DNA of 64,000 nt. It comes from Pseudomonadota bacterium. GTDB taxonomy: Bacteria; Pseudomonadota; Alphaproteobacteria; Micropepsales; Micropepsaceae. Positions 1 through 64,000 of the stretch are shown piece by piece; position 1 is the stretch's first letter, and the number at the start of each line of letters is the position of its first letter. Made by a program: the position numbers and the translations under genes. Below the pieces are notes generated by a model. It saw only the letters and a list, made by a program, of their open reading frames with translations, was not told the DNA's origin and ran no database searches. Location: positions 62,001 through 126,000 of the forward strand of contig JAFEEQ010000018.1 of NCBI GenBank assembly GCA_018241025.1, written 5' to 3'.

Positions 1-1
1 C

Positions 2-562
2 CTGTTCGCCGCCCTCTTGTTCGTCCTGCCGCTCGTGGCGCATGGCGGCCGCGGCCTTGCGCTGGTGGACGGCTTCTATCGCAGCGGCGCGCTCGTCTTC
101 GGCGGCGGTCACGTCGTGCTGCCGCTTCTCCAGCGGGCGACGGCCGGGTGGATCGACAACCAGACATTCCTCGCCGGCTATGGCGCGGCACAGGCGATGC
201 CGGGACCGCTGTTTTCCTTCGCCGCATTTCTCGGATCGGCGATTGCGCCGAAAGGCATCGGCGGCGGGTTGCTCTGCCTCGCCGCAATCTATCTGCCGTC
301 TTTCCTGCTGGTGTTTGGCGCGCTGCCGTTCTGGGGCCGGCTGTCTGCGCATCCACGCATGACGGCCGCGCTGGCCGGGATCAATGCCGCGGTGGTCGGG
401 CTTCTGCTCGCGGCGTTCTACACGCCGGTCTGGACCGGTGCGATCTTCGTGCCGGCCGATCTGGCGATTGCCGCCGCCGGCTTCCTGCTGCTGATCGCGG
501 CACGCCTGCCGCCCTGGGCGGTCGTGGCGTTCAGCGCCTTGGCGGCGAGCTTCATCAGCTGA
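2..562 (+). CDS. chrA: Chromate transporter ChrA, C-terminal part (cut by window start)
   Basis: The frame is open from base 2, so this is the 3' part of a longer gene. It encodes the second CHR half of a chromate/anion transporter of the inner membrane. The diagnostic stretch is SGALVFGGGHVVLPLLQ near the start, followed by the conserved AQAMPGPLF and several hydrophobic helices ending at the C-terminus. Family members export chromate by coupling to the membrane potential; sulfate or another oxyanion is possible. The convergent acetyltransferase gene ends 5 bases beyond the stop. A TTG at 17 is not a real start because the family signature is only the second half. Confidence 0.85.
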   Translation: MFAALLFVLPLVAHGGRGLALVDGFYRSGALVFGGGHVVLPLLQRATAGWIDNQTFLAGYGAAQAMPGPLFSFAAFLGSAIAPKGIGGGLLCLAAIYLPSFLLVFGALPFWGRLSAHPRMTAALAGINAAVVGLLLAAFYTPVWTGAIFVPADLAIAAAGFLLLIAARLPPWAVVAFSALAASFIS

Positions 563-567
563 TCGCG

Positions 568-1005
568 TCAGCCTGGCAGAACTTTGCGGAAATAGACCAC
601 GCGGTCGGTCTCGGCGAAGCCCAGCGCGGCATGCATGCGATGGCTGTCGGCATTGTCGAGCAACGCATCGGAGCCGAGTTCACTGCAGCCTTGCGCGCGG
701 ACCCAGAGCTCGACCGCTGCAATCAGCGCCCGCGCAATACCGCGTCGGCGCCGGTCGGTCGCGGTATAGATGCCTTCGAGGAATCCAACCGGCGAGGTCT
801 CGCAGCCATTGACGTAGTCATGCCGGATCGCGGCTTCGGCAAAGCCGATCGCTGCGCCGTCGCGCGCGATGAAGCCGGCGATGCGCTCCGGCGTGGCGAG
901 GATTCGGGCAACGTCTCCGGCATGATCTCCGGCCTCCGGCCACAATTGGCGGCGCAGCGCGATCCAGTCCGCGATGTCGCCGCTGCCGGCCCTGAAAATG
1001 TCCAT
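568..1005 (-). CDS. GNAT acetyltransferase, AAC(6')-I-like
   Basis: This 145-aa protein is a GCN5-related N-acetyltransferase resembling chromosomal aminoglycoside 6'-N-acetyltransferases. The typical central block FAEAAIRHDYVNGCETSPV is present, then the acetyl-CoA loop with RRRGIARAL, and the C-terminal RMHAALGFAETDRVVYFRK. The start at 1005 is chosen because a GGGAG ribosome site lies just upstream and the family N-terminus (MDIFRAGSGD) begins there; the upstream in-frame extension overlaps prfC and is not conserved-looking. Whether it acetylates aminoglycosides in this organism cannot be told from sequence. Confidence 0.8.
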   Translation of the reverse strand: MDIFRAGSGDIADWIALRRQLWPEAGDHAGDVARILATPERIAGFIARDGAAIGFAEAAIRHDYVNGCETSPVGFLEGIYTATDRRRRGIARALIAAVELWVRAQGCSELGSDALLDNADSHRMHAALGFAETDRVVYFRKVLPG

Positions 1006-1097
1006 GGCGCACTCCCTGTCGCGCAGTCTAAAGGCCGCCCGGCGCGGACGCGAACCACATTGCGCCCGCCGCACCCGCCTGCTACTCCCCCGCCGCC

Positions 1098-2669
1098 ATG
1101 AGCACGCTGCCACAAGAAGCCGGCCGGCGCCGGACCTTTGCGATCATCTCGCACCCCGACGCCGGCAAGACGACGCTGACCGAGCATCTTCTGCTGCTCG
1201 GCGGCGCGATCCATGCCGCCGGCCGGGTCAAGGCGCGCGGCGAGGCGCGGCGCGCGAAATCCGACTGGATGAAGATCGAGCAGGAGCGCGGCATCTCCGT
1301 CACCTCCGCGGTGATGACTTTCGAATACGAGAACGCGGTCTTCAATCTGCTCGACACGCCGGGCCATGAAGACTTCTCCGAAGACACCTACCGCACGCTG
1401 ACCGCCGCCGACAGCGCGGTGATGGTGATCGACGCCGCCAAGGGCATTGAGGCGCAAACCCGCAAGCTGTTCGAGGTGTGTCGTCTGCGCGACATCCCGA
1501 TCATGACCTTCGTCAACAAGATGGACCGCGAGGCGCGCGATCCCTTCGAGCTCCTGGACGAGATTTCCGACCAGCTCCAGCTCGAATGCGCGCCCTTCGT
1601 CTGGCCCGTCGGCATGGGCCTCAACTTCAAGGGCACCATCGATCTTTATACGGAGGAATTCGCGCCCTTCGGCGGCGGCGAGAAGATCGGCGGCAACGCG
1701 CTGGCGGCACTCCTGACCGATGAGGAGCGCGCCAAGTTCGAGGAAGACGTCGAACTCGCCCGCGCCGGCCTGCCGCGCTTCGATCACGGCGCCTATCGCG
1801 AGGGTCATCAGTCGCCGGTCTTCTTCGGCTCGGCACTGAAGAATTTCGGCGTCCGCGACCTGCTCTCGGCCTTGGCGAAGAACGCCCCGCCGCCCGGTCC
1901 TGCCGCGACCAAAGCGAAAACCGTCGAGCCGACCGACAGCGAAGTCTCCGGCTTCGTGTTCAAAGTCCAGGCCAACATGGACCCCAACCACCGCGACCGC
2001 GTCGCCTTCCTGCGTCTCGCGAGCGGCAAATTCCGCCGCGGGATGAAGCTGGTGCAGTCCGGCACCGCAAAGAGCATCGGCATCCACAACCCGATCCTGT
2101 TCTTCGCCCAGGAGCGCGAGACGGTGGATGAGGCCTTTCCGGGCGACATCATCGGCATCCCGAACCACGGCGTGCTGCGCGTCGGAGATACGCTGTCGGA
2201 ATCCGGCAATGTCGTGTTCACCGGCATCCCGAACTTCGCGCCGGAAATCCTCTCCCGCGTCCGCCTCGCCGATCCGATGAAGCAGAAGCATCTGACGCGC
2301 GCGCTCGAAAGCCTCGCCGAAGAGGGCGTGACCCAGGTGTTCAAGCCGCAGATCGGGGCGCAATGGATCGTCGGCGTCGTCGGCCCGCTCCAGCTCGATG
2401 TGCTCAAGTCGCGCCTGCGCGCGGAATACGGCCTGGACGCCGATCTCGAACCCGCGCCCTTCGACACCGCGCGCTGGATCTCCGGCAGCGACGCCGACCT
2501 CGAGAAATTCATCTCGACCAATCGCGGCGGCATGGCAGCCGACCGCGACGGCGCCCCGGTCTTCCTGGCGAAATCGAGCTGGGAGCTCGGCTACGTCGCC
2601 GACAAATTCCCCAATCTCAAATTCGCCAAGACCCGCGAACGCGCGGACGTGCACGCGGAGGGTAGTTAG
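1098..2669 (+). CDS. prfC: Peptide chain release factor 3
   Basis: This 523-aa translational GTPase recycles RF1/RF2 from the ribosome after peptide release. The G1 loop ISHPDAGKTTLTEH (residues 17-30), G3 DTPGHEDF and G4 VNKMD are all intact, and the whole length fits RF3 (about 525-530 aa). Unlike EF-G it lacks domain IV. It is read divergently from the acetyltransferase, with a short gap of about 90 bases. Its stop overlaps by four bases the stop of the convergent protease gene. Confidence 0.96.
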   Translation: MSTLPQEAGRRRTFAIISHPDAGKTTLTEHLLLLGGAIHAAGRVKARGEARRAKSDWMKIEQERGISVTSAVMTFEYENAVFNLLDTPGHEDFSEDTYRTLTAADSAVMVIDAAKGIEAQTRKLFEVCRLRDIPIMTFVNKMDREARDPFELLDEISDQLQLECAPFVWPVGMGLNFKGTIDLYTEEFAPFGGGEKIGGNALAALLTDEERAKFEEDVELARAGLPRFDHGAYREGHQSPVFFGSALKNFGVRDLLSALAKNAPPPGPAATKAKTVEPTDSEVSGFVFKVQANMDPNHRDRVAFLRLASGKFRRGMKLVQSGTAKSIGIHNPILFFAQERETVDEAFPGDIIGIPNHGVLRVGDTLSESGNVVFTGIPNFAPEILSRVRLADPMKQKHLTRALESLAEEGVTQVFKPQIGAQWIVGVVGPLQLDVLKSRLRAEYGLDADLEPAPFDTARWISGSDADLEKFISTNRGGMAADRDGAPVFLAKSSWELGYVADKFPNLKFAKTRERADVHAEGS

Positions 2670-3508
2670 TTCGCGGCTGGGGGGGCGGTTCTGGGCATTG
2701 CCCCTTCAGCTGCTGCTAGGAGTTCCTCGATAGCTGAAACATGCCATACGCGACCGAGATCCGACTGCGCATTTACGCGTCCGGAGTAGATTCCTAGAAA
2801 TTCCCAGATATTCTCTGGAGTAAGGGTAGCGCGCACCTTGTCTGCAACTACTTTCCGATGGCCGCTTGGTCTGAAGGCAATTACGGCAGAGCCGGACTGC
2901 CCCTGTCGTGTGCGGCAATCGATGAGGAATGTTGGCTTGTCAGGTGTCATCAAGCTGAGTTCCTGAGCCAGAAAACCCGTTGCCCAAATTGGAAATCGTT
3001 CGGTCGATGAGAGGCCGAATGGAAAGCCAATTACGCTGATAGGTTCTGCGGGACTCACGATAATCGAATGCCGGTCGTGAGTAGTTTTTAAAAAATAGGG
3101 GTATTTGGTGACATCGGTTCCCCACTTAAGATTCAGGGCAACTATGTCAGCTTTGGCGCCCAACCTCGGATGCTCGATCCACCACGGAGTGCCGTCATCG
3201 CGGAATAGTGGCAATGAGATGGGTTTCCATTCACCCGGCAACTTGCCGGCATGAAAATGGATCACGACCGAATTTGGCGTAGCGCCACTGCTATGAAGTA
3301 CTTCGGCAGTGTCCTGATGCCGCCCGGTTACCAAGTGTCGGTTGGTTATCAACGCACAATGAGACGATTGGTCGTTGGCGACCAAGGTCGCTGTGCCGCT
3401 ACCAAGTTTTCGGTCGTCACGATGCAATTCGATGTAGAGGGACTTCATCGTGGGAACTTCCACGTTGAAGGGTGGCGCGTTATCAGGTGACTTGCTTTCG
3501 GCCGTCAT
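2666..3508 (-). CDS. Trypsin-like serine peptidase-fold protein (hypothetical)
   Basis: The 280-aa protein shows an order of residues typical for chymotrypsin-fold peptidases: H58 in ALITNRHLVTGR, D121 in ADIVALNL and S205 in RQGQSGSAVI (the GDSGG position). No signal peptide or membrane segment is seen, so a cytoplasmic location is likely. The gene is clearly AT-richer than both neighbours, with codons rare elsewhere in the window, which suggests recent transfer. The first ATG (3508) has no good ribosome site; ATG at 3448 (MKSLYIEL) is an alternative. Similar stand-alone trypsin-like proteins occur in bacterial defence or stress loci, but no partner gene is present here. Confidence 0.65.
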   Translation of the reverse strand: MTAESKSPDNAPPFNVEVPTMKSLYIELHRDDRKLGSGTATLVANDQSSHCALITNRHLVTGRHQDTAEVLHSSGATPNSVVIHFHAGKLPGEWKPISLPLFRDDGTPWWIEHPRLGAKADIVALNLKWGTDVTKYPYFLKTTHDRHSIIVSPAEPISVIGFPFGLSSTERFPIWATGFLAQELSLMTPDKPTFLIDCRTRQGQSGSAVIAFRPSGHRKVVADKVRATLTPENIWEFLGIYSGRVNAQSDLGRVWHVSAIEELLAAAEGAMPRTAPPAAN

Positions 3509-3544
3509 CGTATATTGTCGTGTGCCGCCAATCGTGTCGACTTC

Positions 3545-4480
3545 CTACCGGAGGAATTCCAACACCATCGCCGTCGTTGCCTCCGGATTCTCTTCCATCA
3601 CCCAGTGGCCGCTGTTCGGGATCACGCCGCCCTGCACATTCGTCGCGATGCTGCGCAGCTCGTCCGCCATATGCGCGCCATAGGACTTCTCGCCGCCCAG
3701 CGCGAGCACCGGCAGGCTGAGCTTCCCGCCCGGAAACGCCTTCAGCATCTCGGGATTTTCCTTTGCGTCGATCAGGAAGGCCTTGAACTGCTCGAACGCG
3801 TCATGGATCGCGTGCGGGCGGGCATAGATCGCGGTGTAGTAACGCCGCGTCGCCTCGTCGATGCGGTGTGGATCGTCGGAAAGCTCGTTCCAGAAGCGGT
3901 CGAGATAGATGCGCTCGCGCCCCTTCACCAGGCGCTCCTCGTCGGGGCCGTAGAAGTTGAAGTGCCAGGTCTTCGGGTTCACGAGCTGCGCCGCCCAGGT
4001 GCCGAGGCCGGGCAGGGGCGCGTCGATCACCGCCCATTTCGTCACCCGCGCCGGATACTGCGCGACGAGAGCGAAGCCGACCATGTTGCCGATGTCGTGG
4101 GTGACGAGCGCGACCTTGTCGACCTTCAGCGCGTCGAGCACGCCGGCGACGTCGCGCGCCTGGTTCTTCTTGGTATAGCCGTCATCGGGATGCGCCGAAG
4201 ATCCCATGCCGCGCAGGTCGGGCACGATCACGGTGTGGTCCTTCACCAGCTTGGCGGCGATCGGCGCCCACATGTCGCCGGTATCGCCGAAGCCGTGCAG
4301 CAGCAGCACCGCCGGGCCGTGCCCGCCATAGCGCACATATAGGGACGTGCCGTTGGTGGCGATCATCTTCGCGGTGAAGCTCTTGGGAAACGGCACGATC
4401 TTCGCGGCCGCGGGGGCGCAGTAGGCGAAGAGAAGGGCGAATGCGAGAACGAGACGTTTCACGCGCGGGCTCCGGGCCAT
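3545..4480 (-). CDS. Secreted alpha/beta hydrolase, epoxide hydrolase/dehalogenase type
   Basis: The 311-aa product starts with a signal peptide (RLVLAFALLFAYCAPAAA). The mature part is an alpha/beta hydrolase: oxyanion motif HGFGDTG (62-68), PDLRGMGSS, nucleophile elbow VTHDIGNMVG with D129 in place of serine, and the catalytic histidine in NSGHWVMEE near 292. An aspartate nucleophile is characteristic of epoxide hydrolases and haloalkane/haloacetate dehalogenases, so hydrolysis of an epoxide or C-halogen bond in the periplasm is more likely than simple esterase activity. The substrate is unknown. Confidence 0.8.
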   Translation of the reverse strand: MARSPRVKRLVLAFALLFAYCAPAAAKIVPFPKSFTAKMIATNGTSLYVRYGGHGPAVLLLHGFGDTGDMWAPIAAKLVKDHTVIVPDLRGMGSSAHPDDGYTKKNQARDVAGVLDALKVDKVALVTHDIGNMVGFALVAQYPARVTKWAVIDAPLPGLGTWAAQLVNPKTWHFNFYGPDEERLVKGRERIYLDRFWNELSDDPHRIDEATRRYYTAIYARPHAIHDAFEQFKAFLIDAKENPEMLKAFPGGKLSLPVLALGGEKSYGAHMADELRSIATNVQGGVIPNSGHWVMEENPEATTAMVLEFLR

Positions 4481-4547
4481 GTTGCGGCCGGAACCTTACG
4501 TTGCCGACTTGCGGCCGGAAAGTCGAAAGCCGCGCGAATTTCCGAAT

Positions 4548-5201
4548 TCAGGCGGCGCGTTCGGCGGCTTCGCTGCCGGCATGCAGGCGCCAATGCGCGA
4601 CCAGATGCGCCGCGCCGTTCTCCGGCACCCGGTCGAACACCGTCAGCATGGCGAAATTCTCGTGCACGCTGCGCGCCGGGCCGGTGAGGATCGCCATCGC
4701 CGAGAAGGTCGCGCGCGCGATGCCGCCGCCTTTGCACAGTGTCGCGAGCGCGCGGGCGTCGCGCAGCACCGCGGCGGCGACCCGCGGCGAAATCCCGGCG
4801 ATGGACGCGACGGTGCCGGAGGCGGCCCCGCCCGCGCGCGCCGCCGAGAGCAGGGCTTCGCCGTCGAGATGGATATGCGGTGCCGGGCCCGCGGCTTCGT
4901 TGCGGGCCAGCAGATCGTCCTGCATCGCCGGGCTGGCGCAGAGGAAGAATTCGTTGAGCAGGGCGAGCGGAGCATCGTCGCGGCCCTCGAAGCGCGCGGC
5001 GAGTTCGGCGCAGGCGGGGGCCTCCATCTCGCGCACGATCTTCTCCAGCAGCGCGTCGAAGGTCGCGCGCATCGCAGCCGGATATTGTGGCGGCCAGTCG
5101 AGCAGGAGATCGGCAACCTCGCCGGCCAGATGGGCGCGCTCGCCCGCGCCTTGCGCGGCGAGTTCCAGAAGATGGCTCAGGCGTTCCTTCGGGGTGGGCA
5201 T
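4548..5201 (-). CDS. DUF2336 family protein
   Basis: A 217-aa soluble, Ala-rich, mostly helical protein resembling the alphaproteobacterial DUF2336 family (helical repeats, function unknown). No catalytic motif, signal peptide or membrane helix is visible. The start at 5201 (MPTPKERLSHLL) is preceded by a GAGGCGG ribosome site; upstream in-frame sequence runs into the neighbouring gene and is not convincing. It lies 67 bases from the hydrolase gene on the same strand and 65 bases from the next secreted protein gene. Confidence 0.6.
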   Translation of the reverse strand: MPTPKERLSHLLELAAQGAGERAHLAGEVADLLLDWPPQYPAAMRATFDALLEKIVREMEAPACAELAARFEGRDDAPLALLNEFFLCASPAMQDDLLARNEAAGPAPHIHLDGEALLSAARAGGAASGTVASIAGISPRVAAAVLRDARALATLCKGGGIARATFSAMAILTGPARSVHENFAMLTVFDRVPENGAAHLVAHWRLHAGSEAAERAA

Positions 5202-5266
5202 ATCCGCCTCGTCGGTCAGATTGCACCCTAGCCCAAAGGGGTTAATGGTTTGTTGGCTATGGGAAG

Positions 5267-5839
5267 TCAGGGCGCCGGCTGCACCGTCGAGGCGATCGCG
5301 CCGAGCAGATTGTAGAGCTGCTGGCGGTCGATCGCCTTGCGCGGATCGCCGGGCCGCAGCCGTGCAAAGGCCATGTAGTAGTGCACGGCGATGCAGGGCT
5401 TCTGGGTCGCGATCACCACCGCCTGCTCGAGCGTGTAGAGATCGCCCGCCTCGGCGATGGTGTGCACCCGGTCCGGCTTGTCGAGCACGCGCTCGGTCGC
5501 GTAGTTCGGCGACGGATCGACGAGGAAGGCCGCCGCGGTGCACAGATCGCCCGGCCGCGCGACCTGGACCACGAGTTTCAGCTGGTCGCTCTGCAGATCG
5601 GTGCCCGGCGCGATGTCGCCGGCCGGCTTGAATGCGACGCCAGCGCGCACGTCATCGGTGTCGCCCTGGAAGAAGCCGTAGCCCTTGTCGACGAAAGCCG
5701 GATTGACCGTCCAGCCCGGCGGATAGGACGCCGTAAAACCGCGGCCGCTGTAGTGCTGCCAGTCGGCCGGCACATCGGCGGCGTATGCCCCACTCGCGCC
5801 GAGCACCAATGTCAGAAATGCCAGTATCAAACGGCGCAT
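5267..5839 (-). CDS. Periplasmic hypothetical protein
   Basis: A 190-aa protein with a clear signal peptide (RRLILAFLTLVLGASGAYAA). The mature domain has a DWQHYSGRGFTASYPPGW motif reminiscent of PsbP/DUF1795-like domains, in which a short amphipathic sequence precedes a beta sheet. Three cysteines may form disulfides. The start at 5839 places the signal peptide at the N-terminus; an upstream in-frame ATG would bury it. Function is not known; the neighbouring genes give no strong context. Confidence 0.6.
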   Translation of the reverse strand: MRRLILAFLTLVLGASGAYAADVPADWQHYSGRGFTASYPPGWTVNPAFVDKGYGFFQGDTDDVRAGVAFKPAGDIAPGTDLQSDQLKLVVQVARPGDLCTAAAFLVDPSPNYATERVLDKPDRVHTIAEAGDLYTLEQAVVIATQKPCIAVHYYMAFARLRPGDPRKAIDRQQLYNLLGAIASTVQPAP

Positions 5840-5899
5840 CGCGAGCCCCTTATCGGGCCAGCATAGAGAAGGTTCGACTGCGGGCAAGACATCGAGCTG

Positions 5900-5966
5900 C
5901 CTCATCCTTCGACAAGCTCAGGATGAGGTGCGCGCTCAACCCTCATCCTGAGCCTGTCGAAGGATG
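5900..5966. repeat. REP-like palindromic repeat, two inverted copies
   Basis: Two copies of a 26-29 base element (cctcatcctt...aggatgagg and its inverse) lie head to head between the periplasmic protein and the decarboxylase gene. Each copy is itself a palindrome. This type (CCTCATCC-n-GGATGAGG with TCGACA/GGCTCA inside) is a widespread alphaproteobacterial extragenic repeat and could form a hairpin at the 3' end of the decarboxylase transcript. Confidence 0.8.
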
Positions 5967-5978
5967 GCAGCTTCGCTC

Positions 5979-7148
5979 TCAATTGCCGATGATCGCCCAA
6001 TTGTCCGGGAAGAACCCGTTGAAGGTCGTGCGCACCGCCACCGAATAGGCGCCGATATTGTCGAACACGATGAAGTCGTTCGCCGCGATGTTCGCCGGCA
6101 GCATGATCGGCCGCGGCAGCACGTCGAGCGTGTCGCAGGTCGGGCCATAGACGCGGAACGGAATCGCCGCGCCGGGCAGCGGCAGCACGCGGCCCTTGCC
6201 GTCGAGGGTGTAGACGCGCGTCGGATAATCCGCGCTCCAGCCCGGCAGGGTCAGCTCGTCGAACGAACCATAGGTGCCGTCGTTGATATAAAGCCGGTCG
6301 CCCTTGCGCAGGATGACCTGGGTGATCAGCGACATGCCCTCGGCGATCAGCGCGCGGCCCGGCTCGCAGATCACCGGGATCTTCGGATCGGGCAGCGTCT
6401 CGAGCGCTTCCTTGATGGTGTCGAAATACCAGTGATAGGGCGGAACGTCGTCGCCCATGTAAGGCCCGGGAAAGCCGCCGCCGATGTCGAGCGCCTGCAG
6501 CTCCACGCCGGCCATCTGCGCCGTGCGCCGTGCCATCTCGATCGCCTGGGCGTAGGAGAAGGGCGAAAGGCATTGCGAGCCGACATGGAAGCAGATCGCC
6601 GGCTGGGCGCCCGCGTCCTTCACCCGCTGCAACAGACGCGCGGCATCAGGCTGCGTCGTGCCGAACTTGCTCGACAGCTCCAGCACCGCGCCGCCGAGCG
6701 GCGTGGCGATACGCACGAAGATGCGCAGCTTCTTCGCGTTCCTGGTCTCGGCGATCAGCTTGTCGAGTTCGAAATCGCAATCGACGACATAGTCGGTGAC
6801 GCCATATTGCTCGAACGCCTTCTTCGCCGTGCCGTTGGCGCGCACCGGATTCATGAAGTGGCAATGAGCGTCGGGGAAACGGCTCTTGACCATCTCGATC
6901 TCCGGTACCGAGGCGGTATCGAAGTGGCGGATGCCCGCCGCCCAGACCTGGTCGAGCACATGCGGCGCCGGATTGGCCTTCACGGCATAGAGCGCGTCGC
7001 CCGGAAATCCGTCGAGGAAGCGCTTCGCCGCCGCGCCGAACTTCTCCGGAAAGATGCAGTAAAGCGGCTCGCCCGGTTTCAGCGTGGCGAGCGCCTTTTC
7101 GACGGTTCCGAAGCGCGGCAGCGCGCCGATCTGCACGGGTGCGTTCAT
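5979..7148 (-). CDS. Ornithine/lysine decarboxylase, fold type III PLP
   Basis: This 389-aa enzyme belongs to the alanine-racemase-fold PLP decarboxylases (eukaryotic ODC type) that make putrescine or cadaverine. PLP lysine is K57 in DALYAVKANP. The HVGSQ, IGGGFPG and EPGRAL phosphate-binding loops and the dimer-contributed catalytic cysteine in YGPTCDTLDV are all present. Length is normal for bacterial ODC. Start at 7148 (MNAPVQIGALPRF) is chosen because upstream in-frame sequence overlaps the VOC gene. Ornithine is the most likely substrate given the strict C-D-x-L motif; dual L/ODC activity is known in relatives. Confidence 0.9.
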   Translation of the reverse strand: MNAPVQIGALPRFGTVEKALATLKPGEPLYCIFPEKFGAAAKRFLDGFPGDALYAVKANPAPHVLDQVWAAGIRHFDTASVPEIEMVKSRFPDAHCHFMNPVRANGTAKKAFEQYGVTDYVVDCDFELDKLIAETRNAKKLRIFVRIATPLGGAVLELSSKFGTTQPDAARLLQRVKDAGAQPAICFHVGSQCLSPFSYAQAIEMARRTAQMAGVELQALDIGGGFPGPYMGDDVPPYHWYFDTIKEALETLPDPKIPVICEPGRALIAEGMSLITQVILRKGDRLYINDGTYGSFDELTLPGWSADYPTRVYTLDGKGRVLPLPGAAIPFRVYGPTCDTLDVLPRPIMLPANIAANDFIVFDNIGAYSVAVRTTFNGFFPDNWAIIGN

Positions 7149-7212
7149 GGCGGAACACCCAACCGGGATTGCGCGGCCTCTTTGGGGCAAAGGGGGTGGG
7201 GGGTCAAGAAGA

Positions 7213-7596
7213 TTAGTGTGACGGTTCTTCGTGCTTGGCTTCGAGCTTGTGCCCGTCGGGATCGATGACGAAGGCGGCGTAGTAGTCGGCGCCATAATGC
7301 GGCCGCAACCCCGGCGCGCCGGCATCGCTGCCGCCGGCGGCGAGCGCGGCGGCGTGGAACGCATCGACCGCTGCGCGCGTCGGTGCTGCGAAGCAGAGGT
7401 GAAATCCCGCGCCCGGCGCGCGCGCTTCGCCGGGGCGATGGAACAGCGCCAGCCTGTCCTCGCCGCCCGGAGGTCCGAAGCCGCTGCCGCGCGGATTGCG
7501 CCAGACGCACACGACGCCGAGCGGCGCCAGCACCGCTTCGTAGAACGCCGTCGCGCACTCCAGGTCTTCGACACCGAAGGAGAGATGGGAGAGCAT
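7213..7596 (-). CDS. VOC (glyoxalase/bleomycin resistance) family protein
   Basis: A 127-aa single vicinal-oxygen-chelate module pair: LSHLSFGVEDLECATAFYEAVLAPLG at the N-terminus and the C-terminal YYAAFVIDPDGHKLEA, both typical of this metal-dependent superfamily. Reaction and substrate are not predictable. Its ATG overlaps the stop of the toxin-like gene (ATGA), so it is translated as the last cistron of the antitoxin-toxin operon, an unusual partner for such a pair. Confidence 0.85.
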   Translation of the reverse strand: MLSHLSFGVEDLECATAFYEAVLAPLGVVCVWRNPRGSGFGPPGGEDRLALFHRPGEARAPGAGFHLCFAAPTRAAVDAFHAAALAAGGSDAGAPGLRPHYGADYYAAFVIDPDGHKLEAKHEEPSH

Positions 7597-8015
7597 CAGC
7601 GCCTCACGGCCTTCCGCGCATCGTATCGCTTCAGGAACTCCGCCTTGATCCGTTCGAACAGATCCGGCGGCAAGAAGCCATATGCAAATGACGTTCGGCT
7701 GTTCGGCAATGGCGCAATACCGGGGTTCGGCCAGTTGTCGATATTGTACTCCGAAACGACGACCCAGCATGGCTGATCGTCGAGCCCCAGCGCCCGGCGC
7801 ACCGATGCGGTCAGCTCGATACCGATTGTATCGCCAGTGGGCTGGCTGTGTGTGATCGGCAAGATCACGACTCGTTGGCTGATCATCTCGGAGGCGGTCG
7901 CGACGGCGATACAGGCCGGACGCTGCTTGCTCGTATCGCGGCCGGCACGCGCCTCGCGCCGCCACAGGAAGTCGTAGCGGAAGACGAGGCCGGGCTCTGG
8001 CTCCGGCAGCGCCAC
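7596..8015 (-). CDS. PemK/MazF-like toxin (type II TA)
   Basis: The 139-aa protein has a MazF-like opening with a basic loop followed by KQRPACIAVA and then VVILPITHSQ, which fits the beta-barrel core of PemK/MazF endoribonucleases, although overall similarity is remote and the C-terminus (PPDLFERIKAEFLKR) is longer. The gene starts with GTG at 8015, directly abutting the antitoxin stop codon (TAAGTG), so translation is probably coupled. If it is a true toxin it cleaves mRNA. The assignment rests on the short conserved core plus the antitoxin partner. Confidence 0.6.
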   Translation of the reverse strand: MALPEPEPGLVFRYDFLWRREARAGRDTSKQRPACIAVATASEMISQRVVILPITHSQPTGDTIGIELTASVRRALGLDDQPCWVVVSEYNIDNWPNPGIAPLPNSRTSFAYGFLPPDLFERIKAEFLKRYDARKAVRR

Positions 8016-8270
8016 TTACTTGAGCAGCTTGTTCAGGTGATTGTGCCGCGGGTGCATTTTGGCCTGGCGTACCGCTTCGATCACGAAGTCCGGCGCGTCT
8101 TCGGTCCGGAACGAGCGCTGCATAACGGCCCGCATCCAGTCATATTCCTCGGCCGACATCAGCACGAATTCGCGCCGTCCGTGCACGGTGATTTCCACCG
8201 GACCCTTGCGGGCGCGATGCTGATACTCGCCGATATTGCGCTGGAATTCGCGGGCGGTCGTCCGGGCCAT
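8016..8270 (-). CDS. Phd/YefM-like antitoxin
   Basis: An 84-aa Phd/YefM-type antitoxin: the N-terminal DNA-binding part REFQRNIGEYQHRARKGPV and EITVHGRREFVLMSAEEYDWM are the family hallmark; the rest is the flexible toxin-binding tail. Start is ATG 8270 with AGGAG five bases upstream; the ATG at 8285 would fall at or before the predicted transcription start. Phd-type antitoxins repress their own operon through operators overlapping the promoter, which fits the ATTGTC direct repeats around the -10 box. Confidence 0.85.
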   Translation of the reverse strand: MARTTAREFQRNIGEYQHRARKGPVEITVHGRREFVLMSAEEYDWMRAVMQRSFRTEDAPDFVIEAVRQAKMHPRHNHLNKLLK

Positions 8271-8290
8271 GACGTCTCCTGACAATCCTA

Positions 8291-8318
8291 ATTATACAGA
8301 CAATTCAGATAACGGCAA
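8291..8318 (-). promoter_or_regulatory. Predicted sigma70 promoter of the Phd-MazF-VOC operon
   Basis: On the minus strand TTGCCG (8318-8313), a 16-base spacer and a perfect TATAAT (8296-8291) precede the antitoxin. ATTGTC occurs twice, flanking the -10 box, as a likely autorepression operator. Predicted RNA start near 8284 leaves a short leader with AGGAG. Confidence 0.6.
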
Positions 8319-8323
8319 ATCGC

Positions 8324-9265
8324 TCAGAACCGGTACACCAGCACGGCCATCAGCGCCGTGTTCGCGGCTAGCAGCATCAGCGCCGTCGGGATCTGGATCT
8401 TGATCACGCCGTTGCGGTCGGGCAGTTCGAGCAGCGCCGCCGGCACGATATTGAAATTCGCCGCCATCGGCGTCGTCAGCGTGCCGCAGAAGCCGGCGAG
8501 CATGCCGATCGCGCCCATGATCACCGGATCGCCGCCGAAACGGTGCACGATCAGAGGCAGGCCGATGGCCGCGGTCATTACGGGAAACGCGGCGAAGGCG
8601 TTGCCCATCACCGCGGTGAACGCCGCCATGCCGATGCAGTAAACCGCAACCGCCGCGAAGGGCGTATCGAGCGGCAGGTAGTTCGTCGCGACATGGCCGA
8701 CGGCATCGCCGACGCCGGCGAGCGCGAACACCGCGCCGAGCGAGGCCAGCATTTGCGGCAGCACCGCGGCCCAGCCGATGGCGTCGATCAGGCGGCAACC
8801 TTCCTCGATCGGCGCCAGCAGCGGCGGCTTCAGCCACAGCATCGCCCCGCCGAGCGCGATCAGCACGCCCGCCGACAGCGAGATCAGCGTGACCTGCTTG
8901 GGATCGACGAACCCGCTCTCCTTCAGGAACAGCGTGCCGAGCAGCGCCGTCACCGGAATGACCAGCGCCGGCACGAACAGCACGTTGCCGTGCGCCGCGG
9001 CGCTGGCGCTGCGTTCCTCCGGCGTCGTCGTCGCTTCGCTGCCACGATGCATGAAGCCGAATCCGCCGACCGCAATCAGCGCCAGCGCGAGCAGGCCATT
9101 CTGGAAATCGTCGAGACACGAGCCGAGCAGGAAGCTCGCCGAGAGCAGTCCCCAGAACGCGGCATTGCCGAAACGCTTCGCATTGCTGCGGTCGCACGCG
9201 CTCAGGATCGTGAAGGCGATGCCCATCACCCCGGTCAAAATGTAAACGTGCTCGATGGTGATCAC
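8324..9265 (-). CDS. DUF979 membrane protein
   Basis: A 313-aa integral membrane protein of the DUF979 family with about nine or ten hydrophobic helices. Families DUF979 and DUF969 are always paired and are thought to form a two-subunit permease of unknown substrate, often near peptidase or amidase genes. Start is the GTG at 9265, which overlaps the TGA of the upstream DUF969 gene (GTGA), a sign of translational coupling. Confidence 0.85.
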   Translation of the reverse strand: MITIEHVYILTGVMGIAFTILSACDRSNAKRFGNAAFWGLLSASFLLGSCLDDFQNGLLALALIAVGGFGFMHRGSEATTTPEERSASAAAHGNVLFVPALVIPVTALLGTLFLKESGFVDPKQVTLISLSAGVLIALGGAMLWLKPPLLAPIEEGCRLIDAIGWAAVLPQMLASLGAVFALAGVGDAVGHVATNYLPLDTPFAAVAVYCIGMAAFTAVMGNAFAAFPVMTAAIGLPLIVHRFGGDPVIMGAIGMLAGFCGTLTTPMAANFNIVPAALLELPDRNGVIKIQIPTALMLLAANTALMAVLVYRF

Positions 9266-9936
9266 GGCGCGCCATCCTGTGGCTTGCGCAGCGTGCGATC
9301 GATCAGCTTGATCCGGATTCCATGGACGATCGCCGCGAGTATCGCCGTCGGGATTGCCCATTTCGACAGCGCCAGCGGCTCGACCGCGATCCCGTCATTG
9401 TCGAGGAAGCCCTTGATCAGGAGGATCGAGCCGATGGCGATGAAGATGTCCTCGCCAAAGAACAGGCCGATATTCTCCGCCGCCGCCGCATGGGCGCGCA
9501 GCCAGTAGCGCCGCGCCGGCGTCAGCGGCTCGCCGGTCTGCGCTTCGGCCGCGCCCTCCAGCATCGGCGCCAGCAGCGGCCGCACCACCTGCGCCTGCCC
9601 ACCGAAGGGGATGCCGAGCGCGGCGCCGAGCTGGCGCAACAGGAAATAGGCGAGCAGCAGACCGCCCGCTGTTGCGCCGCGAAAGCTTGCGATGAGCTGC
9701 CGCGCCCGCTCCTGCAATCCGTAACGTTCCAGCAATCCAATCACCGGCAACACCAGAAACACGACGCTGACATAGCGGTCCTGGGCGAAGGCGTGGCCGA
9801 AGGCGGCGATTGTGCTGTGCAGCGAAATCCCGCCGGCCCAGCCGGTGACGCCGGCGGCCAGCGCGATCACCAGAAGCGGATTGAGCCGGAGCGCGAACCC
9901 GGCAACGACGACGGCGATTCCGAGCAGCGGCCACAT
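9262..9936 (-). CDS. DUF969 membrane protein
   Basis: A 224-aa hydrophobic protein of the DUF969 family, the partner of DUF979 downstream. Conserved-looking features are the loop GIPFGGQAQVVRPLLAPM and FFGEDIFIAIGSILLIKGFL. The pair probably forms a complex in the inner membrane; transport of a small organic anion or peptide degradation product is a guess. ATG 9936 starts directly at the first helix. The gene is divergent from the Rieske oxygenase gene 107 bases away. Confidence 0.85.
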   Translation of the reverse strand: MWPLLGIAVVVAGFALRLNPLLVIALAAGVTGWAGGISLHSTIAAFGHAFAQDRYVSVVFLVLPVIGLLERYGLQERARQLIASFRGATAGGLLLAYFLLRQLGAALGIPFGGQAQVVRPLLAPMLEGAAEAQTGEPLTPARRYWLRAHAAAAENIGLFFGEDIFIAIGSILLIKGFLDNDGIAVEPLALSKWAIPTAILAAIVHGIRIKLIDRTLRKPQDGAP

Positions 9937-10043
9937 GTCTCTATTTGGAGCGAAGCGGATTACGGGTTCAAGCGGTTGGCCGCGCCGCGCTTTTGGCCTA
10001 GCCTTCGCACAACACGTCGGCCTTGGGGCGTGAAGGGGACACA

Positions 10044-11123
10044 ATGATCGTCACGCCGAACGGGCCGAAAAACGGCCTCGATCTTCGCCGCATCGCAACC
10101 CATCCCGATCACTGGTATCCGCTCGCATGGTCCGAAGAGGTTGCGCCGGGCAAGGCGGTCGCGCGCCGTTTCGCCGGCGATCCCATCGTGCTCTTTCGCG
10201 GCAAGGGCGGTCGCGTCTTCGCGCTCGAGGATCGCTGCGCCCATCGCCAGGTGCCGCTCTCGCTCGGCGTCGTCGAAGGCGACACGCTGCGCTGCGGCTA
10301 TCACGGCTGGGCCTATTCGAACGGCGGCAAATGCATCGACGTGCCCTATCTCGGACGCGAGCGTTTGCCCAACGGCGTGCGCGCCTATCCGGTGCATGAG
10401 GTCGACGGGCTGATCTTCATCTTCCCGGGCGACGCGTCGCTCGCCGCAGCGCGCGCGCCCGCTGCGCTCGGCTCCAAGGCGAACGGCGCCTACAAGACGC
10501 GCCAGCTCAACCGCGAGGTCGCCTGCCACTACACCTTCATGCACGAGAACCTGTTCGACATGAATCATCAGTTCCTGCATCGCAGCCTGATGGGCACGAT
10601 CAAGGCGACCTGCCTCGGCCGGCGCAGCGGCGAGGATTGGTGCGAGGTCGACTACACCTTCACCCGCACCGCCGGCAGCCAGTCGCTCGGCGAAGCGGCG
10701 ATCCTCAACGTCATGCGCAAGCCGGAAGAAGGCGTCGATGCCGACCTGATGACGATCCGCACCGGCTATCCCTATCAGAACCTGAAAGTCTGGGTGAACG
10801 GCGGCGATCCGGTGCTCGACGTCTGGCTCGGCTACACGCCGCTCGATGCCGAACAGCGCACCAATCGCACCTTCGGCTATCTCTCGGTGAAGAAGCCGAA
10901 GATCCCCGGCCTCATCCACGCCGCCTGGCCGTTCATCACCTGGTTCACCGAAGGCATCTTCACCCAGGACAAGCACATCGTCGAACAGGAGCAGAAGGCG
11001 CATGACGCGCAAGGCTGCGACTGGAACAACGAAGTCTTCCCGCCGATCCGCGACCTGCGCGCGGTGCTCGCGCGCTGCGGCGTGCCGATGGATGCGGTTC
11101 CGGCCGTTGCCGCGGCCGAATAG
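10044..11123 (+). CDS. Rieske non-heme iron oxygenase (VanA-like terminal component)
   Basis: The 359-aa protein is the oxygenase component of a ring-hydroxylating or O-demethylating system. The N-terminal Rieske [2Fe-2S] site is C65-x-H67 and C84-x2-H87 (CAHRQ...CGYHGW); the mononuclear iron site is H175 and H179 in HENLFDMNHQFLH with bridging D172. AAGGGG precedes ATG 10044. It needs a reductase, which is not encoded in this window. Substrate is unknown; the single-subunit organisation fits vanillate demethylase or related enzymes. It opens a group of genes that look catabolic (transporter, regulator, esterase, TonB receptor). Confidence 0.9.
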   Translation: MIVTPNGPKNGLDLRRIATHPDHWYPLAWSEEVAPGKAVARRFAGDPIVLFRGKGGRVFALEDRCAHRQVPLSLGVVEGDTLRCGYHGWAYSNGGKCIDVPYLGRERLPNGVRAYPVHEVDGLIFIFPGDASLAAARAPAALGSKANGAYKTRQLNREVACHYTFMHENLFDMNHQFLHRSLMGTIKATCLGRRSGEDWCEVDYTFTRTAGSQSLGEAAILNVMRKPEEGVDADLMTIRTGYPYQNLKVWVNGGDPVLDVWLGYTPLDAEQRTNRTFGYLSVKKPKIPGLIHAAWPFITWFTEGIFTQDKHIVEQEQKAHDAQGCDWNNEVFPPIRDLRAVLARCGVPMDAVPAVAAAE

Positions 11124-11417
11124 GCCCCCGCTATCGCCGCAGACCGGCGGGCGAAAGGCAGGCGCCGCTCCACGTTACGCCGCCATCAGATTGACCAGTA
11201 AAACCGGACATGTGACAGTTTTGTCCGAGGGGAGATGTAGGTGGCCTTGGATTTCCGCAACCGGGAGCGATTGCCGCTTAGGGCTTCCGCCGAAGCCGTT
11301 TGCGGTGGCCGCGCGCCTTGGACCAAACCCGCATTCCGGCTTGTCGACGTAGGTTCCGCGGAGGTTGGGACCAACACCGACGACGACGGCACGGTCGGTC
11401 ACTCCAGCTGAACAGCC
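11124..11417. other. Gene-free stretch, possible insertion-element remnant
   Basis: No convincing gene is present. The sequence near 11190-11245 (gattgaccagtaaaaccgga and the following ttttgtccgagg) contains a short inverted repeat CGGACA/TGTCCG and resembles terminal regions of degraded insertion sequences, but no transposase reading frame of useful length remains. Short reading frames on the minus strand look non-coding. Confidence 0.25.
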
Positions 11418-12794
11418 TTACCGCCGGCGATTGAAGCCCTCCAGCAGATCGAGCTTTCCGCGCAGCACCAACTCGCTCACGCTGTCGTGCCGTCCCAGGC
11501 CCTCGACGGGGAAGAGATTGATGCCGCGCACGCCCGCCACATGCTCGGCATGCATGCGATCCTGCGGATGATCGTCGCCATAATAGATTTCGATGCGCTC
11601 GCAGGATTGCCGGCTCTCGAGCTCCGGACGCAGGTCTTTTGAGAATTCCGGAATTTCCCGAAGCGACCGAAGCAGGATGTGCGGAAAGCGGCCATCCTTT
11701 TCCATATTGCTCTGTATCGTGTTCGTCGGCGGCGAAAACGCGATGACGCCCTGTGCGTTGAGATCCAGCCCCGCGCAGAGTGCCGTAAAGCCCGAAGCCG
11801 ATGCCCCCACGGTGATGACGTTGGTGGCGCCCATATCGTCGATCATTTCGCGCAAGCCGGCGATCATCGCTCCATAGCCCGGCCCGAACCGGTCGGTGCC
11901 GGCGAGATGGTTCAATTGCCGGCTGTCGTAGAGATAGATCGCATTGACGTCCGGCGGGAGCAAAGCATGCAGCACATTGACCGGAACGCCGAACAGGCCG
12001 CCCGGCGGCGCAAAGCCGATCACGACGGTGTCCGATCCCGGAGAGCGCACCACGGCCGAATTGCGCGCCGGCGACAGCCAGCCCGGAATATTGGGGCGGC
12101 GTCCGGCATCCGTCTTTTCCAGAACGTCGAGCGCCGCAAGCTGGGCGCGGGCGCCATGGCCCAGCCGGCGGTGGTCGATCAGGCGCTTCAATCCCGCACG
12201 CGCCGGCCCCAGCAGCCCCTCGCTCGACAGATAGACGCTGGCGAAGAACACGCTGAACGGCGAGGCGTCGGGACTCGAGACGGTTGCGATCGCGTCGTCC
12301 ACGGCCGCGTTCGAGCGGCGGTTCCAGCGCTGCAGGTAGACGATGCCGGATTCGAGCTCTTCGCTGCTCGCGCCACGCTCGCGCGCATCGAGAAGGATCT
12401 GCTCCGCGAGGTGGTGATCGCCGCTTTCGCGTGCCACGCGGCTCAGCTGCACCGACCAGCGCGGATTGTAGGGCTCGTCGTCCGACAGCGATTGCCAGAG
12501 CTTGCGCGCCGCTTCCATGTCGCCGCGCGCCCACGCCTTGTCCGCCAGCCAGGCCCGGCGCGCGATCCCGGTGCTGAATGCGGCGTTCAGCCCGTCTTCG
12601 ATCGCTTTGCGCGCGTGCCCGACCTGCCTGGACAGGTCGCTGCCGAGCAGCTTGCGGGAGAACTCCTTGGTGTCGGACAGGGCGGCCGAAACCCCCGACG
12701 GCCAACGCCACAGCCTTGGATCGTCCTTCATGGCCCCTGCCCATTTGTCCGGCCAAAATACTGGCAGGCCCTTTGGCATGGCATCAAGCCCCAT
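11418..12794 (-). CDS. Hypothetical protein with TPR-like N-terminus and alpha/beta hydrolase-like C-terminus
   Basis: About 458 aa. The N-terminal half (residues 60-200) consists of paired helices like tetratricopeptide repeats (ARRAWLADKAWARGDMEAARK, then SGDHHLAEQILLDARERG). The C-terminal half has a Rossmann-like order with a nucleophile-elbow motif ITVGASASGFTALCAGL and a late GDDHPQDRMHAEHV that could carry the acid and histidine. No signal peptide. The start is uncertain: ATG 12794, 12779 or 12731 are possible. It may be a hydrolase in polysaccharide or secondary-metabolite handling; this is an inference. It ends the cluster of MFS and regulator genes on the same strand. Confidence 0.5.
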   Translation of the reverse strand: MGLDAMPKGLPVFWPDKWAGAMKDDPRLWRWPSGVSAALSDTKEFSRKLLGSDLSRQVGHARKAIEDGLNAAFSTGIARRAWLADKAWARGDMEAARKLWQSLSDDEPYNPRWSVQLSRVARESGDHHLAEQILLDARERGASSEELESGIVYLQRWNRRSNAAVDDAIATVSSPDASPFSVFFASVYLSSEGLLGPARAGLKRLIDHRRLGHGARAQLAALDVLEKTDAGRRPNIPGWLSPARNSAVVRSPGSDTVVIGFAPPGGLFGVPVNVLHALLPPDVNAIYLYDSRQLNHLAGTDRFGPGYGAMIAGLREMIDDMGATNVITVGASASGFTALCAGLDLNAQGVIAFSPPTNTIQSNMEKDGRFPHILLRSLREIPEFSKDLRPELESRQSCERIEIYYGDDHPQDRMHAEHVAGVRGINLFPVEGLGRHDSVSELVLRGKLDLLEGFNRRR

Positions 12795-12853
12795 GTACCG
12801 CGGGGGCCGGGCCTGGTCGTGTTGCGGCGCCCGCCCCCGCGTCGGGACCTTGA

Positions 12854-14164
12854 TCAGTTTATCGTCGGCCCGGGGGGCGATTTCACCGGCGCCGATTCCC
12901 TCACCAGCGCCATCGCGATCAGGCCGATTACCAGCGTGATGCCCCAGTAATATGCGGGCACCATCGCGTTGCCGCTCCGGTAGATCAGCCATGTGAGCAC
13001 GAATCCGGTCGAGCCGCCGAACACCGAAATCGCGAAGGCATAGACCGTCGCCACCGCACCGGAGCGCACGCGCTTCGGCAACTGCTCCGTCAGCGTGACC
13101 ACGACCGGTGTGGTGGAGAGTGCCTGCAACATCGAAACGATCGCGATCGAGACCCAGAGCGCGATGGCGCTGCGGAAATGCGTGATCGCCCAGAAGGCGG
13201 GATAGATCGCCAGCAATTGCAGAATGCCGGGGATCAGCATCACTGGCTTGCGGCCATAGCGGTCGGAGAGCCAGCCGCTCAGCGCTTCGAATGGAATGGC
13301 GAACAGCGTGTTGGCGATGATCGCGCCGAACGCGACGCTGGCCGGCAGGTGCAGAACGGTCTGGGCATAAGGCGTCAGATAGCTGCCGGTGTAACTGCCG
13401 ATGGTTCCGGATGCGAGCATGATCAGGCCGAGAACGATGATCGGCAGATAGGGCCGGAGGCCCGGCTTGAACGCGGTTTCGCCGATCGTCGCATCGGGCG
13501 CCAGCGCGGCGTCGTCGGCGGCGTGCAGCGTCTCCGGCAGTCCGCTGCGCAGCCAGAGTCCGAACGGCACGATCGCTGCGCCGGCGAGGATCGCCGCGCG
13601 CCAGCCCCAATCCTGCAGCGCATCGGCGCTGAGCACGCTCGCGAGCACCGTGCCGATGATGCCGGCAACGAGGGCGCCGGTGTCCTGCGTGCAGTATTGC
13701 ATGGCGGCGTAAAAGCCGCGGCGATGCGGCGGCGCGGCCTCGACGAGAAAGGCCGTCGTCGGTCCCACTTCACCGCCGAGCGCGAAGCCCTGCACGATGC
13801 GGAACAGCACGACGAGGATCGGCGCCGCGACGCCGATGGTGGCGTAGTCCGGCGTCAGCGCGACGCCAGCCACGCCGATGCCCATCAGCACGAAGGACAG
13901 CATCATCGCGGCGCGCCGCCCGACGCGATCGCCCATCGGTCCGATCACCATCGCGCCGACGGGCCGTGCCAGGAATCCTATGAACGAGGCACCGAAGGTC
14001 GCCAGCAGCCGCACCAGCGGGTCGTCGCCCGCGGGGAAGAAGGCGTTGCTGATGTAGACCGAGAAATAGACATAGGTCAGGAAGTCGTAGAAGCCGAGCG
14101 CATTGCCCAGCGACACCGCCGCGACATGGCGCGCGGCGATGCCGGACGGATTCACTTTCGTCAT
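12854..14164 (-). CDS. MFS transporter, metabolite:H+ symporter (MHS) family
   Basis: 436-aa proton symporter with 12 hydrophobic helices. The MHS signatures are SLGNALGFYDFLTYVYFSVY at the N-terminus, GDRVGRRAAM in loop 2-3 and FALGGEVGPTTAFLVE in helix 4-5. Relatives take up carboxylates such as citrate, ketoglutarate, shikimate or aromatic acids. The gene follows the GntR regulator gene on the same strand with a gap of 69 bases, so import of the inducer of that regulator is a reasonable inference. A paralogue with a nonsense codon lies at 22442-23797. Confidence 0.9.
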   Translation of the reverse strand: MTKVNPSGIAARHVAAVSLGNALGFYDFLTYVYFSVYISNAFFPAGDDPLVRLLATFGASFIGFLARPVGAMVIGPMGDRVGRRAAMMLSFVLMGIGVAGVALTPDYATIGVAAPILVVLFRIVQGFALGGEVGPTTAFLVEAAPPHRRGFYAAMQYCTQDTGALVAGIIGTVLASVLSADALQDWGWRAAILAGAAIVPFGLWLRSGLPETLHAADDAALAPDATIGETAFKPGLRPYLPIIVLGLIMLASGTIGSYTGSYLTPYAQTVLHLPASVAFGAIIANTLFAIPFEALSGWLSDRYGRKPVMLIPGILQLLAIYPAFWAITHFRSAIALWVSIAIVSMLQALSTTPVVVTLTEQLPKRVRSGAVATVYAFAISVFGGSTGFVLTWLIYRSGNAMVPAYYWGITLVIGLIAMALVRESAPVKSPPGPTIN

Positions 14165-14233
14165 GCCTGCAATCCCCCTCGCCCTATGACACTCTGCGTC
14201 AGACGCGCATGCATGTCACGCAGCGGAGGCACG

Positions 14234-14923
14234 CTAGTCCGTCTCGTTTCCGAACCCTCGCCAGATTTCGGAATGGATTGCCGATCGCATGCTGGCGCGC
14301 AGAGAACGCATGACGATCTTGCGCGAGATCGCTTCTGCGGCTGCCGCGTCGCGCATCCGGATCGCAACTGCGACGTCGACCCAGAGCCGCGCCGCTTCGA
14401 GGCGTTGGCTTCGCAGCTGCAATCCGTCGAGCGCGGCATGCATCAATCCGCCACCGGACGCGAAGGCCTCCTGTGCCTTTTCCACGATCGCGCTGTGCGC
14501 AGCGGCCCGCACAATCTGGCCCAGTTGCCAGGTTTTCTCCAGGAAGGCCGTCGGTGCAATTTCGCCCATCGCGGCTTCGGCCACGCTCTGTGCCGCCCGC
14601 TCGATCCCGGCAATCTCTTCGGGTGTCGCGCGCACGGCCGCGAGCCGCGCGGCCAGAGACTGCAACACGCCGCCGACCATCGAGGCATCCGGGTGCACGT
14701 CCATGTCGTGCTCGACGACACGCGCGCCGCGCCCGGGCTCGAGTTTCACCCAGAATTTCGAACCGAGAATATGCAGGGCTTCGCGCACCGGTCCGCGGCT
14801 GGTCTGGTAGCGCTCGGCCAACTCCTGCTCGCGCAGATGCGAACCGGGCTTAAGCGCGCCCGACTCGATCTGGAACACGATGTCGTCTGCGATGCGCTCA
14901 GCGGTCGATTTCCGTGCGGCCAT
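14234..14923 (-). CDS. GntR-family regulator, FadR/FCD subgroup
   Basis: 229-aa transcription factor. The N-terminal winged helix spans residues 5-70 (ERIADDIVFQIESGALKPGS, REQELAERYQTSRGPVREAL) and the C-terminal helical FCD domain (75-220) binds an organic-acid effector, usually through a metal. FCD regulators bind short palindromes of the TNGTNNNACNA type; two TTGT-NN-ACAA-like sites lie in the divergent promoter at 16272-16303, 1.3 kb upstream, so it probably represses the esterase and TonB receptor genes. The gene is 31 bases downstream of the esterase gene and likely in its operon. Confidence 0.88.
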   Translation of the reverse strand: MAARKSTAERIADDIVFQIESGALKPGSHLREQELAERYQTSRGPVREALHILGSKFWVKLEPGRGARVVEHDMDVHPDASMVGGVLQSLAARLAAVRATPEEIAGIERAAQSVAEAAMGEIAPTAFLEKTWQLGQIVRAAAHSAIVEKAQEAFASGGGLMHAALDGLQLRSQRLEAARLWVDVAVAIRMRDAAAAEAISRKIVMRSLRASMRSAIHSEIWRGFGNETD

Positions 14924-14954
14924 GCCTGCTGTCCCCGGGGGGCCGCCGCCGGGC

Positions 14955-16241
14955 TCACTTCTCCGGATGCAGCAACGCCTGGTATACCAAAGTCTTCAAT
15001 GTGTCGCGCAAGGGAAAGGTGCCGGAAGGCAGCAGCTGCGTGACCAGCACGGCGACGATGTCCTCCTTGCGATCCACGATGAACGTTGTGCTCGCCGCAC
15101 CGCCCCAGGAATATTCCCCGGCCGAGCCGAGCGTGCCGTTCTGTCCCGGATCGGTCACCACCGCGCCGCCATAGCCGAAGCCCAGCCCGCCGCCCGAACC
15201 GCCGGTGCCGAACCATGCCGATTTGCGGAGTTCGCCGTGCTGATCGGGGCGCAGATGGTCGCGCATCATCAGATCGACGGCAGCCGGCGAAAGGATGCGC
15301 ACGCCATTCAATTCGCCCTCGTTGCACAGCATTTGCGCGAAGCGCCAGTAGTCGGTGATCGTGCCCAACAGGCCGCCGCTGCCGGTATAGGCATAAGGCG
15401 CTTTGAGAAACGGACTCGACTGCCCGTCCTCGCCCAAGACGCGTTTGCCGTCGCGCCAGAGGTAGAGCGAGGCGAAGCGATCCGCCTTGCCGGGCGCTAC
15501 CAGGAAGTCGGTGTCGCGCATGCCCAGAGGCTTGAGCAGCCGGCGGCGTACGAATTCCTGGAAAGGCATGCCGGATGTGCGCTCGATCACCAGCGCCATG
15601 ACATCGAGCGACATGCCGTAATGCCATTGCTCGCCGGGCTCGTATTGCAGCGGTACGGTTGCGAGACGCGCGGCGAAATCCGACAGTCCCTTGATCTGGG
15701 GATTCTGGTACCAGTTTCCCGATGCGAGGCCGGCTTTCGCGTAGAGCGGCGCCACCGGCACCGGCTGAAAGCTGTAGCTGAGGCCCGAGGTATGGGTCAG
15801 TAATTGTTCGATCGTCATCGTCTGCTGCGCCGGTGTGGCGACGATCTGATCGCCGCTGCCACTGCGATAGACGTTGAGGTGCGCAAGTTCGGGCACGTAT
15901 TTCGCGACCGGGTCGGCGGGAAGGAAGTCGCCATCCTCATAGGCGATCATCGCCGCGGCGGCGGTGATCGGCTTCGACATCGAATAGAACCGAACGATGG
16001 TGTCCGGCGTCATCGGCCGGTGACGCTCGGCGTCGCGCTCGCCGAAAGCCTTCAGATAGACGATGTGACCGTGGCGGGCGACCAGCACACTCGCACCGGC
16101 CAACTCGCCGCGCCGCACATAGCCCCCGATCACCTTGTCGATCCGCGCCAACCGGGCGCCGTCGAATCCTTCTCGCTCGGGGGCGGCTTGCGCGGCGCCC
16201 AGGACGGCGATGAGCGTCACGGCGGCGGAAAGGCTCTTCAT
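14955..16241 (-). CDS. Secreted serine hydrolase, beta-lactamase class C/esterase family VIII
   Basis: 428-aa protein with a signal peptide (SLSAAVTLIAVLGAAQA). The active-site S87-M-S-K90 tetrad (FYSMSKPIT) and the tyrosine motif WHYGMSLDVMALVIE match penicillin-binding-fold esterases rather than true AmpC, which has YxN. A late YSWGGAASTTF replaces KTG, again as in family VIII esterases. Likely an ester, or a peptide/lactam, hydrolase in the periplasm that processes the substrate taken up by the divergent TonB receptor. Start is ATG 16241 at the signal peptide. Confidence 0.85.
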   Translation of the reverse strand: MKSLSAAVTLIAVLGAAQAAPEREGFDGARLARIDKVIGGYVRRGELAGASVLVARHGHIVYLKAFGERDAERHRPMTPDTIVRFYSMSKPITAAAAMIAYEDGDFLPADPVAKYVPELAHLNVYRSGSGDQIVATPAQQTMTIEQLLTHTSGLSYSFQPVPVAPLYAKAGLASGNWYQNPQIKGLSDFAARLATVPLQYEPGEQWHYGMSLDVMALVIERTSGMPFQEFVRRRLLKPLGMRDTDFLVAPGKADRFASLYLWRDGKRVLGEDGQSSPFLKAPYAYTGSGGLLGTITDYWRFAQMLCNEGELNGVRILSPAAVDLMMRDHLRPDQHGELRKSAWFGTGGSGGGLGFGYGGAVVTDPGQNGTLGSAGEYSWGGAASTTFIVDRKEDIVAVLVTQLLPSGTFPLRDTLKTLVYQALLHPEK

Positions 16242-16271
16242 CAAACACCTGTTTCGGCTGGCTTCTACCGT

Positions 16272-16303
16272 ATTGTTGACAATTATATCTATATGTCTAC
16301 AAT
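16272..16303. promoter_or_regulatory. Promoter of the TonB receptor with two GntR-FCD-type operators
   Basis: ATTGTTGACAAT (16272-16283) and TATGTCTACAAT (16292-16303) are two palindromes of the form TTGT-NN-ACAA with centres 20 bases apart, about two helical turns. They cover a promoter TTGACA (16276-16281), 16-base spacer, TACAAT (16298-16303) directed toward the receptor gene. Sites of this type are bound by FCD-type GntR repressors, one of which is encoded next door. The opposite strand has TATAAT (16287-16282) for the esterase operon. Confidence 0.65.
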
Positions 16304-16331
16304 TTTGTAAAACAGACCAGATCAGGGGGAA

Positions 16332-18722
16332 ATGTCTATGGCTCGTGATGACCTGCGCCTGTCGCGCGCGTTGCTTTTGGCTGTGGCTTTTGCAGGGACG
16401 GCAGGGGTGCCGCCGTCGATAGCGGCGGATTCGACGCCCGGCGCCGCGCCGGCGGATACCATCGAGACCGTGGTCGTCACCGCCCGCCGCCGGGTGGAAA
16501 ACGCACAGAATGTTCCGATCGCGCTCAGCGTGCTTGGCGGCGACCAGATCGATTCCTCGGGCTACAACAATCTGCAGGATCTCTACCGTCAGGTGCCCAG
16601 CCTGAAGGTGGTGAACGTCAACCCGCGCAATGTCGGCATGACGGTACGCGGCCTCGGTGCGAACCTTGCTTCGGAAAGCCTGGTCAACAGCGTCGGCGTC
16701 TTCGTCGACGGCGTCTATTACATGCGCCCCGGGGCTTCGGCCTTCGACATGATGGACATCGATCGCATCGAGGTGCTGCGCGGGCCGCAAGGCACGCTGT
16801 TCGGCAAGAACACCACGGCGGGCGCGCTCAATATCGCCACCCGCCAGCCGAGCTTCACGCCCGAGCTGAAGATCCAGGCGACCGGCGGCGACTACGGCGA
16901 CATGAAGTTCGCCGCCACGGCCTCCGATGCGCTCGGTGAAAATCTCGCGGGCCGCATCACCGCCGCCTTCGCCAGCCGCGGCGGCTTCGTGCGCAATGTC
17001 ACGACCGGGCGAAATATCAACGATATGAACGACAAGAGCATGCGCGGCGAGCTGCTATACCAGCCCTCGGAAGATTTGAGCCTTCTGCTGAGCGCCGACT
17101 ATTCCTACGAGAACATTCACTGCTGCGTCGACGTCCTCGCCAGTCTCACCACGACCTATGACGACGGCACGACCATTCCCAATGGCTTCATGGCGCGCGC
17201 CGCCCATGTCGGCTATACGCCGCTTCCCTTCGATCCCTTCGCGCGCCGCACCGACATCGACTCCGAGCAGCGCTATCGCCTCGAACAATGGGGTTATTCG
17301 GCCCAACTCAACTGGACGGTGCTTGGCGGCCACACCCTGACTGCGATCACGGCCTATCGCGACTGGCGCTTCGATCCCTACAACGACCTCGATCTTATCG
17401 GGGTTCCGATCTTGACTCAGGGCGCGTTTCACTCGCGCTCGCACACCTTCACGCAGGAGGTGCGTATCGCTTCGCCCGAAGGTGGCACGATCGACTATGT
17501 TGCCGGCATCTATTATCTTTACGACGCGTTGCGCAGCGACACGATCCAGACCTTCGGCTCGGCCGCGGGCGGCTGGATTCTCGCGACATTGCCGACGGCG
17601 CTCACCACGCCGGCGCTCGACGGATTCTCCGGCCTGGGCGACGACCGCTCCTATACCGCAAGCTATGCCGGCTTCGCGCAGGCGACCTGGCACGTCACGC
17701 CCAAAGTCGATCTCACCGCCGGCCTGCGCTACACCGACGAAAGCAAATGGGGTTATTCGGAGCAGAGCGCTGCGGGCGGTGTGCCGCTGTCGAGTTTCCC
17801 GGTCGCCCAGCAGCCCTACGTCGCCGCGATCCGCGCCGCTTCGGCGCCGACTTTTGACACCCGCAGCATTGCCGGCTTTCCGCAAAGCCATTCCGAAGGC
17901 GACCTGTCGGGCACGGTGAACGCGGCCTGGCGGGTGAGCGAGGGCATCAACGCCTATGCCAGCTACGCACGCGGCTTCAAGTCGGGCGGAATCAATTTCG
18001 GCGTCAATGTCCCGGCCTCCAGCACGATCATCAAGCCGGAAATCGCCGACGATTACGAAGTCGGCCTCAAGACGACGCTGCTCGGCGGCATCGCGCAGCT
18101 CAATCTTGCGGCTTTCTGGACCGACGTGAAGAACTATCAGACCACCCGCATCTTCGTCAGTTCGGCGGGCGCGACGACGATCTACATTTTCAACGTCCCG
18201 AAGATCCGCTCGCGCGGCGTCGAGCTCGACGGCTTCGTCGCGCCGATGGACGGCCTCGTGCTCGGCGTGTCCGGATCCTATACCGATGCGGCCTATGTCT
18301 CGGACCCGGTCGACCAATGTCCGCTCGTGAACGCCAGCGGGCTCTGCGATCTCTCCGGCCGCAGCCTGTTCAATTCCTCGAAGTGGTCGGGCTACTGGAG
18401 CATGTCCTACAGCCCCGAAATGTCGCTCGGCGAGATGGCGGGTCACGCCGTAAAGCCGTTTGTCGAGGCGGACATCTCCTACCGCTCGAGCTTCTTCAGC
18501 GGGGCCTCGGTTCAGACTCGTGTGCCGTCCTACGAGGTTGCCGATCTGTCGGTCGGCCTGCGTTTCGACGATCGCTCGACAGAGCTGTCCCTCTGGGTCC
18601 ACAATCTGTTCGACGAGGAATACTATCTCTACAAATCGCCCCTGATCTTCAACACCGGTGCGATCCAGGGCCGGCTCGGCGATCCGCGAACGATGGGCGT
18701 GACGCTGCGCAAAAGCTTCTGA
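16332..18722 (+). CDS. TonB-dependent outer-membrane receptor
   Basis: 796-aa outer-membrane receptor. After a signal peptide (residues about 10-32) comes the TonB box region TIETVVVTARRR, the plug domain (45-160, with VRGLG, FVDGVYY, IEVLRGPQGTLFGKNTTAGA) and a 22-strand barrel ending with the aromatic C-terminal residue F of LRKSF. It imports a large or scarce substrate across the outer membrane using TonB energy. AGGGGG precedes ATG 16332. Context with esterase, GntR regulator and MFS suggests an organic nutrient rather than a siderophore. Confidence 0.93.
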   Translation: MSMARDDLRLSRALLLAVAFAGTAGVPPSIAADSTPGAAPADTIETVVVTARRRVENAQNVPIALSVLGGDQIDSSGYNNLQDLYRQVPSLKVVNVNPRNVGMTVRGLGANLASESLVNSVGVFVDGVYYMRPGASAFDMMDIDRIEVLRGPQGTLFGKNTTAGALNIATRQPSFTPELKIQATGGDYGDMKFAATASDALGENLAGRITAAFASRGGFVRNVTTGRNINDMNDKSMRGELLYQPSEDLSLLLSADYSYENIHCCVDVLASLTTTYDDGTTIPNGFMARAAHVGYTPLPFDPFARRTDIDSEQRYRLEQWGYSAQLNWTVLGGHTLTAITAYRDWRFDPYNDLDLIGVPILTQGAFHSRSHTFTQEVRIASPEGGTIDYVAGIYYLYDALRSDTIQTFGSAAGGWILATLPTALTTPALDGFSGLGDDRSYTASYAGFAQATWHVTPKVDLTAGLRYTDESKWGYSEQSAAGGVPLSSFPVAQQPYVAAIRAASAPTFDTRSIAGFPQSHSEGDLSGTVNAAWRVSEGINAYASYARGFKSGGINFGVNVPASSTIIKPEIADDYEVGLKTTLLGGIAQLNLAAFWTDVKNYQTTRIFVSSAGATTIYIFNVPKIRSRGVELDGFVAPMDGLVLGVSGSYTDAAYVSDPVDQCPLVNASGLCDLSGRSLFNSSKWSGYWSMSYSPEMSLGEMAGHAVKPFVEADISYRSSFFSGASVQTRVPSYEVADLSVGLRFDDRSTELSLWVHNLFDEEYYLYKSPLIFNTGAIQGRLGDPRTMGVTLRKSF

Positions 18723-18756
18723 CGCGGCGGGGCACCATGCCGGAGTGCGTGCGGCG

Positions 18757-19260
18757 CTACCGCGCCGCGCGCAGCTCGCGGATCGTCTTTTTGCCGTCGG
18801 CGCTCGGCTGATAGACGTTGGTCATCTCGGCGAAGGCCTTGGGGAAATCCTCGGGCTTCACGTTCGGCGGCAGCTCCCAGGCATCGAAGCCGACGCGGCG
18901 CTGATAGGCGAGCTGGTCGAAGATGTATTTGCCGACCGCGCGCACCTCGCCCTTGAAGCCGATCCGCGTGCGCAGCATCCGCGCCCAGGAAAACGCGCGG
19001 CCGTCGCTGAAGGCGGGAAACTCGAGCGCGACCAGCGAGAGCCGGTGCACGTCCTCACCGAGCTCTTCCGGCGACTGATCGGATTTCAGCCGCACGCCGA
19101 TGGGCGCATTGCGCGCCAGCAACGCCTCGCGCTCCTTGCTGAAGCGCGCCAGCGAAACGATCGCGCCGCCTTCCGGCAGTGCCGCATCGTCGGCCACGCT
19201 CACGAAGGTGTCGTTGGCGAGGCCCGGCGCGCCGCCATTCTCAACCCGTATGAGCGGCAT
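18757..19260 (-). CDS. DUF934 protein associated with sulfite reductase
   Basis: 167-aa soluble protein of the DUF934 family, regularly encoded next to cysI and cysH in alpha- and betaproteobacteria and probably an accessory of assimilatory sulfate reduction. Conserved parts are GVRLKSDQSPEELGEDVHRL and FDAWELPPNVKPEDF. It overlaps the 3' end of cysI by 20 bases, so translation is coupled. A C-terminal cysH is expected in this block but is absent here. Confidence 0.85.
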   Translation of the reverse strand: MPLIRVENGGAPGLANDTFVSVADDAALPEGGAIVSLARFSKEREALLARNAPIGVRLKSDQSPEELGEDVHRLSLVALEFPAFSDGRAFSWARMLRTRIGFKGEVRAVGKYIFDQLAYQRRVGFDAWELPPNVKPEDFPKAFAEMTNVYQPSADGKKTIRELRAAR

Positions 19261-20902
19261 ACATCTGTTCCTGATAGGCCACGTTCTTGAACGGCTCCAT
19301 GCCGACGCGGCGATAGGTGTCGAGGAAGCGTTCGCCGTCCTGGCGCACTTCCAGATAGAGGTTCACCACGCGCTCGACCGCACCGGCGATCTCGTGCTCT
19401 CCGAAGCCCGGCCCCATGATGTCGCCGATGCTGGCGTCTTCGGCGCCCGAACCGCCGAGCTGGAGCTGGTAGAACTCCACGCCCTTTTTGTCGACGCCGA
19501 GGATGCCGATATGTCCGGCGTGATGGTGGCCGCAAGCGTTGATGCAGCCCGAGATCTTGATCTTCAGCTCGCCGATCTCGTGCTGGCGCGACAGGTCCGC
19601 GAACTTGCGCGAGATATCCTGCGCGATCGGGATCGAACGCGCATTGGCGAGGTCGCAGTAATCGAGGCCGGGGCAGGCGATGATGTCGGTGATCAGCCCC
19701 GCATTCGGCGTCGCGAGACCGAGCTCTTTCAGCTTCGCGAAGATCGCCGGCAAATCGCGCTTCTTCGCATGCGGCAGGACGAGGTTCTGCTCGTGGCTGA
19801 CGCGGATCTCGCTCTGCCCGAATTCGTCCATCAGGTCGGCCAGCGCATCGATCTGCGCGTCCGTCGCATCGCCCGGCACGCCGCCGATCGGCTTCAGCGA
19901 GATCGTCGCGATGGCATAGCCCGGCGCGCGATGGGGATGGACATTGGTCTTCACCCAGTTGGTGAAATCGGCATCGCCTGCCGGCATCTCGTCAGTCAGT
20001 GTTTCGAATTCCGGCGGCGCAAAGTACGCATCGATACGGTCGAGTTCTTCCTGTGGCACGCGCAGCGTGCTCGTCTTCTTGATCTCCTCGAACTCGCGCG
20101 CGACTTGCTTCTTCATCTCCTCTTCGCCGAGCGCATTGGCGAGGATTTTGATGCGCGCCTTGTATTTGTTGTCGCGCCGGCCGGACTGGTTGTAGACGCG
20201 CATGACGGCCTCGAGGAATTCGAGGATATGCGTCTTCTCGACGAAATCGCTGACCGTATAAGCGACATAGGGCGTGCGCCCCATCCCGCCGCCGACATAG
20301 ACGCGATAGCCGGTCTCGCCGGCATCGTTCTTCACGATCTCGACCGCCATGTCGTGGAATTTCAGCGCCGCGCGATCGCGCGGGCTCCCGCCGACGGCGA
20401 TCTTGAACTTGCGCGGCAGGAAGACGAATTCGGGATGCAGCGAGGACCATTGCCGGATGATCTCGGCGAGTGGGCGCGGATCCTCGATCTCGTCCGCCGC
20501 GGCGCCGGCGAAATGATCGGCGGTGACGTTGCGGATGCAGTTGCCGCTCGTCTGGATCGCGTGCATCTCGACGCTGGCGAGATCGGCGAGGATGTCCGGC
20601 ACGTCGACCAGCTTCGGCCAGTTGTACTGGATGTTCTGCCGCGTCGTGAAATGGCCGTAGCCCTTGTCGTACTTGCGCGCGATATGGGCGAGCATGCGCA
20701 TCTGCCTGGCGCTCAGCGTGCCGTAAGGCACCGCCACACGCAGCATGTAGGCGTGCAGCTGAAGATAGAGTCCGTTCATCAGCCGCAGCGGCTTGAACTC
20801 GTCCTCGGTCAGTTCGCCGGCGAGCCGTCGCTGGACTTGGCCGCGGAACTGGGCCACGCGCTCCGCCACGAACGTCGCGTCGAACTCGTCATAGCGATAC
20901 AT
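19241..20902 (-). CDS. cysI: Nitrite/sulfite reductase, hemoprotein (CysI type)
   Basis: 553-aa siroheme and [4Fe-4S] enzyme that reduces sulfite to sulfide with six electrons (or nitrite to ammonia). Both ferredoxin-like half domains are seen (YGHFTTRQNIQYNWPKL and IRVSHEQNLVLPHAKK). Cluster ligands are in CPGLDYC (C-x5-C) and CINAC (C-x3-C) in the second half. The context with DUF2849 and DUF934 supports the assimilatory sulfite role. It overlaps its upstream partner by 14 bases. Confidence 0.92.
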   Translation of the reverse strand: MYRYDEFDATFVAERVAQFRGQVQRRLAGELTEDEFKPLRLMNGLYLQLHAYMLRVAVPYGTLSARQMRMLAHIARKYDKGYGHFTTRQNIQYNWPKLVDVPDILADLASVEMHAIQTSGNCIRNVTADHFAGAAADEIEDPRPLAEIIRQWSSLHPEFVFLPRKFKIAVGGSPRDRAALKFHDMAVEIVKNDAGETGYRVYVGGGMGRTPYVAYTVSDFVEKTHILEFLEAVMRVYNQSGRRDNKYKARIKILANALGEEEMKKQVAREFEEIKKTSTLRVPQEELDRIDAYFAPPEFETLTDEMPAGDADFTNWVKTNVHPHRAPGYAIATISLKPIGGVPGDATDAQIDALADLMDEFGQSEIRVSHEQNLVLPHAKKRDLPAIFAKLKELGLATPNAGLITDIIACPGLDYCDLANARSIPIAQDISRKFADLSRQHEIGELKIKISGCINACGHHHAGHIGILGVDKKGVEFYQLQLGGSGAEDASIGDIMGPGFGEHEIAGAVERVVNLYLEVRQDGERFLDTYRRVGMEPFKNVAYQEQMYAAHTG

Positions 20903-21212
20903 CGAAGGCTCCGAGCGCCTGCTTGCCGAGATCGGTGCGCACCGTGGGGCCGGCGGCGCGGATGATCTCGCGTTCCTTGACCGGGCGGATGCCGTCGGGA
21001 CCGACCTTTACGTCGAACAGATAGGGGTTCACGACCACGTTCCCGGTCACAAATTTCTGCGCCGCCGCCAGCGCCATGTCCGCCGCCTTTGGGTCCTCGA
21101 ACACTTCGCCCTCGGCGAGCGCGAGCACCCAGTGCCCGGCTTTCCAATAAAGAACGTCCCCGTCCTTCAGACGGTTCGCGGTCAGCATCTGCGGATCGTG
21201 AGGCTTGGCCAT
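20889..21212 (-). CDS. DUF2849 protein, sulfite reductase operon
   Basis: 107-aa protein of the DUF2849 family, found almost only upstream of cysI in alphaproteobacteria. Typical blocks are TANRLKDGDVLYWKAGHW and NPYLFDVKVGPDGIRPVKERE. Function is unknown; a role in siroheme or cysteine synthesis is inferred from context. It is the first gene of the three-gene operon DUF2849-cysI-DUF934. cysG, often in front, is missing. Confidence 0.88.
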   Translation of the reverse strand: MAKPHDPQMLTANRLKDGDVLYWKAGHWVLALAEGEVFEDPKAADMALAAAQKFVTGNVVVNPYLFDVKVGPDGIRPVKEREIIRAAGPTVRTDLGKQALGAFDVSL

Positions 21213-21301
21213 GCAGGGTAGATCACATGCCGACGGACAAACTTCAATGCATTACAGCGCATGGCTGTATTATTTTTCGAATATCAAAATCTCCTTGTGG
21301 T

Positions 21302-21352
21302 ATGTATATACATGGATTGACGTCCACGCTCCGTTGCGCATAACCTCTCCCC
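21302..21352 (+). promoter_or_regulatory. Predicted promoter of vapBC, likely leaderless, with palindromic operator
   Basis: TTGACG (21317-21322), a 16-base spacer and CATAAC (21339-21344) would place the RNA start at about 21351-21353, that is on or next to the GTG start of vapB, which lacks a Shine-Dalgarno. The perfect 12-base palindrome ATGTATATACAT (21302-21313) just upstream is a candidate VapB operator. Confidence 0.45.
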
Positions 21353-21661
21353 GTGCGCACCAAAGTCTTCAAATCCGGCAACAGCCACGCCGTCCGCATT
21401 CCGGCGGAGATGGCTTACCCCGACGGTACCGTCGTCGAGATCACCCGCGCCGGAAACACGATCACGATCATGCCCGCGGAGAACACAGTGCTGCTCAAGG
21501 CCATCGAATACTTGCGCAGCACGCCGCCACCGGCGCCGCTCGGCCCGATCGAGCGTACGCAAACGCGCCCCACGCGATGGGACACCGAAGAAGAACGCCG
21601 GAGCGAGGTTGCCGATCCGCCAGGCCCGTTCGAGCCGCCGAAGCCCGGCGGCGGCGCATGA
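21353..21661 (+). CDS. vapB: VapB-type antitoxin (AbrB/MazE fold)
   Basis: 102-aa antitoxin with an N-terminal swapped-hairpin AbrB domain (TKVFKSGNSHAVRIPAEM and VVEITRAGNTITIMP) that binds the operon promoter, and a proline-rich C-terminal tail that caps the toxin. GTG start at 21353; no ribosome site, so leaderless translation is possible. The stop overlaps the toxin start (ATGA). Confidence 0.85.
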   Translation: MRTKVFKSGNSHAVRIPAEMAYPDGTVVEITRAGNTITIMPAENTVLLKAIEYLRSTPPPAPLGPIERTQTRPTRWDTEEERRSEVADPPGPFEPPKPGGGA

Positions 21662-22053
21662 CCTATCTCATCGATACCAGCATCGCTATTCACGCTTATG
21701 AAGGTTCCGCGAACGTCCTGGCGCGGATGGCGGAGCATCAAAGTGCGCTTGTCATTTCGGCTCTTTGCCTGATCGAACTGCGCCGCGGTCTCTATCGTCA
21801 TCCCGCGCATTTTGCGCAGGCGCGCGCGAGGCTCGACATGCTGCTCGCCGGAATTCCGGTGCTCAATTTCGATGTCGCCGCCGTCGACGCTTATGAGGGG
21901 ATCATCGCGCGTCTCGGATTTTCACGCGGTCGCGACTACGACCGCCTGATCGCCGCACATGCACTGAGCACCGGCTCAACGCTGGTCACGGCCAACACCG
22001 CCGAATTCTCCGACATTCGGGGCCTAACACTCGAAAACTGGACCTTCTCCTGA
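21658..22053 (+). CDS. vapC: VapC-type PIN-domain toxin
   Basis: 131-aa PIN-domain ribonuclease. Acidic residues of the active site are D6 (LIDTS), E in CLIELRRG (about 41) and D in GRDYDRLIAAHAL (about 95). The fourth position, TANTAEF, carries E in place of the usual D. VapC toxins cut initiator tRNA or rRNA. The ATGA overlap with vapB makes a typical type II module. Confidence 0.9.
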   Translation: MTYLIDTSIAIHAYEGSANVLARMAEHQSALVISALCLIELRRGLYRHPAHFAQARARLDMLLAGIPVLNFDVAAVDAYEGIIARLGFSRGRDYDRLIAAHALSTGSTLVTANTAEFSDIRGLTLENWTFS

Positions 22054-22130
22054 ATCGCCGGTTTGGCTAACCGTCCGTTTACCCTGTTGCGCCAGGCTCG
22101 TCGTCCGGAAGCTGCGCTTGGGGGCGCGTG

Positions 22131-22334
22131 ATGAAGGCCAAGGTGCTCGTGAATGTCGAACGCGAAGCGGCGCTGGAAGCGATCCGCGCGCTCGATGCCC
22201 TCGGCGATGCCCTCGCCGAATCCGGCTGGCCGAAGAAGCTGAAGCGCACCTATCGCGATGCCCGCGCCGGATTGATCGAAGCCGTCGGCTATGCCGCGCT
22301 GCTCAACGGTCTTTCCGAAATCCCCGCCGACTAA
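22131..22334 (+). CDS. Small hypothetical protein
   Basis: 67-aa charged, helical protein (EREAALEAIRALDALGDALAES, then GLIEAVGYAALLNGLS). No known motif. A GGGGG ribosome site lies six bases before ATG 22131. It lies between vapC and the MFS pseudogene on the same strand. Coding status is supported by the ribosome site and amino-acid composition only. Confidence 0.5.
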   Translation: MKAKVLVNVEREAALEAIRALDALGDALAESGWPKKLKRTYRDARAGLIEAVGYAALLNGLSEIPAD

Positions 22335-22441
22335 GACCGCTTTTCGACCCACGGAACCTGTGCCATCGCGGGCCCGCGGGTGGACTTGCGCCCGCCGAGT
22401 CGTGCAAAACTCGACCCTCGCCATCGCAAAGCGGGGATTTC

Positions 22442-23797
22442 GTGGCCGACATCGCACAGCCGGTTCAGATCAAGCGCCGCCATGTCGCCGCCGCGGTGAT
22501 CGGCAACGCGCTCGAATTCTACGATTTCACCACCTACGCCACCTTCGCGATCTCGCTCGGCCACGCTTTCTTTCCGAAGAGCCTCGCGGGCAGCGAGTTC
22601 GGCAGCCTGATGTATTCGCTGTTCACCTTCGGCGCCGGCTTCGCGCTCCGGCCCATCGGCGGCATCGTGCTCGGACACTATGCCGATCGTGTCGGCCGCC
22701 GCCCGGCGATGCTGATCAGCTTCACCATCATGGCGCTTGCGATTCTCTCGCTGGCGCTGATCCCGTCCTATTCGACCATCGGCTTCCTCGCGCCCGTGCT
22801 CGCCATCGCCGCGCGCCTGACCCAGGGCTTCGCGCTCGGCGGCGAAGTCGGCCCGACCACCGCCTATCTGGTCGAAAGCGCGCCGCGCCATCTGCGCGGG
22901 CTCTACGCCTCATGGCAGAGCGCGAGCCAGAGCATGGCCTCGATGTTCGGCGGGCTGGTCGGGTTCACCCTCGCCCAGGTTCTGAGCGATGCGGCGCTCG
23001 ACGCCTATGGTTGGCGCATCGCCTTTCTGCTCGGCGCGCTGACGCTGCCGTTCGGTCTCTATATCCGCCGCTCCCTGCCGGAGACGCTGCATGCCCCGGC
23101 ACAGGACGAGGCCGACTACGATCCCGACGCGCCGCATCTCAGCGGCCTCGCCCGCGTCGGCGCGGTCTTCGCGCGCATCGCCAGCGATCACCGCCGCGCG
23201 ATCATTCTCGGACTCTTCATCCTGGTCGGCGGCACGGTCGCGACCTATGTCCTCAACTACATGACGACCTTCGCGCGCACCACGCTGCACATGGGCGCTT
23301 CGCCGTCCTTCGCCGCGACGCTCGTCAACGGCGGCGTCGGCATGATCGCCTCGCTCGCCGGCGGCCTGCTCTCCGACCGCATCGGCCGCCGCGCGGTGAT
23401 GGTGGTCAGCCGCGCGCTCTTCCTCGTCCTCGCCTATCCGATCTTTCTGATGATCGTCGACGAGCGTTCGACCTTCGCGCTCCTCTTCGGCGTCGCCGTG
23501 CTGTCGATCCTGCTCAACGTCTCGACCGGCGCGTTCTACGTCGCTTTCACCGAGGTGCTGCCCAAGCGCGTGCGCGGCAGCGTCTTCGCCACGGTCTATG
23601 CCGTCGCCATCGCGGTGTTCGGCGGAACGACCCAGGCTTTCATTGCCTGGATGATCGAAGTCACCGGCAATCCGATGGCGCCCGCTTAGTATCTCCTGAT
23701 CACCAGCGTCGGCGCGCTCGTCGCGATGTGGATGATGCGCGAGACCGCCCCCGTCCGCATCGACCCGCCCGATCCCGGCTTCCCGCCGACGGCGTGA
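22442..23797 (+). pseudogene. MFS transporter (MHS family) interrupted by an in-frame amber codon
   Basis: 451-codon MHS-type symporter with the same signatures as the gene at 12854 (VIGNALEFYDFTTYATFAIS, GHYADRVGRRPAM, FALGGEVGPTTAYLVE). Reading stops at TAG 23687-23689 after NPMAPA, but the same frame then continues for 35 codons as YLLITSVGALVAMWMMRETAP, which aligns with YWGITLVIGLIAMALVRESAP of the paralogue. So the stop replaces one residue (Y in the paralogue; W in TGG would be one base away) and cuts off helix 12. GTG 22442 with GGGG in front is the start. A sequencing error or read-through cannot be excluded. Confidence 0.75.
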
Positions 23798-23800
23798 GGT

Positions 23801-24199
23801 TCACCGCTTCTCCGGCGCGTGCGGGACTGTCGTGATGTCCGAAGCCCAGGGCAGGGCAGAGCCGCAGAAGCCCTGCATCTTCGGCGGCAGTTCGGCGCGC
23901 TGGCGGATTGCGCCGAGCCGGATGTTGAACACCGCGCGCTCGGGCGAGGTCGCGTAGATGTGCGAGCCGCAGGCGCTGCAGAATCCCTGCAGCCGCTTGT
24001 TGCCGCTGTCGGCGGTCTTCACATAGATCTTCGGTTCGCCTTCGAGCACCAGATGTTCACGCAGCACCGGCACGCTCGCGCGCCACGCCGCGCCCGAGAA
24101 ACTCTGGCAATCGCTGCAATGGCAGAGCGCGACCTTGGCGGGGTCGGCCTCCGCCGTGAAGCGGATCGCGCCGCAATGACAGCCGCCGTCGATCTTCAT
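23801..24199 (-). CDS. GFA-family protein (CENP-V/glutathione-dependent formaldehyde-activating fold)
   Basis: 132-aa zinc protein with the family cysteines GGCHCGAIRF, LCHCSDCQ and FCSACGSHIYA. Members include Gfa, which speeds S-hydroxymethylglutathione formation, but most have no proven activity. Start ATG 24199 with GGGAG. It converges with the interrupted transporter gene 4 bases away. Confidence 0.85.
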   Translation of the reverse strand: MKIDGGCHCGAIRFTAEADPAKVALCHCSDCQSFSGAAWRASVPVLREHLVLEGEPKIYVKTADSGNKRLQGFCSACGSHIYATSPERAVFNIRLGAIRQRAELPPKMQGFCGSALPWASDITTVPHAPEKR

Positions 24200-24295
24200 A
24201 CCGACTCCCGTTTCCTTGGCGGCAATCAGGCCGCGCTTGCGCGCCCGCGTCAACGCCCGTAGAGGACGGAACCCGCCATCCCGAAAAGAAGTGCC

Positions 24296-24703
24296 ATGTC
24301 CGAAGTCCACGAAAAGCCGCATGCCCTCTCCGCCACGCTCGGCCTCGAAAAGGTCGTCGACCACGGCGAAAGCGGCCGCGCCGTGCTGCACTACCGCGCC
24401 CGCATGGACCAGTGCCATTCCGGCGGCATCGTCCAGGGCGGCTTCGTCACCGGCTGGATCGACGCGGCGATGGCGCATCTCGTCATGGCGAAGACGGACT
24501 ACCAGTTCTCGCCGCTCAGCCTCGAGATCAAGGTCAGCTTCCTGAAGAGCGCGTCGCCCGGCCTCATCGTCGCCGAGGCCTGGATCGAACGCATGGGCAA
24601 ATCGACCGCCTTCCTCGAAGGCTGCATCCGGAACGAAGCCGGCGAAGTCCTCGCCAAGGCGTCTTCGACCGTCAAGCTCGTGGCGATGAAGCGGGCGGGT
24701 TAG
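24296..24703 (+). CDS. PaaI-type hotdog-fold thioesterase
   Basis: 135-aa acyl-CoA thioesterase of the PaaI/YdiI type: CHSGGIVQGGFVTGWIDAAMAHL is the hotdog helix with the catalytic region, and LEIKVSFLKSASPG follows. Likely hydrolyses aromatic or medium-chain acyl-CoA in the cytoplasm. Its stop overlaps the stop of the convergent antitoxin gene. Confidence 0.85.
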   Translation: MSEVHEKPHALSATLGLEKVVDHGESGRAVLHYRARMDQCHSGGIVQGGFVTGWIDAAMAHLVMAKTDYQFSPLSLEIKVSFLKSASPGLIVAEAWIERMGKSTAFLEGCIRNEAGEVLAKASSTVKLVAMKRAG

Positions 24704-25032
24704 ACCGCCGTCACCAGATGCCCCGCCTTCGCCTTGGCATCATATGGTTTGACGCGGATTTCGACCGTTCGGCCCAAGGCCGTGAGAAATCCCGTCAACC
24801 GATCGATGGTCACGCTCTCGACGCGGCCGCGCAATATCTTCGATAGCGTCGGCTGATCGGTCCGGCAAAGCTTCGCTGCCTCGACCTGGGTCAGCTTGCG
24901 CCGCTTGATGGTCTCGTCGATGGCGCCGATCAGATCGGCCTTGGCACGCAACTCGGCCGCCTCCGCAGGGCTGAAGCCGATATCGATGAACACATCGCCG
25001 CTGCTGCGTCCGACCGGGATATTCTTCGCCAT
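24700..25032 (-). CDS. higA: HigA-type antitoxin (XRE family)
   Basis: 110-aa antitoxin with a helix-turn-helix of the XRE type (RRKLTQVEAAKLCRTDQPTLSKILRGR, recognition helix QPTLSKI) near residues 55-85. The C-terminus is of the HigA/COG5606 type. Start ATG 25032 with GGGGA upstream, one base after the toxin stop; upstream in-frame ATGs are inside higB. It neutralises HigB and represses the operon. Confidence 0.85.
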   Translation of the reverse strand: MAKNIPVGRSSGDVFIDIGFSPAEAAELRAKADLIGAIDETIKRRKLTQVEAAKLCRTDQPTLSKILRGRVESVTIDRLTGFLTALGRTVEIRVKPYDAKAKAGHLVTAV

Positions 25033-25033
25033 C

Positions 25034-25390
25034 TCAGCTTTCCCCATCAATCCGCCGCGCATCGCGCAGGCGCTTTGCGATCAGCGCCGCGTCCGGCTTG
25101 GGCAGGCCGATACCTGACTTCGATTTCTTCATGAACACGTGCAGCACGTAGATCGCTTTCTTCAACTTCAGCACATACATCAGCCGATACGCGTTTTTGT
25201 CGAAGGCCTCGCGCAGCTCGAACACGCCGGACCCGAGCTGCGGCAGCGCCTTGCTGTCGCGAACGGCCTCGCCTTTCTGCAGCCGGTAAAGCCGGATGCC
25301 GAACGAACCTCGCACCGCCTTAGGCATCGCGCCCAAAGCGGTGCGGCTGTCGCCGACCCATTTTAGCGGTCGTAGTCCGCCGTCAGCCAT
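25034..25390 (-). CDS. higB: HigB-type toxin (phage-derived Gp49-like family)
   Basis: 118-aa RelE-superfamily mRNA interferase of the Gp49/COG4679 group: GSFGIRLYRLQKG, GVFELREAFDKNAYRLMYV and IYVLHVFMKKSKSG are the hallmark blocks. Toxin precedes antitoxin, as in hig loci. The 28-base gap to the ABC permease behind it contains no obvious promoter for other genes. Confidence 0.88.
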   Translation of the reverse strand: MADGGLRPLKWVGDSRTALGAMPKAVRGSFGIRLYRLQKGEAVRDSKALPQLGSGVFELREAFDKNAYRLMYVLKLKKAIYVLHVFMKKSKSGIGLPKPDAALIAKRLRDARRIDGES

Positions 25391-25418
25391 TGCAATATGG
25401 CAAAATTATCATATTTCG

Positions 25419-26207
25419 TCAACCCTCGCGCTTGACCGCGCTCTCGTGCCAGCGGTGCAGCAGCGCCCATTCCACTACCGTCAGCGCGAACAGGATCGCG
25501 ATGCCGAGGATCGACAGCAGCGCCAGCGCGGCGAAAGCCTGCGCGGTGTCGAGATTGCGCGTCGACAGGGTGATCACCCAGCCGAGGCCGAGATCGTTGC
25601 CGGAGCCGGCGACGAACTCCGCCGTCACCGCGCCGATCAGCGCCAACCCACCGGAGATCTTCATCCCGGTGAGGATGAAGGGCAGGGCGGAAGGCAGCTG
25701 CACCCGCCACAATATCTGCCAGCGCGAGGCGCCGTAGAGCTTCAGGAGATCGATCAGGTTGTGGTCGGCCGATTTCAGACCCGTGAGAGCGTTCGACAGC
25801 ACGGTGAAGAAGGCGATGATCCAGGCGAGCACGACCAGCACTTCGTTGACGTTGTCGTAGCCGATCCAGATCAGCAGCAGCGGCGCGATCGCCACCACCG
25901 GCGTCACCTGCAGCACGACCGCGAAGGGATAGAGCGCGTATTCGACGATCCGGCTCTGGCTGAACAGCACGGCCAGCGCCACGCCCGCGACGCTCGCGAG
26001 CACGAAGGCCTCGGCGGTGATCTTCAGCGTGAACAGCAGCGCCGGCTGCAGCACGTCCCAATGCGCGATCAGCGCCGTCCAGATATCGCTCGGCGTCGCG
26101 AGGATCAGCGGCGAGATGCCGAGCGCATGCACCCGCCATTCCCACAGCAGCAGCGCTGCCGCGAACACGACGACGGGAACGACGTAGCGCGGCCAATTGG
26201 ATTTCAT
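25419..26207 (-). CDS. ABC transporter permease, SsuC/TauC/NMT1-type
   Basis: 262-aa inner-membrane permease with six helices. The EAA loop is [20 protein letters not shown], which contacts the ATPase. Relatives import nitrate, sulfonate, taurine or the thiamine pyrimidine. It starts within the stop of the ATPase gene (ATGA), so the two are coupled. The matching binding protein is probably the one at 28507. Confidence 0.9.
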
Positions 26208-26947
26208 GCCATCGCCTCCTTCAGCGCTGCCGAAACCCGCGCGGCTTCGGCGGTGAACTGCGGCGTCAGGCGATAGCTCTCGTCGCGCACCGCCGGCGGG
26301 GTCAGCGTCAGGTCGGCGGCGACGCGGCCGGGGCGCGGACGCATCACCACCACGCGCGACGACAAATAGGTGCTCTCGTAGACCGAATGGGTGACGAAGA
26401 TCACCGTCAACCTGTCTTCCGCCCAGAGCGACAGCAGGTCGTCGTTCAGCGCCTGCCGCGTCAGCTCGTCGAGCGCCGCGAAAGGTTCGTCCATCAGCAG
26501 CAGCTTCGGCTCCGCCGCCATCGCGCGGGCGATGGAAACGCGCATCTTCATGCCGCCCGAAAGCTCGCGCGGATAGCTCTTCTCGAAACCGGCCAGCCCG
26601 ACCCGCGCCAACGCCCGCGCCGCGCGCGCTTCGGCTTCGGCCTTGCGCACGCCCTTGAGGTCGAGCGGCAGGCGCACATTGCCGAGCGCTGTCGCCCACG
26701 GCATCAGCGTCGGCTCCTGGAACACGAAGCCGAGCTCCGGCCGTTCGCCCGGAAACGTCACCGTCCCGGCGTCGGGGGTGAGCAGCCCGGCGACGATGCG
26801 CAGCGCCGTCGACTTGCCGCACCCGCTCGGCCCGACCAGCGAGAGGAATTCGCCCTCGGCGACATCGAGATCCAGCCGCGCAATCGCCTGCGTTCCGTTG
26901 TCGAACCGTTTGGAAATGCCGGAAAGGGAGAGGAGGGGAGGGGCCAT
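26204..26947 (-). CDS. ABC transporter ATP-binding protein, SsuB/TauB-type
   Basis: 247-aa ATPase: Walker [10 protein letters not shown] (about 39-47), Q-loop [10 protein letters not shown], signature [14 protein letters not shown], Walker B LLLMDEP and H-loop VTHSVYE. Drives the permease encoded immediately downstream. Start at 26947 gives the typical N-terminus; an extra ten residues upstream are not expected. Confidence 0.92.
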
Positions 26948-27022
26948 GCGACGGACACATAAACACAATTGCCCCACCTCACCAAAGCCCTACAGTCGCC
27001 GCACACCGCGCCGGAGATGCCC

Positions 27023-27823
27023 ATGAACTACGCCGACTTCCAGTTCCTGCTGTTCGACAGGAAGCCCGACGGCGTCCTCGTCATCACCCTCAACCGGCCG
27101 GAGGCGATGAATGCGACCAACGCGCGGCTACATTACGAGCTCACGCAGATCTGGCCGCTGATCGATGCCGATCCGGAGATTCGCGTTGCGATCGTCACCG
27201 GCGCGGGCGAGCGGGCGTTTTCCGCCGGCGGCGATCTCGACTGGGTTGCGCAGACCGCGGGCAATCCGTCCCAGGTCGCGACCACGATGAAGGAAGCCGG
27301 CGACATCGTCTTCAACATGCTGGCCTGCGAGAAGCCGATCGTCTCGGCGATCAACGGCGTCGCGGTCGGCGCCGGCCTTGCCGTGGCGCTGATGGCCGAC
27401 ATCTCGATCATGGCGGAGGAGGCGCGCATCACCGACGGCCATGTCCGCCTCGGCGTCAGCGCCGGCGATCACGCGGTGATCCTCTGGCCGCTGCTCTGCG
27501 GCATGGCGAAGGCGAAGTACTATCTGATGACCGCCGATTTCGTCGACGGCAAGGAAGCCGAGCGCATCGGCCTCGTCAGCCTCTGCGTCCCGCGCGCCCA
27601 GCTGATGGAGCGCGCCCTCGCCACGGCGGCGAAGCTCGCGACCGGCAGCCAGCAGGCGATCCGCTTCACCAAGCGCTCGCTCAACAACTGGCTGCGCCAC
27701 TTCCAGCCGGCCTTCGATGCGTCGCTGGCGATGGAGATGCTGTGCTTCCTCGGCGGCGACGTCCCCGAAGGCATCGCCGCAATCCGCGAAAAACGCGACC
27801 CGAAATTCCCGTCGGCGCGGTGA
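27023..27823 (+). CDS. Crotonase-superfamily protein lacking hydratase glutamates
   Basis: 266-aa enoyl-CoA hydratase/isomerase-fold protein with the CoA/oxyanion segments GERAFSAGGDLDW and INGVAVGAGLAVALMADISI. The two catalytic glutamates of enoyl-CoA hydratase fall on A in GAGLAVAL and H in TDGHVRLGV, so water addition is unlikely; isomerase, hydrolase or another acyl-CoA reaction is more plausible. ATG 27023 is preceded by GGAG at a proper distance; ATG 27017 lies too close to it. A strong terminator follows the stop. Confidence 0.85.
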   Translation: MNYADFQFLLFDRKPDGVLVITLNRPEAMNATNARLHYELTQIWPLIDADPEIRVAIVTGAGERAFSAGGDLDWVAQTAGNPSQVATTMKEAGDIVFNMLACEKPIVSAINGVAVGAGLAVALMADISIMAEEARITDGHVRLGVSAGDHAVILWPLLCGMAKAKYYLMTADFVDGKEAERIGLVSLCVPRAQLMERALATAAKLATGSQQAIRFTKRSLNNWLRHFQPAFDASLAMEMLCFLGGDVPEGIAAIREKRDPKFPSAR

Positions 27824-27850
27824 CCGGGGGTATTATTCCGTCACAAGAGA

Positions 27851-27892
27851 CTGTCATGGCCCGCTTTTGCGGGCCATGACAGTGTTGTTTTT
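27851..27892 (+). terminator. Rho-independent terminator
   Basis: A perfect 14-bp stem CTGTCATGGCCCGC / GCGGGCCATGACAG with a TTTT loop (27851-27882), followed by TGTTGTTTTT. It ends the crotonase transcript; the opposite strand has a weaker A-rich flank. Confidence 0.9.
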
Positions 27893-27937
27893 GACAAATG
27901 CGTTTGATCAGGAAAGTTCAAGCATACGCAGAGAGAC

Positions 27938-28504
27938 CTACACCCGCCCCTCGATCCGGCTGTCCGGCACCAGCCAGATCAGCGCGACCAGCACGTAGCA
28001 CGCGATCCCCGCCAGCGGCTGCCAGAACGTCAGCCCGATGCCGACGATATAAAGCGTCGTCGAGACGATCCCCTTCACGTCCCAGCCCACGGCGCGCGCC
28101 AGCAGGCTGTCCGGATTCGCCGCGATCAGCGCGCGGGTCAGGATGTAGTAGGCGATGCTCGGCATCAGCAGCGAAAGACCGTAAACCGCCACCGGCCAGG
28201 TCGCATAGCCGCTCTCGCCCATCCAGCGCGTGGTGAAGGGAACGAGCGAGAGCCAGAACAGAAGATGCAGGTTCGCCCACAGCACGCCGCCGGTCACGCG
28301 ATGCGCCGCGTGCAGCGTGTGGTGATGGTTGCTCCAATAGATCCCGACATAGAGGAAGCTGAAGGCATAAAGCAGCAGCAGCGGCCAGGTCCCGGCCAGC
28401 GCCTCGAACGACGCGCCATCCGGCGTCTTCAGGTCGAGCACCATGATGGTGATGATGATGGCGATCACGCCATCGCTGAACGCCTCGACCCGGCCCTTGC
28501 CCAT
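27938..28504 (-). CDS. TMEM175-family (DUF1211) potassium channel-like protein
   Basis: 188-aa membrane protein with six hydrophobic segments and the N-terminal signature RVEAFSDGVIAI (RxxxFSD), typical of bacterial TMEM175 potassium channels. IYWSNHHHTLHAAHRV follows helix 2-3 as in the family. Probably a K+-selective leak channel. It begins 2 bases after the binding-protein gene and is likely co-transcribed with it, which looks fortuitous in function. Confidence 0.88.
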   Translation of the reverse strand: MGKGRVEAFSDGVIAIIITIMVLDLKTPDGASFEALAGTWPLLLLYAFSFLYVGIYWSNHHHTLHAAHRVTGGVLWANLHLLFWLSLVPFTTRWMGESGYATWPVAVYGLSLLMPSIAYYILTRALIAANPDSLLARAVGWDVKGIVSTTLYIVGIGLTFWQPLAGIACYVLVALIWLVPDSRIEGRV

Positions 28505-28506
28505 CG

Positions 28507-29499
28507 CTACTCGAACCGCATCGGCAGCGCGTGCACGAAACGCAGGTCGTAGGCCTTCTTGTAATTCAGCTTCGGATCGTAGAGCCCTTCCTTCACCATC
28601 GTGTCGAAGAACTGCTTCCACTTCGCGTCCGTCATCACGCCCAGCCCCATCGTCTCCGCATCGCCCGAGATCGCGATGCCGTACGCCTTCAGCTTCAGGA
28701 TCGCCTGGCGGATCAGCGCGTCGCTCATCTCCGGGTTGTCCTTCTTGATGAGCGCATTCGCCTTCGACGGATCGCCGTTCAGGTAATGCAGCCAGCCGAT
28801 ATGCGATGCGGTCACGAAAGCCTGCACCGCCTTCGGATTGCCGTCGATCCAGCTCTGCGGCGCGAACACCATGTTGGCATAGCCGGGGAAGCCGTTATCG
28901 GCGAGCAGGAAGACCTGCGGCTTGAAATGTGCCTGGGTCTCGATCGTATAGGGCTCGCTCGAGAGATAGCCTTCCTGGATCGCCTTCGGATCGGCGAGGA
29001 ACGGCGCCAGGTTGAAGGTGTATTTGCGGATCTGCGTGTCGCTGAAGCCGTACTTCGCCTTCAGCCAGGGCCACCACGCCACCGTCGCCGCGTCGCTGAT
29101 CATGATCGGCTTGCCCTTCATGTCGGCGAGGCGTTTCACGTCGGGGCGCGGATGGGTGAGGAGAACCTGCGGGTTCTTCTGGAACACCGCCATCACCGCG
29201 CGGATCGGCGCGCCGACCTTCACGAGGTTCAGCGCGATGAAGCAGTCCGAGCCGATGCCGAAATCCGCCGCGCCGCCGGCCAGCATCTGCGGCACGTTCA
29301 CGCTCGGCCCGCCCTCGATGATCTTCACGTCGAGGCCGAAGCGGGCATAGGTCCCGTCGGCCAGCGCCTGGTAGAAGCCGCCATGCTCCGCCTGCGCCTT
29401 CCAGTCGGTGACAAAGCGGATCTTGGTCAGGGGGGCGGCCCCGGCGACCACGGGCAACAGAAGCAACGCGGCAAGGGCGAAGACCAGGCGTTTGAACAT
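28507..29499 (-). CDS. ABC transporter substrate-binding protein, NMT1/THI5-like
   Basis: 330-aa periplasmic binding protein with a signal peptide (FKRLVFALAALLLLPVVAGA). The mature domain starts with IRFVTDWKAQAEHGGFYQA, the NMT1/SsuA type opening, and includes GGAADFGIGSDCFIAL. Likely binds an organosulfur, nitrate-like or pyrimidine ligand and feeds the permease/ATPase at 25419-26947. ATG 29499 chosen because GGAG lies eight bases upstream. Confidence 0.85.
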   Translation of the reverse strand: MFKRLVFALAALLLLPVVAGAAPLTKIRFVTDWKAQAEHGGFYQALADGTYARFGLDVKIIEGGPSVNVPQMLAGGAADFGIGSDCFIALNLVKVGAPIRAVMAVFQKNPQVLLTHPRPDVKRLADMKGKPIMISDAATVAWWPWLKAKYGFSDTQIRKYTFNLAPFLADPKAIQEGYLSSEPYTIETQAHFKPQVFLLADNGFPGYANMVFAPQSWIDGNPKAVQAFVTASHIGWLHYLNGDPSKANALIKKDNPEMSDALIRQAILKLKAYGIAISGDAETMGLGVMTDAKWKQFFDTMVKEGLYDPKLNYKKAYDLRFVHALPMRFE

Positions 29500-29592
29500 G
29501 TACACGGCTCCGGCAGGGGCCGCCTTTGCTAGCAGCGCATCGCCGCGCCGCCAAGCCTTCTACCCGTCATGTTTGGCCGTCATACTGCGTCC

Positions 29593-30360
29593 ATGTCCGC
29601 CGCCCTCCGCGCCCGCGCCGTCCTGCTCGGCGACCGCCTCGCCATCGAGCGGGCGCGCTACAGCCGCGTCGTGTCTACCGCGCCGTTCTGCTACCAGCTC
29701 GGCGACGGCTATGTCGTCGGCTTCCGCTATGGCGCGGTGGTCCTGGTCGGGCTCAGCGAGGCCGACGAGAAACGCGCCCTCGCATGGTTCGGCGAGGAAA
29801 CCGTCCACGCCATCGAGCCGGAAGAGGAGCGGGTGTCCATCGCGCTCGAAGCGGTTGAGGAAGGGCCGAACGCCGACGGCATCCTGCGCCTTCAGACGCT
29901 CGACCTGTCGCGGGTGCTGGTGCTCGCCAACATCCTGGCCAAGAGCGTCGCGCTGGCGCGTTACGAGCGCGAGATCGCCCAGGTTTTCGACACCATCGAG
30001 CCGGAAGCCCGGGCGATGGCCGATAACGGCCGCCTGCCGCGGGCGCGCCGCCCGCTGCTCCGGCTGATCGGCTCGGCGCTTCTGGCCCAGCATCGCGTCG
30101 CCGGCCGTATCGCCTTCGCCGAGAAGCCCGACGTGCTCTGGGATCACCCCGAACTCGGCCGTCTCTACGCCAAACTGGAAGACGAATACGAGATCGTCGA
30201 GCGCGGCACGCTGCTCGGCGGCAAGCTCGAGGTCATCGGCACCGTGGCGGAGACCTTTACCGACATGATCGACACCGCGCGCTCTGCCCGGCTCGAAATC
30301 CTGATCACCGTCCTCATCCTCGCCGAACTCGTCATCGCGGCGCTGGAGCTGTTCCGCTGA
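29593..30360 (+). CDS. RMD1/DUF155 family protein
   Basis: 255-aa protein resembling yeast Rmd1/Sif2 (DUF155): a cytosolic alpha/beta domain (DGYVVGFRYGAVVLVGLSE, EPEEERVSIALEAVEEGPNADGILRLQTLDLS), a helical part and one C-terminal membrane helix (EILITVLILAELVIAALELF). Function in bacteria is unknown; relatives act in respiratory or membrane processes. ATG 29569 is an alternative start. Confidence 0.8.
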   Translation: MSAALRARAVLLGDRLAIERARYSRVVSTAPFCYQLGDGYVVGFRYGAVVLVGLSEADEKRALAWFGEETVHAIEPEEERVSIALEAVEEGPNADGILRLQTLDLSRVLVLANILAKSVALARYEREIAQVFDTIEPEARAMADNGRLPRARRPLLRLIGSALLAQHRVAGRIAFAEKPDVLWDHPELGRLYAKLEDEYEIVERGTLLGGKLEVIGTVAETFTDMIDTARSARLEILITVLILAELVIAALELFR

Positions 30361-30429
30361 ACGTCACTGCGGAACGAGGCGCAAGCTGCAATTTCTTGCA
30401 ATATCGCGAGCAATATCATAATTTGCGCC

Positions 30430-30852
30430 ATGCGGCTGGTGCTTGACACAGCAGTCATGGTGGCTGCGATCCGGAGCGATCAGGGCGCGTCGCGTCGACT
30501 TCTGCGGGGAGCGCTGGAGCGGCAGGGGATTGCGATGTTGGTCTCCGTTCCGCTTCTGATCGAATACGAAGCGGTCATGACCAGGCGCGAGCACTTGATC
30601 GCATCGGGTTTGTCGGTGCGGGATGTCGGCGTTCTGCTCGACGCCGTGGCGAAAGTGGCCGAACCCGTGCAGTTCGACTTTCTCTGGCGTCCGGCTTTGC
30701 CGGATCCGGACGACGACATGGTGCTGGAAACGGCTGTGAATGGCGCAGCAGCGGCGGTCGTCACGTTCAACCGGCGGGATTTTGCTGTGTCCGCGAGTCA
30801 ATTCGGCCTTCAGGTATGGCTTCCGGCAGACGCGTTAAGGCGATGGGAGTGA
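30430..30852 (+). CDS. PIN-family toxin (COG1569 type)
   Basis: 140-aa PIN nuclease: D6 in LVLDTAVMVAAIRS, E in LLIEYEAVM, the acidic cluster LPDPDDDMVLETAV and VTFNRRDF. This subgroup (putative TA toxin component, PIN family) pairs with a downstream ribbon-helix-helix antitoxin, as here. An RNase activity on cellular RNA is expected. The region 30361-30429 before it is AT-richer and probably holds its promoter. Confidence 0.85.
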   Translation: MRLVLDTAVMVAAIRSDQGASRRLLRGALERQGIAMLVSVPLLIEYEAVMTRREHLIASGLSVRDVGVLLDAVAKVAEPVQFDFLWRPALPDPDDDMVLETAVNGAAAAVVTFNRRDFAVSASQFGLQVWLPADALRRWE

Positions 30853-30856
30853 TGTG

Positions 30857-31129
30857 ATGAGAAAGAGCAATTTCGCCCTCCGGCTTCAGCCCTCCCTGTT
30901 GGATGAGGCGCGCAAGCTGGCCGAAATCGAAGGCGTCGCGCTGAACCAGTTCATCAACGTCGCGGTCGCCGAGAAGGTGTCTGCCCTGCGGACCGAGAAC
31001 TATCTCGAAGCCCGTGCGGCGCGTGGCAGCGTGCCCAAGGCGCTGGCGGTGCTTGATCGCGCCGGTGTCGGACGGCGGCCCGACAAGGGCGATGCGCTCC
31101 CCAAGCGCAAGCCGCGGCCCAGCCGCTGA
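30857..31129 (+). CDS. Ribbon-helix-helix antitoxin (HicB-like)
   Basis: 90-aa protein with an N-terminal Arc/HicB-type motif KSNFALRLQPSLLDEARKLAE and ALNQFINVAVAEKV, then a basic tail. It acts as antitoxin and operon repressor to the PIN toxin just before it. Start ATG 30857 with GGGAG eight bases upstream. Confidence 0.8.
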   Translation: MRKSNFALRLQPSLLDEARKLAEIEGVALNQFINVAVAEKVSALRTENYLEARAARGSVPKALAVLDRAGVGRRPDKGDALPKRKPRPSR

Positions 31130-31144
31130 GCCGCAAGACATACG

Positions 31145-32764
31145 CTATTGCGGCGCTGGTCCGCTGACGGGCGCGATCTCGGCCCGGCGAAAATGTTCGC
31201 GGCCGAGATCGCGTTCGATTTGCCGCTGGTCCGGCGCGGGATAGACACCTTCGGCCGTCGCCGCGATACCTGCTTCGGTCAAAACCGCGGCAACGCCCTG
31301 AGCCCGCTTCAGCGCTGCGGCGCGTCCGGCACGGGCGTTGCGCACGGCGCTGTCGGAGAAGCCGGTGATCGCTACGGCCTTCACGTTCGCCGCGTGCAGG
31401 GCCCACGCGATGTCGGCCAGCATCGCCTTTGCCGGGTCGTCGAGCGTGCTGCTGCCAGATGCGAACGGAATCGCCGGGAGCGGCTGGCCGTCGAGACGCA
31501 GGCTCACCGACCACCCGGCATGCGCCGCGGTGAAAGCCTTGCTCGCCTTCGCCAGTGCCTGGAGCTTGCCATCGTCGAGCGGGCCGGGATGCAGCGCGAC
31601 AAGGCGGTGTGTCTCGTCCACCGAAATATCGAGCAGCGGCAGCCCGAAAGCCAGCGCCGCGATCCGCGCCCAGTCCGGCTTCACCGGCGGGCGTGCGCTC
31701 GCAACCGCGGTGAGACGCCGCGTCAGTTCGTCGAAGGCCTGCGCGTCGACGGTGCGCTTCGCTTCGATCGGCACCTGCGACAGCGTCAGTCGCACGGGTT
31801 CGGCCAGCCGCGCATTCAGTGCCGCCTGCAGGCGCCGCTCCGCGCCGGGATCGACCTTGCGCACCATCACCAGCGCCTCGGCATGCACCGGCGCCGTCTC
31901 GCTGAAGGTCACGTTGACGCCATAGATCTGGTTGTCGCTGCCGGCATAGAAATTCTCGATCGTCTTGCGCACCGTCGCGGTCTCTACCGCCTCGCGCGCG
32001 ATCCGGCTCAGCGAGAATCCGAGCGGGATCGACAGCACGCCGAAGACGACGACGATGCTCAGCGTCTGCCACATCGTCGTGCCCGCCGGATGGTGCACGC
32101 CGAATCCGAACACCCGCGCGACTACGCTCGCCGTCAGGCCGATGGCGAGCAGGTTGGTCATGAAGAGCCCGGCCGAGCCGCTGAACACCGCCCAGTTCCA
32201 GGTCGCGACCCCGAAGCCGACCACCGCCAGCGGCGGCATCAGGGCGGTGGCGATGGCGACGCCGACAAGCCCTTCGCCCTTGTGCTGCGCCACTGCATAG
32301 GCGCCGGCTATGCCGGCAAAGACCGCGACCAGCAGGTCGAAGAAATTCGGCCGCGTCCGCGCGACGATTTCCGGCGTGAGTTCCTTCAGCGGCGAAAGCC
32401 AGACGAGCGCGGCGGCCAGCGCCACCGCCATCGCCGCGCCGGCCGCCAGCGTCAGCAGGCCGCGCAGCGCCAGGCCGCGGTCGAGCGTGGTCAGCGCATA
32501 GCCCGACAGGATGATCGGGCTCATCAATGGCGAGATCAGCATCGCGCCGATCACCACGGCCGGAGACGAGAGCAGCAGGCCGAGAATCGCGATCGCCGAG
32601 GACAGCGCCGTCATCATCCCGTAGCGCAGCGAGAAACTGCCGTCTTCGGCAAGCTGCTTCATCACCGCGTCATGGGCGATGTGCCGGCCGGGCAGGCGCA
32701 GCCAGCGTCCGACGGTGTCCTGCGCCTCCGCGATCCTGCTGCGCAGTTCCGTCACCATGGCCAT
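31145..32764 (-). CDS. DUF389 membrane protein fused to an OmpA-like domain
   Basis: 539 aa. Residues about 40-260 are the DUF389 module (helices with AVVIGAMLISPLMSPII and GVAIATALMPPLAVVGFG). A cytoplasmic/periplasmic linker follows, and the last about 110 residues (IPFASGSSTLDDPAKAMLAD, VKAVAITGFSDSAVRNARAG) are an OmpA/MotB-like peptidoglycan-binding fold, with most key residues of that family kept. Function is unknown. Start 32764 is preceded by GGA at a fair distance; 32758 is possible. Convergent to the RHH gene. Confidence 0.8.
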   Translation of the reverse strand: MAMVTELRSRIAEAQDTVGRWLRLPGRHIAHDAVMKQLAEDGSFSLRYGMMTALSSAIAILGLLLSSPAVVIGAMLISPLMSPIILSGYALTTLDRGLALRGLLTLAAGAAMAVALAAALVWLSPLKELTPEIVARTRPNFFDLLVAVFAGIAGAYAVAQHKGEGLVGVAIATALMPPLAVVGFGVATWNWAVFSGSAGLFMTNLLAIGLTASVVARVFGFGVHHPAGTTMWQTLSIVVVFGVLSIPLGFSLSRIAREAVETATVRKTIENFYAGSDNQIYGVNVTFSETAPVHAEALVMVRKVDPGAERRLQAALNARLAEPVRLTLSQVPIEAKRTVDAQAFDELTRRLTAVASARPPVKPDWARIAALAFGLPLLDISVDETHRLVALHPGPLDDGKLQALAKASKAFTAAHAGWSVSLRLDGQPLPAIPFASGSSTLDDPAKAMLADIAWALHAANVKAVAITGFSDSAVRNARAGRAAALKRAQGVAAVLTEAGIAATAEGVYPAPDQRQIERDLGREHFRRAEIAPVSGPAPQ

Positions 32765-32883
32765 CCCGTTTTTCCGGATCCCTTCTAGTCGGCGCGCGCG
32801 TCCGATGTAAGCGGCTTGCGCAGTTAAGCACAAAGCCCAATGGCGGTCCCTCGCGCGCATGCTAGTCTCGGGGGCGATTTCCC

Positions 32884-34119
32884 GTGTCTGGATTCATGCT
32901 CGCCGTCATCGCCGCCTTTCTTGCCGCGGGCATGGTGTTCGCCGCCCTCACCTTCACGCCGATCCGCCGTTCGCAGGCGTGGTCCGCCACGGTCACCCCG
33001 CTCGCCTCCATCATCGGCTCCGGCTTCCTGATCTGCGGGCCGCTGCTGGCAAAGGAGTTCGGCCTGGCCGCGGCCGGCGCCATGGCCGCGCTTCTCGTCA
33101 TCGCCTATTTCGTCGGCAGCGTGATCCGCTTCAACATCCGCCATGCCGAGCCGGTGCTCGCGGCCTGCGACTTTCACGATCCGCTGGCCTGGCTGGCCCG
33201 CGCCGGGCAGGCGATCCTGGCGATCTCCTATGCGATTTCCGTCGCCTATTATCTGAAGCTGCTGGCCGAGTTCGTGCTGCACGGTTTCGGCTATCGCCAC
33301 GAGCTGTTGTCGAAGATCTTCGTGACCGCGCTGCTCGGCGCCCTCGTCGTCACCGCGCTGACCGGCGGCTTCCATCGCGTGCTGAAGCTCGCCCATGCCA
33401 CGGTGTCGCTCAAGCTCGCGGTCATCGCCGGGCTTCTGGTCGCGCTCGCGGTCTACTGGTGGAGCGCGACTTCGGCACCGGTGATCGTCGCCACGCCGAA
33501 GCCATCGCTCCACGCGCTCGGCCTGCTCTTCGGCCTTCTCATCACCGTGCAGGGCTTCGAGACCTCGCGCTATCTCGGCGAGGAGTTCGATCCCGGCATG
33601 CGAATCCGCACGATGCGCTACGCCCAGTGGCTCTCCTCGGCGATCTATCTGCTCTACATCGTCCTGCTCACGCCCTTCCTCGACCGCGCCGCGCATACCG
33701 AAGGCGTTGCCGGCGTGCTCGACATCTTCGCCTTCATCGCGCCGGTGCTCGGCGGCTTCGTCCTGTTCGGCGCGGCGGCGAGCCAGATCAGCGCGGCGGT
33801 GGCCGACTCGATCGGCGCCGCCGGTCTCGCCGAGGAAGTCTCGCGCAAGCGGCTCAGCGAGCGCGAGGCTTTCCTCGCCGCCGGCGCGCTCTCGGTTCTG
33901 GTGGTGTGGCTCACCGATCCGTTCCAGGTCGTCGCGCTCGCCTCGCGCGCCTTCGCGGTCTACTACGCGGTGCAGTGCGCCATCGCCGTGATCGTCTCGC
34001 TCCGCCTCCAGAAGGACGGCATCCGTCCGCTCATCGGCCTCGCCACGCTGCGCGTCGCGCTCATGGGCCTGATCTGCATCGCCGCCGCTCTCGCGGGTGC
34101 CCCGGCCGAAGGCGGCTGA
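32884..34119 (+). CDS. Multi-pass membrane protein (APC-like transporter)
   Basis: 411-aa protein with 11-12 hydrophobic helices, resembling amino-acid-permease/LeuT-fold transporters: SIIGSGFLICGPLLAKEFGL near helix 1 and the FETSRYLGEEFDPGMRIRTMR loop, as in some Alphaproteobacteria-specific families. No substrate can be inferred. Starts at GTG 32884 or ATG 32896; no strong ribosome site. Divergent from DUF389 gene. Confidence 0.65.
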   Translation: MSGFMLAVIAAFLAAGMVFAALTFTPIRRSQAWSATVTPLASIIGSGFLICGPLLAKEFGLAAAGAMAALLVIAYFVGSVIRFNIRHAEPVLAACDFHDPLAWLARAGQAILAISYAISVAYYLKLLAEFVLHGFGYRHELLSKIFVTALLGALVVTALTGGFHRVLKLAHATVSLKLAVIAGLLVALAVYWWSATSAPVIVATPKPSLHALGLLFGLLITVQGFETSRYLGEEFDPGMRIRTMRYAQWLSSAIYLLYIVLLTPFLDRAAHTEGVAGVLDIFAFIAPVLGGFVLFGAAASQISAAVADSIGAAGLAEEVSRKRLSEREAFLAAGALSVLVVWLTDPFQVVALASRAFAVYYAVQCAIAVIVSLRLQKDGIRPLIGLATLRVALMGLICIAAALAGAPAEGG

Positions 34120-34122
34120 CCC

Positions 34123-36108
34123 TCACGGCCCGCCGATGTGGTCGTGCAGGAATCGCTCCAGCGTCGACAGCATCGCATTGCGCGTGGCCGCCAGCGACAG
34201 ATAGTGATCGTCGGTGTCGAACACGACAAGACTCACGGATTTTCCCGCACGTTGCAGCGCGTCGCGTTCGGCCTCGCTCTGGGCGATTCGAACTGTGGTG
34301 TCGAGCTTGCCGTGCATGAGGAGGATCGGAATCTTGACCTGATCGGCATGCAGCGCCGGCGAGACCGCGTCGAGCTTCGCCTCATCGATGCCGATGCGCG
34401 ATTCCCAGAACGAGACGACGCCCGAGTGATCGCCGAATGAGTGCTTTTCTTCGGTCAGCATGCGGTCGAGATCGGACACGCCGGCAAAACTCACCGCGCA
34501 GGCATAAAGATCGGGCGTGAACGTCGCGCCGGCGAGCGCGGCATAGCCGCCATAGCTTGCACCGACGATGCAGATGCGTTTCGCATTCGCCGTTCCGTCG
34601 GCGATCAGCGCCTTCACACCGTCCGTGATGTCGTCCTGCATTCTGAGACCCCATTGCTGGAAGCCCGCCGCTTGATAGGCGCGGCCATATCCGGTCGAAC
34701 CGCGGTAATTCGGCTGGAACACGGCGTAGCCGCGATTGGCGAGGAATTGTGCCCACCAGTCGAAGCCGATGGCGTCGCGCGCATCCGGTCCGCCATGCGG
34801 CATCACCACGAGCGGGAGGCCCTTCGCGTCCTTGCGGCCAGGTGGTGTGGTCAGAAAGCCATGAATTTTCGCGCCGTCGCGCGCCTCGTAGTCATAGGGC
34901 CGCATTTCGCCGAGATCGGCCGACGTCAGGCCGGGATATTCGCTGGCGATCGGCGTCGCACGATCGGTGCTGCGGTCGAGATAGTAATAGGCCGGCGGCA
35001 TGGTCGGCGCCTCGGCTTCGACGATGGCCGTTCGCCCGTCCCGCGTCAGCGACACCGCATGCGCGATCTGCCCGGGAAATGCCTTGTCGATATCGCTCTG
35101 CAGCGTCTGGCGGTCCTTGTCGAAGTAGACGAACTCCGGCCGGTCGTCGATATAGGCCGCGCCGATGACCCGCCCGGTCCACTCGTCGCGGATCACCTCG
35201 CTGACGTCGTAAGTCGGATTGGCGTAGAGTACGCCGTCATCCGCACCGCTAAGCCGGTCGAGTAAAGCCAATTCCGTCCGGCCGCGCTCCCGCCAGCGCA
35301 CGAGATCGCTTCCGTCCGGATTCAGCGCAATGATCGAGGCGCCCCGGTCGCCCTCGGCGTCGAAGTCGCGTGGATTGCCCCAATGGCCATCGTTGTACAG
35401 ATAGACGTGATCGGTCAGCGGCGTCACCGTGATGTCGACACGGCCGACGAGCGCGCCCGCGCCGTCGGTAATCCATTGTTCGCCGTACTGTGTTCCGTCT
35501 TCAATGACCACGGCATGGCCGGTCCGAACGTCGACACGGTAGAGGCTGTAACGATAATCGGCCGTGCTTCCGCCCATGACCGCCGCGGTCACATCGTTGT
35601 CGATGCGGTCGTTCTTGGGCCGTGTCCAGAGCGGCATGAGGACGTAGTTGGCATCGTCCGGCATCCTGTCGACGACGACGCCGGTGCTGGTATTGATCCC
35701 GACGGAATCGTTGTTGCGGTCGAAGAGCTGGGTCCAATTGTTGGTGCCGACCTCGACCGTAAGCGCGCGATACCAGGTGTAGAGATCCGGATTGCGGCCG
35801 AGGGGAATATGGCTACCGGTTTTGGTGCGTATCATGAGCCGGTCGTTTTTCAGCCAGTCGACGGTCGAAATCAGCCAGTTCGAAGAACCGAAAACCTGCG
35901 GTGGCCCGCCGGCACCGACGGTGTAGATCACCGCAGCCGGTTTGCCGTCGAGATCCTGGATCGCAGCGAAGTGCTTTCCGTCAGGCGAGAGCCGCGCCTG
36001 GGCGATGAACGGCAGATTGCCGAATGCCTCGACCGGCGGCAGGGCATAGGACGGCGTGATGAAAAGCGCGGCCGCTATGACCGCGCCGGCGCAGATGCGC
36101 AGCGGCAT
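34123..36108 (-). CDS. Secreted prolyl oligopeptidase-family (S9) peptidase
   Basis: 661-aa protein with a signal peptide (RICAGAVIAAALFITPSYA). An N-terminal beta-propeller (about 40-400, YASP-like LSPDGKHFAAI) precedes the alpha/beta hydrolase domain with nucleophile in CIVGASYGGYAAL (Ser about 517), Asp in LLMHGKLDTTV (about 601) and His in TDDHYLS (about 634). Works in the periplasm on oligopeptides; acylaminoacyl- or dipeptidyl-peptidase. It converges with the transporter gene three bases away. Confidence 0.92.
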   Translation of the reverse strand: MPLRICAGAVIAAALFITPSYALPPVEAFGNLPFIAQARLSPDGKHFAAIQDLDGKPAAVIYTVGAGGPPQVFGSSNWLISTVDWLKNDRLMIRTKTGSHIPLGRNPDLYTWYRALTVEVGTNNWTQLFDRNNDSVGINTSTGVVVDRMPDDANYVLMPLWTRPKNDRIDNDVTAAVMGGSTADYRYSLYRVDVRTGHAVVIEDGTQYGEQWITDGAGALVGRVDITVTPLTDHVYLYNDGHWGNPRDFDAEGDRGASIIALNPDGSDLVRWRERGRTELALLDRLSGADDGVLYANPTYDVSEVIRDEWTGRVIGAAYIDDRPEFVYFDKDRQTLQSDIDKAFPGQIAHAVSLTRDGRTAIVEAEAPTMPPAYYYLDRSTDRATPIASEYPGLTSADLGEMRPYDYEARDGAKIHGFLTTPPGRKDAKGLPLVVMPHGGPDARDAIGFDWWAQFLANRGYAVFQPNYRGSTGYGRAYQAAGFQQWGLRMQDDITDGVKALIADGTANAKRICIVGASYGGYAALAGATFTPDLYACAVSFAGVSDLDRMLTEEKHSFGDHSGVVSFWESRIGIDEAKLDAVSPALHADQVKIPILLMHGKLDTTVRIAQSEAERDALQRAGKSVSLVVFDTDDHYLSLAATRNAMLSTLERFLHDHIGGP

Positions 36109-36206
36109 GTTTCCCCCCGAGGAATGTGTACACGCGAAACGCAGGCCCTACGCAGGCTGGCCGTAAAGCGACTTTATCAGGATCGCGTTCGATTCAAAGC
36201 CGCGTG

Positions 36207-38354
36207 TCAGTTCGTGTCCTGGCCGCTGCCGCTTTCGCTGCGCTGTTGCGCGCCGCCGCCGCCATTGCCGCCATGGCGCCGGTCGAACAGCCAATCCCAG
36301 AACGTGCGCTGGCCGTCGCGGCTCTGCGGTGGCGGCGCAGCGCTGTCGTCGACATCGCCCGGACGATAGCCGCCATCGCCGTTGCCGCCATAGAGATAGC
36401 CGCCGCCGGATTCGTCGTCGCCGCCGGAGAGCAGGCCGCCGGTGCCGAACAGGAAGCCATTGTCGGCCGGCGGCGTCGGCGACGACATGTCGAGCGGCGT
36501 CGAGGGCAGGCCCTTCTCCGCCACCGTCATCGTCGCCTTCCAGATCTGCGCCGGCAGCGAGCCGCCGGTCACCGATTTCATCGGCGTCGAGTCGTCGTTG
36601 CCGACCCACACCGCGGCGGCATAGTCGGCGGTGAAGCCGGCGAACCACGCATCGCGGAAATCCTGTGTCGTGCCGGTCTTGCCGCCGGCCGGATGGCCCG
36701 CCACCGCCGCGCCCATTCCGGTGCCGTGGGTGACGACGCCGTTCAGCATCATCACCAGGTCCTTGTTCACATGGCTCGCGATGATGCGCTCGCGCTCGCC
36801 CAGCGGCGGCCGCGTGTAATAGACCTTGCCCGAACGGTCCGAGACCTGGGTGACGAAATAGGGATAGACCACGAGGCCGCCGCTCGCGAACACCGCATAG
36901 GCGCGCGTCAGCTCGAGCGGCGTCACTTCGGACGTGCCGAGTGCGATCGACGCGTTCTCCACCAGCTTCGACTGGATGCCGCAGCGCTGCGCCGCCGCCA
37001 CCACCTGCGAGACGCCGATCTCCTGCGCCAGATTCGCGGTGATCGTGTTGACCGAATGCGCCAGCGCGTCGGCCAGCGAGATCGTGCCATAGGAGCGCCC
37101 GCCGAAATTCGTCGGCGTCCAGCCGTCGATATCCACCGGCTCGTCGCTGCGCACATCCCACGGCGTCAGCCCGCTTTCGAGCGCGGCGAGATAGACGAAG
37201 GGCTTGAACGCCGAACCCGGTTGGCGATGCGCCTGGGTCGCGCGGTTGAAAGTGCTCTCGGCATAATCGGCGCCGCCGACCAGCGCCGCCACCGCGCCGT
37301 CGGGGCGCATCACCACCACCGCGGCCTGGCTGGCATGGACCTTCTTGCCGCTCTTCGCCAGCACGCGCAGCGCCGCGGCGCGCGCCGCATCCTGGATCTT
37401 CGGCATCAGCGTGGTCCGCACCACGAGATCGCCGGTCGGCGCCTTGCCGTCATGGCTGGCAAGCCGCATCGCTTCGTCGGCCGCGGTGTCGAGGAAATAG
37501 TTGCGCCCGACGCTGCGCGCGGTGTCGGCGACGACGGCGGGCGAGGCGGCGGCGGCATCGGCCTGGTCCTGCGTGATCGCGCCGGTCTCGACCATCGTGC
37601 GCAGCACGATGCGGGCGCGCGCTTGCGCCGCGGCAAGGTCGCGCTTGGGCGAGAACACGCTCGGCGCGCGGGTCAGCGTCGCCAGCATCGCCGCTTCGGG
37701 CAGGGTCAGCTGGCTCGCCGATTTGTTGAAATAGACATGCGCCGCGCCGTCGACACCATAGGCGCCGGAGCCGAGATAGATGCGGTTGAGATAGAGTTCG
37801 AGGATCTGCTTCTTGCTCAGCGTCTTCTCGAGCCGCGTGGCTTCGAGGATCTCCGACAGCTTGCGGCTGAAGGTGCGCTCCTGGGTCAGGAACACGATCT
37901 TCACCGTCTGCTGGGTGATCGTCGATCCGCCCTGCACCACATGCCCGGCGCGGAAGTTGGTCCACATCGCGCGGATCAGGCCGCGGGTCGAGAACCCGCC
38001 ATGTTCGTAGAAGTCGCGGTCTTCCATCGCGATGAACGCGGCGGGCAGATAGGCCGGCATCTCGTCCAGCGTCAGCCGCTTGCCGATGATCGCGCCGCGA
38101 TGGCCCGCCTCGTTGCCCTCGGCATCGAGGAAGGTGAACGCCACCGGCCGGTTCAGCGTGTAGAGATCCTGGCTGAGGTCGAGCGGCGCCGCGAACCAGG
38201 ACAGGATGGTCGGCAGCGACGCGAGAATGGCGAGCGGCACCGCGATCGCCGCGGCGAGGATGCCGCCGAGCGGCAGAAGGATATTGCGCCGCTCGACCAG
38301 GAAGTCCCGGATCGCGCGCAGGGTTTCCCGGAGGATGAGGAGCAGCTGGTCCAT
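36207..38354 (-). CDS. Class A penicillin-binding protein (PBP1A-like, bifunctional)
   Basis: 715-aa peptidoglycan synthase. A cytoplasmic N-terminus and one membrane helix (about 26-50) anchor it. Glycosyltransferase GT51 motifs: EDRDFYEHGG (about 110), GGSTITQQ, RKLSEILEA, and YLNRIYLGSGAYGV. Transpeptidase motifs: SAFK (about 380), SVN (about 435) and KTGT (about 557). The C-terminal 100 residues are low-complexity, Gly/Asp-rich. Builds the cell wall in the periplasm. 3' flank is a 98-base gap to the S9 gene. Confidence 0.95.
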   Translation of the reverse strand: MDQLLLILRETLRAIRDFLVERRNILLPLGGILAAAIAVPLAILASLPTILSWFAAPLDLSQDLYTLNRPVAFTFLDAEGNEAGHRGAIIGKRLTLDEMPAYLPAAFIAMEDRDFYEHGGFSTRGLIRAMWTNFRAGHVVQGGSTITQQTVKIVFLTQERTFSRKLSEILEATRLEKTLSKKQILELYLNRIYLGSGAYGVDGAAHVYFNKSASQLTLPEAAMLATLTRAPSVFSPKRDLAAAQARARIVLRTMVETGAITQDQADAAAASPAVVADTARSVGRNYFLDTAADEAMRLASHDGKAPTGDLVVRTTLMPKIQDAARAAALRVLAKSGKKVHASQAAVVVMRPDGAVAALVGGADYAESTFNRATQAHRQPGSAFKPFVYLAALESGLTPWDVRSDEPVDIDGWTPTNFGGRSYGTISLADALAHSVNTITANLAQEIGVSQVVAAAQRCGIQSKLVENASIALGTSEVTPLELTRAYAVFASGGLVVYPYFVTQVSDRSGKVYYTRPPLGERERIIASHVNKDLVMMLNGVVTHGTGMGAAVAGHPAGGKTGTTQDFRDAWFAGFTADYAAAVWVGNDDSTPMKSVTGGSLPAQIWKATMTVAEKGLPSTPLDMSSPTPPADNGFLFGTGGLLSGGDDESGGGYLYGGNGDGGYRPGDVDDSAAPPPQSRDGQRTFWDWLFDRRHGGNGGGGAQQRSESGSGQDTN

Positions 38355-38433
38355 GGGCCGGCTAGGTCACCCATATTTGCGGCAACTTCAAGACTTTAGG
38401 TCTTAACGGCCGGTAATGGTGGGGTGCCGTCTA

Positions 38434-38601
38434 CCCTCTCCCCCACTCCATGGGGGAGAGGGCAGGGTGAGGGGTGGCGAAGCCGAATTCGTGTCGCGCA
38501 AGAAGATCGCGGTGGCGAATACCATCGCTTCATACGTCCGCACATACTTGCAGTCGCCCCCCTCACCCCAACCCTCTCCCCCGCTGAAGTGGGAGAGAGG
38601 G
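38434..38601. repeat. Composite inverted-repeat element upstream of the GTA cluster
   Basis: A perfect 11-bp hairpin CCCTCTCCCCC / GGGGGAGAGGG (38434-38462) plus gggtgagggg, and the inverse arrangement at 38560-38601 (cccctcaccc...ccctctccc...gggagag). The two arms face each other around about 90 bases. This is a known kind of alphaproteobacterial intergenic repeat. It could end the antisense penicillin-binding protein region or shield the GTA promoter. Confidence 0.8.
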
Positions 38602-38602
38602 A

Positions 38603-38788
38603 GCGCGCGCGAAAATTTTTTCCCCGCAACAAAATATCGTTCCTGAACGGCGCGTCTCATCCTTATCCACGCCGCCCTTTCGATTTCGCCGCGCGATCCG
38701 CGGAAAAATCCGTGTACGGAGTCTGATAAGGCGCGCGGAAAAATATTTTCGCGCTCCCCTTGAACCGAGTCTCTGCAAACCCCAATTC
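38603..38788 (+). promoter_or_regulatory. Candidate GTA promoter/control region
   Basis: AT-cored blocks with GC-rich flanks occur at 38603-38627 (gcgcgcgcgaaaatttttt), 38695-38712 (ccgcggaaaaatccg) and as a near-palindrome at 38731-38754 (gcgcggaaaaatattttc with gcgc following). A weak promoter TTGAAC (38760-38765), 17-base spacer, CAATTC (38783-38788) lies before the first GTA gene. The AT-cored sites might bind IHF or a GafA-like activator. This is inference. Confidence 0.35.
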
Positions 38789-38814
38789 CCGTACATCCCC
38801 ACAGGTATGAGCCG

Positions 38815-39243
38815 ATGACAACGCAGACGGAAACGTCGGGCGGCGCAGAGCCATGCGTTGCCGACACGCACCCCGAATACTGGAGAAACCTAACCGCAGA
38901 GGACATCCCGCCCGGATGGATCGACAACATGGTCAAACGTCTCTTCAACGAATTGAACCGTCAGATGATCCGCGCCGAAAAGATCGCGGAGAAGATGCCC
39001 GAGAAGAAAGACCACGACGGCAACCTCATCGACGATCCCGAGCAGCGCGAGCAGAACGCGCGCACGCTCGCACGCCTCGAAGCCTCGCTCACCCGCCTTA
39101 CCAAAATGGAGATGGAACGTGCCGCGCTTCGCACCACCAAGGCCGCCCGCACCCGAACGGAATCCCGTAGCGCCATACGACGCAAGCTTCTGGCAAAATC
39201 TCACGCCGGAAGAACTGGACGCGGCGCTGGAGACGCTCAATGA
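38815..39243 (+). CDS. GTA small terminase candidate (TerS, gp1)
   Basis: 142-aa highly charged, helical protein. It has a central long helix (WIDNMVKRLFNELNRQMIRA, then ARTLARLEASLTRLTKMEME) typical of a coiled-coil oligomerisation domain, as in GTA TerS proteins that lack the usual DNA-binding domain and so package non-specifically. Position directly in front of TerL, with a 125-base overlap, is the main evidence. A ribosome-like AGG is present. It could alternatively be another head accessory. Confidence 0.6.
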   Translation: MTTQTETSGGAEPCVADTHPEYWRNLTAEDIPPGWIDNMVKRLFNELNRQMIRAEKIAEKMPEKKDHDGNLIDDPEQREQNARTLARLEASLTRLTKMEMERAALRTTKAARTRTESRSAIRRKLLAKSHAGRTGRGAGDAQ

Positions 39244-40450
39244 CCAGGAAGCGGAATTCGTCTGCGCCGACTGGCTCCTCAACGCCCGGCCCGAACAGCT
39301 CGCGCCGCAAGGCGACTGGCGCATCTGGCTTTTCCTCGGCGGACGCGGCGCCGGAAAAACGCGTAGCGGCGCCGAATGGATCGCGGAAGGCGTCGCCAAT
39401 GGCGCCATGCGCCGCATCGGCCTCCTCGGCGCCACGTACGACGATGCGCGGGCGGTCATGATCGAAGGCGAATCCGGATTGCTCGGCGTCAGTGAGGGCG
39501 CGGATTTCGAGCCGTCGCTGCGCCGCGTGCGCTGGCCGAACGGCGCGATCGCCCGCGTGCTCAGCGCCGACGAGCCCGATTCCATCCGTGGCCACCAGTT
39601 CGATACGATCTGGGCCGATGAGTTCGCCAAATGGCCCGATCCGCAGGGCGCGCTCGACATGGCGCTGATGGCGCTCCGCCTCGGCACCGATCCGCGCATG
39701 GCGATCACCACCACGCCGCGCGCCATCGAGGCGTTGCTCGAACTGGTGACCTCGCCCGATGTCGCGGTGACGAAGAGCGCCACCGCCGCCAATGCCGCGC
39801 ATCTCGCCCCCGGCTTTCTCGAGACGATGCAGCGCCGCTATGGCGGCTCGCGCCTCGGCCGCCAGGAGCTCGATGCCGAGCTGATCGAGGACAACGACGC
39901 CGCGCTCTGGCGCCGCGCCTGGATCGAGGACACCCGCGTGAAATCCGCGCCGCCGCTCGCCCGTATCGTCATCGCCGTCGATCCGCCGGTGAGCGCCGAT
40001 GGCGACGAATGCGGTATCGTGGTCGCGGGCCGCGTGGCAGATGACGGCGACGGCTACGTCCTCGCCGACATGTCGCTCGGCGGTCTCACGCCGCAGCGCT
40101 GGGCCGAACGCGTCGCCGACGCCTATGAGGCGCACAAGGCCGACAGCGTCGTCGCCGAAGCCAACCAGGGCGGCGAGATGGTGAAACATGTTCTGCAGCA
40201 GGCCCACGCCCATCTGCCGGTCCGTCTCGTCCACGCGACGCGCGACAAGCGCACCCGTGCGACACCGATTGCCGCGCTCTACGAGGCCGGCCGCGTCCAT
40301 CACATTGGCGTCCTGCCGGAGCTCGAAGACCAGCTCTGCCAGTTCGACGGAACCGGCAGCAGCCCCGACCGCCTCGATGCCCTGGTCTGGGCACTGAGCG
40401 AGCTCTTCCCGCCGGTGAGGCCGGCGAATCCGAAAATCAGAAGCGTTTAA
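39119..40450 (+). CDS. GTA large terminase (gp2, TerL)
   Basis: 443-aa packaging motor of a gene transfer agent. Walker A is GGRGAGKT (74-81) and Walker B IWADEFAKW (about 165), followed by a C-terminal RNase H-like nuclease with acidic residues in IAVDPPVSADGDECG and SSPDRLDALVWAL. Links to headful packaging of host DNA. It starts at GTG 39119 inside the TerS gene and ends at a repeat element. Confidence 0.93.
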   Translation: MPRFAPPRPPAPERNPVAPYDASFWQNLTPEELDAALETLNDQEAEFVCADWLLNARPEQLAPQGDWRIWLFLGGRGAGKTRSGAEWIAEGVANGAMRRIGLLGATYDDARAVMIEGESGLLGVSEGADFEPSLRRVRWPNGAIARVLSADEPDSIRGHQFDTIWADEFAKWPDPQGALDMALMALRLGTDPRMAITTTPRAIEALLELVTSPDVAVTKSATAANAAHLAPGFLETMQRRYGGSRLGRQELDAELIEDNDAALWRRAWIEDTRVKSAPPLARIVIAVDPPVSADGDECGIVVAGRVADDGDGYVLADMSLGGLTPQRWAERVADAYEAHKADSVVAEANQGGEMVKHVLQQAHAHLPVRLVHATRDKRTRATPIAALYEAGRVHHIGVLPELEDQLCQFDGTGSSPDRLDALVWALSELFPPVRPANPKIRSV

Positions 40451-40613
40451 GTTCCTCCCCCGTCGTTACGGGGGAGGGGGACCATCCGCGAAGCGGATGG
40501 TGGAGGGGGCAAGCCGCCCCGCTCCTACACCTAAGCGACACTCCGCGCCGCCCCCTCCGTCTGGCGCCGCTTCGCGTCGCCATCCACCTCCCCCGTAAAA
40601 ACGGGGGAGGAAC
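40451..40613. repeat. Inverted-repeat element between TerL and portal genes
   Basis: Perfect 13-base terminal inverted repeats GTTCCTCCCCCGT (40451-40463) and ACGGGGGAGGAAC (40601-40613) bound the whole TerL-portal gap; internal hairpins (CATCCGCGAAGCGGATG) lie within. The right end GGGGGAGGAAC is the ribosome binding site of the portal gene. Confidence 0.85.
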
Positions 40614-40614
40614 A

Positions 40615-41787
40615 ATGAAAGACAAGAACATGCTCCCCTTCCTCCGCCGCCCTCCGCAGCAGAAATCCACGCCGCTCATCGCGCTCTCGCTCTCCGGTGC
40701 TCCGCACTGGGGCGCGCGCGACTATGCCGGCCTCGCCCGCGCCGGCGTGATGCGCAATGCCGTGGTCTATCGCTGCGTGCGCATGATCGCCGAAAGCGCC
40801 GCCGCCGTGCCCTTCCTGCTCTATGACGGCGATGCCGAGCTCGGCACCCATCCGCTGCTCGCGCTCCTCGCCCGGCCCAATCCGGAAGAGGACGGCGCGA
40901 CCTTCTTCGCGCGCTGGTATTCCTTCCTGCAATGCGCCGGCAACGCCTATCTCGAAGCCGCGCTGTTCGGCGGCGAGGTCAAGGCGCTTTATCTCCTGCG
41001 GCCCGACCGTGTCGCGGTCGTGCCGGGTGCGCGCGGCTGGCCCGCGGCCTACGACTACACCGTCGACGGCCGCACCACCCGCATCGCGCGCGACACGGCG
41101 AGCGGCTTTCTGCCGGTGCTCCACACCACGCTGTTCCATCCGCTCGACGATCACTACGGCCTCTCCCCGGTCGAAGCCGCGGCCAATGCGATCGAGGTCC
41201 ACAACGCCGGCGCCGCCTGGACCAAGGCGCTGCTCGACAATGCGGCGCGGCCCTCCGGCGCGCTTATCTATCGCGGCCCCGACGGCGCGCCCGGCCTCAC
41301 CGACGACCAGTTCGCGCGGCTCAAGCGCGAGCTGGAAGATGCCTATCAGGGCGCCGGCAATGCCGGCCGTCCGATGGTCCTCGAAGGCGGCCTCGACTGG
41401 AAAAGCATGAGCTACACCCCGGCCGACATGGATTTCGCCTCGACCCGCGACGTCGCCGCGCGCGAGATCGCGCTCGCCTTCGGCGTGCCGCCGATGCTGC
41501 TCGGCATCCCGGGCGACAACACCTATTCGAACTATCGCGAGGCCAACCTGTCCTTCTGGCGCCAGACGGTGCTGCCGCTGGTCGGCCGCACCGCGAGCGC
41601 GCTGACCCACTGGCTCAGCCCCCGCTTCGGCGAGACCCTGCGCCTCGCCTACGACGCCGACGCGGTCGACGCCCTCGCCATCGAACGCGAAAGCATCTGG
41701 GACCGCCTCAACGCGGCGACGTTCCTGACGACCGACGAAAAGCGCGCCGCCGCGGGATATGGGCCGGCGGGCGATGTGGTAGGCTGA
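40615..41787 (+). CDS. GTA portal protein (gp3), HK97 family
   Basis: 390-aa portal of the HK97 family. Conserved blocks are VYRCVRMIAESAAAVPFLLYD near residue 45-65, NAYLEAALFGGEVKALYLLRPD, and FASTRDVAAREIALAFGVPPMLLGIPGDNTY's core. Forms the dodecameric DNA entry ring of the capsid. ATG 40615 sits directly behind the repeat-derived GGAGG. It is followed by an extra, non-GTA gene. Confidence 0.93.
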   Translation: MKDKNMLPFLRRPPQQKSTPLIALSLSGAPHWGARDYAGLARAGVMRNAVVYRCVRMIAESAAAVPFLLYDGDAELGTHPLLALLARPNPEEDGATFFARWYSFLQCAGNAYLEAALFGGEVKALYLLRPDRVAVVPGARGWPAAYDYTVDGRTTRIARDTASGFLPVLHTTLFHPLDDHYGLSPVEAAANAIEVHNAGAAWTKALLDNAARPSGALIYRGPDGAPGLTDDQFARLKRELEDAYQGAGNAGRPMVLEGGLDWKSMSYTPADMDFASTRDVAAREIALAFGVPPMLLGIPGDNTYSNYREANLSFWRQTVLPLVGRTASALTHWLSPRFGETLRLAYDADAVDALAIERESIWDRLNAATFLTTDEKRAAAGYGPAGDVVG

Positions 41788-41792
41788 TAAAG

Positions 41793-42506
41793 ATGAAGTC
41801 GGTCCTGCTCATCCTGGCGTTTGTGCTGCTGCCGGTTGCGGCAACTGGCGGCGACGCTTCGCTCGATGTACTCGAACCCGGTCCAGCCTTCGGCACAACA
41901 AACAGCGAATATGACGGCATCGTTCGCGCGGTCTTTCCAGAAGCCTTTATGTCCGATGTCCGCGCCGACATGCTGAGCGTGCCGTCCATGGCTCTCGTAA
42001 GCCTCTCACCGGCCGGCAAAGAGATCTACAGCGGAGAGGCCGTCGTCGGCGTCAAGACACGGCTGGGCACATCTTTCATCTTCGCATCGGAGGCGCATAC
42101 GAGGCTTTGGGACTATACGGCCGAAGGTCTGCGCGCGGCGGCACAACTCCATATTCCGTTGCGCCCAGCGCGGCAGGAGTTGATCCGGCCGAAGCATTGC
42201 GAGCGGCCAATCGATGCGTCGCTTGCGATGCGGATCATCCAGTCCTGGAACGCGATGCTGCAGTTGACGCACGCTGATCCCAATAGCCGTCACGGTGCCG
42301 ATGGCGACACGTATTTCTTTTCTGCGGAAATTGACGGCCGGACGCTGTCGGGCAGCACATGGTCTCCGGGCGGTGGCAAGCTGGCGGCACTGACGAACCT
42401 CGCGAATGATATGGAGGCCTGGTGCATGCGCGAGCGCCGCCTCTCCGATCTCCGTACCGACCTCGGCTATCTCGAGACACTTCTGAAACGACCCGCCGCA
42501 CCATGA
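41793..42506 (+). CDS. Secreted hypothetical protein inserted in the GTA cluster
   Basis: 237-aa protein with a signal peptide (KSVLLILAFVLLPVAATGG). The mature part has four to five aromatic/hydrophobic strands and two cysteines (KHCERPIDASL and EAWCMRER). No relation to phage proteins. Codon use is less GC-biased than in the flanking GTA genes. The stop overlaps the start of g3.5 (ATGA), so it is translated with the cluster. Its product would be exported rather than packed; role unknown. Confidence 0.65.
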   Translation: MKSVLLILAFVLLPVAATGGDASLDVLEPGPAFGTTNSEYDGIVRAVFPEAFMSDVRADMLSVPSMALVSLSPAGKEIYSGEAVVGVKTRLGTSFIFASEAHTRLWDYTAEGLRAAAQLHIPLRPARQELIRPKHCERPIDASLAMRIIQSWNAMLQLTHADPNSRHGADGDTYFFSAEIDGRTLSGSTWSPGGGKLAALTNLANDMEAWCMRERRLSDLRTDLGYLETLLKRPAAP

Positions 42507-42763
42507 CCCTCGCCGACACCCTTTCGCTCCCCCCGGAGCGCAAACTCCCAGCCGCCCTCGTGGCGGCTTTTTTGTTGCAGACGGCCGGCGCGCTGTTCTG
42601 GGCGGGCTCGGCCGCCGAGCGCATCGCCGATCTCGAACGCACGCTGGCGCGCGACCAGGCCGCCATCGAAAGTGTCGCGGTGATGGAAGAACGCCTCGCC
42701 GAGATGAAACAGCAGCTCAGCCGCATCGAAGCGAAGCTGGATAAGACACAACCCTCCCCTTGA
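42503..42763 (+). CDS. GTA g3.5-like small membrane protein
   Basis: 86-aa protein with one membrane helix (PAALVAAFLLQTAGALFWAG) followed by a coiled-coil (RIADLERTLARDQAAIE... EMKQQLSRIEAKLDK). Size, topology and position between portal and protease match GTA gp3.5. ATG 42503 overlaps the upstream stop. The last residues (PSP) and the stop are inside a palindromic repeat. Function is unknown. Confidence 0.7.
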   Translation: MTLADTLSLPPERKLPAALVAAFLLQTAGALFWAGSAAERIADLERTLARDQAAIESVAVMEERLAEMKQQLSRIEAKLDKTQPSP

Positions 42764-42890
42764 GGGAGGGTCGAAATTCGCAGAGCGAATTTCGGGGAGG
42801 GGTCTGACGTCGAAACGCGATGTCCGACCCCTCCCCGAAAAATCCTTCGCTGCGCTTCGGATTTTATCGACCCTCCCTCAAGGGGAGGGT
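42751..42890. repeat. MITE-like element with 24-bp perfect terminal inverted repeats
   Basis: The 24-base ends ACCCTCCCCTTGAGGGAGGG(TCGA) at 42751-42774 and the inverse at 42867-42890 are perfect. Inner arms CGGGGAGGGGTC / GACCCCTCCCCG form a second perfect palindrome. It fills the gap between g3.5 and the protease gene, gives g3.5 its stop (TGA) and the protease a GGGAGG-type ribosome site. Confidence 0.9.
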
Positions 42891-42905
42891 GGAGGCCACA
42901 CACAC

Positions 42906-43511
42906 ATGACCATCATTCAGCACGTGAGGCCCCGCCTCGCGCGAACGAACACGCCTGTGCGCCTGGCCGCACTCGGTCCCGACGGCTTCGAGGGTTACGC
43001 CTCGCTGTTCCGCGTCGCCGACGGCGCGGGCGACATTGTCGTCCCCGGGGCGTTTGAGCGCTCGCTTCGCCGCCGCCCGCCCGACCGCGTGCGGCTGCTC
43101 TATCAGCACGACGCGAACGAGCCGATCGGCGTCTGGGAAGAGATCCGCGAGGACGCCAGGGGCCTCTATGTCCGCGGCCGCTTCGCGCTCGAAGTCGAGA
43201 AGGCGCGCGACGTGCGCGAACTCGTCGCCGCCGGCGCGCTCGACGGATTGTCCATCGGCTTTCGCGCCGTCCGCGCCCGCCGCGGCAACGGCACCCGAAC
43301 CCTGCTCGAGATCGAGCTCTGGGAAATCTCGATCGTCACCTTCCCGCTGCTCGAAGGCAGTGCGGTGACGGCGATCGGGACCAAGTCCACCATCCAAGGA
43401 GAACACGCATGGAATACGAAACCAAAGCCGCGTCGCCCGAGATCCGCGACGCTTTCGACGACTTCCTTTCCGCCTTCGAGCAGTTCAAGGCGGCCAATGA
43501 TGAGCGGCTGA
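42906..43511 (+). CDS. GTA prohead protease (gp4), HK97 family S78
   Basis: 201-aa HK97-type prohead protease: GYASLFRVADGAGDIVVPGAF, catalytic His in LLYQHDANEPIGVW (about 68), Ser in ALDGLSIGFRAV (about 118) and the nearby Glu. It cleaves the scaffold part of the capsid protein. Its last 34 residues overlap the capsid gene by 103 bases and have low-complexity composition, so the natural end may have been lost. Confidence 0.9.
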   Translation: MTIIQHVRPRLARTNTPVRLAALGPDGFEGYASLFRVADGAGDIVVPGAFERSLRRRPPDRVRLLYQHDANEPIGVWEEIREDARGLYVRGRFALEVEKARDVRELVAAGALDGLSIGFRAVRARRGNGTRTLLEIELWEISIVTFPLLEGSAVTAIGTKSTIQGEHAWNTKPKPRRPRSATLSTTSFPPSSSSRRPMMSG

Positions 43512-44650
43512 CCCAGCTCGAACGCCGCTCTTCCGATGTCGTCACCGAAGAGAAGGTCGACCGCATCAACAAGGCGCTCGACGAACAGAAGCGCGCGCTG
43601 GACACGCTGATCCTCGATGCCGCGCGCCCCGCGCTCGGCACCGAGCGCAAGGCGAACGACCTCGACACGCGCGAATCCAAGGCGGCGTTCGACCGCTATG
43701 TCCGCAAGGGCGATGCCCAGGGTCTCGCCGCGCTCGAGCTCAAGACCACCGCCTCGTTCAGCGCCGGCACGCCGGGCGATGGCGGCTACACGGTGCCGCT
43801 CGAGATCGAGACCACCATCGACCGCGTGCTGGCGAAAGCCTCGCCGATCCGCGCCATCGCCACGGTGCGGCGCATCGGCGGCAATGTCTATCGCAAGCCC
43901 ATCGCCACGGCCGGCGCCGCCACCGGCTGGGTTGCCGAAACCGCGTCGCGGCCGCAGACCGACACGCCGACCCTCGCGGTGATCGACTTCCCGGCGATGG
44001 AGCTCTACGCCATGCCGGCGGCGACGCCGACCCTGCTCGACGACAGCGCGGTCGACATCGAACGCTGGCTCGCCGATGAGGTGCAGACCGTCTTCGCCGA
44101 ACAGGAAGGCGCCGCTTTCGTCAGCGGCAACGGCACCACGGCACCGAAGGGCTTCCTGTCGGAGACCATCGTCGCCGATGCGAGCTGGGCCTGGACCAAG
44201 CTGGGCTATATCGCGAGCGGCGCCGACGGTGCCTTCGCCTCGTCGAACCCGACCGATGCGCTGGTCAGCCTCGCCTATGCGCCGAAGCAGGCCTATCGCG
44301 CCAACGGCACCTGGGTGATGAATCGCAAGACCGAAAGCGTGATCCGCAAGTTCAAGGACACCACCGGCAACTACATCTGGTCGCCGGGCGTCGCTGCCGG
44401 CCAGCCGCCGACGCTGCTGGGCTATCCGGTCGCCGAAGCGGAGGACATGCCGGATATCGACTCCGACAGCTACTCGATCGCTTTCGGCGACTTCGCGCGC
44501 GGTTATCTCATCGTCGACCGCATCGGCATCCGCACCCTGCGCGATCCCTACAGCGCCAAACCCTATGTGCTGTTCTACACGACCAAGCGCGTCGGCGGCG
44601 GCGTCCAGAACTTCGAAGCGATCAAGCTGATGAAGTTCGCTGCGTCCTGA
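43409..44650 (+). CDS. GTA major capsid protein (gp5), HK97 fold
   Basis: 413-aa HK97-fold capsid protein. Residues 1-110 are the helical delta domain (DAFDDFLSAFEQFKAANDER) removed by the protease; the mature shell probably starts near TTASFSAGTPGDGGYTVPLE. E-loop, A-domain and C-terminal FDFAR/GYLIVDRIGIRTLRDPY follow. Several hundred copies make the GTA head. A large inverted repeat follows directly. Confidence 0.94.
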   Translation: MEYETKAASPEIRDAFDDFLSAFEQFKAANDERLTQLERRSSDVVTEEKVDRINKALDEQKRALDTLILDAARPALGTERKANDLDTRESKAAFDRYVRKGDAQGLAALELKTTASFSAGTPGDGGYTVPLEIETTIDRVLAKASPIRAIATVRRIGGNVYRKPIATAGAATGWVAETASRPQTDTPTLAVIDFPAMELYAMPAATPTLLDDSAVDIERWLADEVQTVFAEQEGAAFVSGNGTTAPKGFLSETIVADASWAWTKLGYIASGADGAFASSNPTDALVSLAYAPKQAYRANGTWVMNRKTESVIRKFKDTTGNYIWSPGVAAGQPPTLLGYPVAEAEDMPDIDSDSYSIAFGDFARGYLIVDRIGIRTLRDPYSAKPYVLFYTTKRVGGGVQNFEAIKLMKFAAS

Positions 44651-44654
44651 AGGA

Positions 44655-44828
44655 TCACGCGGAGGCGCGGAGACGCGGAGCACCAAATTTCCCATCGTCT
44701 TTGCCGGGCTTGTCCCGGCAACCCATGAACACCCATGCATCAGTGGTGATCATGGATGGCCGGCACAGGGCCGGCCATGACGTTTGGAATTTTTGGCTCC
44801 CACTCCGCGCCTCCGCGTCTCCGCGTGA
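44655..44828. repeat. Nested inverted-repeat element between g5 and g6
   Basis: 26-base ends of the form TCACGCGGAGRCGCGGAG(RCGCGGAG), 2 mismatches, bound a 174-base element. Inside are two further hairpins, TTGCCGGG-n-CCCGGCAA and ATGGCCGGC-n-GCCGGCCAT, of the type seen as free-standing repeats in alphaproteobacteria. So a repeat may have inserted in another one. Confidence 0.85.
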
Positions 44829-44844
44829 ATCAAGAGACAACCAA

Positions 44845-45396
44845 ATGCCCCTCGAACTCACCTCGCCGCCTTCCATCGAGCCCGTCACGCTCGCCGAGGC
44901 CAAGGCGCATCTCAAAGTCGATACCACCGACGACGACACGCTCATCACGCGCCTGATCGCCGCCGCGCGCACCCGCGCCGAATGGCACACCGGCCGCGCG
45001 CTAATCACCCAGGGCTGGACGCTATGGCGCGACAGCTGGTGCGACCCGCTCGCGCTGCCCCTGCCGCCGCTGCAAGCCGTCACTTCGGTGAAGACCTATG
45101 GCCGCGATGACGCCGAGCATCTCCTCGACAGCGCGGACTACACCGTCGACCTCGCCGGCGGCCGCGTCACGCTGAAAGACAACGTCGCCCCGCCGGTGGA
45201 TCTGCGCCGCATCAACGCGGTCGCCATCGCCTTCACCGCCGGCTACGGCGACCAGACGAGCGACGTTCCCGATCAACTGCGCAGCGCCATCCTGGCGATC
45301 GTCGCCTTTCTCTACGAACACCGCGGCGAAGCCCCGGCAGAGCTGCCGCAGGACATCGCCGCCATGCTCGCACCCTACCGGCTGTTGAAGGTCTGA
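44845..45396 (+). CDS. GTA head-tail connector (gp6)
   Basis: 183-aa protein of the phage head-tail connector family (gp6-like): VTLAEAKAHLKVDTTDDDTLITRLIAAARTRAEWHTG is the typical helical start, TVDLAGGRVTLKD and AFTAGYGDQTSDVPDQLRSAILAIVAFLYEHR follow. It forms the ring below the portal. ATG 44845 is preceded by AAGAGAC. Confidence 0.92.
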   Translation: MPLELTSPPSIEPVTLAEAKAHLKVDTTDDDTLITRLIAAARTRAEWHTGRALITQGWTLWRDSWCDPLALPLPPLQAVTSVKTYGRDDAEHLLDSADYTVDLAGGRVTLKDNVAPPVDLRRINAVAIAFTAGYGDQTSDVPDQLRSAILAIVAFLYEHRGEAPAELPQDIAAMLAPYRLLKV

Positions 45397-45401
45397 GCCC
45401 C

Positions 45402-45716
45402 ATGCTTTCCCAACTCACCCAGCGCGCGACGCTGCTCGCGCGCACGCTCACGCCGGATGGTGGCGGCGGTTTCAGCGAAAGCTGGGACGGTTTCGCCGAT
45501 GTCTGGGTCGCGCTCACCCCGCTCGGCGGCGACGATGCCGTGACCGCCGAGCGTCTCCAGTCGCGCATCCGCCACCGCATCGCGCTGCGGCGCCGCAGCG
45601 ATCTCGCCGCCGGCCAGCGCGTGCAGATCGGCGACCGGCTCTTCCGCATCCATGTCCTGCGCGACCCCGGCCCGCGCGCCGCCTACGTCGAACTCGATTG
45701 CGAGGAACTGCCATGA
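45402..45716 (+). CDS. GTA head-tail adaptor / stopper (gp7)
   Basis: 104-aa beta-rich protein of the SPP1 gp16 / head-closure family: LTQRATLLARTLTPDGGGGF, WVALTPLGGDDAVTAERLQS, RIRHRIALRRRSDLAAGQRV and FRIHVLRD. Its stop overlaps the start of gp8 (ATGA). Confidence 0.9.
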   Translation: MLSQLTQRATLLARTLTPDGGGGFSESWDGFADVWVALTPLGGDDAVTAERLQSRIRHRIALRRRSDLAAGQRVQIGDRLFRIHVLRDPGPRAAYVELDCEELP

Positions 45717-46129
45717 GTGCCGCCAGCTGGGCCCTGCAACAGGCGATCTACGCCACCCTCGTCGCCAGCAGCGATCTCCAGGACCTCGCCGGCGACCGCA
45801 TCTACGACGCGGTGCCGCGCGGCGCCGCGCTGCCCTATGTCGTCATCGGCGACGACCGCGAGACCGACTGGTCGACCGCCACCGAGCCGGGCAGCGCCCA
45901 TGCGCTCTCGATCCACATCTATTCGCACGCCGCCGGCCGCAAGGAAACGCGGCTCGCGAGCGAAGCGGTGATCGAGGCGCTGAACGGCGCATCGCTCACC
46001 ATCGACGGCCAGACGCTGATCGACATCCGCTGGCTCGAAAGCGAAACGCTGCGCGAAAGCGACGGCGAGACGGTGCATGCGCAACTGAAGTTCAAAGCGC
46101 TGCTGGAACCCAATTCACCCTCCCCTTGA
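45713..46129 (+). CDS. GTA tail terminator-like protein (gp8, DUF3168)
   Basis: 138-aa DUF3168 protein: ALQQAIYATLVASSDLQDLAGDRIYDAVPR and LPYVVIGDDRETDWST, typical of tail completion proteins. The stop and the last residues PSP come from a palindromic repeat identical to the one at the end of g3.5. Confidence 0.9.
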   Translation: MSAASWALQQAIYATLVASSDLQDLAGDRIYDAVPRGAALPYVVIGDDRETDWSTATEPGSAHALSIHIYSHAAGRKETRLASEAVIEALNGASLTIDGQTLIDIRWLESETLRESDGETVHAQLKFKALLEPNSPSP

Positions 46130-46137
46130 GGGAGGGT
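46117..46137. repeat. Palindromic repeat copy between g8 and g9
   Basis: The 21-base palindrome ACCCTCCCCTTGAGGGAGGG(T) is identical to the end of the element at 42751. It carries the g8 stop codon and lies 17 bases before the g9 start. Confidence 0.9.
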
Positions 46138-46154
46138 ATTCAAGGAGAACACCC

Positions 46155-46565
46155 ATGTCTGCCCAGAAAGGCAAAGACCTGCTCATCAAGATCGGCGATG
46201 GCGCCGATCCGGAAACCTTCACCACCGTCGCCGGATTGCGCGCGACCTCGCTCGCCTTCAACGCCCAGAGTGTCGATATCACCAATGCCGATTCCACCGA
46301 TCAGTGGCGCGAGCTGCTCTCCGGCGGCGGCATCAAGAATGCGACGCTCTCCGGCAACGGGGTGTTCAAGGATGCGGCGTCGGACGCCACGCTGCGCAGC
46401 GCCTTCTTCGACCAGAGCTGCCCGAACTTCCAGGTCGTGATCCCGAGCTTCGGTGCCGTCACCGGCCCGTTCAAGATCGTGTCGCTGAGCTATGAGGGGC
46501 CTTACGACGGTGAACTCAAGATCGCGTTGTCGCTCGCCAGCGCCGGTGCGCTCAGCTTCGCCTGA
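46155..46565 (+). CDS. GTA major tail protein (gp9)
   Basis: 136-aa tail tube protein of the TP901-1/GTA type: GKDLLIKIGDGADPETFTTV, SVDITNADSTDQWRELL and PFKIVSLSYEGPYDGELKIALSLASAG. Hexamers stack to the tail tube. AAGGAG precedes ATG 46155. Confidence 0.93.
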   Translation: MSAQKGKDLLIKIGDGADPETFTTVAGLRATSLAFNAQSVDITNADSTDQWRELLSGGGIKNATLSGNGVFKDAASDATLRSAFFDQSCPNFQVVIPSFGAVTGPFKIVSLSYEGPYDGELKIALSLASAGALSFA

Positions 46566-46569
46566 TGGA

Positions 46570-46704
46570 TCAGGACGTCGTGATCGGGCTGTCGGTGCTC
46601 GCACCCGGCGCGCCCTCGGCGTCCGCACCGTCAAGCCGGCGCAATACGGGCTGGAGCCAGGGCTGTTTCTCCGTCTCTTTCATGACGGTGTGATCGTTAT
46701 GCAT
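46570..46704 (-). CDS. 44-aa antisense peptide gene in the GTA cluster, RiPP-precursor-like
   Basis: A 44-codon frame on the minus strand starts at ATG 46704 with GGAGGAG four bases upstream, a far better ribosome site than most neighbours. The peptide has a charged leader with PWLQPVLRRLDGADAE, which resembles the lasso-peptide leader motif YxxPxLxxxG (W for Y), and then a Gly-starting tail GAPGASTDSPITTS with Asp at position 8, as needed for a macrolactam ring. The Thr usual at position -2 is missing and no maturation enzymes are in the window. It ends 4 bases from the g9 stop. The 240-base g9-g10 gap otherwise holds no gene. Confidence 0.5.
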   Translation of the reverse strand: MHNDHTVMKETEKQPWLQPVLRRLDGADAEGAPGASTDSPITTS

Positions 46705-46804
46705 GTCTCTCCTCCGCATCTCTAAGACGCAAACGGTGAAGCTGCAAAATGGATGCGGAAGTTCCCGTACCGGCGCATCCGCCACTGCATGAAGGATTCC
46801 TGCT

Positions 46805-47170
46805 ATGACCAATCGCATCCGTGGCGAAGCCGCGCTGGACGCTGGCGGCAAGCGCTATCGCCTGCTGCTTACCCTCGGCGCCCTGGCCGAGATTGAGGGC
46901 GGTCTCGGACTCACCGATCTCTCCGCCGTCGACGCGCGCCTGAAGTCGGTGCGTGCCGCCGATCTCGCCGTCGTCGCGGCGGCGCTTTTGCGTGGCGGCG
47001 GTCACGATCTGACGCCGGCCGATGTGTTGCGTCTGCCCGTCGACCTGGGCGCGCTCGTCGCCGCGGTCAGCGAGGCTTTCGCCGCTGCCGGCCTCGAAAC
47101 CCGCGAAGGCATGGGCGACGACCGCCCTTTCGCTGGAGCGATCTCCTCGCCGCCGGGCTCGGCCGGCTGA
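46805..47170 (+). CDS. GTA gp10 (DUF3356-type tail protein; zero frame)
   Basis: 121-aa protein of the GTA gp10 family (NRIRGEAALDAGGKRYRLLLTLGALAEIE, SAVDARLKSVRAADLAVVAA). Like the first of two tail assembly chaperones, it precedes the tape measure gene. Near its end (47125-47131) it carries CCCTTTC in the X-XXY-YYZ register. A -1 shift there gives a 164-aa fusion with the gp10.1 domain. Confidence 0.88.
   Translation: MTNRIRGEAALDAGGKRYRLLLTLGALAEIEGGLGLTDLSAVDARLKSVRAADLAVVAAALLRGGGHDLTPADVLRLPVDLGALVAAVSEAFAAAGLETREGMGDDRPFAGAISSPPGSAG
47125..47131 (+). promoter_or_regulatory. Candidate programmed -1 ribosomal frameshift site
   Basis: The heptamer C-CCT-TTC in the gp10 frame is a perfect slippery sequence (CCC, TTT, C). 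It is followed by GGAGCGATCTCC, which can form a short hairpin 4 bases downstream, and by further GC-rich hairpins. A shift gives the frame that encodes gp10.1. Confidence 0.65.
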
Positions 47171-47298
47171 AGCTGTCGCCCGACGTATTCTGGAATCTCT
47201 CGCTGCCGGAATGGCGCGCACTTGTCGCGCCGCTATCCGGCGGCGCATCGCTCGCCCGCGCCGAATTCGAGCGCCTCCTGCAACAGCACCCGGATTGA
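47131..47298 (+). CDS. GTA gp10.1-like tail assembly chaperone, read in -1 frame
   Basis: After the slippery site the -1 frame encodes RWSDLLAAGLGRLKLSPDVF, then WNLSLPEWRALVAPLSGGAS and ends with RLLQQHPD. This is the gp10.1 (rcc01693) type: about 55-60 residues with F-W-x-L-S/T-P-x-E. No ATG, GTG or TTG occurs in this frame between its previous stop (46894-46896) and this region, so independent initiation is not possible with standard starts. It is most simply made as a fusion with gp10. The tape measure gene starts 3 bases after the stop. Confidence 0.75.
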   Translation, partial: RWSDLLAAGLGRLKLSPDVFWNLSLPEWRALVAPLSGGASLARAEFERLLQQHPD

Positions 47299-47301
47299 AC
47301 C

Positions 47302-47829
47302 ATGGCCGATACACCCATCGATCAAAGCCTCGGCGCCGCCGCCGATGCGCTGTCGAATTTCGTCTCCGGTCCGGTGCAGAGCGCGACGCGAACCATCGAA
47401 ACCGCGGTGACGCGCAGCTTCACCAGCGTCGAGAACACCATCGCGCGGGCCGTGTTGAGCGGCAAGCTCTCGATGGACAGCCTGGTGACGGCCATCCTCG
47501 CCGACTTCGACCGCATCGCCACGACGCGGTTCATCGTCAAGCCGATCGAACAGGCGATCACGTCGATTGCGGGCGCGATCCTGCCCGTCGGCGGTGCCCG
47601 CGCCGCAGGCGGTCCCGTCGATGCCGGGGTGCCCTATCTCGTCGGCGAGCAGGGCCCCGAGCTCTTCGTACCCAAAGGCGCCGGCGACATCGCACCCAAT
47701 GCCGCGCTGAAGAGCGCGCAGATCGTACTCAACGTCACCGCGCAGGATGCGGGCAGCTTCCTGAAATCCGAAACCCAGATCGCCGCGATGCTCGCGCGTG
47801 CTTTGGCGCGCGGGCGGAGGAATTTGTGA
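47302..47829 (+). CDS. GTA tape measure protein (gp11), short
   Basis: 175-aa tape measure protein: helical N-terminus (QSLGAAADALSNFVSGPVQS, ATRTIETAVTRSFTSVENTI) and the widespread C-terminal GGPVDAGVPYLVGEQGPELFVP. The small size matches the short GTA tail. AACC then ATG. It overlaps gp12 by one base. Confidence 0.92.
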   Translation: MADTPIDQSLGAAADALSNFVSGPVQSATRTIETAVTRSFTSVENTIARAVLSGKLSMDSLVTAILADFDRIATTRFIVKPIEQAITSIAGAILPVGGARAAGGPVDAGVPYLVGEQGPELFVPKGAGDIAPNAALKSAQIVLNVTAQDAGSFLKSETQIAAMLARALARGRRNL

Positions 47830-48455
47830 TGGCCTTTCACGATGTGAGATTCCCCACCGCCATCGCCTTCCACTCGACCGGCGGGCCGGAGCGCAAGACC
47901 GAGATCATCACCCTCGGCTCCGGCTTCGAAGAGCGCAACGCGGTCTGGACGAATTCGCGGCGGCGCTACGATGCCGGCTATGGCGTGAAGACGCTGGCCG
48001 ACATTCATGCGGTGATCGCCTTCTTCGAGGCGCGCAACGGCCGGCTCCACGCCTTCCGTTATCGCGACCCGCTCGATTTCCAGTCGGCAGTGCCGGGCGC
48101 GAACGTAACGCCGCTCGACCAGCCGCTCGGCACCGGCGACGGCACGACGACGGTGTTCGCCCTGAACAAGACCTACATCTCCGGTCCGGCAAGCTGGACG
48201 CGCCGCATCGACAAGCCGGTCGCCGGCAGCGTGCGCATCGCCGCCGATGGCATCGAATGCGTCTCCGGCTTCACCGCCGACGCGACGGCGGGAACGATCG
48301 CCTTCGACACCGCCCCCGCCGATGGCGCCGTGCTCACCGCGGGCTTCGCCTTCGACGTACCGGTACGCTTCGACACCGACCGCCTCGCGATCAACCTGGC
48401 GAATTTCGAAGCCGGCGAGATCCCGTCGATCCCGCTCATTGAAGTTCGCCTCTGA
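47829..48455 (+). CDS. GTA distal tail protein (gp12, DUF2460)
   Basis: 208-aa DUF2460 protein: FHDVRFPTAIAFHSTGGPER, ERNAVWTNSRRRYDAGYGVK and LADIHAVIAFFEARNGRLHAF. Corresponds to phage distal tail protein. The start ATG 47829 overlaps the tape-measure stop (TGATG). Confidence 0.93.
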   Translation: MAFHDVRFPTAIAFHSTGGPERKTEIITLGSGFEERNAVWTNSRRRYDAGYGVKTLADIHAVIAFFEARNGRLHAFRYRDPLDFQSAVPGANVTPLDQPLGTGDGTTTVFALNKTYISGPASWTRRIDKPVAGSVRIAADGIECVSGFTADATAGTIAFDTAPADGAVLTAGFAFDVPVRFDTDRLAINLANFEAGEIPSIPLIEVRL

Positions 48456-48457
48456 CT

Positions 48458-48485
48458 GTTCCTGCCCCGTAAAGACGGGGAGGAA
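48458..48485. repeat. Short palindromic repeat between g12 and g13
   Basis: GTTCCTGCCCCGTAAAGACGG and the following GGAGGAA are similar to the ends of the 40451-40613 element; stem CCCCGT / ACGGGG. It starts 3 bases after the g12 stop. Confidence 0.75.
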
Positions 48486-48513
48486 GATCAAGCCTCGCAT
48501 TCGGATTTCCAAG

Positions 48514-49395
48514 ATGAAAACCCTGCCCATTGGCCTCCAAGCCCATCTCGATTCCGGTGCCACCACGCTGTGCTGGTGCTGGAAGATCGCCCGCCGCGAC
48601 GGCGCCACGCTCGGCTTCACCGATCACGACGAACCCGTGATCGTCGACACACTCACTTATGCCGCCATCACCGGCTTCACCGCCAGCGAAGTGCAATCCT
48701 CGCTCGGCCTCAGCATCGACAATCTCACCGTGCTTGGTGCGCTCAGCGACGCCTCGCTCAACGAAGCCGATCTCGCCGCCGGTCTTTTCGACGACGCCGA
48801 GATCGAGATCTGGCGCGTCAACTGGTCCGCGCCCGATCAGCGCGTGCTGATGCGCAAGGGAAGCCTCGGCGAAGTCAAACGCGGCAAGACCGGTTTCAGC
48901 GCCGAGGTCCGCGGCCTGGCGCACCGCTTCAACCAGCCGGTCGGGCGGGTCTATGCCTATTCCTGCGATGCCGATCTCGGCGATGCGCGTTGCGGCAAAG
49001 ACGTTTCGTCTTCGACCTTCACGGCGACAGGCACCGTTCTCGCCGCAACCGATGCGCGCCGCTTCACCGCATCCGGTCTCGACAGCTACGACGACGGCTG
49101 GTTCACGAATGGCAGGCTTACTTTCACCGGCGGCGCCAATGCCGGCCGCGCGATGGAGGTGAAACGCCATGGCGGCGGTGCGCTCGAGCTCTGGCAGGCG
49201 ATGAGCGAAGCCATCGCGCCGCGCGACGCTTTCACCATCGTCGCCGGCTGCGACAAGCAGTTCACGACCTGCAAAATGAAGTTCGCCAACGGCATCAACT
49301 TCCGCGGTTTTCCCTACATGCCCGGCAACGACGCAGTTCTCCCCGCGCCGGCGACGACACAGCCGCGCGACGGAGGCAGCCGCTATGGCAATTGA
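48514..49395 (+). CDS. GTA tail hub protein (gp13, DUF2163)
   Basis: 293-aa DUF2163 protein: LDSGATTLCWCWKIARRDGATLGFTDHD, and the C-terminal GINFRGFPYMPGND. Four conserved cysteines (YSCDADLG, DARCGKD, GCDKQF, TTCKMK) are spaced as in lambda gpL-like hub proteins, which bind an iron-sulfur cluster. It overlaps g14 by 11 bases. Confidence 0.92.
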   Translation: MKTLPIGLQAHLDSGATTLCWCWKIARRDGATLGFTDHDEPVIVDTLTYAAITGFTASEVQSSLGLSIDNLTVLGALSDASLNEADLAAGLFDDAEIEIWRVNWSAPDQRVLMRKGSLGEVKRGKTGFSAEVRGLAHRFNQPVGRVYAYSCDADLGDARCGKDVSSSTFTATGTVLAATDARRFTASGLDSYDDGWFTNGRLTFTGGANAGRAMEVKRHGGGALELWQAMSEAIAPRDAFTIVAGCDKQFTTCKMKFANGINFRGFPYMPGNDAVLPAPATTQPRDGGSRYGN

Positions 49396-49819
49396 CGATG
49401 TCGTCATGGCCTCCCGCACCTGGATCGGCACGCCCTATATCCATCAGGCCAGCGCGAAGGGCGCCGGCTGCGACTGTCTCGGCCTGCTGCGCGGCGTGTG
49501 GCGCGAGCTGCACGGCAGCGAACCCGAGACGCCGCCGCCTTACACGCCCGACTGGGCCGAAGCCGCCGGCCGCGAGACATTATATATGGCGTGCCGGCGC
49601 CACCTGATCGAAATCGACCTGGCAACCCTCGATCCCGGCGATGTCGCGCTCTTCCGCATGGCGCGCTCCGGCCCCGCCAAGCATTGCGGCGTCGTCGCGG
49701 AAAAGAGCGGTGCGCTCACTCTGATCCACGCCCGCCAGAACCGCAGCGTCTGCGAAGAGTCGTTCACGTCCTTCTGGCGCCGCCATCTCGCTTACGCCTT
49801 CCGCTTTCCCGCCGCCTGA
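49385..49819 (+). CDS. GTA NlpC/P60 cell-wall peptidase (gp14)
   Basis: 144-aa NlpC/P60 cysteine peptidase, part of the tail tip. Catalytic Cys is C31 in GAGCDCLGLLRG; His in SGPAKHCGVV (about 100). It cuts peptidoglycan during DNA injection. ATG 49385 lies inside g13. Confidence 0.93.
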   Translation: MAIDDVVMASRTWIGTPYIHQASAKGAGCDCLGLLRGVWRELHGSEPETPPPYTPDWAEAAGRETLYMACRRHLIEIDLATLDPGDVALFRMARSGPAKHCGVVAEKSGALTLIHARQNRSVCEESFTSFWRRHLAYAFRFPAA

Positions 49820-49831
49820 AAGATCGACACC

Positions 49832-52800
49832 ATGGCCTCTCTCGTTCTCGGCGTCGTCGGCTCCGAGCTCGGCAGCTCGTTGCTCGGCACCGGCGCCTTT
49901 CTCGGCATCACCGGCGCGCAGCTCGGCGGCGCGATCGGTGCCTTTATCGGCACAGAGATCGACGCCGCTCTCAGCCCCGGCACCCATCGCACCGGCCCGC
50001 GCCTCGCCGACACGTCGCTGCAGGCCTCGCTCGAAGGCGCGCCGATCCCGCGTCTCTATGGCCGCGTGCGCGTCGCCGGCCAGGTGATCTGGGCCAGCCG
50101 CTATCGCGAAACCCAAAGCACGAGCAGCAGCGGCGGCGGCAAGGGCATCTTCGGCCCCCCGGCGAGCGAGACCGATTATCTCTATTCGATCTCTTTCGCC
50201 GTCGGTCTCTGCACCAAGGCCACTCGCATCGGCCGCATCTGGGCCGACGGCAATCTGCTCGATCCGTCCGGCTACACGCTGCGCTTCCACGACGGCCGCG
50301 AGACGCAGGATCCCGATCCGTTGATCGAATCCATCGAAGGCGCGGACAACGCGCCCGCCTTCCGCGGCCTCGCCTATATCGTGTTCGAGGACATGCCGCT
50401 CGCTGCTTTCGGCAATCGCATCCCGCAGCTTCAGTTCGAGATTTTCCACAATCTCGCCGCCGCCGATCCCGACGCGCTCGAGAACCGGCTCACCGGCGTC
50501 GCGCTCATCCCCGGCGCAGGCGAGTTCGTCTATGCCGACACCATCGAAAGCGATGACGATGGCGAAGGCGGCACGCTGCCGCTCAACGTCCACAACGCCG
50601 CCGGCACCAGCGACATCGACGCCTCACTCGATGATCTCACCGCGCTGGCGCCCAACATGGCGGCGGCCTCGCTGGTGCTGGGCTGGTTCGGCAGCGACCT
50701 GCGCGCCGGCGCCTGCACGGTGAAGCCCGGCGTCGAGCTCGCCTCGCGCAAGACCTATCCCGACACCTGGCGGGTGAACGGCATCGCCCGCGCCGACGCG
50801 CATCTCGTCAGCCAGCTCGACAGCCGCCCGGCCTATGGCGGCACGCCGTCGGATGCTTCGGTCGTCGAAGCGATCCGCAATCTGAAAACCCGCGGCCTCG
50901 CCGCAATGCTCTGCCCCTTCGTCTTCATGGATATCGCGAGCGGCAACACGCTGACCGATCCCTATACCGGCGCGGCATCGCAGCCGGCCTATCCCTGGCG
51001 CGGCCGCATCACCTGTTCGCCCGCGCCCGGCGCCCCAGGATCGGTCGACGGCACCGCCACGGCGACGACACAGGTGAACGCCTTCTTCGGCAGCGCCACT
51101 GCCGCCGACTTCACCGTCGATGGCGAAAGCGTGTCGTGGAGCGGCGGCAGCGATTGGGGCTTCCGCCGCATGGCGCTGCACTATGCGCTGCTCGCCGTCG
51201 CGGCCGGCGGCGTCGATGCCTTCCTGATCGGCAGCGAATTCCGCGGTCTCACGCAGATCCGCGACGACACCGGCGCCTATCCCGCCGTCGCCGCGCTCAA
51301 AGCCCTCGCCGCCGATCTGCGCGCGATCCTCGGCAGCTCCGTGAAGCTCGGCTATGCCGCCGACTGGAGCGAATATGCCAACCACCAGACAGGCGGCGGC
51401 GAGGTGTTCTTCCATCTCGATCCGCTATGGTCGGATTCGAACATCGATTTCGTCGGCATCGACAACTACCTGCCGCTCGCCGACTGGCGCGACGGCACCG
51501 GCCATCTCGACTACGACCCATCCGGCCCGACCGCGATCCACGATCTGGATTATCTCACCTCGAACATCCGGGGCGGCGAGGATTACGACTGGTATTACGC
51601 CAGCGACGCCGATCGCGCGGCGCAGACCCGCACCCCGATCACCGACGGCGCCGGCAAGCCCTGGGTCTGGCGCGCCAAGGATCTGTGGAACTGGTGGAGC
51701 AACACGCATTACGACCGCCCCGGCGGCAGCGAGAGCGCGACGCCGACCGGTTGGATCGCCGGCAGCAAACCGGTCTGGTTCACCGAGCTCGGTTGCCCCG
51801 CCATCGACAAGGGCGCGAACCAGCCCAATGTCTTCGTCGATCCCAAATCCTCCGAAAGCGCGCTGCCTTACTATTCCAACGGCGAGCGCGACGATCTCAT
51901 GCAGCGCCGCTTCCTCGAAGCCCATCTCGGGTTCTGGGCCGACAGCGCGAACAACCCCGCGGCGACGCTCTACTCCGGCCGCATGGTCGGCAACATCTTC
52001 GTCTGGTGCTGGGATGCGCGGCCCTATCCCTATTTTCCGGCGCGTGCCGATGTCTGGGGCGACGCCGCGAACTGGCGCCTCGGTCACTGGCTGAACGGCC
52101 GTCTCGGTGTCGTTCCGCTCGACGGCCTTGTGGAAGAGATCGCAAGCGAAACGCCCTCGGCGGCAATCGATACCGGCGCACTCGACGGTCTCGTCACCGG
52201 TTTCGCCGTGACCGATACGATGAGCGCGCGCGACGCTCTGGCGCCGCTGGCGCTCGCCTTTCATTTCGACGCGGTCGAAAGCCAGGGCGTGATGCGCTGC
52301 GTGCCGCGCGGCCGACCCGATCCGCAGACACTGAACGAAGACGATCTCGTCATCGCCGAAAACGAAACCGCTGCCTTCGCGCTCACCCGCGCGCAGGAGA
52401 CCGATCTGCCCAACGTCTCGCGCATCGCCTATATCGATGCCGAAGCCGATTACCGCCAGGCGAGCGCCGAGGCACGACGCACCACGGTGCTCTCGGCCCG
52501 CGTCTCGTCATCGTCGCTGCCGCTGGTGATGGACCAGGGCCAGGCCATCGGCATCGGCACGCGGCTGCTGCAGGATGCGTGGGTCATGCGCGAGGGCGCG
52601 CATTTCGCCCTGCCGCCCTCGCGGATCGCCTGCGATCCTACCGATGAGATCCTGCTCGCCGCCGGCGGCCGCACCCATCGCCTGCGTCTCACGCAAATCG
52701 ACGACGCCGGCGCGCGCAGCATCGATGCCGTCGCCACCGATCCGTCGCTCTACGAACCGCTCACCGGTCCGTCGCGCGCACCGGGACAGGTACAGACGCT

Positions 52801-53752
52801 GACCCAATCCGGCCGCGCCGCGCTCGTCTTCCTCGATCTCCCACTCTTGACTGGAAGCGAGATCGCCTGGGCACCGCATGTCGCGGCTTACGCTTCGCCC
52901 TGGCCCGGCAGCGTGCAGGTGATGAAAAGCCCGAGCGACAGCGGCTTCGCCCTGTCGCGCACGCTCACCCGCGCCGCCGTCATCGGCCGCACCACGGCAG
53001 ATTTCTATTCCGGGCCGCTCTGGCGCTGGGACATGGTCAACACCCTTGCCATCCGTCTTTGGTCGGGCACGCTCGCCTCCGCCGACGATCTGGCCGTGCT
53101 CGGCGGCGCCAATGCGCTCGCGGTGCAGAACGCAGACGGCGGGTGGGAAGTGCTCCAGTTCGCCACCGCGACGCTCACCGCGCCGAAGGAATGGTCGCTG
53201 ACCCGTTTGTTGCGCGGGCAGGCGGGCAGCGAAGGCGCGATGCGCGCACCCGTCGCTGCCGGTGCGCCGGTGGTGCTGCTCGACGGCGCTCTGGCGCAGC
53301 TCGATCTCGATCTGTCCGAAGCGACGCTGCCCTTCCACTACGCCTGGGGTCCGGCCGGCAAGCCGCTCTCCGACGCGAGCTGGCAGACGGCAGAAGAACA
53401 ATTCGTCGCCATCGGCCTTCGCCCCTACGCGCCGGTGCAACTCGCGGCCGCGCGTTCGGGCGGCGATGTCGTACTCAGCTGGATACGCCGCACCCGCATC
53501 GGCGGCGACAGCTGGGATCAGACCGACGTGCCGCTGGGCGAAGACAGCGAAGCCTATGAAGTCGACATCCTCGACAGCAGCGACGGCGTGCTGCGCACGC
53601 TGTCGTCTTCGACATCGTCGCTCACCTATACCGCGGCGCAGATCGCGACGGATTTCCCGTCCGGCCTGCCATCGCCGTTGCGTTTCATCGTCTACCAACT
53701 CTCCCCGGCCTACGGCCGCGGCGTTGGCGCCGAAGCAAGCTTCTACCTCTGA
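49832..53752 (+). CDS. GTA baseplate/host-specificity protein with TIM-barrel-like domain (gp15)
   Basis: 1306-aa protein, the largest of the window. N-terminal GTA-type part (GAFLGITGAQLGGAIGAFIGTEIDAALSPG), a glycoside-hydrolase TIM-barrel-like domain (about 380-720; WSGGSDWGFRRMALHYALLA and PVWFTELGCPAIDKG), and a beta-rich phage-tail domain with RLLRGQAGSE near 1124. It forms the baseplate/megatron and binds host capsule. It is 12 bases after gp14. Confidence 0.95.
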   Translation: MASLVLGVVGSELGSSLLGTGAFLGITGAQLGGAIGAFIGTEIDAALSPGTHRTGPRLADTSLQASLEGAPIPRLYGRVRVAGQVIWASRYRETQSTSSSGGGKGIFGPPASETDYLYSISFAVGLCTKATRIGRIWADGNLLDPSGYTLRFHDGRETQDPDPLIESIEGADNAPAFRGLAYIVFEDMPLAAFGNRIPQLQFEIFHNLAAADPDALENRLTGVALIPGAGEFVYADTIESDDDGEGGTLPLNVHNAAGTSDIDASLDDLTALAPNMAAASLVLGWFGSDLRAGACTVKPGVELASRKTYPDTWRVNGIARADAHLVSQLDSRPAYGGTPSDASVVEAIRNLKTRGLAAMLCPFVFMDIASGNTLTDPYTGAASQPAYPWRGRITCSPAPGAPGSVDGTATATTQVNAFFGSATAADFTVDGESVSWSGGSDWGFRRMALHYALLAVAAGGVDAFLIGSEFRGLTQIRDDTGAYPAVAALKALAADLRAILGSSVKLGYAADWSEYANHQTGGGEVFFHLDPLWSDSNIDFVGIDNYLPLADWRDGTGHLDYDPSGPTAIHDLDYLTSNIRGGEDYDWYYASDADRAAQTRTPITDGAGKPWVWRAKDLWNWWSNTHYDRPGGSESATPTGWIAGSKPVWFTELGCPAIDKGANQPNVFVDPKSSESALPYYSNGERDDLMQRRFLEAHLGFWADSANNPAATLYSGRMVGNIFVWCWDARPYPYFPARADVWGDAANWRLGHWLNGRLGVVPLDGLVEEIASETPSAAIDTGALDGLVTGFAVTDTMSARDALAPLALAFHFDAVESQGVMRCVPRGRPDPQTLNEDDLVIAENETAAFALTRAQETDLPNVSRIAYIDAEADYRQASAEARRTTVLSARVSSSSLPLVMDQGQAIGIGTRLLQDAWVMREGAHFALPPSRIACDPTDEILLAAGGRTHRLRLTQIDDAGARSIDAVATDPSLYEPLTGPSRAPGQVQTLTQSGRAALVFLDLPLLTGSEIAWAPHVAAYASPWPGSVQVMKSPSDSGFALSRTLTRAAVIGRTTADFYSGPLWRWDMVNTLAIRLWSGTLASADDLAVLGGANALAVQNADGGWEVLQFATATLTAPKEWSLTRLLRGQAGSEGAMRAPVAAGAPVVLLDGALAQLDLDLSEATLPFHYAWGPAGKPLSDASWQTAEEQFVAIGLRPYAPVQLAAARSGGDVVLSWIRRTRIGGDSWDQTDVPLGEDSEAYEVDILDSSDGVLRTLSSSTSSLTYTAAQIATDFPSGLPSPLRFIVYQLSPAYGRGVGAEASFYL

Positions 53753-53764
53753 GAGGAACACCAC

Positions 53765-55075
53765 ATGTCCACCACCCCCCGCACTGCGCTCCCGCTTCTC
53801 GCGGCGGCGCAGGCCCAGAAGCATGTCACCCACAATGACGCGCTCGTCCTGCTCGATACGCTCGTCGCGCCGCGCGTGCTCGATCGCGACCTCACCGCAC
53901 CGCCTGGCGCACCCACCGATGGCGACGCCTATCTCGTGGCGGCAAGTGCGACCGGCGACTGGTCCGGCCATGACGGCGCGATCGCGTATTGCATCGACGG
54001 CGACTGGCGCTTTGCCGCGCCCTTCGCCGGCCTCACCCTCTATATATCGGACGAAAATGTTCTGCTGCTCTACGACGGCACCGGCTTTGCCGACATCACA
54101 TCGCTCATCTCGTTCCAGAACCTGCCGCAGGTCGGCATCAACGCCGGTGCCGACGCGACCAACAAGCTCGCGGTGAAATCCTCGGCCGTGCTGTTCGATA
54201 ACATCGGCGCCGGCGTGCAGTTCAAGGTCAACAAGACCGCCGCCGGCGACACCGCCTCGCTGCTCTATCAGACCGGCTATTCCGGCCGCGCCGAGATCGG
54301 CCTCACGGGCGACGACGATTTCCACTTCAAGGTCTCTCCCGACGGTTCGAGCTGGACCGAAGCGCTCAAGCTCGACAAGGCCAGCGGCCTCGCCACCCTG
54401 GCCGGCGATCCCACCGCGTCTCTCCATGCCGCGACCAAGCACTATGTCGACGCGTCGGCATCGGCGCTCCAGCCGCTAGATTCCGATCTCACCGCCATCG
54501 CCGCGCTCGCGCCGTCGAACGACGACGTCGTGCAGCGCAAATCCGGCGCCTGGACCAATCGCAGCATCGCCCAGCTCGGTGCCGATCTCGTCTCCGCCAA
54601 TGCCGGCGGCGCCTGGGGCGAGCCGGTGGCGAGCTGGAACTGGTCTGCGAATGTCGCAAACGTCGATTTCACCGGCCTTTCGGGCTGTCGCGAGTTGCTC
54701 GTCCTCGCCTGGGGCCTCCAGCACAACAGCGGCTCGACACAGAACTTCTTCTTCCGTGTCTCGACCGACAACGGCGCCAGCTTCGCCAGCACGTCCTACA
54801 TTTCGTACGGCAACGCAGGCCTGACCGACGAGGTCCAACTGAGCTCGAGCCTGACGAGCAGCGTGACCTGTGCCTTCGAGGCGCGCATCATGGACTTCAA
54901 CGTCGCCAGCCGCCGCACCACGGTCGCACTGACGCAGTTCCAGCTGGGCACCACCAGCAACGACCGTGCCTCGCTCGGGATCCGCGACGTCGCCGAAGCC
55001 GACAATGCGCTGCGCTTCGCGGTCAGCGGCGGGCAGATCTCTGCCGGCACGATCCTCGTCTACGGCCGGAAGTGA
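53765..55075 (+). CDS. DUF2793 protein, putative GTA tail fibre
   Basis: 436 aa. N-terminal DUF2793 (TALPLLAAAQAQKHVTHNDALVLLDTLV) typical of phage/GTA, with CIDGDWRFAAPFAGLTLYI, is followed by beta-rich domains with ATKHYVDASASALQPLDSDLTAIAAL, a phage-fibre repeat motif, and a galectin/collagen-like C-terminal jelly-roll. Probably a receptor-binding fibre or spike on the GTA tip. It starts 12 bases after gp15. Confidence 0.85.
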   Translation: MSTTPRTALPLLAAAQAQKHVTHNDALVLLDTLVAPRVLDRDLTAPPGAPTDGDAYLVAASATGDWSGHDGAIAYCIDGDWRFAAPFAGLTLYISDENVLLLYDGTGFADITSLISFQNLPQVGINAGADATNKLAVKSSAVLFDNIGAGVQFKVNKTAAGDTASLLYQTGYSGRAEIGLTGDDDFHFKVSPDGSSWTEALKLDKASGLATLAGDPTASLHAATKHYVDASASALQPLDSDLTAIAALAPSNDDVVQRKSGAWTNRSIAQLGADLVSANAGGAWGEPVASWNWSANVANVDFTGLSGCRELLVLAWGLQHNSGSTQNFFFRVSTDNGASFASTSYISYGNAGLTDEVQLSSSLTSSVTCAFEARIMDFNVASRRTTVALTQFQLGTTSNDRASLGIRDVAEADNALRFAVSGGQISAGTILVYGRK

Positions 55076-55080
55076 CAGCG

Positions 55081-55527
55081 ATGACCCGCCTCTATCCGCA
55101 TCCCGGCGTCGTGCCGGCCGCCGAATGGCTCTGGCCGCATTTCACGCCGAAGGAGCTCGCCTGTCCCTGTTGCGGCGAAGTCTGCATCCGGCCCGACGCG
55201 CTCGACGCCCTCGAACGTCTCCGCGTTGCGATGAATGCGCCGCTGCATATCGATTCCGGCCATCGCTGCGCGCTGCACAACGCCCGCGTCGGCGGTGCGC
55301 CGCTGTCGCAGCACAAGACGCTTGCCTTCGACGTCGCACTCTTCGGCCACGATCCCGCGCGTCTCTACGAAGCGGCACGCGCCGCCGGTTTCCGCGGCTT
55401 CGGCTTCGGCCAGACTTTTCTGCATCTCGATACGCGGGCGCATCCCGCGCACTGGTTCTACGGACAAAGGAGCAAGGCAAAATGGACATTCTTGGCGACA
55501 TCCTCGGCACCGGCGCCTCGGCCGTAA
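55081..55527 (+). CDS. M15-family peptidase, likely GTA endolysin
   Basis: 148-aa zinc D-Ala-D-Ala carboxypeptidase-type domain. Zinc ligands H78 and D84 in SQHKTLAFD and H115 in FLHLDTRAHP. An N-terminal cysteine cluster LACPCCGEVC is typical of the phage-related group. Cuts peptidoglycan to release particles. It begins just after the DUF2793 stop and overlaps the holin start by 46 bases. Confidence 0.88.
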   Translation: MTRLYPHPGVVPAAEWLWPHFTPKELACPCCGEVCIRPDALDALERLRVAMNAPLHIDSGHRCALHNARVGGAPLSQHKTLAFDVALFGHDPARLYEAARAAGFRGFGFGQTFLHLDTRAHPAHWFYGQRSKAKWTFLATSSAPAPRP

Positions 55528-55970
55528 GCGGCGGCCTGTTCGGTCTCGTCGGCAACATCGCGACGAAGGTCTTCGGCTATTTCGAAGCGAAACAGGCTTT
55601 TGAACAGAAACAGGCGGAGTGGAGCCACGAGACCGATCTCCTCAAGCTCCAGATGCAGGCCAAGGCGGCCGAGACCGAGCAGGAGATCCACATCGCCGAA
55701 AGCCAGGGCTCGTGGAGCGGCCTCACCGCATCGGTCGCTGCCGAAGGCGGCATCCCGGCCGCCTATCCCTGGGTGAATGCGGTCCGCGCTCTGGTGCGCC
55801 CGGCGCTCACCCTTGGCCTCTCCGGCTTCCTCGGCGCCGCGTTCTTCGTCCTCGATCCGGGCGACATCGACCGCGCCTATGTCGCCGACAGTCTCGTCTT
55901 CGCGGCCGTCACATCGATCGTCTGGTGGTTCGGCGACCGCGCCCCGAAGAAAGCGCCGGGCCATGCCTGA
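55482..55970 (+). CDS. Three-TM holin for GTA release
   Basis: 162-aa protein of the GTA_holin_3TM family. N-terminal GDILGTGASAVSGGLFGLVGNIATKV, a long charged helix (AKQAFEQKQAEWSHETDLLK), then two membrane helices (LTLGLSGFLGAAFFVL and SLVFAAVTSIVWWFG). It would permeabilise the inner membrane so that the M15 enzyme gains access to the wall. AAGGAG precedes ATG 55482. Confidence 0.9.
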   Translation: MDILGDILGTGASAVSGGLFGLVGNIATKVFGYFEAKQAFEQKQAEWSHETDLLKLQMQAKAAETEQEIHIAESQGSWSGLTASVAAEGGIPAAYPWVNAVRALVRPALTLGLSGFLGAAFFVLDPGDIDRAYVADSLVFAAVTSIVWWFGDRAPKKAPGHA

Positions 55971-56181
55971 GACCATCGACTGCCGGATCGACAAGGACGA
56001 CTATCTCCTCGAGGCGATCGATATGTTTTTGCTGCTCGCCGACTCGGACGGCGTGAAAGGCGAGTTCTACCGCGAAGCCGGCAGCAAGGCGGTGCTCGTC
56101 GCGCTCGAGATGTACGAACCGCGCATCAGCGACCGCGAGCGTCTCAATGCGCTGTTCGACCGGGCGATCGAGGCTATTTGA
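55963..56181 (+). CDS. Small acidic protein at the end of the GTA cluster
   Basis: 72-aa protein (RIDKDDYLLEAIDMFLLLADSD, then REAGSKAVLVALEMYEPRIS). No known motif; starts inside the holin gene by eight bases, so is translated with it. May belong to the GTA lysis unit. It overlaps the convergent lipoprotein by eight bases. Confidence 0.6.
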   Translation: MPETIDCRIDKDDYLLEAIDMFLLLADSDGVKGEFYREAGSKAVLVALEMYEPRISDRERLNALFDRAIEAI

Positions 56182-56776
56182 TCGTCCGCATCGCCGCGCT
56201 GGTGCCGACGGCGAACATGCCGGCGAGGTTCTGCATCGGGCCGAGCGGCTGGACATCGTCGCGCACCATCTCGACATGCGGCTCGCCGGACAGCAGCTTG
56301 TGAGTCACTTCGCCGTCCTGCACCAGGACCAGAACCTGCGCGGTCCATCCGGTCTCGCGCGTGGTGCGCGAGAAGCCGAACAGGTCGAGGAACAGGCTGC
56401 CGGTGCGCTGATACTCGTGATGCTCGACCTTGAACACGTAGCCCTGGCAACTGGAGCGCGCCATGATGCAGGACTGTACCGCCGGGTCGAGCTTGTCGAA
56501 GGCGATCGAACTGTTCGGCATGAAGCGCTCGACGATATCGAGATAGGACAGCACCGCGACATTGGGCGTCGTCGCCGTGTCGAAGCCGAGCCCCGCCATG
56601 TCGCGCATGGATGTCTGGTTCAGACTTATGTTGTTGAATGCGGAACGCACCGAGTCGTAGGACTCGAATTTGGATTGTCCGATTTCGCTCTGGCTCGGCA
56701 GCAGCATCCCGCCGCAACCGCTGAGCGCCACAACCAGGCCGCAGGCGCCTAGCCAGCGTGCCATTCCACTAAGCAT
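56174..56776 (-). CDS. Lipoprotein, unknown function
   Basis: 200-aa lipoprotein: signal peptide with lipobox LSGC at C21 (LGACGLVVALSGCGG). Mature part with RTTRETGWTAQVLVLVQDGE, beta-rich. Cys 103 and 109 may bond. Start ATG 56776 with GGGGG at the right distance. No functional clue. Confidence 0.75.
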   Translation of the reverse strand: MLSGMARWLGACGLVVALSGCGGMLLPSQSEIGQSKFESYDSVRSAFNNISLNQTSMRDMAGLGFDTATTPNVAVLSYLDIVERFMPNSSIAFDKLDPAVQSCIMARSSCQGYVFKVEHHEYQRTGSLFLDLFGFSRTTRETGWTAQVLVLVQDGEVTHKLLSGEPHVEMVRDDVQPLGPMQNLAGMFAVGTSAAMRTIK

Positions 56777-57023
56777 CGCAATCCCCCAATCGCGCGGGAC
56801 CTGGTCCCGTCATCACCCGAAGGCAAGCCTAACCGCGTTTCGGGGCGAAAATCGAATGCGCCCATGAGATTGGTAAACCGTCACAAATGGAAGTCAGGCT
56901 TTCCGCGGAGTTCCTGGATATTCAACGTGCCCGTTTTGGGTGTTTGCACGCCCACGGTCTGCCGTAGCGTGACCTTGCGTGCGGGAAATCCTTGCGCATC
57001 ATGCCGTCCCCGCCGGAGGTCCC

Positions 57024-57698
57024 ATGAACGTCAGCGAAGCGCTCGCCACGCGCAAATCGATCCGCGCCTTCCGCCCCGACCCGGTATCGCGCGCGACGAT
57101 CGAGGAGATACTGGTCAAGGCCTCTCGGGCGCCGTCCGGCGGCAATCTCCAGCCCTGGAAGATTCACGTTCTGATGGGCGCGGCTCGCGACGAGCTGGTG
57201 CGCCGGGCCAAGGCCCAGATGGCGGTCAACCCGCGCGGCGGTACGCCGGAGTACCATATCTATCCGCCGAACCTGACCGAGCCGTACAAGACCCGGCGCT
57301 TCACGGTCGGCGAGCAGATGTACGCCACCATCGGGATTCCGCGCGAAGACAAGATGGGCCGGCTTGCCCAATTCGTGCGCAATTGGGAATTCTTCGGTGC
57401 ACCTGTCGCGCTCATCGTCTCGATCGACCGCCAGATGCAGCAGGGCCAGTGGGCCGATCTCGGCATGTTCCTGCAGTCGATCATGCTGCTCGCGCGCGAA
57501 TACGGACTGCACAGCTGTGCACAGGAAGCCTGGGCACCGTTCCATGAGGTCATCCGCGACTATCTGAAGGTCCCGCCGGAAGAGATGATCTTCTGCGGTC
57601 TCGCCATCGGCCATGCCGACGAGGCGGCGCCGATCAACACGCTGGTCTCGGAACGCGCGGCGCTCTCGGAATGGGCTGTTTTTCGCGAAGAGGCCTGA
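57024..57698 (+). CDS. Nitroreductase family protein
   Basis: 224-aa FMN-dependent nitroreductase: SEALATRKSIRAFRPDPVSR start (FMN-phosphate Arg/Ser), SRAPSGGNLQPWKIHVLMG, and the C-terminal FCGLAIGHADEAAPIN. Reduces nitroaromatics or quinones with NAD(P)H as a dimer. GGAGG precedes ATG 57024. A 240-base upstream region, 56777-57023, has no gene. Confidence 0.92.
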   Translation: MNVSEALATRKSIRAFRPDPVSRATIEEILVKASRAPSGGNLQPWKIHVLMGAARDELVRRAKAQMAVNPRGGTPEYHIYPPNLTEPYKTRRFTVGEQMYATIGIPREDKMGRLAQFVRNWEFFGAPVALIVSIDRQMQQGQWADLGMFLQSIMLLAREYGLHSCAQEAWAPFHEVIRDYLKVPPEEMIFCGLAIGHADEAAPINTLVSERAALSEWAVFREEA

Positions 57699-57765
57699 GG
57701 CCGGCGTTTGACGCGGCGGCAGCGTTCCGCTGTTATCGCCGCGGGGCTGTATCTGTTGCGTAGCG

Positions 57766-58725
57766 ATGTCGGTGAGTTCGGGGCCGCCGGTCCGGCTGGT
57801 CGTCCGCCAAAGTCTGGAATTCATGATCGCGACGCTGCCGCCTCTGGTGCGCTGGCAGGGCGATCTCGTTCGCGGCGTGATCTTTCTCGCCATCGCGCAA
57901 TCCAATCGTCCGCGCTTTTCGGAGCTGGCGCGTCATGGTCTCGCGCCCTGGCTGGCAAGCGACAACGCGCTCAAACCGGTCAGCGTGCTGGCCCTCTCGG
58001 AATCTCTCGGTCTTGCCTATGAAACCACGCGCCGGCACGTCGTAGCACTGGAAAAAGCCGGGCTTGGCCGGCGCGACGGGCAGGGTGTCCTGGTTCCCAA
58101 TGCCGTGATGGCGGGCGCCGAATTCGCGGCTTTCGCCGATGGAACCTTTACGCGCTTCGTCGGTATGCTGCGCAGCCTGTCCACGGTCGGCTTCGATTTG
58201 CGCAGCTTCGCCCGCGGCCCGGTCCATCCGCCGGAGGATAACGAGATCGGTGCGCCCGATCTCGGCGTCCGCCATGTCGTCATCGATTTCGTGCTGCGCC
58301 TCGTCGAATGCGGGATCTTCGCGCACGACGCCGACATGGTCCGCGCTTTCATCTTCAGCGCGATCATGGCGGCCAATGCCGATCCTTATACTGAAGACGC
58401 CGCAGCAGCCTGGGATTTCGCGACCCTTGCACAATCGCCTCCGGAGGAGCGCCGCAGGCCTGTAACCGTACTGGAAATCTCCAAGCGCACCGGGATTCCC
58501 TACGAGACCACGCGGCGCTACGTGCAGCAGATGCTGTACGACAAGGACATCGTGAAATCCAAGGGCAAGGGGTTCATCAACCCGCAGGTCTCGCCGCGCG
58601 ATGCGAAGCTGCACGAAAGCGGCGCCATGGTGCTCAGCCGCTTCGCGCAAGTGCTCGGCGATCTGCGCCGTCTCGGTCTCAGCTTCGAAACCTGGCGCAT
58701 CGAGCCCCAGCGCAACGTCGCCTGA
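57766..58725 (+). CDS. Regulator-like protein with a duplicated helix-turn-helix domain
   Basis: 319-aa protein with two copies of one domain. First copy: LVRGVIFLAIAQSN (35-48) and PVSVLALSESLGLAYETTRR (71-90); second: MVRAFIFSAIMAAN (191-204) and PVTVLEISKRTGIPYETTRR (232-251). Each ends with a winged helix that may bind DNA. The identical YETTRR recognition segment suggests binding of a tandem site. No effector domain is recognised. Start ATG 57766 or 57823. A hairpin terminator follows. Confidence 0.65.
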   Translation: MSVSSGPPVRLVVRQSLEFMIATLPPLVRWQGDLVRGVIFLAIAQSNRPRFSELARHGLAPWLASDNALKPVSVLALSESLGLAYETTRRHVVALEKAGLGRRDGQGVLVPNAVMAGAEFAAFADGTFTRFVGMLRSLSTVGFDLRSFARGPVHPPEDNEIGAPDLGVRHVVIDFVLRLVECGIFAHDADMVRAFIFSAIMAANADPYTEDAAAAWDFATLAQSPPEERRRPVTVLEISKRTGIPYETTRRYVQQMLYDKDIVKSKGKGFINPQVSPRDAKLHESGAMVLSRFAQVLGDLRRLGLSFETWRIEPQRNVA

Positions 58726-58733
58726 ATATGAGA

Positions 58734-58763
58734 AACCCGCACCGGCCTTCGCCGATGCGGGTT
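58734..58763. terminator. Bidirectional hairpin, probable terminator
   Basis: AACCCGCA (58734-58741) pairs with TGCGGGTT (58756-58763) and CGGC with GCCG inside, loop CTTC. T-tract is weak. It lies between convergent genes. Confidence 0.6.
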
Positions 58764-58829
58764 CCTCGCTTGAATGTGCGGCCTCACAGGGAGGGGCTTG
58801 CCATGAGACCGCACCCCAAGTTCGGGGCG

Positions 58830-59141
58830 TCAGATGCGGAAGAAGCCGATCACGGCGCCGGTGTAGGGGTTGATCTCGACGAACGCGACGCGTCCGAAGC
58901 GGTCGAACGAACGGATAACGTAGTGCCCGCGCACGAAGTGAGGCGTGCCGATGTAGCGCATATGGCGCGCGTGCATCGATGCGAACACGACGCGGTGATC
59001 GACCACGCGGCGCACTTCGTGGCGCGCGACCGGATGCGGCATCGGGCGGCCGTGATACGGCATCGCGTCGGCGGCGCCGGCGGCACCGATGGTAAACAGG
59101 GCGGCCGCAGCGGCGGCCTTCAGGATCGTCTTGAACGTCAT
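58830..59141 (-). CDS. Small secreted basic protein
   Basis: 103-aa protein. Signal peptide KTILKAAAAAALFTIGAAGAADA, then a His/Arg-rich mature part (MPYHGRPMPHPVARHEVRRV) ending in VAFVEINPYTGAVIGFFRI. AAGGAG before ATG 59141 decides the start. Function unknown; possible metal binding by histidines. Confidence 0.65.
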   Translation of the reverse strand: MTFKTILKAAAAAALFTIGAAGAADAMPYHGRPMPHPVARHEVRRVVDHRVVFASMHARHMRYIGTPHFVRGHYVIRSFDRFGRVAFVEINPYTGAVIGFFRI

Positions 59142-59303
59142 CGTCGTCTCCTTTGGACCCGCGCGGGGCCGATTGGTTGTTTCCGGAGCGGTGTTCCAAA
59201 CTGGAGCGTCCGTTCCATGTCGCGTAAGATGACCTCGTGCGGCTGAACGGGCTCTGGACGGCGTGTTCATGTTGGGTTCAGGCGCACGCAATTAAATGGC
59301 ACC

Positions 59304-59846
59304 ATGCGTTTCAAGCTGCTCCTTCCTGCTCTTTTCGTGGCGCTGACGCTGTCCGCGCCCGCAATGGCGCGCAGCACGCTGGACAGCATCCTCCCGGGCA
59401 TCCGTGCGGAACATCCCGGCCGTCTCTCCGATGCCGAGCCCTGGACGGACCAGAACGGCCGCGTCCACTACCGCATCAAGTGGATGACGCCGCAGGGACG
59501 CATTCTCTATTTCGACGCCGATCCTGAAACCGGGCGCTATCGCAGCACCGGCGGTGGCGAAGGCGAATGGCGCGGCGGTCGGCGCAACGACGACGCGCGC
59601 GACAATCGCGGCAATGGCGATGGCGGCCGCCACTCGAACTGGCGCGACGACGGTTCCTACGGCAATTGGGACAACGGCAACTCGGGGCGCGACCGCAATG
59701 GCCGCTCGGGCGACTGGGGCGGTGGCGACGGTCCCTGGCGCGGCGGCGGCCATGGCGGCGGCGGACGCTGGAACGGTCACGACAATGGCGGCGGCCGCGA
59801 CAACGGCCGCGATCGCGACAATGGCGGCGGACGCCATCATCACTGA
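59304..59846 (+). CDS. Secreted PepSY-like protein with Gly/Asn/Arg-rich tail
   Basis: 180 aa. Signal peptide (FKLLLPALFVALTLSAPAMA), a PepSY-like fold (SILPGIRAEHPGRLSDAEPW, HYRIKWMTPQGRILYFDADP) and then about 95 residues of low-complexity G, N, D, R, W. Just before the response regulator (8-base gap) and probably in its operon, as PepSY proteins often are with PhoP-like systems. Confidence 0.75.
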   Translation: MRFKLLLPALFVALTLSAPAMARSTLDSILPGIRAEHPGRLSDAEPWTDQNGRVHYRIKWMTPQGRILYFDADPETGRYRSTGGGEGEWRGGRRNDDARDNRGNGDGGRHSNWRDDGSYGNWDNGNSGRDRNGRSGDWGGGDGPWRGGGHGGGGRWNGHDNGGGRDNGRDRDNGGGRHHH

Positions 59847-59854
59847 GGCGAAGC

Positions 59855-60523
59855 ATGCGTATTCTGTTGGTTGAGGACGACAAGGATCTCCAGCGGCTCT
59901 TGAAGAAGTCGCTGACCGATGCCGGCTACGTGGTCGACACGGCGTCCGACGGCGAGGAAGGCCACTTCCTCGGCGACACCGAGCCTTACGATGCCGTGGT
60001 GCTCGATCTCGGTCTGCCCAAGCTCGACGGTGTCCGCGTGCTGGAGAAGTGGCGCAAGGATGGCCGCACCATGCCGGTCTTGATCCTCACCGCGCGCGAC
60101 CGCTGGTCCGACAAGGTCGCGGGCTTCGATGCCGGCGCGGACGACTATCTCGCCAAGCCCTTTGTCACCGAAGAACTGCTCGCGCGCCTGCGCGCCCTGA
60201 TGCGCCGCGCCGCCGGGCTCGCCACCAGCGAGATCGAGATCGGCCCGCTGCGCATCGACACCCGCGCCAGCAGGGTCACCGTCGACGGAAATCCGGTGAA
60301 GCTCACCGGTCTCGAATACCGGCTGCTTTCCTATCTCGCGCATCACAAAGGCAAGGTCGTCAGTCGCACCGAACTGGTCGAGCATCTCTACGATCAGGAT
60401 TTCGACCGCGATTCCAACACCATCGAGGTCTTCATCGGACGCCTGCGCAAGAAGCTCGACACCGACCTGATCCAGACGGTGCGCGGCCTCGGCTATTGCC
60501 TCGACGAAAAGCCGGCGGCATAG
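59855..60523 (+). CDS. OmpR/PhoP-family response regulator
   Basis: 222-aa two-component regulator. Receiver with acidic pair E7-D8-D9, phospho-acceptor D51 (VVLDLGLPKLDG) and K in AKPF (about 101), then OmpR winged-helix with VKLTGLEYRLLSYLAHHKGKV and SNTIEVFIGRLRKKL. Closest in style to PhoP. It is followed by its kinase 58 bases away. Confidence 0.95.
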   Translation: MRILLVEDDKDLQRLLKKSLTDAGYVVDTASDGEEGHFLGDTEPYDAVVLDLGLPKLDGVRVLEKWRKDGRTMPVLILTARDRWSDKVAGFDAGADDYLAKPFVTEELLARLRALMRRAAGLATSEIEIGPLRIDTRASRVTVDGNPVKLTGLEYRLLSYLAHHKGKVVSRTELVEHLYDQDFDRDSNTIEVFIGRLRKKLDTDLIQTVRGLGYCLDEKPAA

Positions 60524-60581
60524 CGGTGACATGTCCGCAGCACACGCTTCCCCATCCGGGGAGCGGGAGAGGCGCTGAACA

Positions 60582-61964
60582 TTGAATCGCTTTCGTGGAT
60601 TTCGCTTCGATTCTCTCGCCTTCCGCCTGATCGCGGTCGCTGCGGTGTGGACCCTGCTGGCGCTTGTCGCCGGTGGGTTCATCCTGTCGAACACCTTCCG
60701 CACGACGGTGCAGGCAGGGTTCGATGCCGATCTGGCCGACGATCTCGATTCGCTCGTGGCCGCCACCGGACACGATGCAAGCGGTGCGATCCGGGTCGAG
60801 CCGCGTTACATGAGTTCGAGCTACGAACGCGCCTATTCGGGAACCTACTGGCAGGTCTCACCGGTTGGTGCCGGCCAGGTCCTCATTTCGCACTCGCTTT
60901 TCGATCCCGGCCGGCGCCTGACCTTCATTTCGCAAATGCCGGCCAACAAGGATGGCATCGTCACGGGCTATGGCGAGGGGCCGGACGGCCAGCAGTTGCG
61001 CATGCTGTCGCGCCGAATCGAATTCGACAGCGTGGCCCCCGGTCAGCCGCACGCCTATGTCCTGACTGTGGCGGGCGATGTCAGCGAACTCGAGAGCCGC
61101 ATCGCGGAGTTCAACGGCACGCTGATCTGGTCTTTTGTCGTGCTTGGCCTCGGCCTCGTCGCCGCTGTTTTCATCCAGGTGCGCATCGGCCTGCAACCGC
61201 TGCGCCGGGTAACTGCCGCTCTGCATCGCATCCGCGCCGGAAGTTCGCGCCGCCTCGAAGGCCGCTTCCCGGCAGAGATCGAACCGCTTGCCTCCGAGCT
61301 CAACAGCCTGATCGAGCATTCGGCCGAAGTGGTCGGCCGCGCCCGGTCCTATGTCTCCAACCTCGCCCATTTCCTGAAAACACCGCTGACCGTCCTGACC
61401 AGCGAGGCCGAGGCCCAGCCGGGTCCGCTTGCGGATTCGGTGAACAAACAGGTCACCGTGATGCGACGCCAGGTCGACCACTATCTCGCCCGCGCCCGCG
61501 CCGCCGGCGCGCTCGACGTGCTTGGAAACCGGACACCCGTTCTGGGGGTGATCGACGACCTCGCCCGTACCCTGCGCCGTATCCACCGCGACAAGGACGT
61601 TACAATCGAGGTTGCAGTGCCGTCCGGCCTGGCTTTCCGCGGGGAGCGCCAGGATATCGAGGAAATGGCCGGAAACCTGATCGACAATGCCTGCAAATGG
61701 GCCAAGGGCCGGGTCCGGGTCAGCGCCCATCCGCAGGGCGGGACGTTCGTTCTCGCCGTCGAGGATGACGGCCCGGGCCTCACGCCCGAGGAGCGCCGGC
61801 ACGTCGGCGAACGCGGCGAAAGGCTCGACGAAAGCGTCCCCGGAACGGGTTTGGGCCTCGCCATTGTCCGCGATATCGCCAAGCTCTACGGCGGCAGCAT
61901 GGAATTGGGCGAGTCCGAATTCGGCGGCCTCGGCGTGCGCCTCGTTTTGCCGGCCATCGCCTGA
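60582..61964 (+). CDS. PhoQ-like sensor histidine kinase
   Basis: 460 aa. Two membrane helices (about 13-33 and 181-201) flank a periplasmic sensor; a HAMP (RIGLQPLRRVTAALHRIRAG) follows. Phospho-acceptor is H263 in SNLAHFLKTPLTV, with F in the place of the acidic residue after His. N-box NLIDNACKWA, DDGPGLTPEER and GTGLGLAIVRDIAKLYGG complete the ATPase. TTG 60582 is the most likely start (GGGAG upstream). Confidence 0.92.
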   Translation: MNRFRGFRFDSLAFRLIAVAAVWTLLALVAGGFILSNTFRTTVQAGFDADLADDLDSLVAATGHDASGAIRVEPRYMSSSYERAYSGTYWQVSPVGAGQVLISHSLFDPGRRLTFISQMPANKDGIVTGYGEGPDGQQLRMLSRRIEFDSVAPGQPHAYVLTVAGDVSELESRIAEFNGTLIWSFVVLGLGLVAAVFIQVRIGLQPLRRVTAALHRIRAGSSRRLEGRFPAEIEPLASELNSLIEHSAEVVGRARSYVSNLAHFLKTPLTVLTSEAEAQPGPLADSVNKQVTVMRRQVDHYLARARAAGALDVLGNRTPVLGVIDDLARTLRRIHRDKDVTIEVAVPSGLAFRGERQDIEEMAGNLIDNACKWAKGRVRVSAHPQGGTFVLAVEDDGPGLTPEERRHVGERGERLDESVPGTGLGLAIVRDIAKLYGGSMELGESEFGGLGVRLVLPAIA

Positions 61965-62055
61965 TCCGGAGAAACACCGCATTAACCGTCCCGGCGATAT
62001 TCTGCGTACGGATTTGTGTTTGCGCTGGCCAGACGGCCGCGTAGCTGGGGCTTGA

Positions 62056-63453
62056 ATGGTGTCGCCGGAACGGGCCGGAGTGCTGAAATCGTTCCTCGGG
62101 GGTCTCCCCGAGCAGATTGCCTCGCGCCTCGCGCAGGCGGTCGAGATCGATCGGCTGATCGACGGCAAATCGCTGCCGCACGAAATGATCCTCGAAGGCC
62201 TGCGTCCCGCCCTTCGCCGTACGACGGGCTCCGACCGCACGCCGACGCCGCTGCGCGCCTTCTGTGCGCCATTCGAAGATCTCTTCACGCTCTATCCGCG
62301 CAGCACGAAGCAGAAGGGCCTGATCGCCCGTGGCAGCGTGATGCCGGTCTGGTCCTGGCTGAGTCAGACCGTGATGGTCGAACAGACCAAGGATTACATC
62401 CGCGACTTCAAGAACCTCACCATCGCCGGCAAGCACGAAGGCGCGCGCGACCGCGCCCAGCGTTTCTGGAGCGATGCCGCCGCGGTCATGCAGGCGCGCC
62501 TTGCCGAAAAGGATGTCGCGCGCCGCCAGCTCGGCAGCGACATCATCGCGGCTGATGCGGGCGAGATGGCGCTGCTGCTTTCCGTTGGAGAAGACGTTTC
62601 TGCAATCCAGCATCTGATGCCGCGGCCGGTGCCCGCGCTGACCGACGACATCCTGTGGGGTCTGAAAGACATCTACAGCCGCCTCATCGACAAGGTTCCC
62701 GACGCTGCGCCCTACGTGGCCGTCATCGCGATGCATCGCCTGGCGCGGCCCTGGGAAGCGCTCAAGCTGCCGGTCAGTGTCGCGCGCCAGAGCAACGACA
62801 CGCTGATCTCTTCGACGGATATGGGTCTTGTCGGCGAGATCATCTTCGGCGACATCGAGAATTTCGGCCGCATCGTTCGCGAGGCGCGCCATCCCGTTTT
62901 CGACGAAGTCGTCCTGCTCGAAGCGCTGACCCAGTTCACCACGCTCTCCAGCGGCATCGTCAAGGGCATCGAGATCCGCCGCGACGGCAAGTGGGGCCAG
63001 CGTCTGATGAAGGATCGCGCCGCGCTTGCCGAGACCATGGAAGGCTTCATGGAACGCGCGCCGAAGGAGTTCGTCTCCGCCCTGCCCATGCAGAAGAGCG
63101 GCAGCTTCGGCGGCGGGCCGAAATATCCGGATTTCACGAAGACGATCGATGGCGAAAAGCACGAGCGCGGCCTGCGCTATGCGCGCCTCGTCGTCGGCTG
63201 CCGCAACCTCGCCGCCGCGGCGTCCTTCGGCGCCAGCGCCAAGAAAGCCGAAGAGGAAATGAGCTACCACCTCAAGGGCTATATCGAGGATGTGGTGAAG
63301 GAGCTGCGCACCGCCGAAGGCGTGCGCCGCGGCGTGGTCGAACGCCAGTTCGAATACTGCTGCACGCTGACGGCACTGCTCTTCAGCGAAGCCGAAGCCG
63401 AAAACCTCCGCCGCCGCGGCAAGGCCGCGATGGGCGCGAGCGCTGCAGCTTAA
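62056..63453 (+). CDS. Hypothetical protein, helical
   Basis: 465-aa soluble, helix-rich protein with no signal peptide or membrane segment. Blocks that look conserved are VWSWLSQTVMVEQTKDYIRD and HLMPRPVPALTDDILWGLKD. Not recognised. GGGG eight bases before ATG 62056. Its stop overlaps the stop of the CoA-transferase gene (TTAA). Confidence 0.7.
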   Translation: MVSPERAGVLKSFLGGLPEQIASRLAQAVEIDRLIDGKSLPHEMILEGLRPALRRTTGSDRTPTPLRAFCAPFEDLFTLYPRSTKQKGLIARGSVMPVWSWLSQTVMVEQTKDYIRDFKNLTIAGKHEGARDRAQRFWSDAAAVMQARLAEKDVARRQLGSDIIAADAGEMALLLSVGEDVSAIQHLMPRPVPALTDDILWGLKDIYSRLIDKVPDAAPYVAVIAMHRLARPWEALKLPVSVARQSNDTLISSTDMGLVGEIIFGDIENFGRIVREARHPVFDEVVLLEALTQFTTLSSGIVKGIEIRRDGKWGQRLMKDRAALAETMEGFMERAPKEFVSALPMQKSGSFGGGPKYPDFTKTIDGEKHERGLRYARLVVGCRNLAAAASFGASAKKAEEEMSYHLKGYIEDVVKELRTAEGVRRGVVERQFEYCCTLTALLFSEAEAENLRRRGKAAMGASAAA

Positions 63454-64000
63454 ACCCCGCCCTCCTGCTTCAGCGCCGCGATTTCCATCGCGCTGAAACC
63501 GAGTTCGTTCAGGACCTCGTCGGTATGTTCGCCGAGCAGTGGCGGGCGTTTGCGGACCGTGCCGGGCGTGCCATGCAGCTTGACCGGCGTCGCCGCGACC
63601 TTCGCCTTGCCGAGCCCCGGATAATCGATCTCGGCGAAGAAATCGCCGCCCTTCACATGCGGATCGTCGAGCGTCTGGCGCGGGCGCAGCACTGGTCCCG
63701 CCGGCACGCGTGCGCCCTCGAAGGCGGCGACGGCATCGGCGCTCGTCCGCTCTGCCACCCAGGCACCGACACGCGCCGAGATGATCTCGCCATTGTCGCC
63801 GCGCGCCTTGTCGGAAGCGAAGCGCGGATCCTCGAGCCATTCCGGCGCGCCGATCAGGCGGCAGACGCGGCGGAACAGCGGATCGCCGTTCACTGCCACC
63901 GTGATCCAGCCGTCTTTCGCCTTGTAGATGTCCGAAGGCCCCGCCGTCTGGCTGCGGTTCAGCGACGGCAGGCGGCCGACCGCGATCTTGTCTTCCTCGA
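63450..64000 (-). CDS. Class III CoA-transferase (CaiB/BaiF), C-terminal part
   Basis: The gene is cut at the window end; 183 residues are visible. The blocks DIYKAKDGWITVAVNGDPLF, EGARVPAGPVLRPRQTLDD and PVKLHGTPGTVRKRPPLLGEHTDEVL are the family-III CoA-transferase C-terminus. It moves CoA between carboxylic acids, often formyl-CoA or acyl-carnitine type. Catalytic Asp is outside the window. Confidence 0.9.
   Translation of the reverse strand, partial: EEDKIAVGRLPSLNRSQTAGPSDIYKAKDGWITVAVNGDPLFRRVCRLIGAPEWLEDPRFASDKARGDNGEIISARVGAWVAERTSADAVAAFEGARVPAGPVLRPRQTLDDPHVKGGDFFAEIDYPGLGKAKVAATPVKLHGTPGTVRKRPPLLGEHTDEVLNELGFSAMEIAALKQEGGV

Follow-up and report, generated by a model that had tools for sequence, protein, structure and literature searches.

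A conserved slippery heptamer points to programmed -1 frameshifting of the gp10/gp10.1 tail chaperone pair in an alphaproteobacterial gene transfer agent

How is a tail assembly chaperone domain made when its reading frame offers no start codon? The question is raised by a gene transfer agent (GTA), a domesticated virus that transports DNA of its host, encoded in the window, as we call the whole 64-kb stretch of DNA that was analysed. By profile matches, the window carries an RcGTA-type cluster that is intact from terminase to megatron, with every component by which this type is recognized: terminase (39119-40450), portal (40615-41787), protease (42906-43511), HK97 capsid (43409-44650), connectors, the major tail tube protein g9 (46155-46565, + strand; TIGR02126 99 bits, PF06199 E 8e-45), a tape measure protein, and the genes from g12 (47829-48455) to the g15 baseplate 'megatron' (49832-53752, + strand). 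The megatron, which is diagnostic of RcGTA-type clusters, scores 1753.7 bits against NF048004, whose cut-off is 800. No integrase or replication protein was found among the ten flanking and cluster proteins that were scanned. An extra ORF between portal and protease (about 41790-42506) begins with the signal-peptide-like MKSVLLILAFVLLPVAATGG, and some 240 nt between g9 and g10 (46566-46804) hold no clear gene in a cluster that is tight elsewhere.

Between the major tail protein and tape measure genes lie two overlapping frames. The zero frame, g10 (46805-47170, + strand), encodes a G-like tail assembly chaperone of 121 residues (Phage_TAC_11/GTA-gp10 in Pfam; PF11836, E 3e-11, residues 6-88). 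The -1 frame holds g10.1 (47128-47298, + strand), a T-like chaperone domain (Phage_TAC_6) that is complete by its match to PF09550 (E 7.6e-17, residues 1-56), while its match to TIGR02216 is weak (E 9e-11) and falls under that family's cut-off. The domain lies where the first-pass annotation had placed it, and its TGA (47296-47298) ends three bases ahead of the tape measure ATG at 47302. That next gene, g11 (47302-47829, + strand; PF09718, E 5e-9), encodes a very short tape measure protein of 175 residues, whose weak match to RcGTA_tape is confined to the C-terminal end. The g10.1 frame is open from 46897, directly behind its last upstream in-frame stop, a TGA at 46894-46896 (+ strand). From this stop to the domain there is no ATG, GTG or TTG, as the annotation had also noted; the near-cognate codons CTG, ATT, ATC and ATA are absent as well. 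At the point where the domain begins, gp10's frame reads C_CCT_TTC (47125-47131, + strand), a slippery heptamer in the register that the annotation had assigned to it: in the -1 frame the same bases give CCC at 47125 and TTT at 47128. The zero frame closes at a TGA (47168-47170, + strand) 36 nt past the heptamer.

We turn to recoding. The gp10/gp10.1 pair of this GTA is very probably expressed by programmed -1 ribosomal frameshifting of the G/GT type, as first proposed from the window's sequence and now supported by phase, a conserved heptamer and missing starts. Ribosomes would read gp10 up to C_CCU_UUC; most would continue and stop 36 nt later, releasing free gp10 of 121 residues. A fraction would slip both tRNAs one base back, CCU to CCC and UUC to UUU, and go on in the -1 frame to yield a predicted gp10-gp10.1 fusion (46805-47298, + strand), which by arithmetic from the sequence would comprise gp10 residues 1-109 and 55 residues of the -1 frame, 164 in all. 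The C_CCU_UUC motif shifts E. coli ribosomes into the -1 frame at a high level (PMC4066793).

Is the heptamer under selection as a nucleotide sequence? Of 96 genomes from the family, 34 gave a PF09550 match, and the same-genus set comprises 27 loci with a g10.1 domain. In all 27, g10.1 lies in the -1 frame with its domain starting at CCCTTT, followed by C in 14, T in nine and G in four. The hexamer is in the slipping phase in every one of them and in neither of the two other phases in any. Counted from the GTA genes of the loci, Pro is encoded by CCC in 159 of 490 cases and Phe by TTT in 83 of 462, so that chance would give the pair in about 6% of genomes (0.32 x 0.18); at the FW motif of the same domain, 22 of 27 loci write the Phe as TTC. 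Neither CCC nor TTT is thus the default codon. In a g12 tree most of the 27 loci are far apart, mostly on long end branches; owing to their shared ancestry they are not independent events. A second hexamer, TTTCCC, is in phase in 23 loci; since lineages with starts have F-P-W too, it is probably kept by the protein sequence and was left out of account. The same 27 assemblies bear on whether the two frames are one gene split by a sequencing error or joined by RNA polymerase slippage. A frame break in any single genome may be an error, but here an identical break recurs at the same heptamer in all 27, and transcript slippage needs a long homopolymer run, which CCCTTTC does not offer; we give such origins a negligible probability.

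The missing start is as consistent as the heptamer. The first-pass annotation had named, as the pattern that would speak against frameshifting, close relatives that share an independent g10.1 start but not the heptamer, and the opposite was found: the heptamer is kept in 27 of 27 loci, and 26 have no ATG, GTG or TTG within the 60 nt that precede it; only L011 differs, with a GTG 18 nt upstream. In five loci a -1 frame stop lies close to the heptamer, at 3 or 6 nt in L010 and L022 and at 12 nt in L004, L012 and L024. None of their short open stretches holds an ATG, GTG or TTG, which excludes ordinary initiation upstream of the domain in these genomes.

Could g10.1 instead be translated from an unconventional start, coupled to gp10, with the heptamer merely reflecting a conserved Pro-Phe-x-Trp? 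Relatives in Rhodobacterales and in Rhodopseudomonas and Afipia do possess ATG or GTG starts at g10.1, and a Shine-Dalgarno (SD)-like element lies upstream in many relatives. The window's open -1 frame, however, contains none of the seven codons ATG, GTG, TTG, CTG, ATT, ATC and ATA, and none occurs in L010 or L022 either, where just one or two codons are open ahead of the heptamer; initiation in frame, near-cognate codons included, was rejected on this ground. Conservation of the protein motif as sole cause of the heptamer was rejected by cross-tabulating codons against starts: among loci outside the genus that encode Pro-Phe at this site, CCCTTT is used in 16 of 19 without a nearby start and in none of eight with one (Fisher p = 7e-5), where the pair is written CCG TTT, CCG TTC or CCT TTT instead. 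The spacing of the SD-like element is also unlike that of a start, peaking 14-21 nt ahead of the heptamer, as against some 12 nt ahead of the start codon where a lineage has one, both measured from the beginning of the pairing stretch. Taken together, we regard independent initiation as highly unlikely.

The end of the zero frame is conserved too. Its stop follows the heptamer by 12-39 nt in 27 of 27 loci, and in 12 of these it is a TAG that arises where the other frame uses CTA for Leu, even though CTA is rare (20 of 998 Leu codons counted). A zero-frame stop that is always so near, often by way of a rare codon, suggests that both products are selected. This matters for another reading, in which g10.1 is a decayed gene of a degenerating cluster that lost its start and yields no product. 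The domain is indeed missing from many genomes of the family, given its presence in 34 of 96, but where present in the window it scores strongly, the cluster around it is intact from terminase to megatron, and the startless layout with both stops and the phase has been kept in 27 diverged relatives. Decay is therefore hard to credit, whereas programmed frameshifting accounts for an overlap, a phase, a conserved heptamer, absent starts and a conserved zero-frame stop that can all be read directly from the DNA.

But what stimulates the slip? The first-pass annotation had seen hairpins behind the heptamer, and these did not hold up: over the 60 nt past the heptamer the mean folding z-score is -0.37, against -0.18 in control stretches of the same loci (p = 0.48), and a downstream hairpin or stem was rejected as a general stimulator. 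Upstream, the picture differs. Stimulatory SD-like sequences have been sought 6-17 nt upstream of slip sites on experimental grounds (PMC4066793). Across the family, pairing with the 16S tail reaches a mean best duplex energy of -8.3 ahead of the heptamer, compared with -4.4 in controls (p = 8e-16), the commonest gap being 9 nt. This exceeds what the gp10 residues impose, as synonymous recoding gave an equally good element in one of 500 shuffles for the genus and in 0 of 500 elsewhere. An SD-like stimulator about 9 nt upstream may thus replace the downstream hairpin in the family. In the window the match is weak: AGGCATGGG (47107-47115, + strand) lies at the family's enriched position, with a 9-nt gap to the heptamer, and its duplex energy of -3.5 is no better than controls in its own genome. 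As the element is so weak there, the heptamer may act nearly alone in this genome.

Beyond the genus, the layout comes and goes. Most other genera of the family have their own ATG or GTG at g10.1 (L016, L019, L030, L031, L032, L059), and L060, likewise of another genus of the family, has GGGAAAC and no start. The startless CCCTTT heptamer appears again in Hansschlegelia (L086, L107, L109), in Hyphomicrobium (L090, L126), in a group formed by L036, L039, L040 and L080, and in L049, L055 and L057, which group with Parvibaculum-like clusters that themselves have starts. Ordinary ATG or GTG starts are found in Rhodobacterales, Rhodopseudomonas, Afipia and Parvibaculum. The annotation's remark that such a frameshift is not standard for GTAs is thus right for the Rhodobacterales-type clusters, which have a start of their own, and too narrow for several other alphaproteobacterial lineages, in which the frameshift layout recurs. 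Outside the genus, CCCTTT occurs 19 times in the slipping phase and zero times and once in the two other phases; for GGGAAA the counts are 11, zero and one. GGGAAA followed by G, C or A stands in the slipping phase, mostly startless, in many families (L041, L048, L060, L062, L066, L067, L070, L074, L118, L120, L144), and in L041, L062, L066 and L067 the zero-frame stop comes no more than 3 nt behind it. By its sequence and phase, GGGAAA would be another class of heptamer that serves the same purpose.

On the g12 tree, a quick one with many weak branches that allows rough counts, the CCCTTT state needs eight changes and frameshift versus start 13. In start lineages, an ATGA or GTGA overlap likewise puts g10.1 in the -1 frame. 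Since this overlap already sets the frame, switching between a start and a frameshift would need no indel, and lineages could switch repeatedly. Several loci combine features of both architectures or sit between them. In one family (L069, L071, L072, L076) the junction reads AACCCTTT(A/G)TGA, a heptamer fused to an ATGA or GTGA start-stop overlap; L076 itself has CCCTTTACCC without that start, apparently an intermediate between the two. In Methylobacterium-type GTAs and in two phages from fresh water or sewage (L043, L116, L158, L159) the junction reads GGGCCCTTGA, GGGCCCTTAA or AAACCCTTGA, which could serve as a slip site or else be a TTGA overlap. A search of named phages returned five weak matches only; the junction reads AAACCCTTGA in two of these, where it may not be a slip site but an overlapping TTGA start and stop. 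The Phage_TAC_6 domain was not detected near g12 in 41 of 80 loci, including the Rhodobacteraceae L088, L091-L097, L108 and L111 among others; these Rhodobacteraceae may rely on another chaperone, or on one that has diverged further.

What would the two products do? Tailed dsDNA phages share a G/GT-type chaperone frameshift, reportedly described by Xu, Hendrix and Duda in 2004, and the lambda heptamer is G_GGA_AAG. As in lambda, the GTA has two overlapping frames between the tail tube and tape measure genes, a startless second frame in -1, a canonical X_XXY_YYZ heptamer at the overlap and a zero-frame stop soon after. It differs in being a gene transfer agent, in its C_CCU_UU(C/U/G) heptamer, in the family-level SD-like element upstream in place of a downstream structure signal, and in that its lineages alternate between a frameshift and an independent start. 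In lambda, the tape measure protein is bound by free gpG and joined to the tail protein by gpGT (PMC5009743). By analogy, gp10 would correspond to G and the fusion to GT: many free copies of gp10 would coat the short tape measure protein g11, the expected partner of gp10, and g9, the tail tube protein and expected partner of the T-like domain, would be brought in by a few fusions through gp10.1. We infer these products, their ratio and their chaperone roles from the phage system. The AlphaFold model of gp10 (pLDDT 82) is consistent with such a role, matching predicted phage tail assembly chaperones in a viral library (for example A0A8S5PUK9, TM 0.64, rmsd 2.3); a fold search of the PDB with gp10 gave no match, and a PDB sequence search nothing useful.

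Closer relatives place the finding among known systems. The RcGTA genes g10 and g10.1 (rcc01693 family) are homologous and in the same order (PF11836, PF09550, TIGR02216), and in RcGTA and Rhodobacterales-type clusters g10.1 is also in the -1 frame, through ATGA or GTGA overlaps. In RcGTA, g10.1 is listed as a separate gene (PMC9765227); Rhodobacterales relatives carry ATG or GTG starts, whereas g10.1 of the present genus is startless. In phiCbK-like Caulobacter phages, some of whose tail proteins are distantly related to those of RcGTA, the tape-measure chaperone gp93/gp94 is extended by a -1 frameshift (PMC3556154); these are true phages rather than GTAs, and their heptamer is AAAAAAC or GGGAAAC. 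For the WOStri GTA-like particle of Wolbachia, a frameshift has been proposed as well, but it is +1 and concerns a hydrolase gene, not a tail chaperone (PMC10299305). A literature search, with most subscription papers outside its reach, found no report of frameshifting in GTA tail chaperones. The mechanism itself is the known phage G/GT frameshift; its recurrence in GTAs, and its alternation there with ordinary starts, appear undescribed.

Finally, we would like to consider what this means for GTAs. We lean towards the view that -1 frameshifting at g10/g10.1 is widespread but switchable in alphaproteobacterial GTAs, with lineages alternating repeatedly between a fusion made at C_CCU_UUY or G_GGA_AAG and two coupled genes that stay separate; such switching would make the covalent chaperone fusion dispensable or replaceable in short-tailed GTAs. 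The startless layout explains how gene callers would come to overlook g10.1 in these genomes or give it a wrong start. If the pair is expressed as we infer, bacteria in which a GTA is maintained as a host trait also hold a viral recoding device under selection, which would be evidence for still-functional tail assembly in these domesticated particles. GTAs also offer a natural comparison of homologous chaperone pairs, joined by frameshift fusion in some and made as separate proteins in others, and this comparison makes the need for a covalent G-T fusion in tail assembly directly testable.
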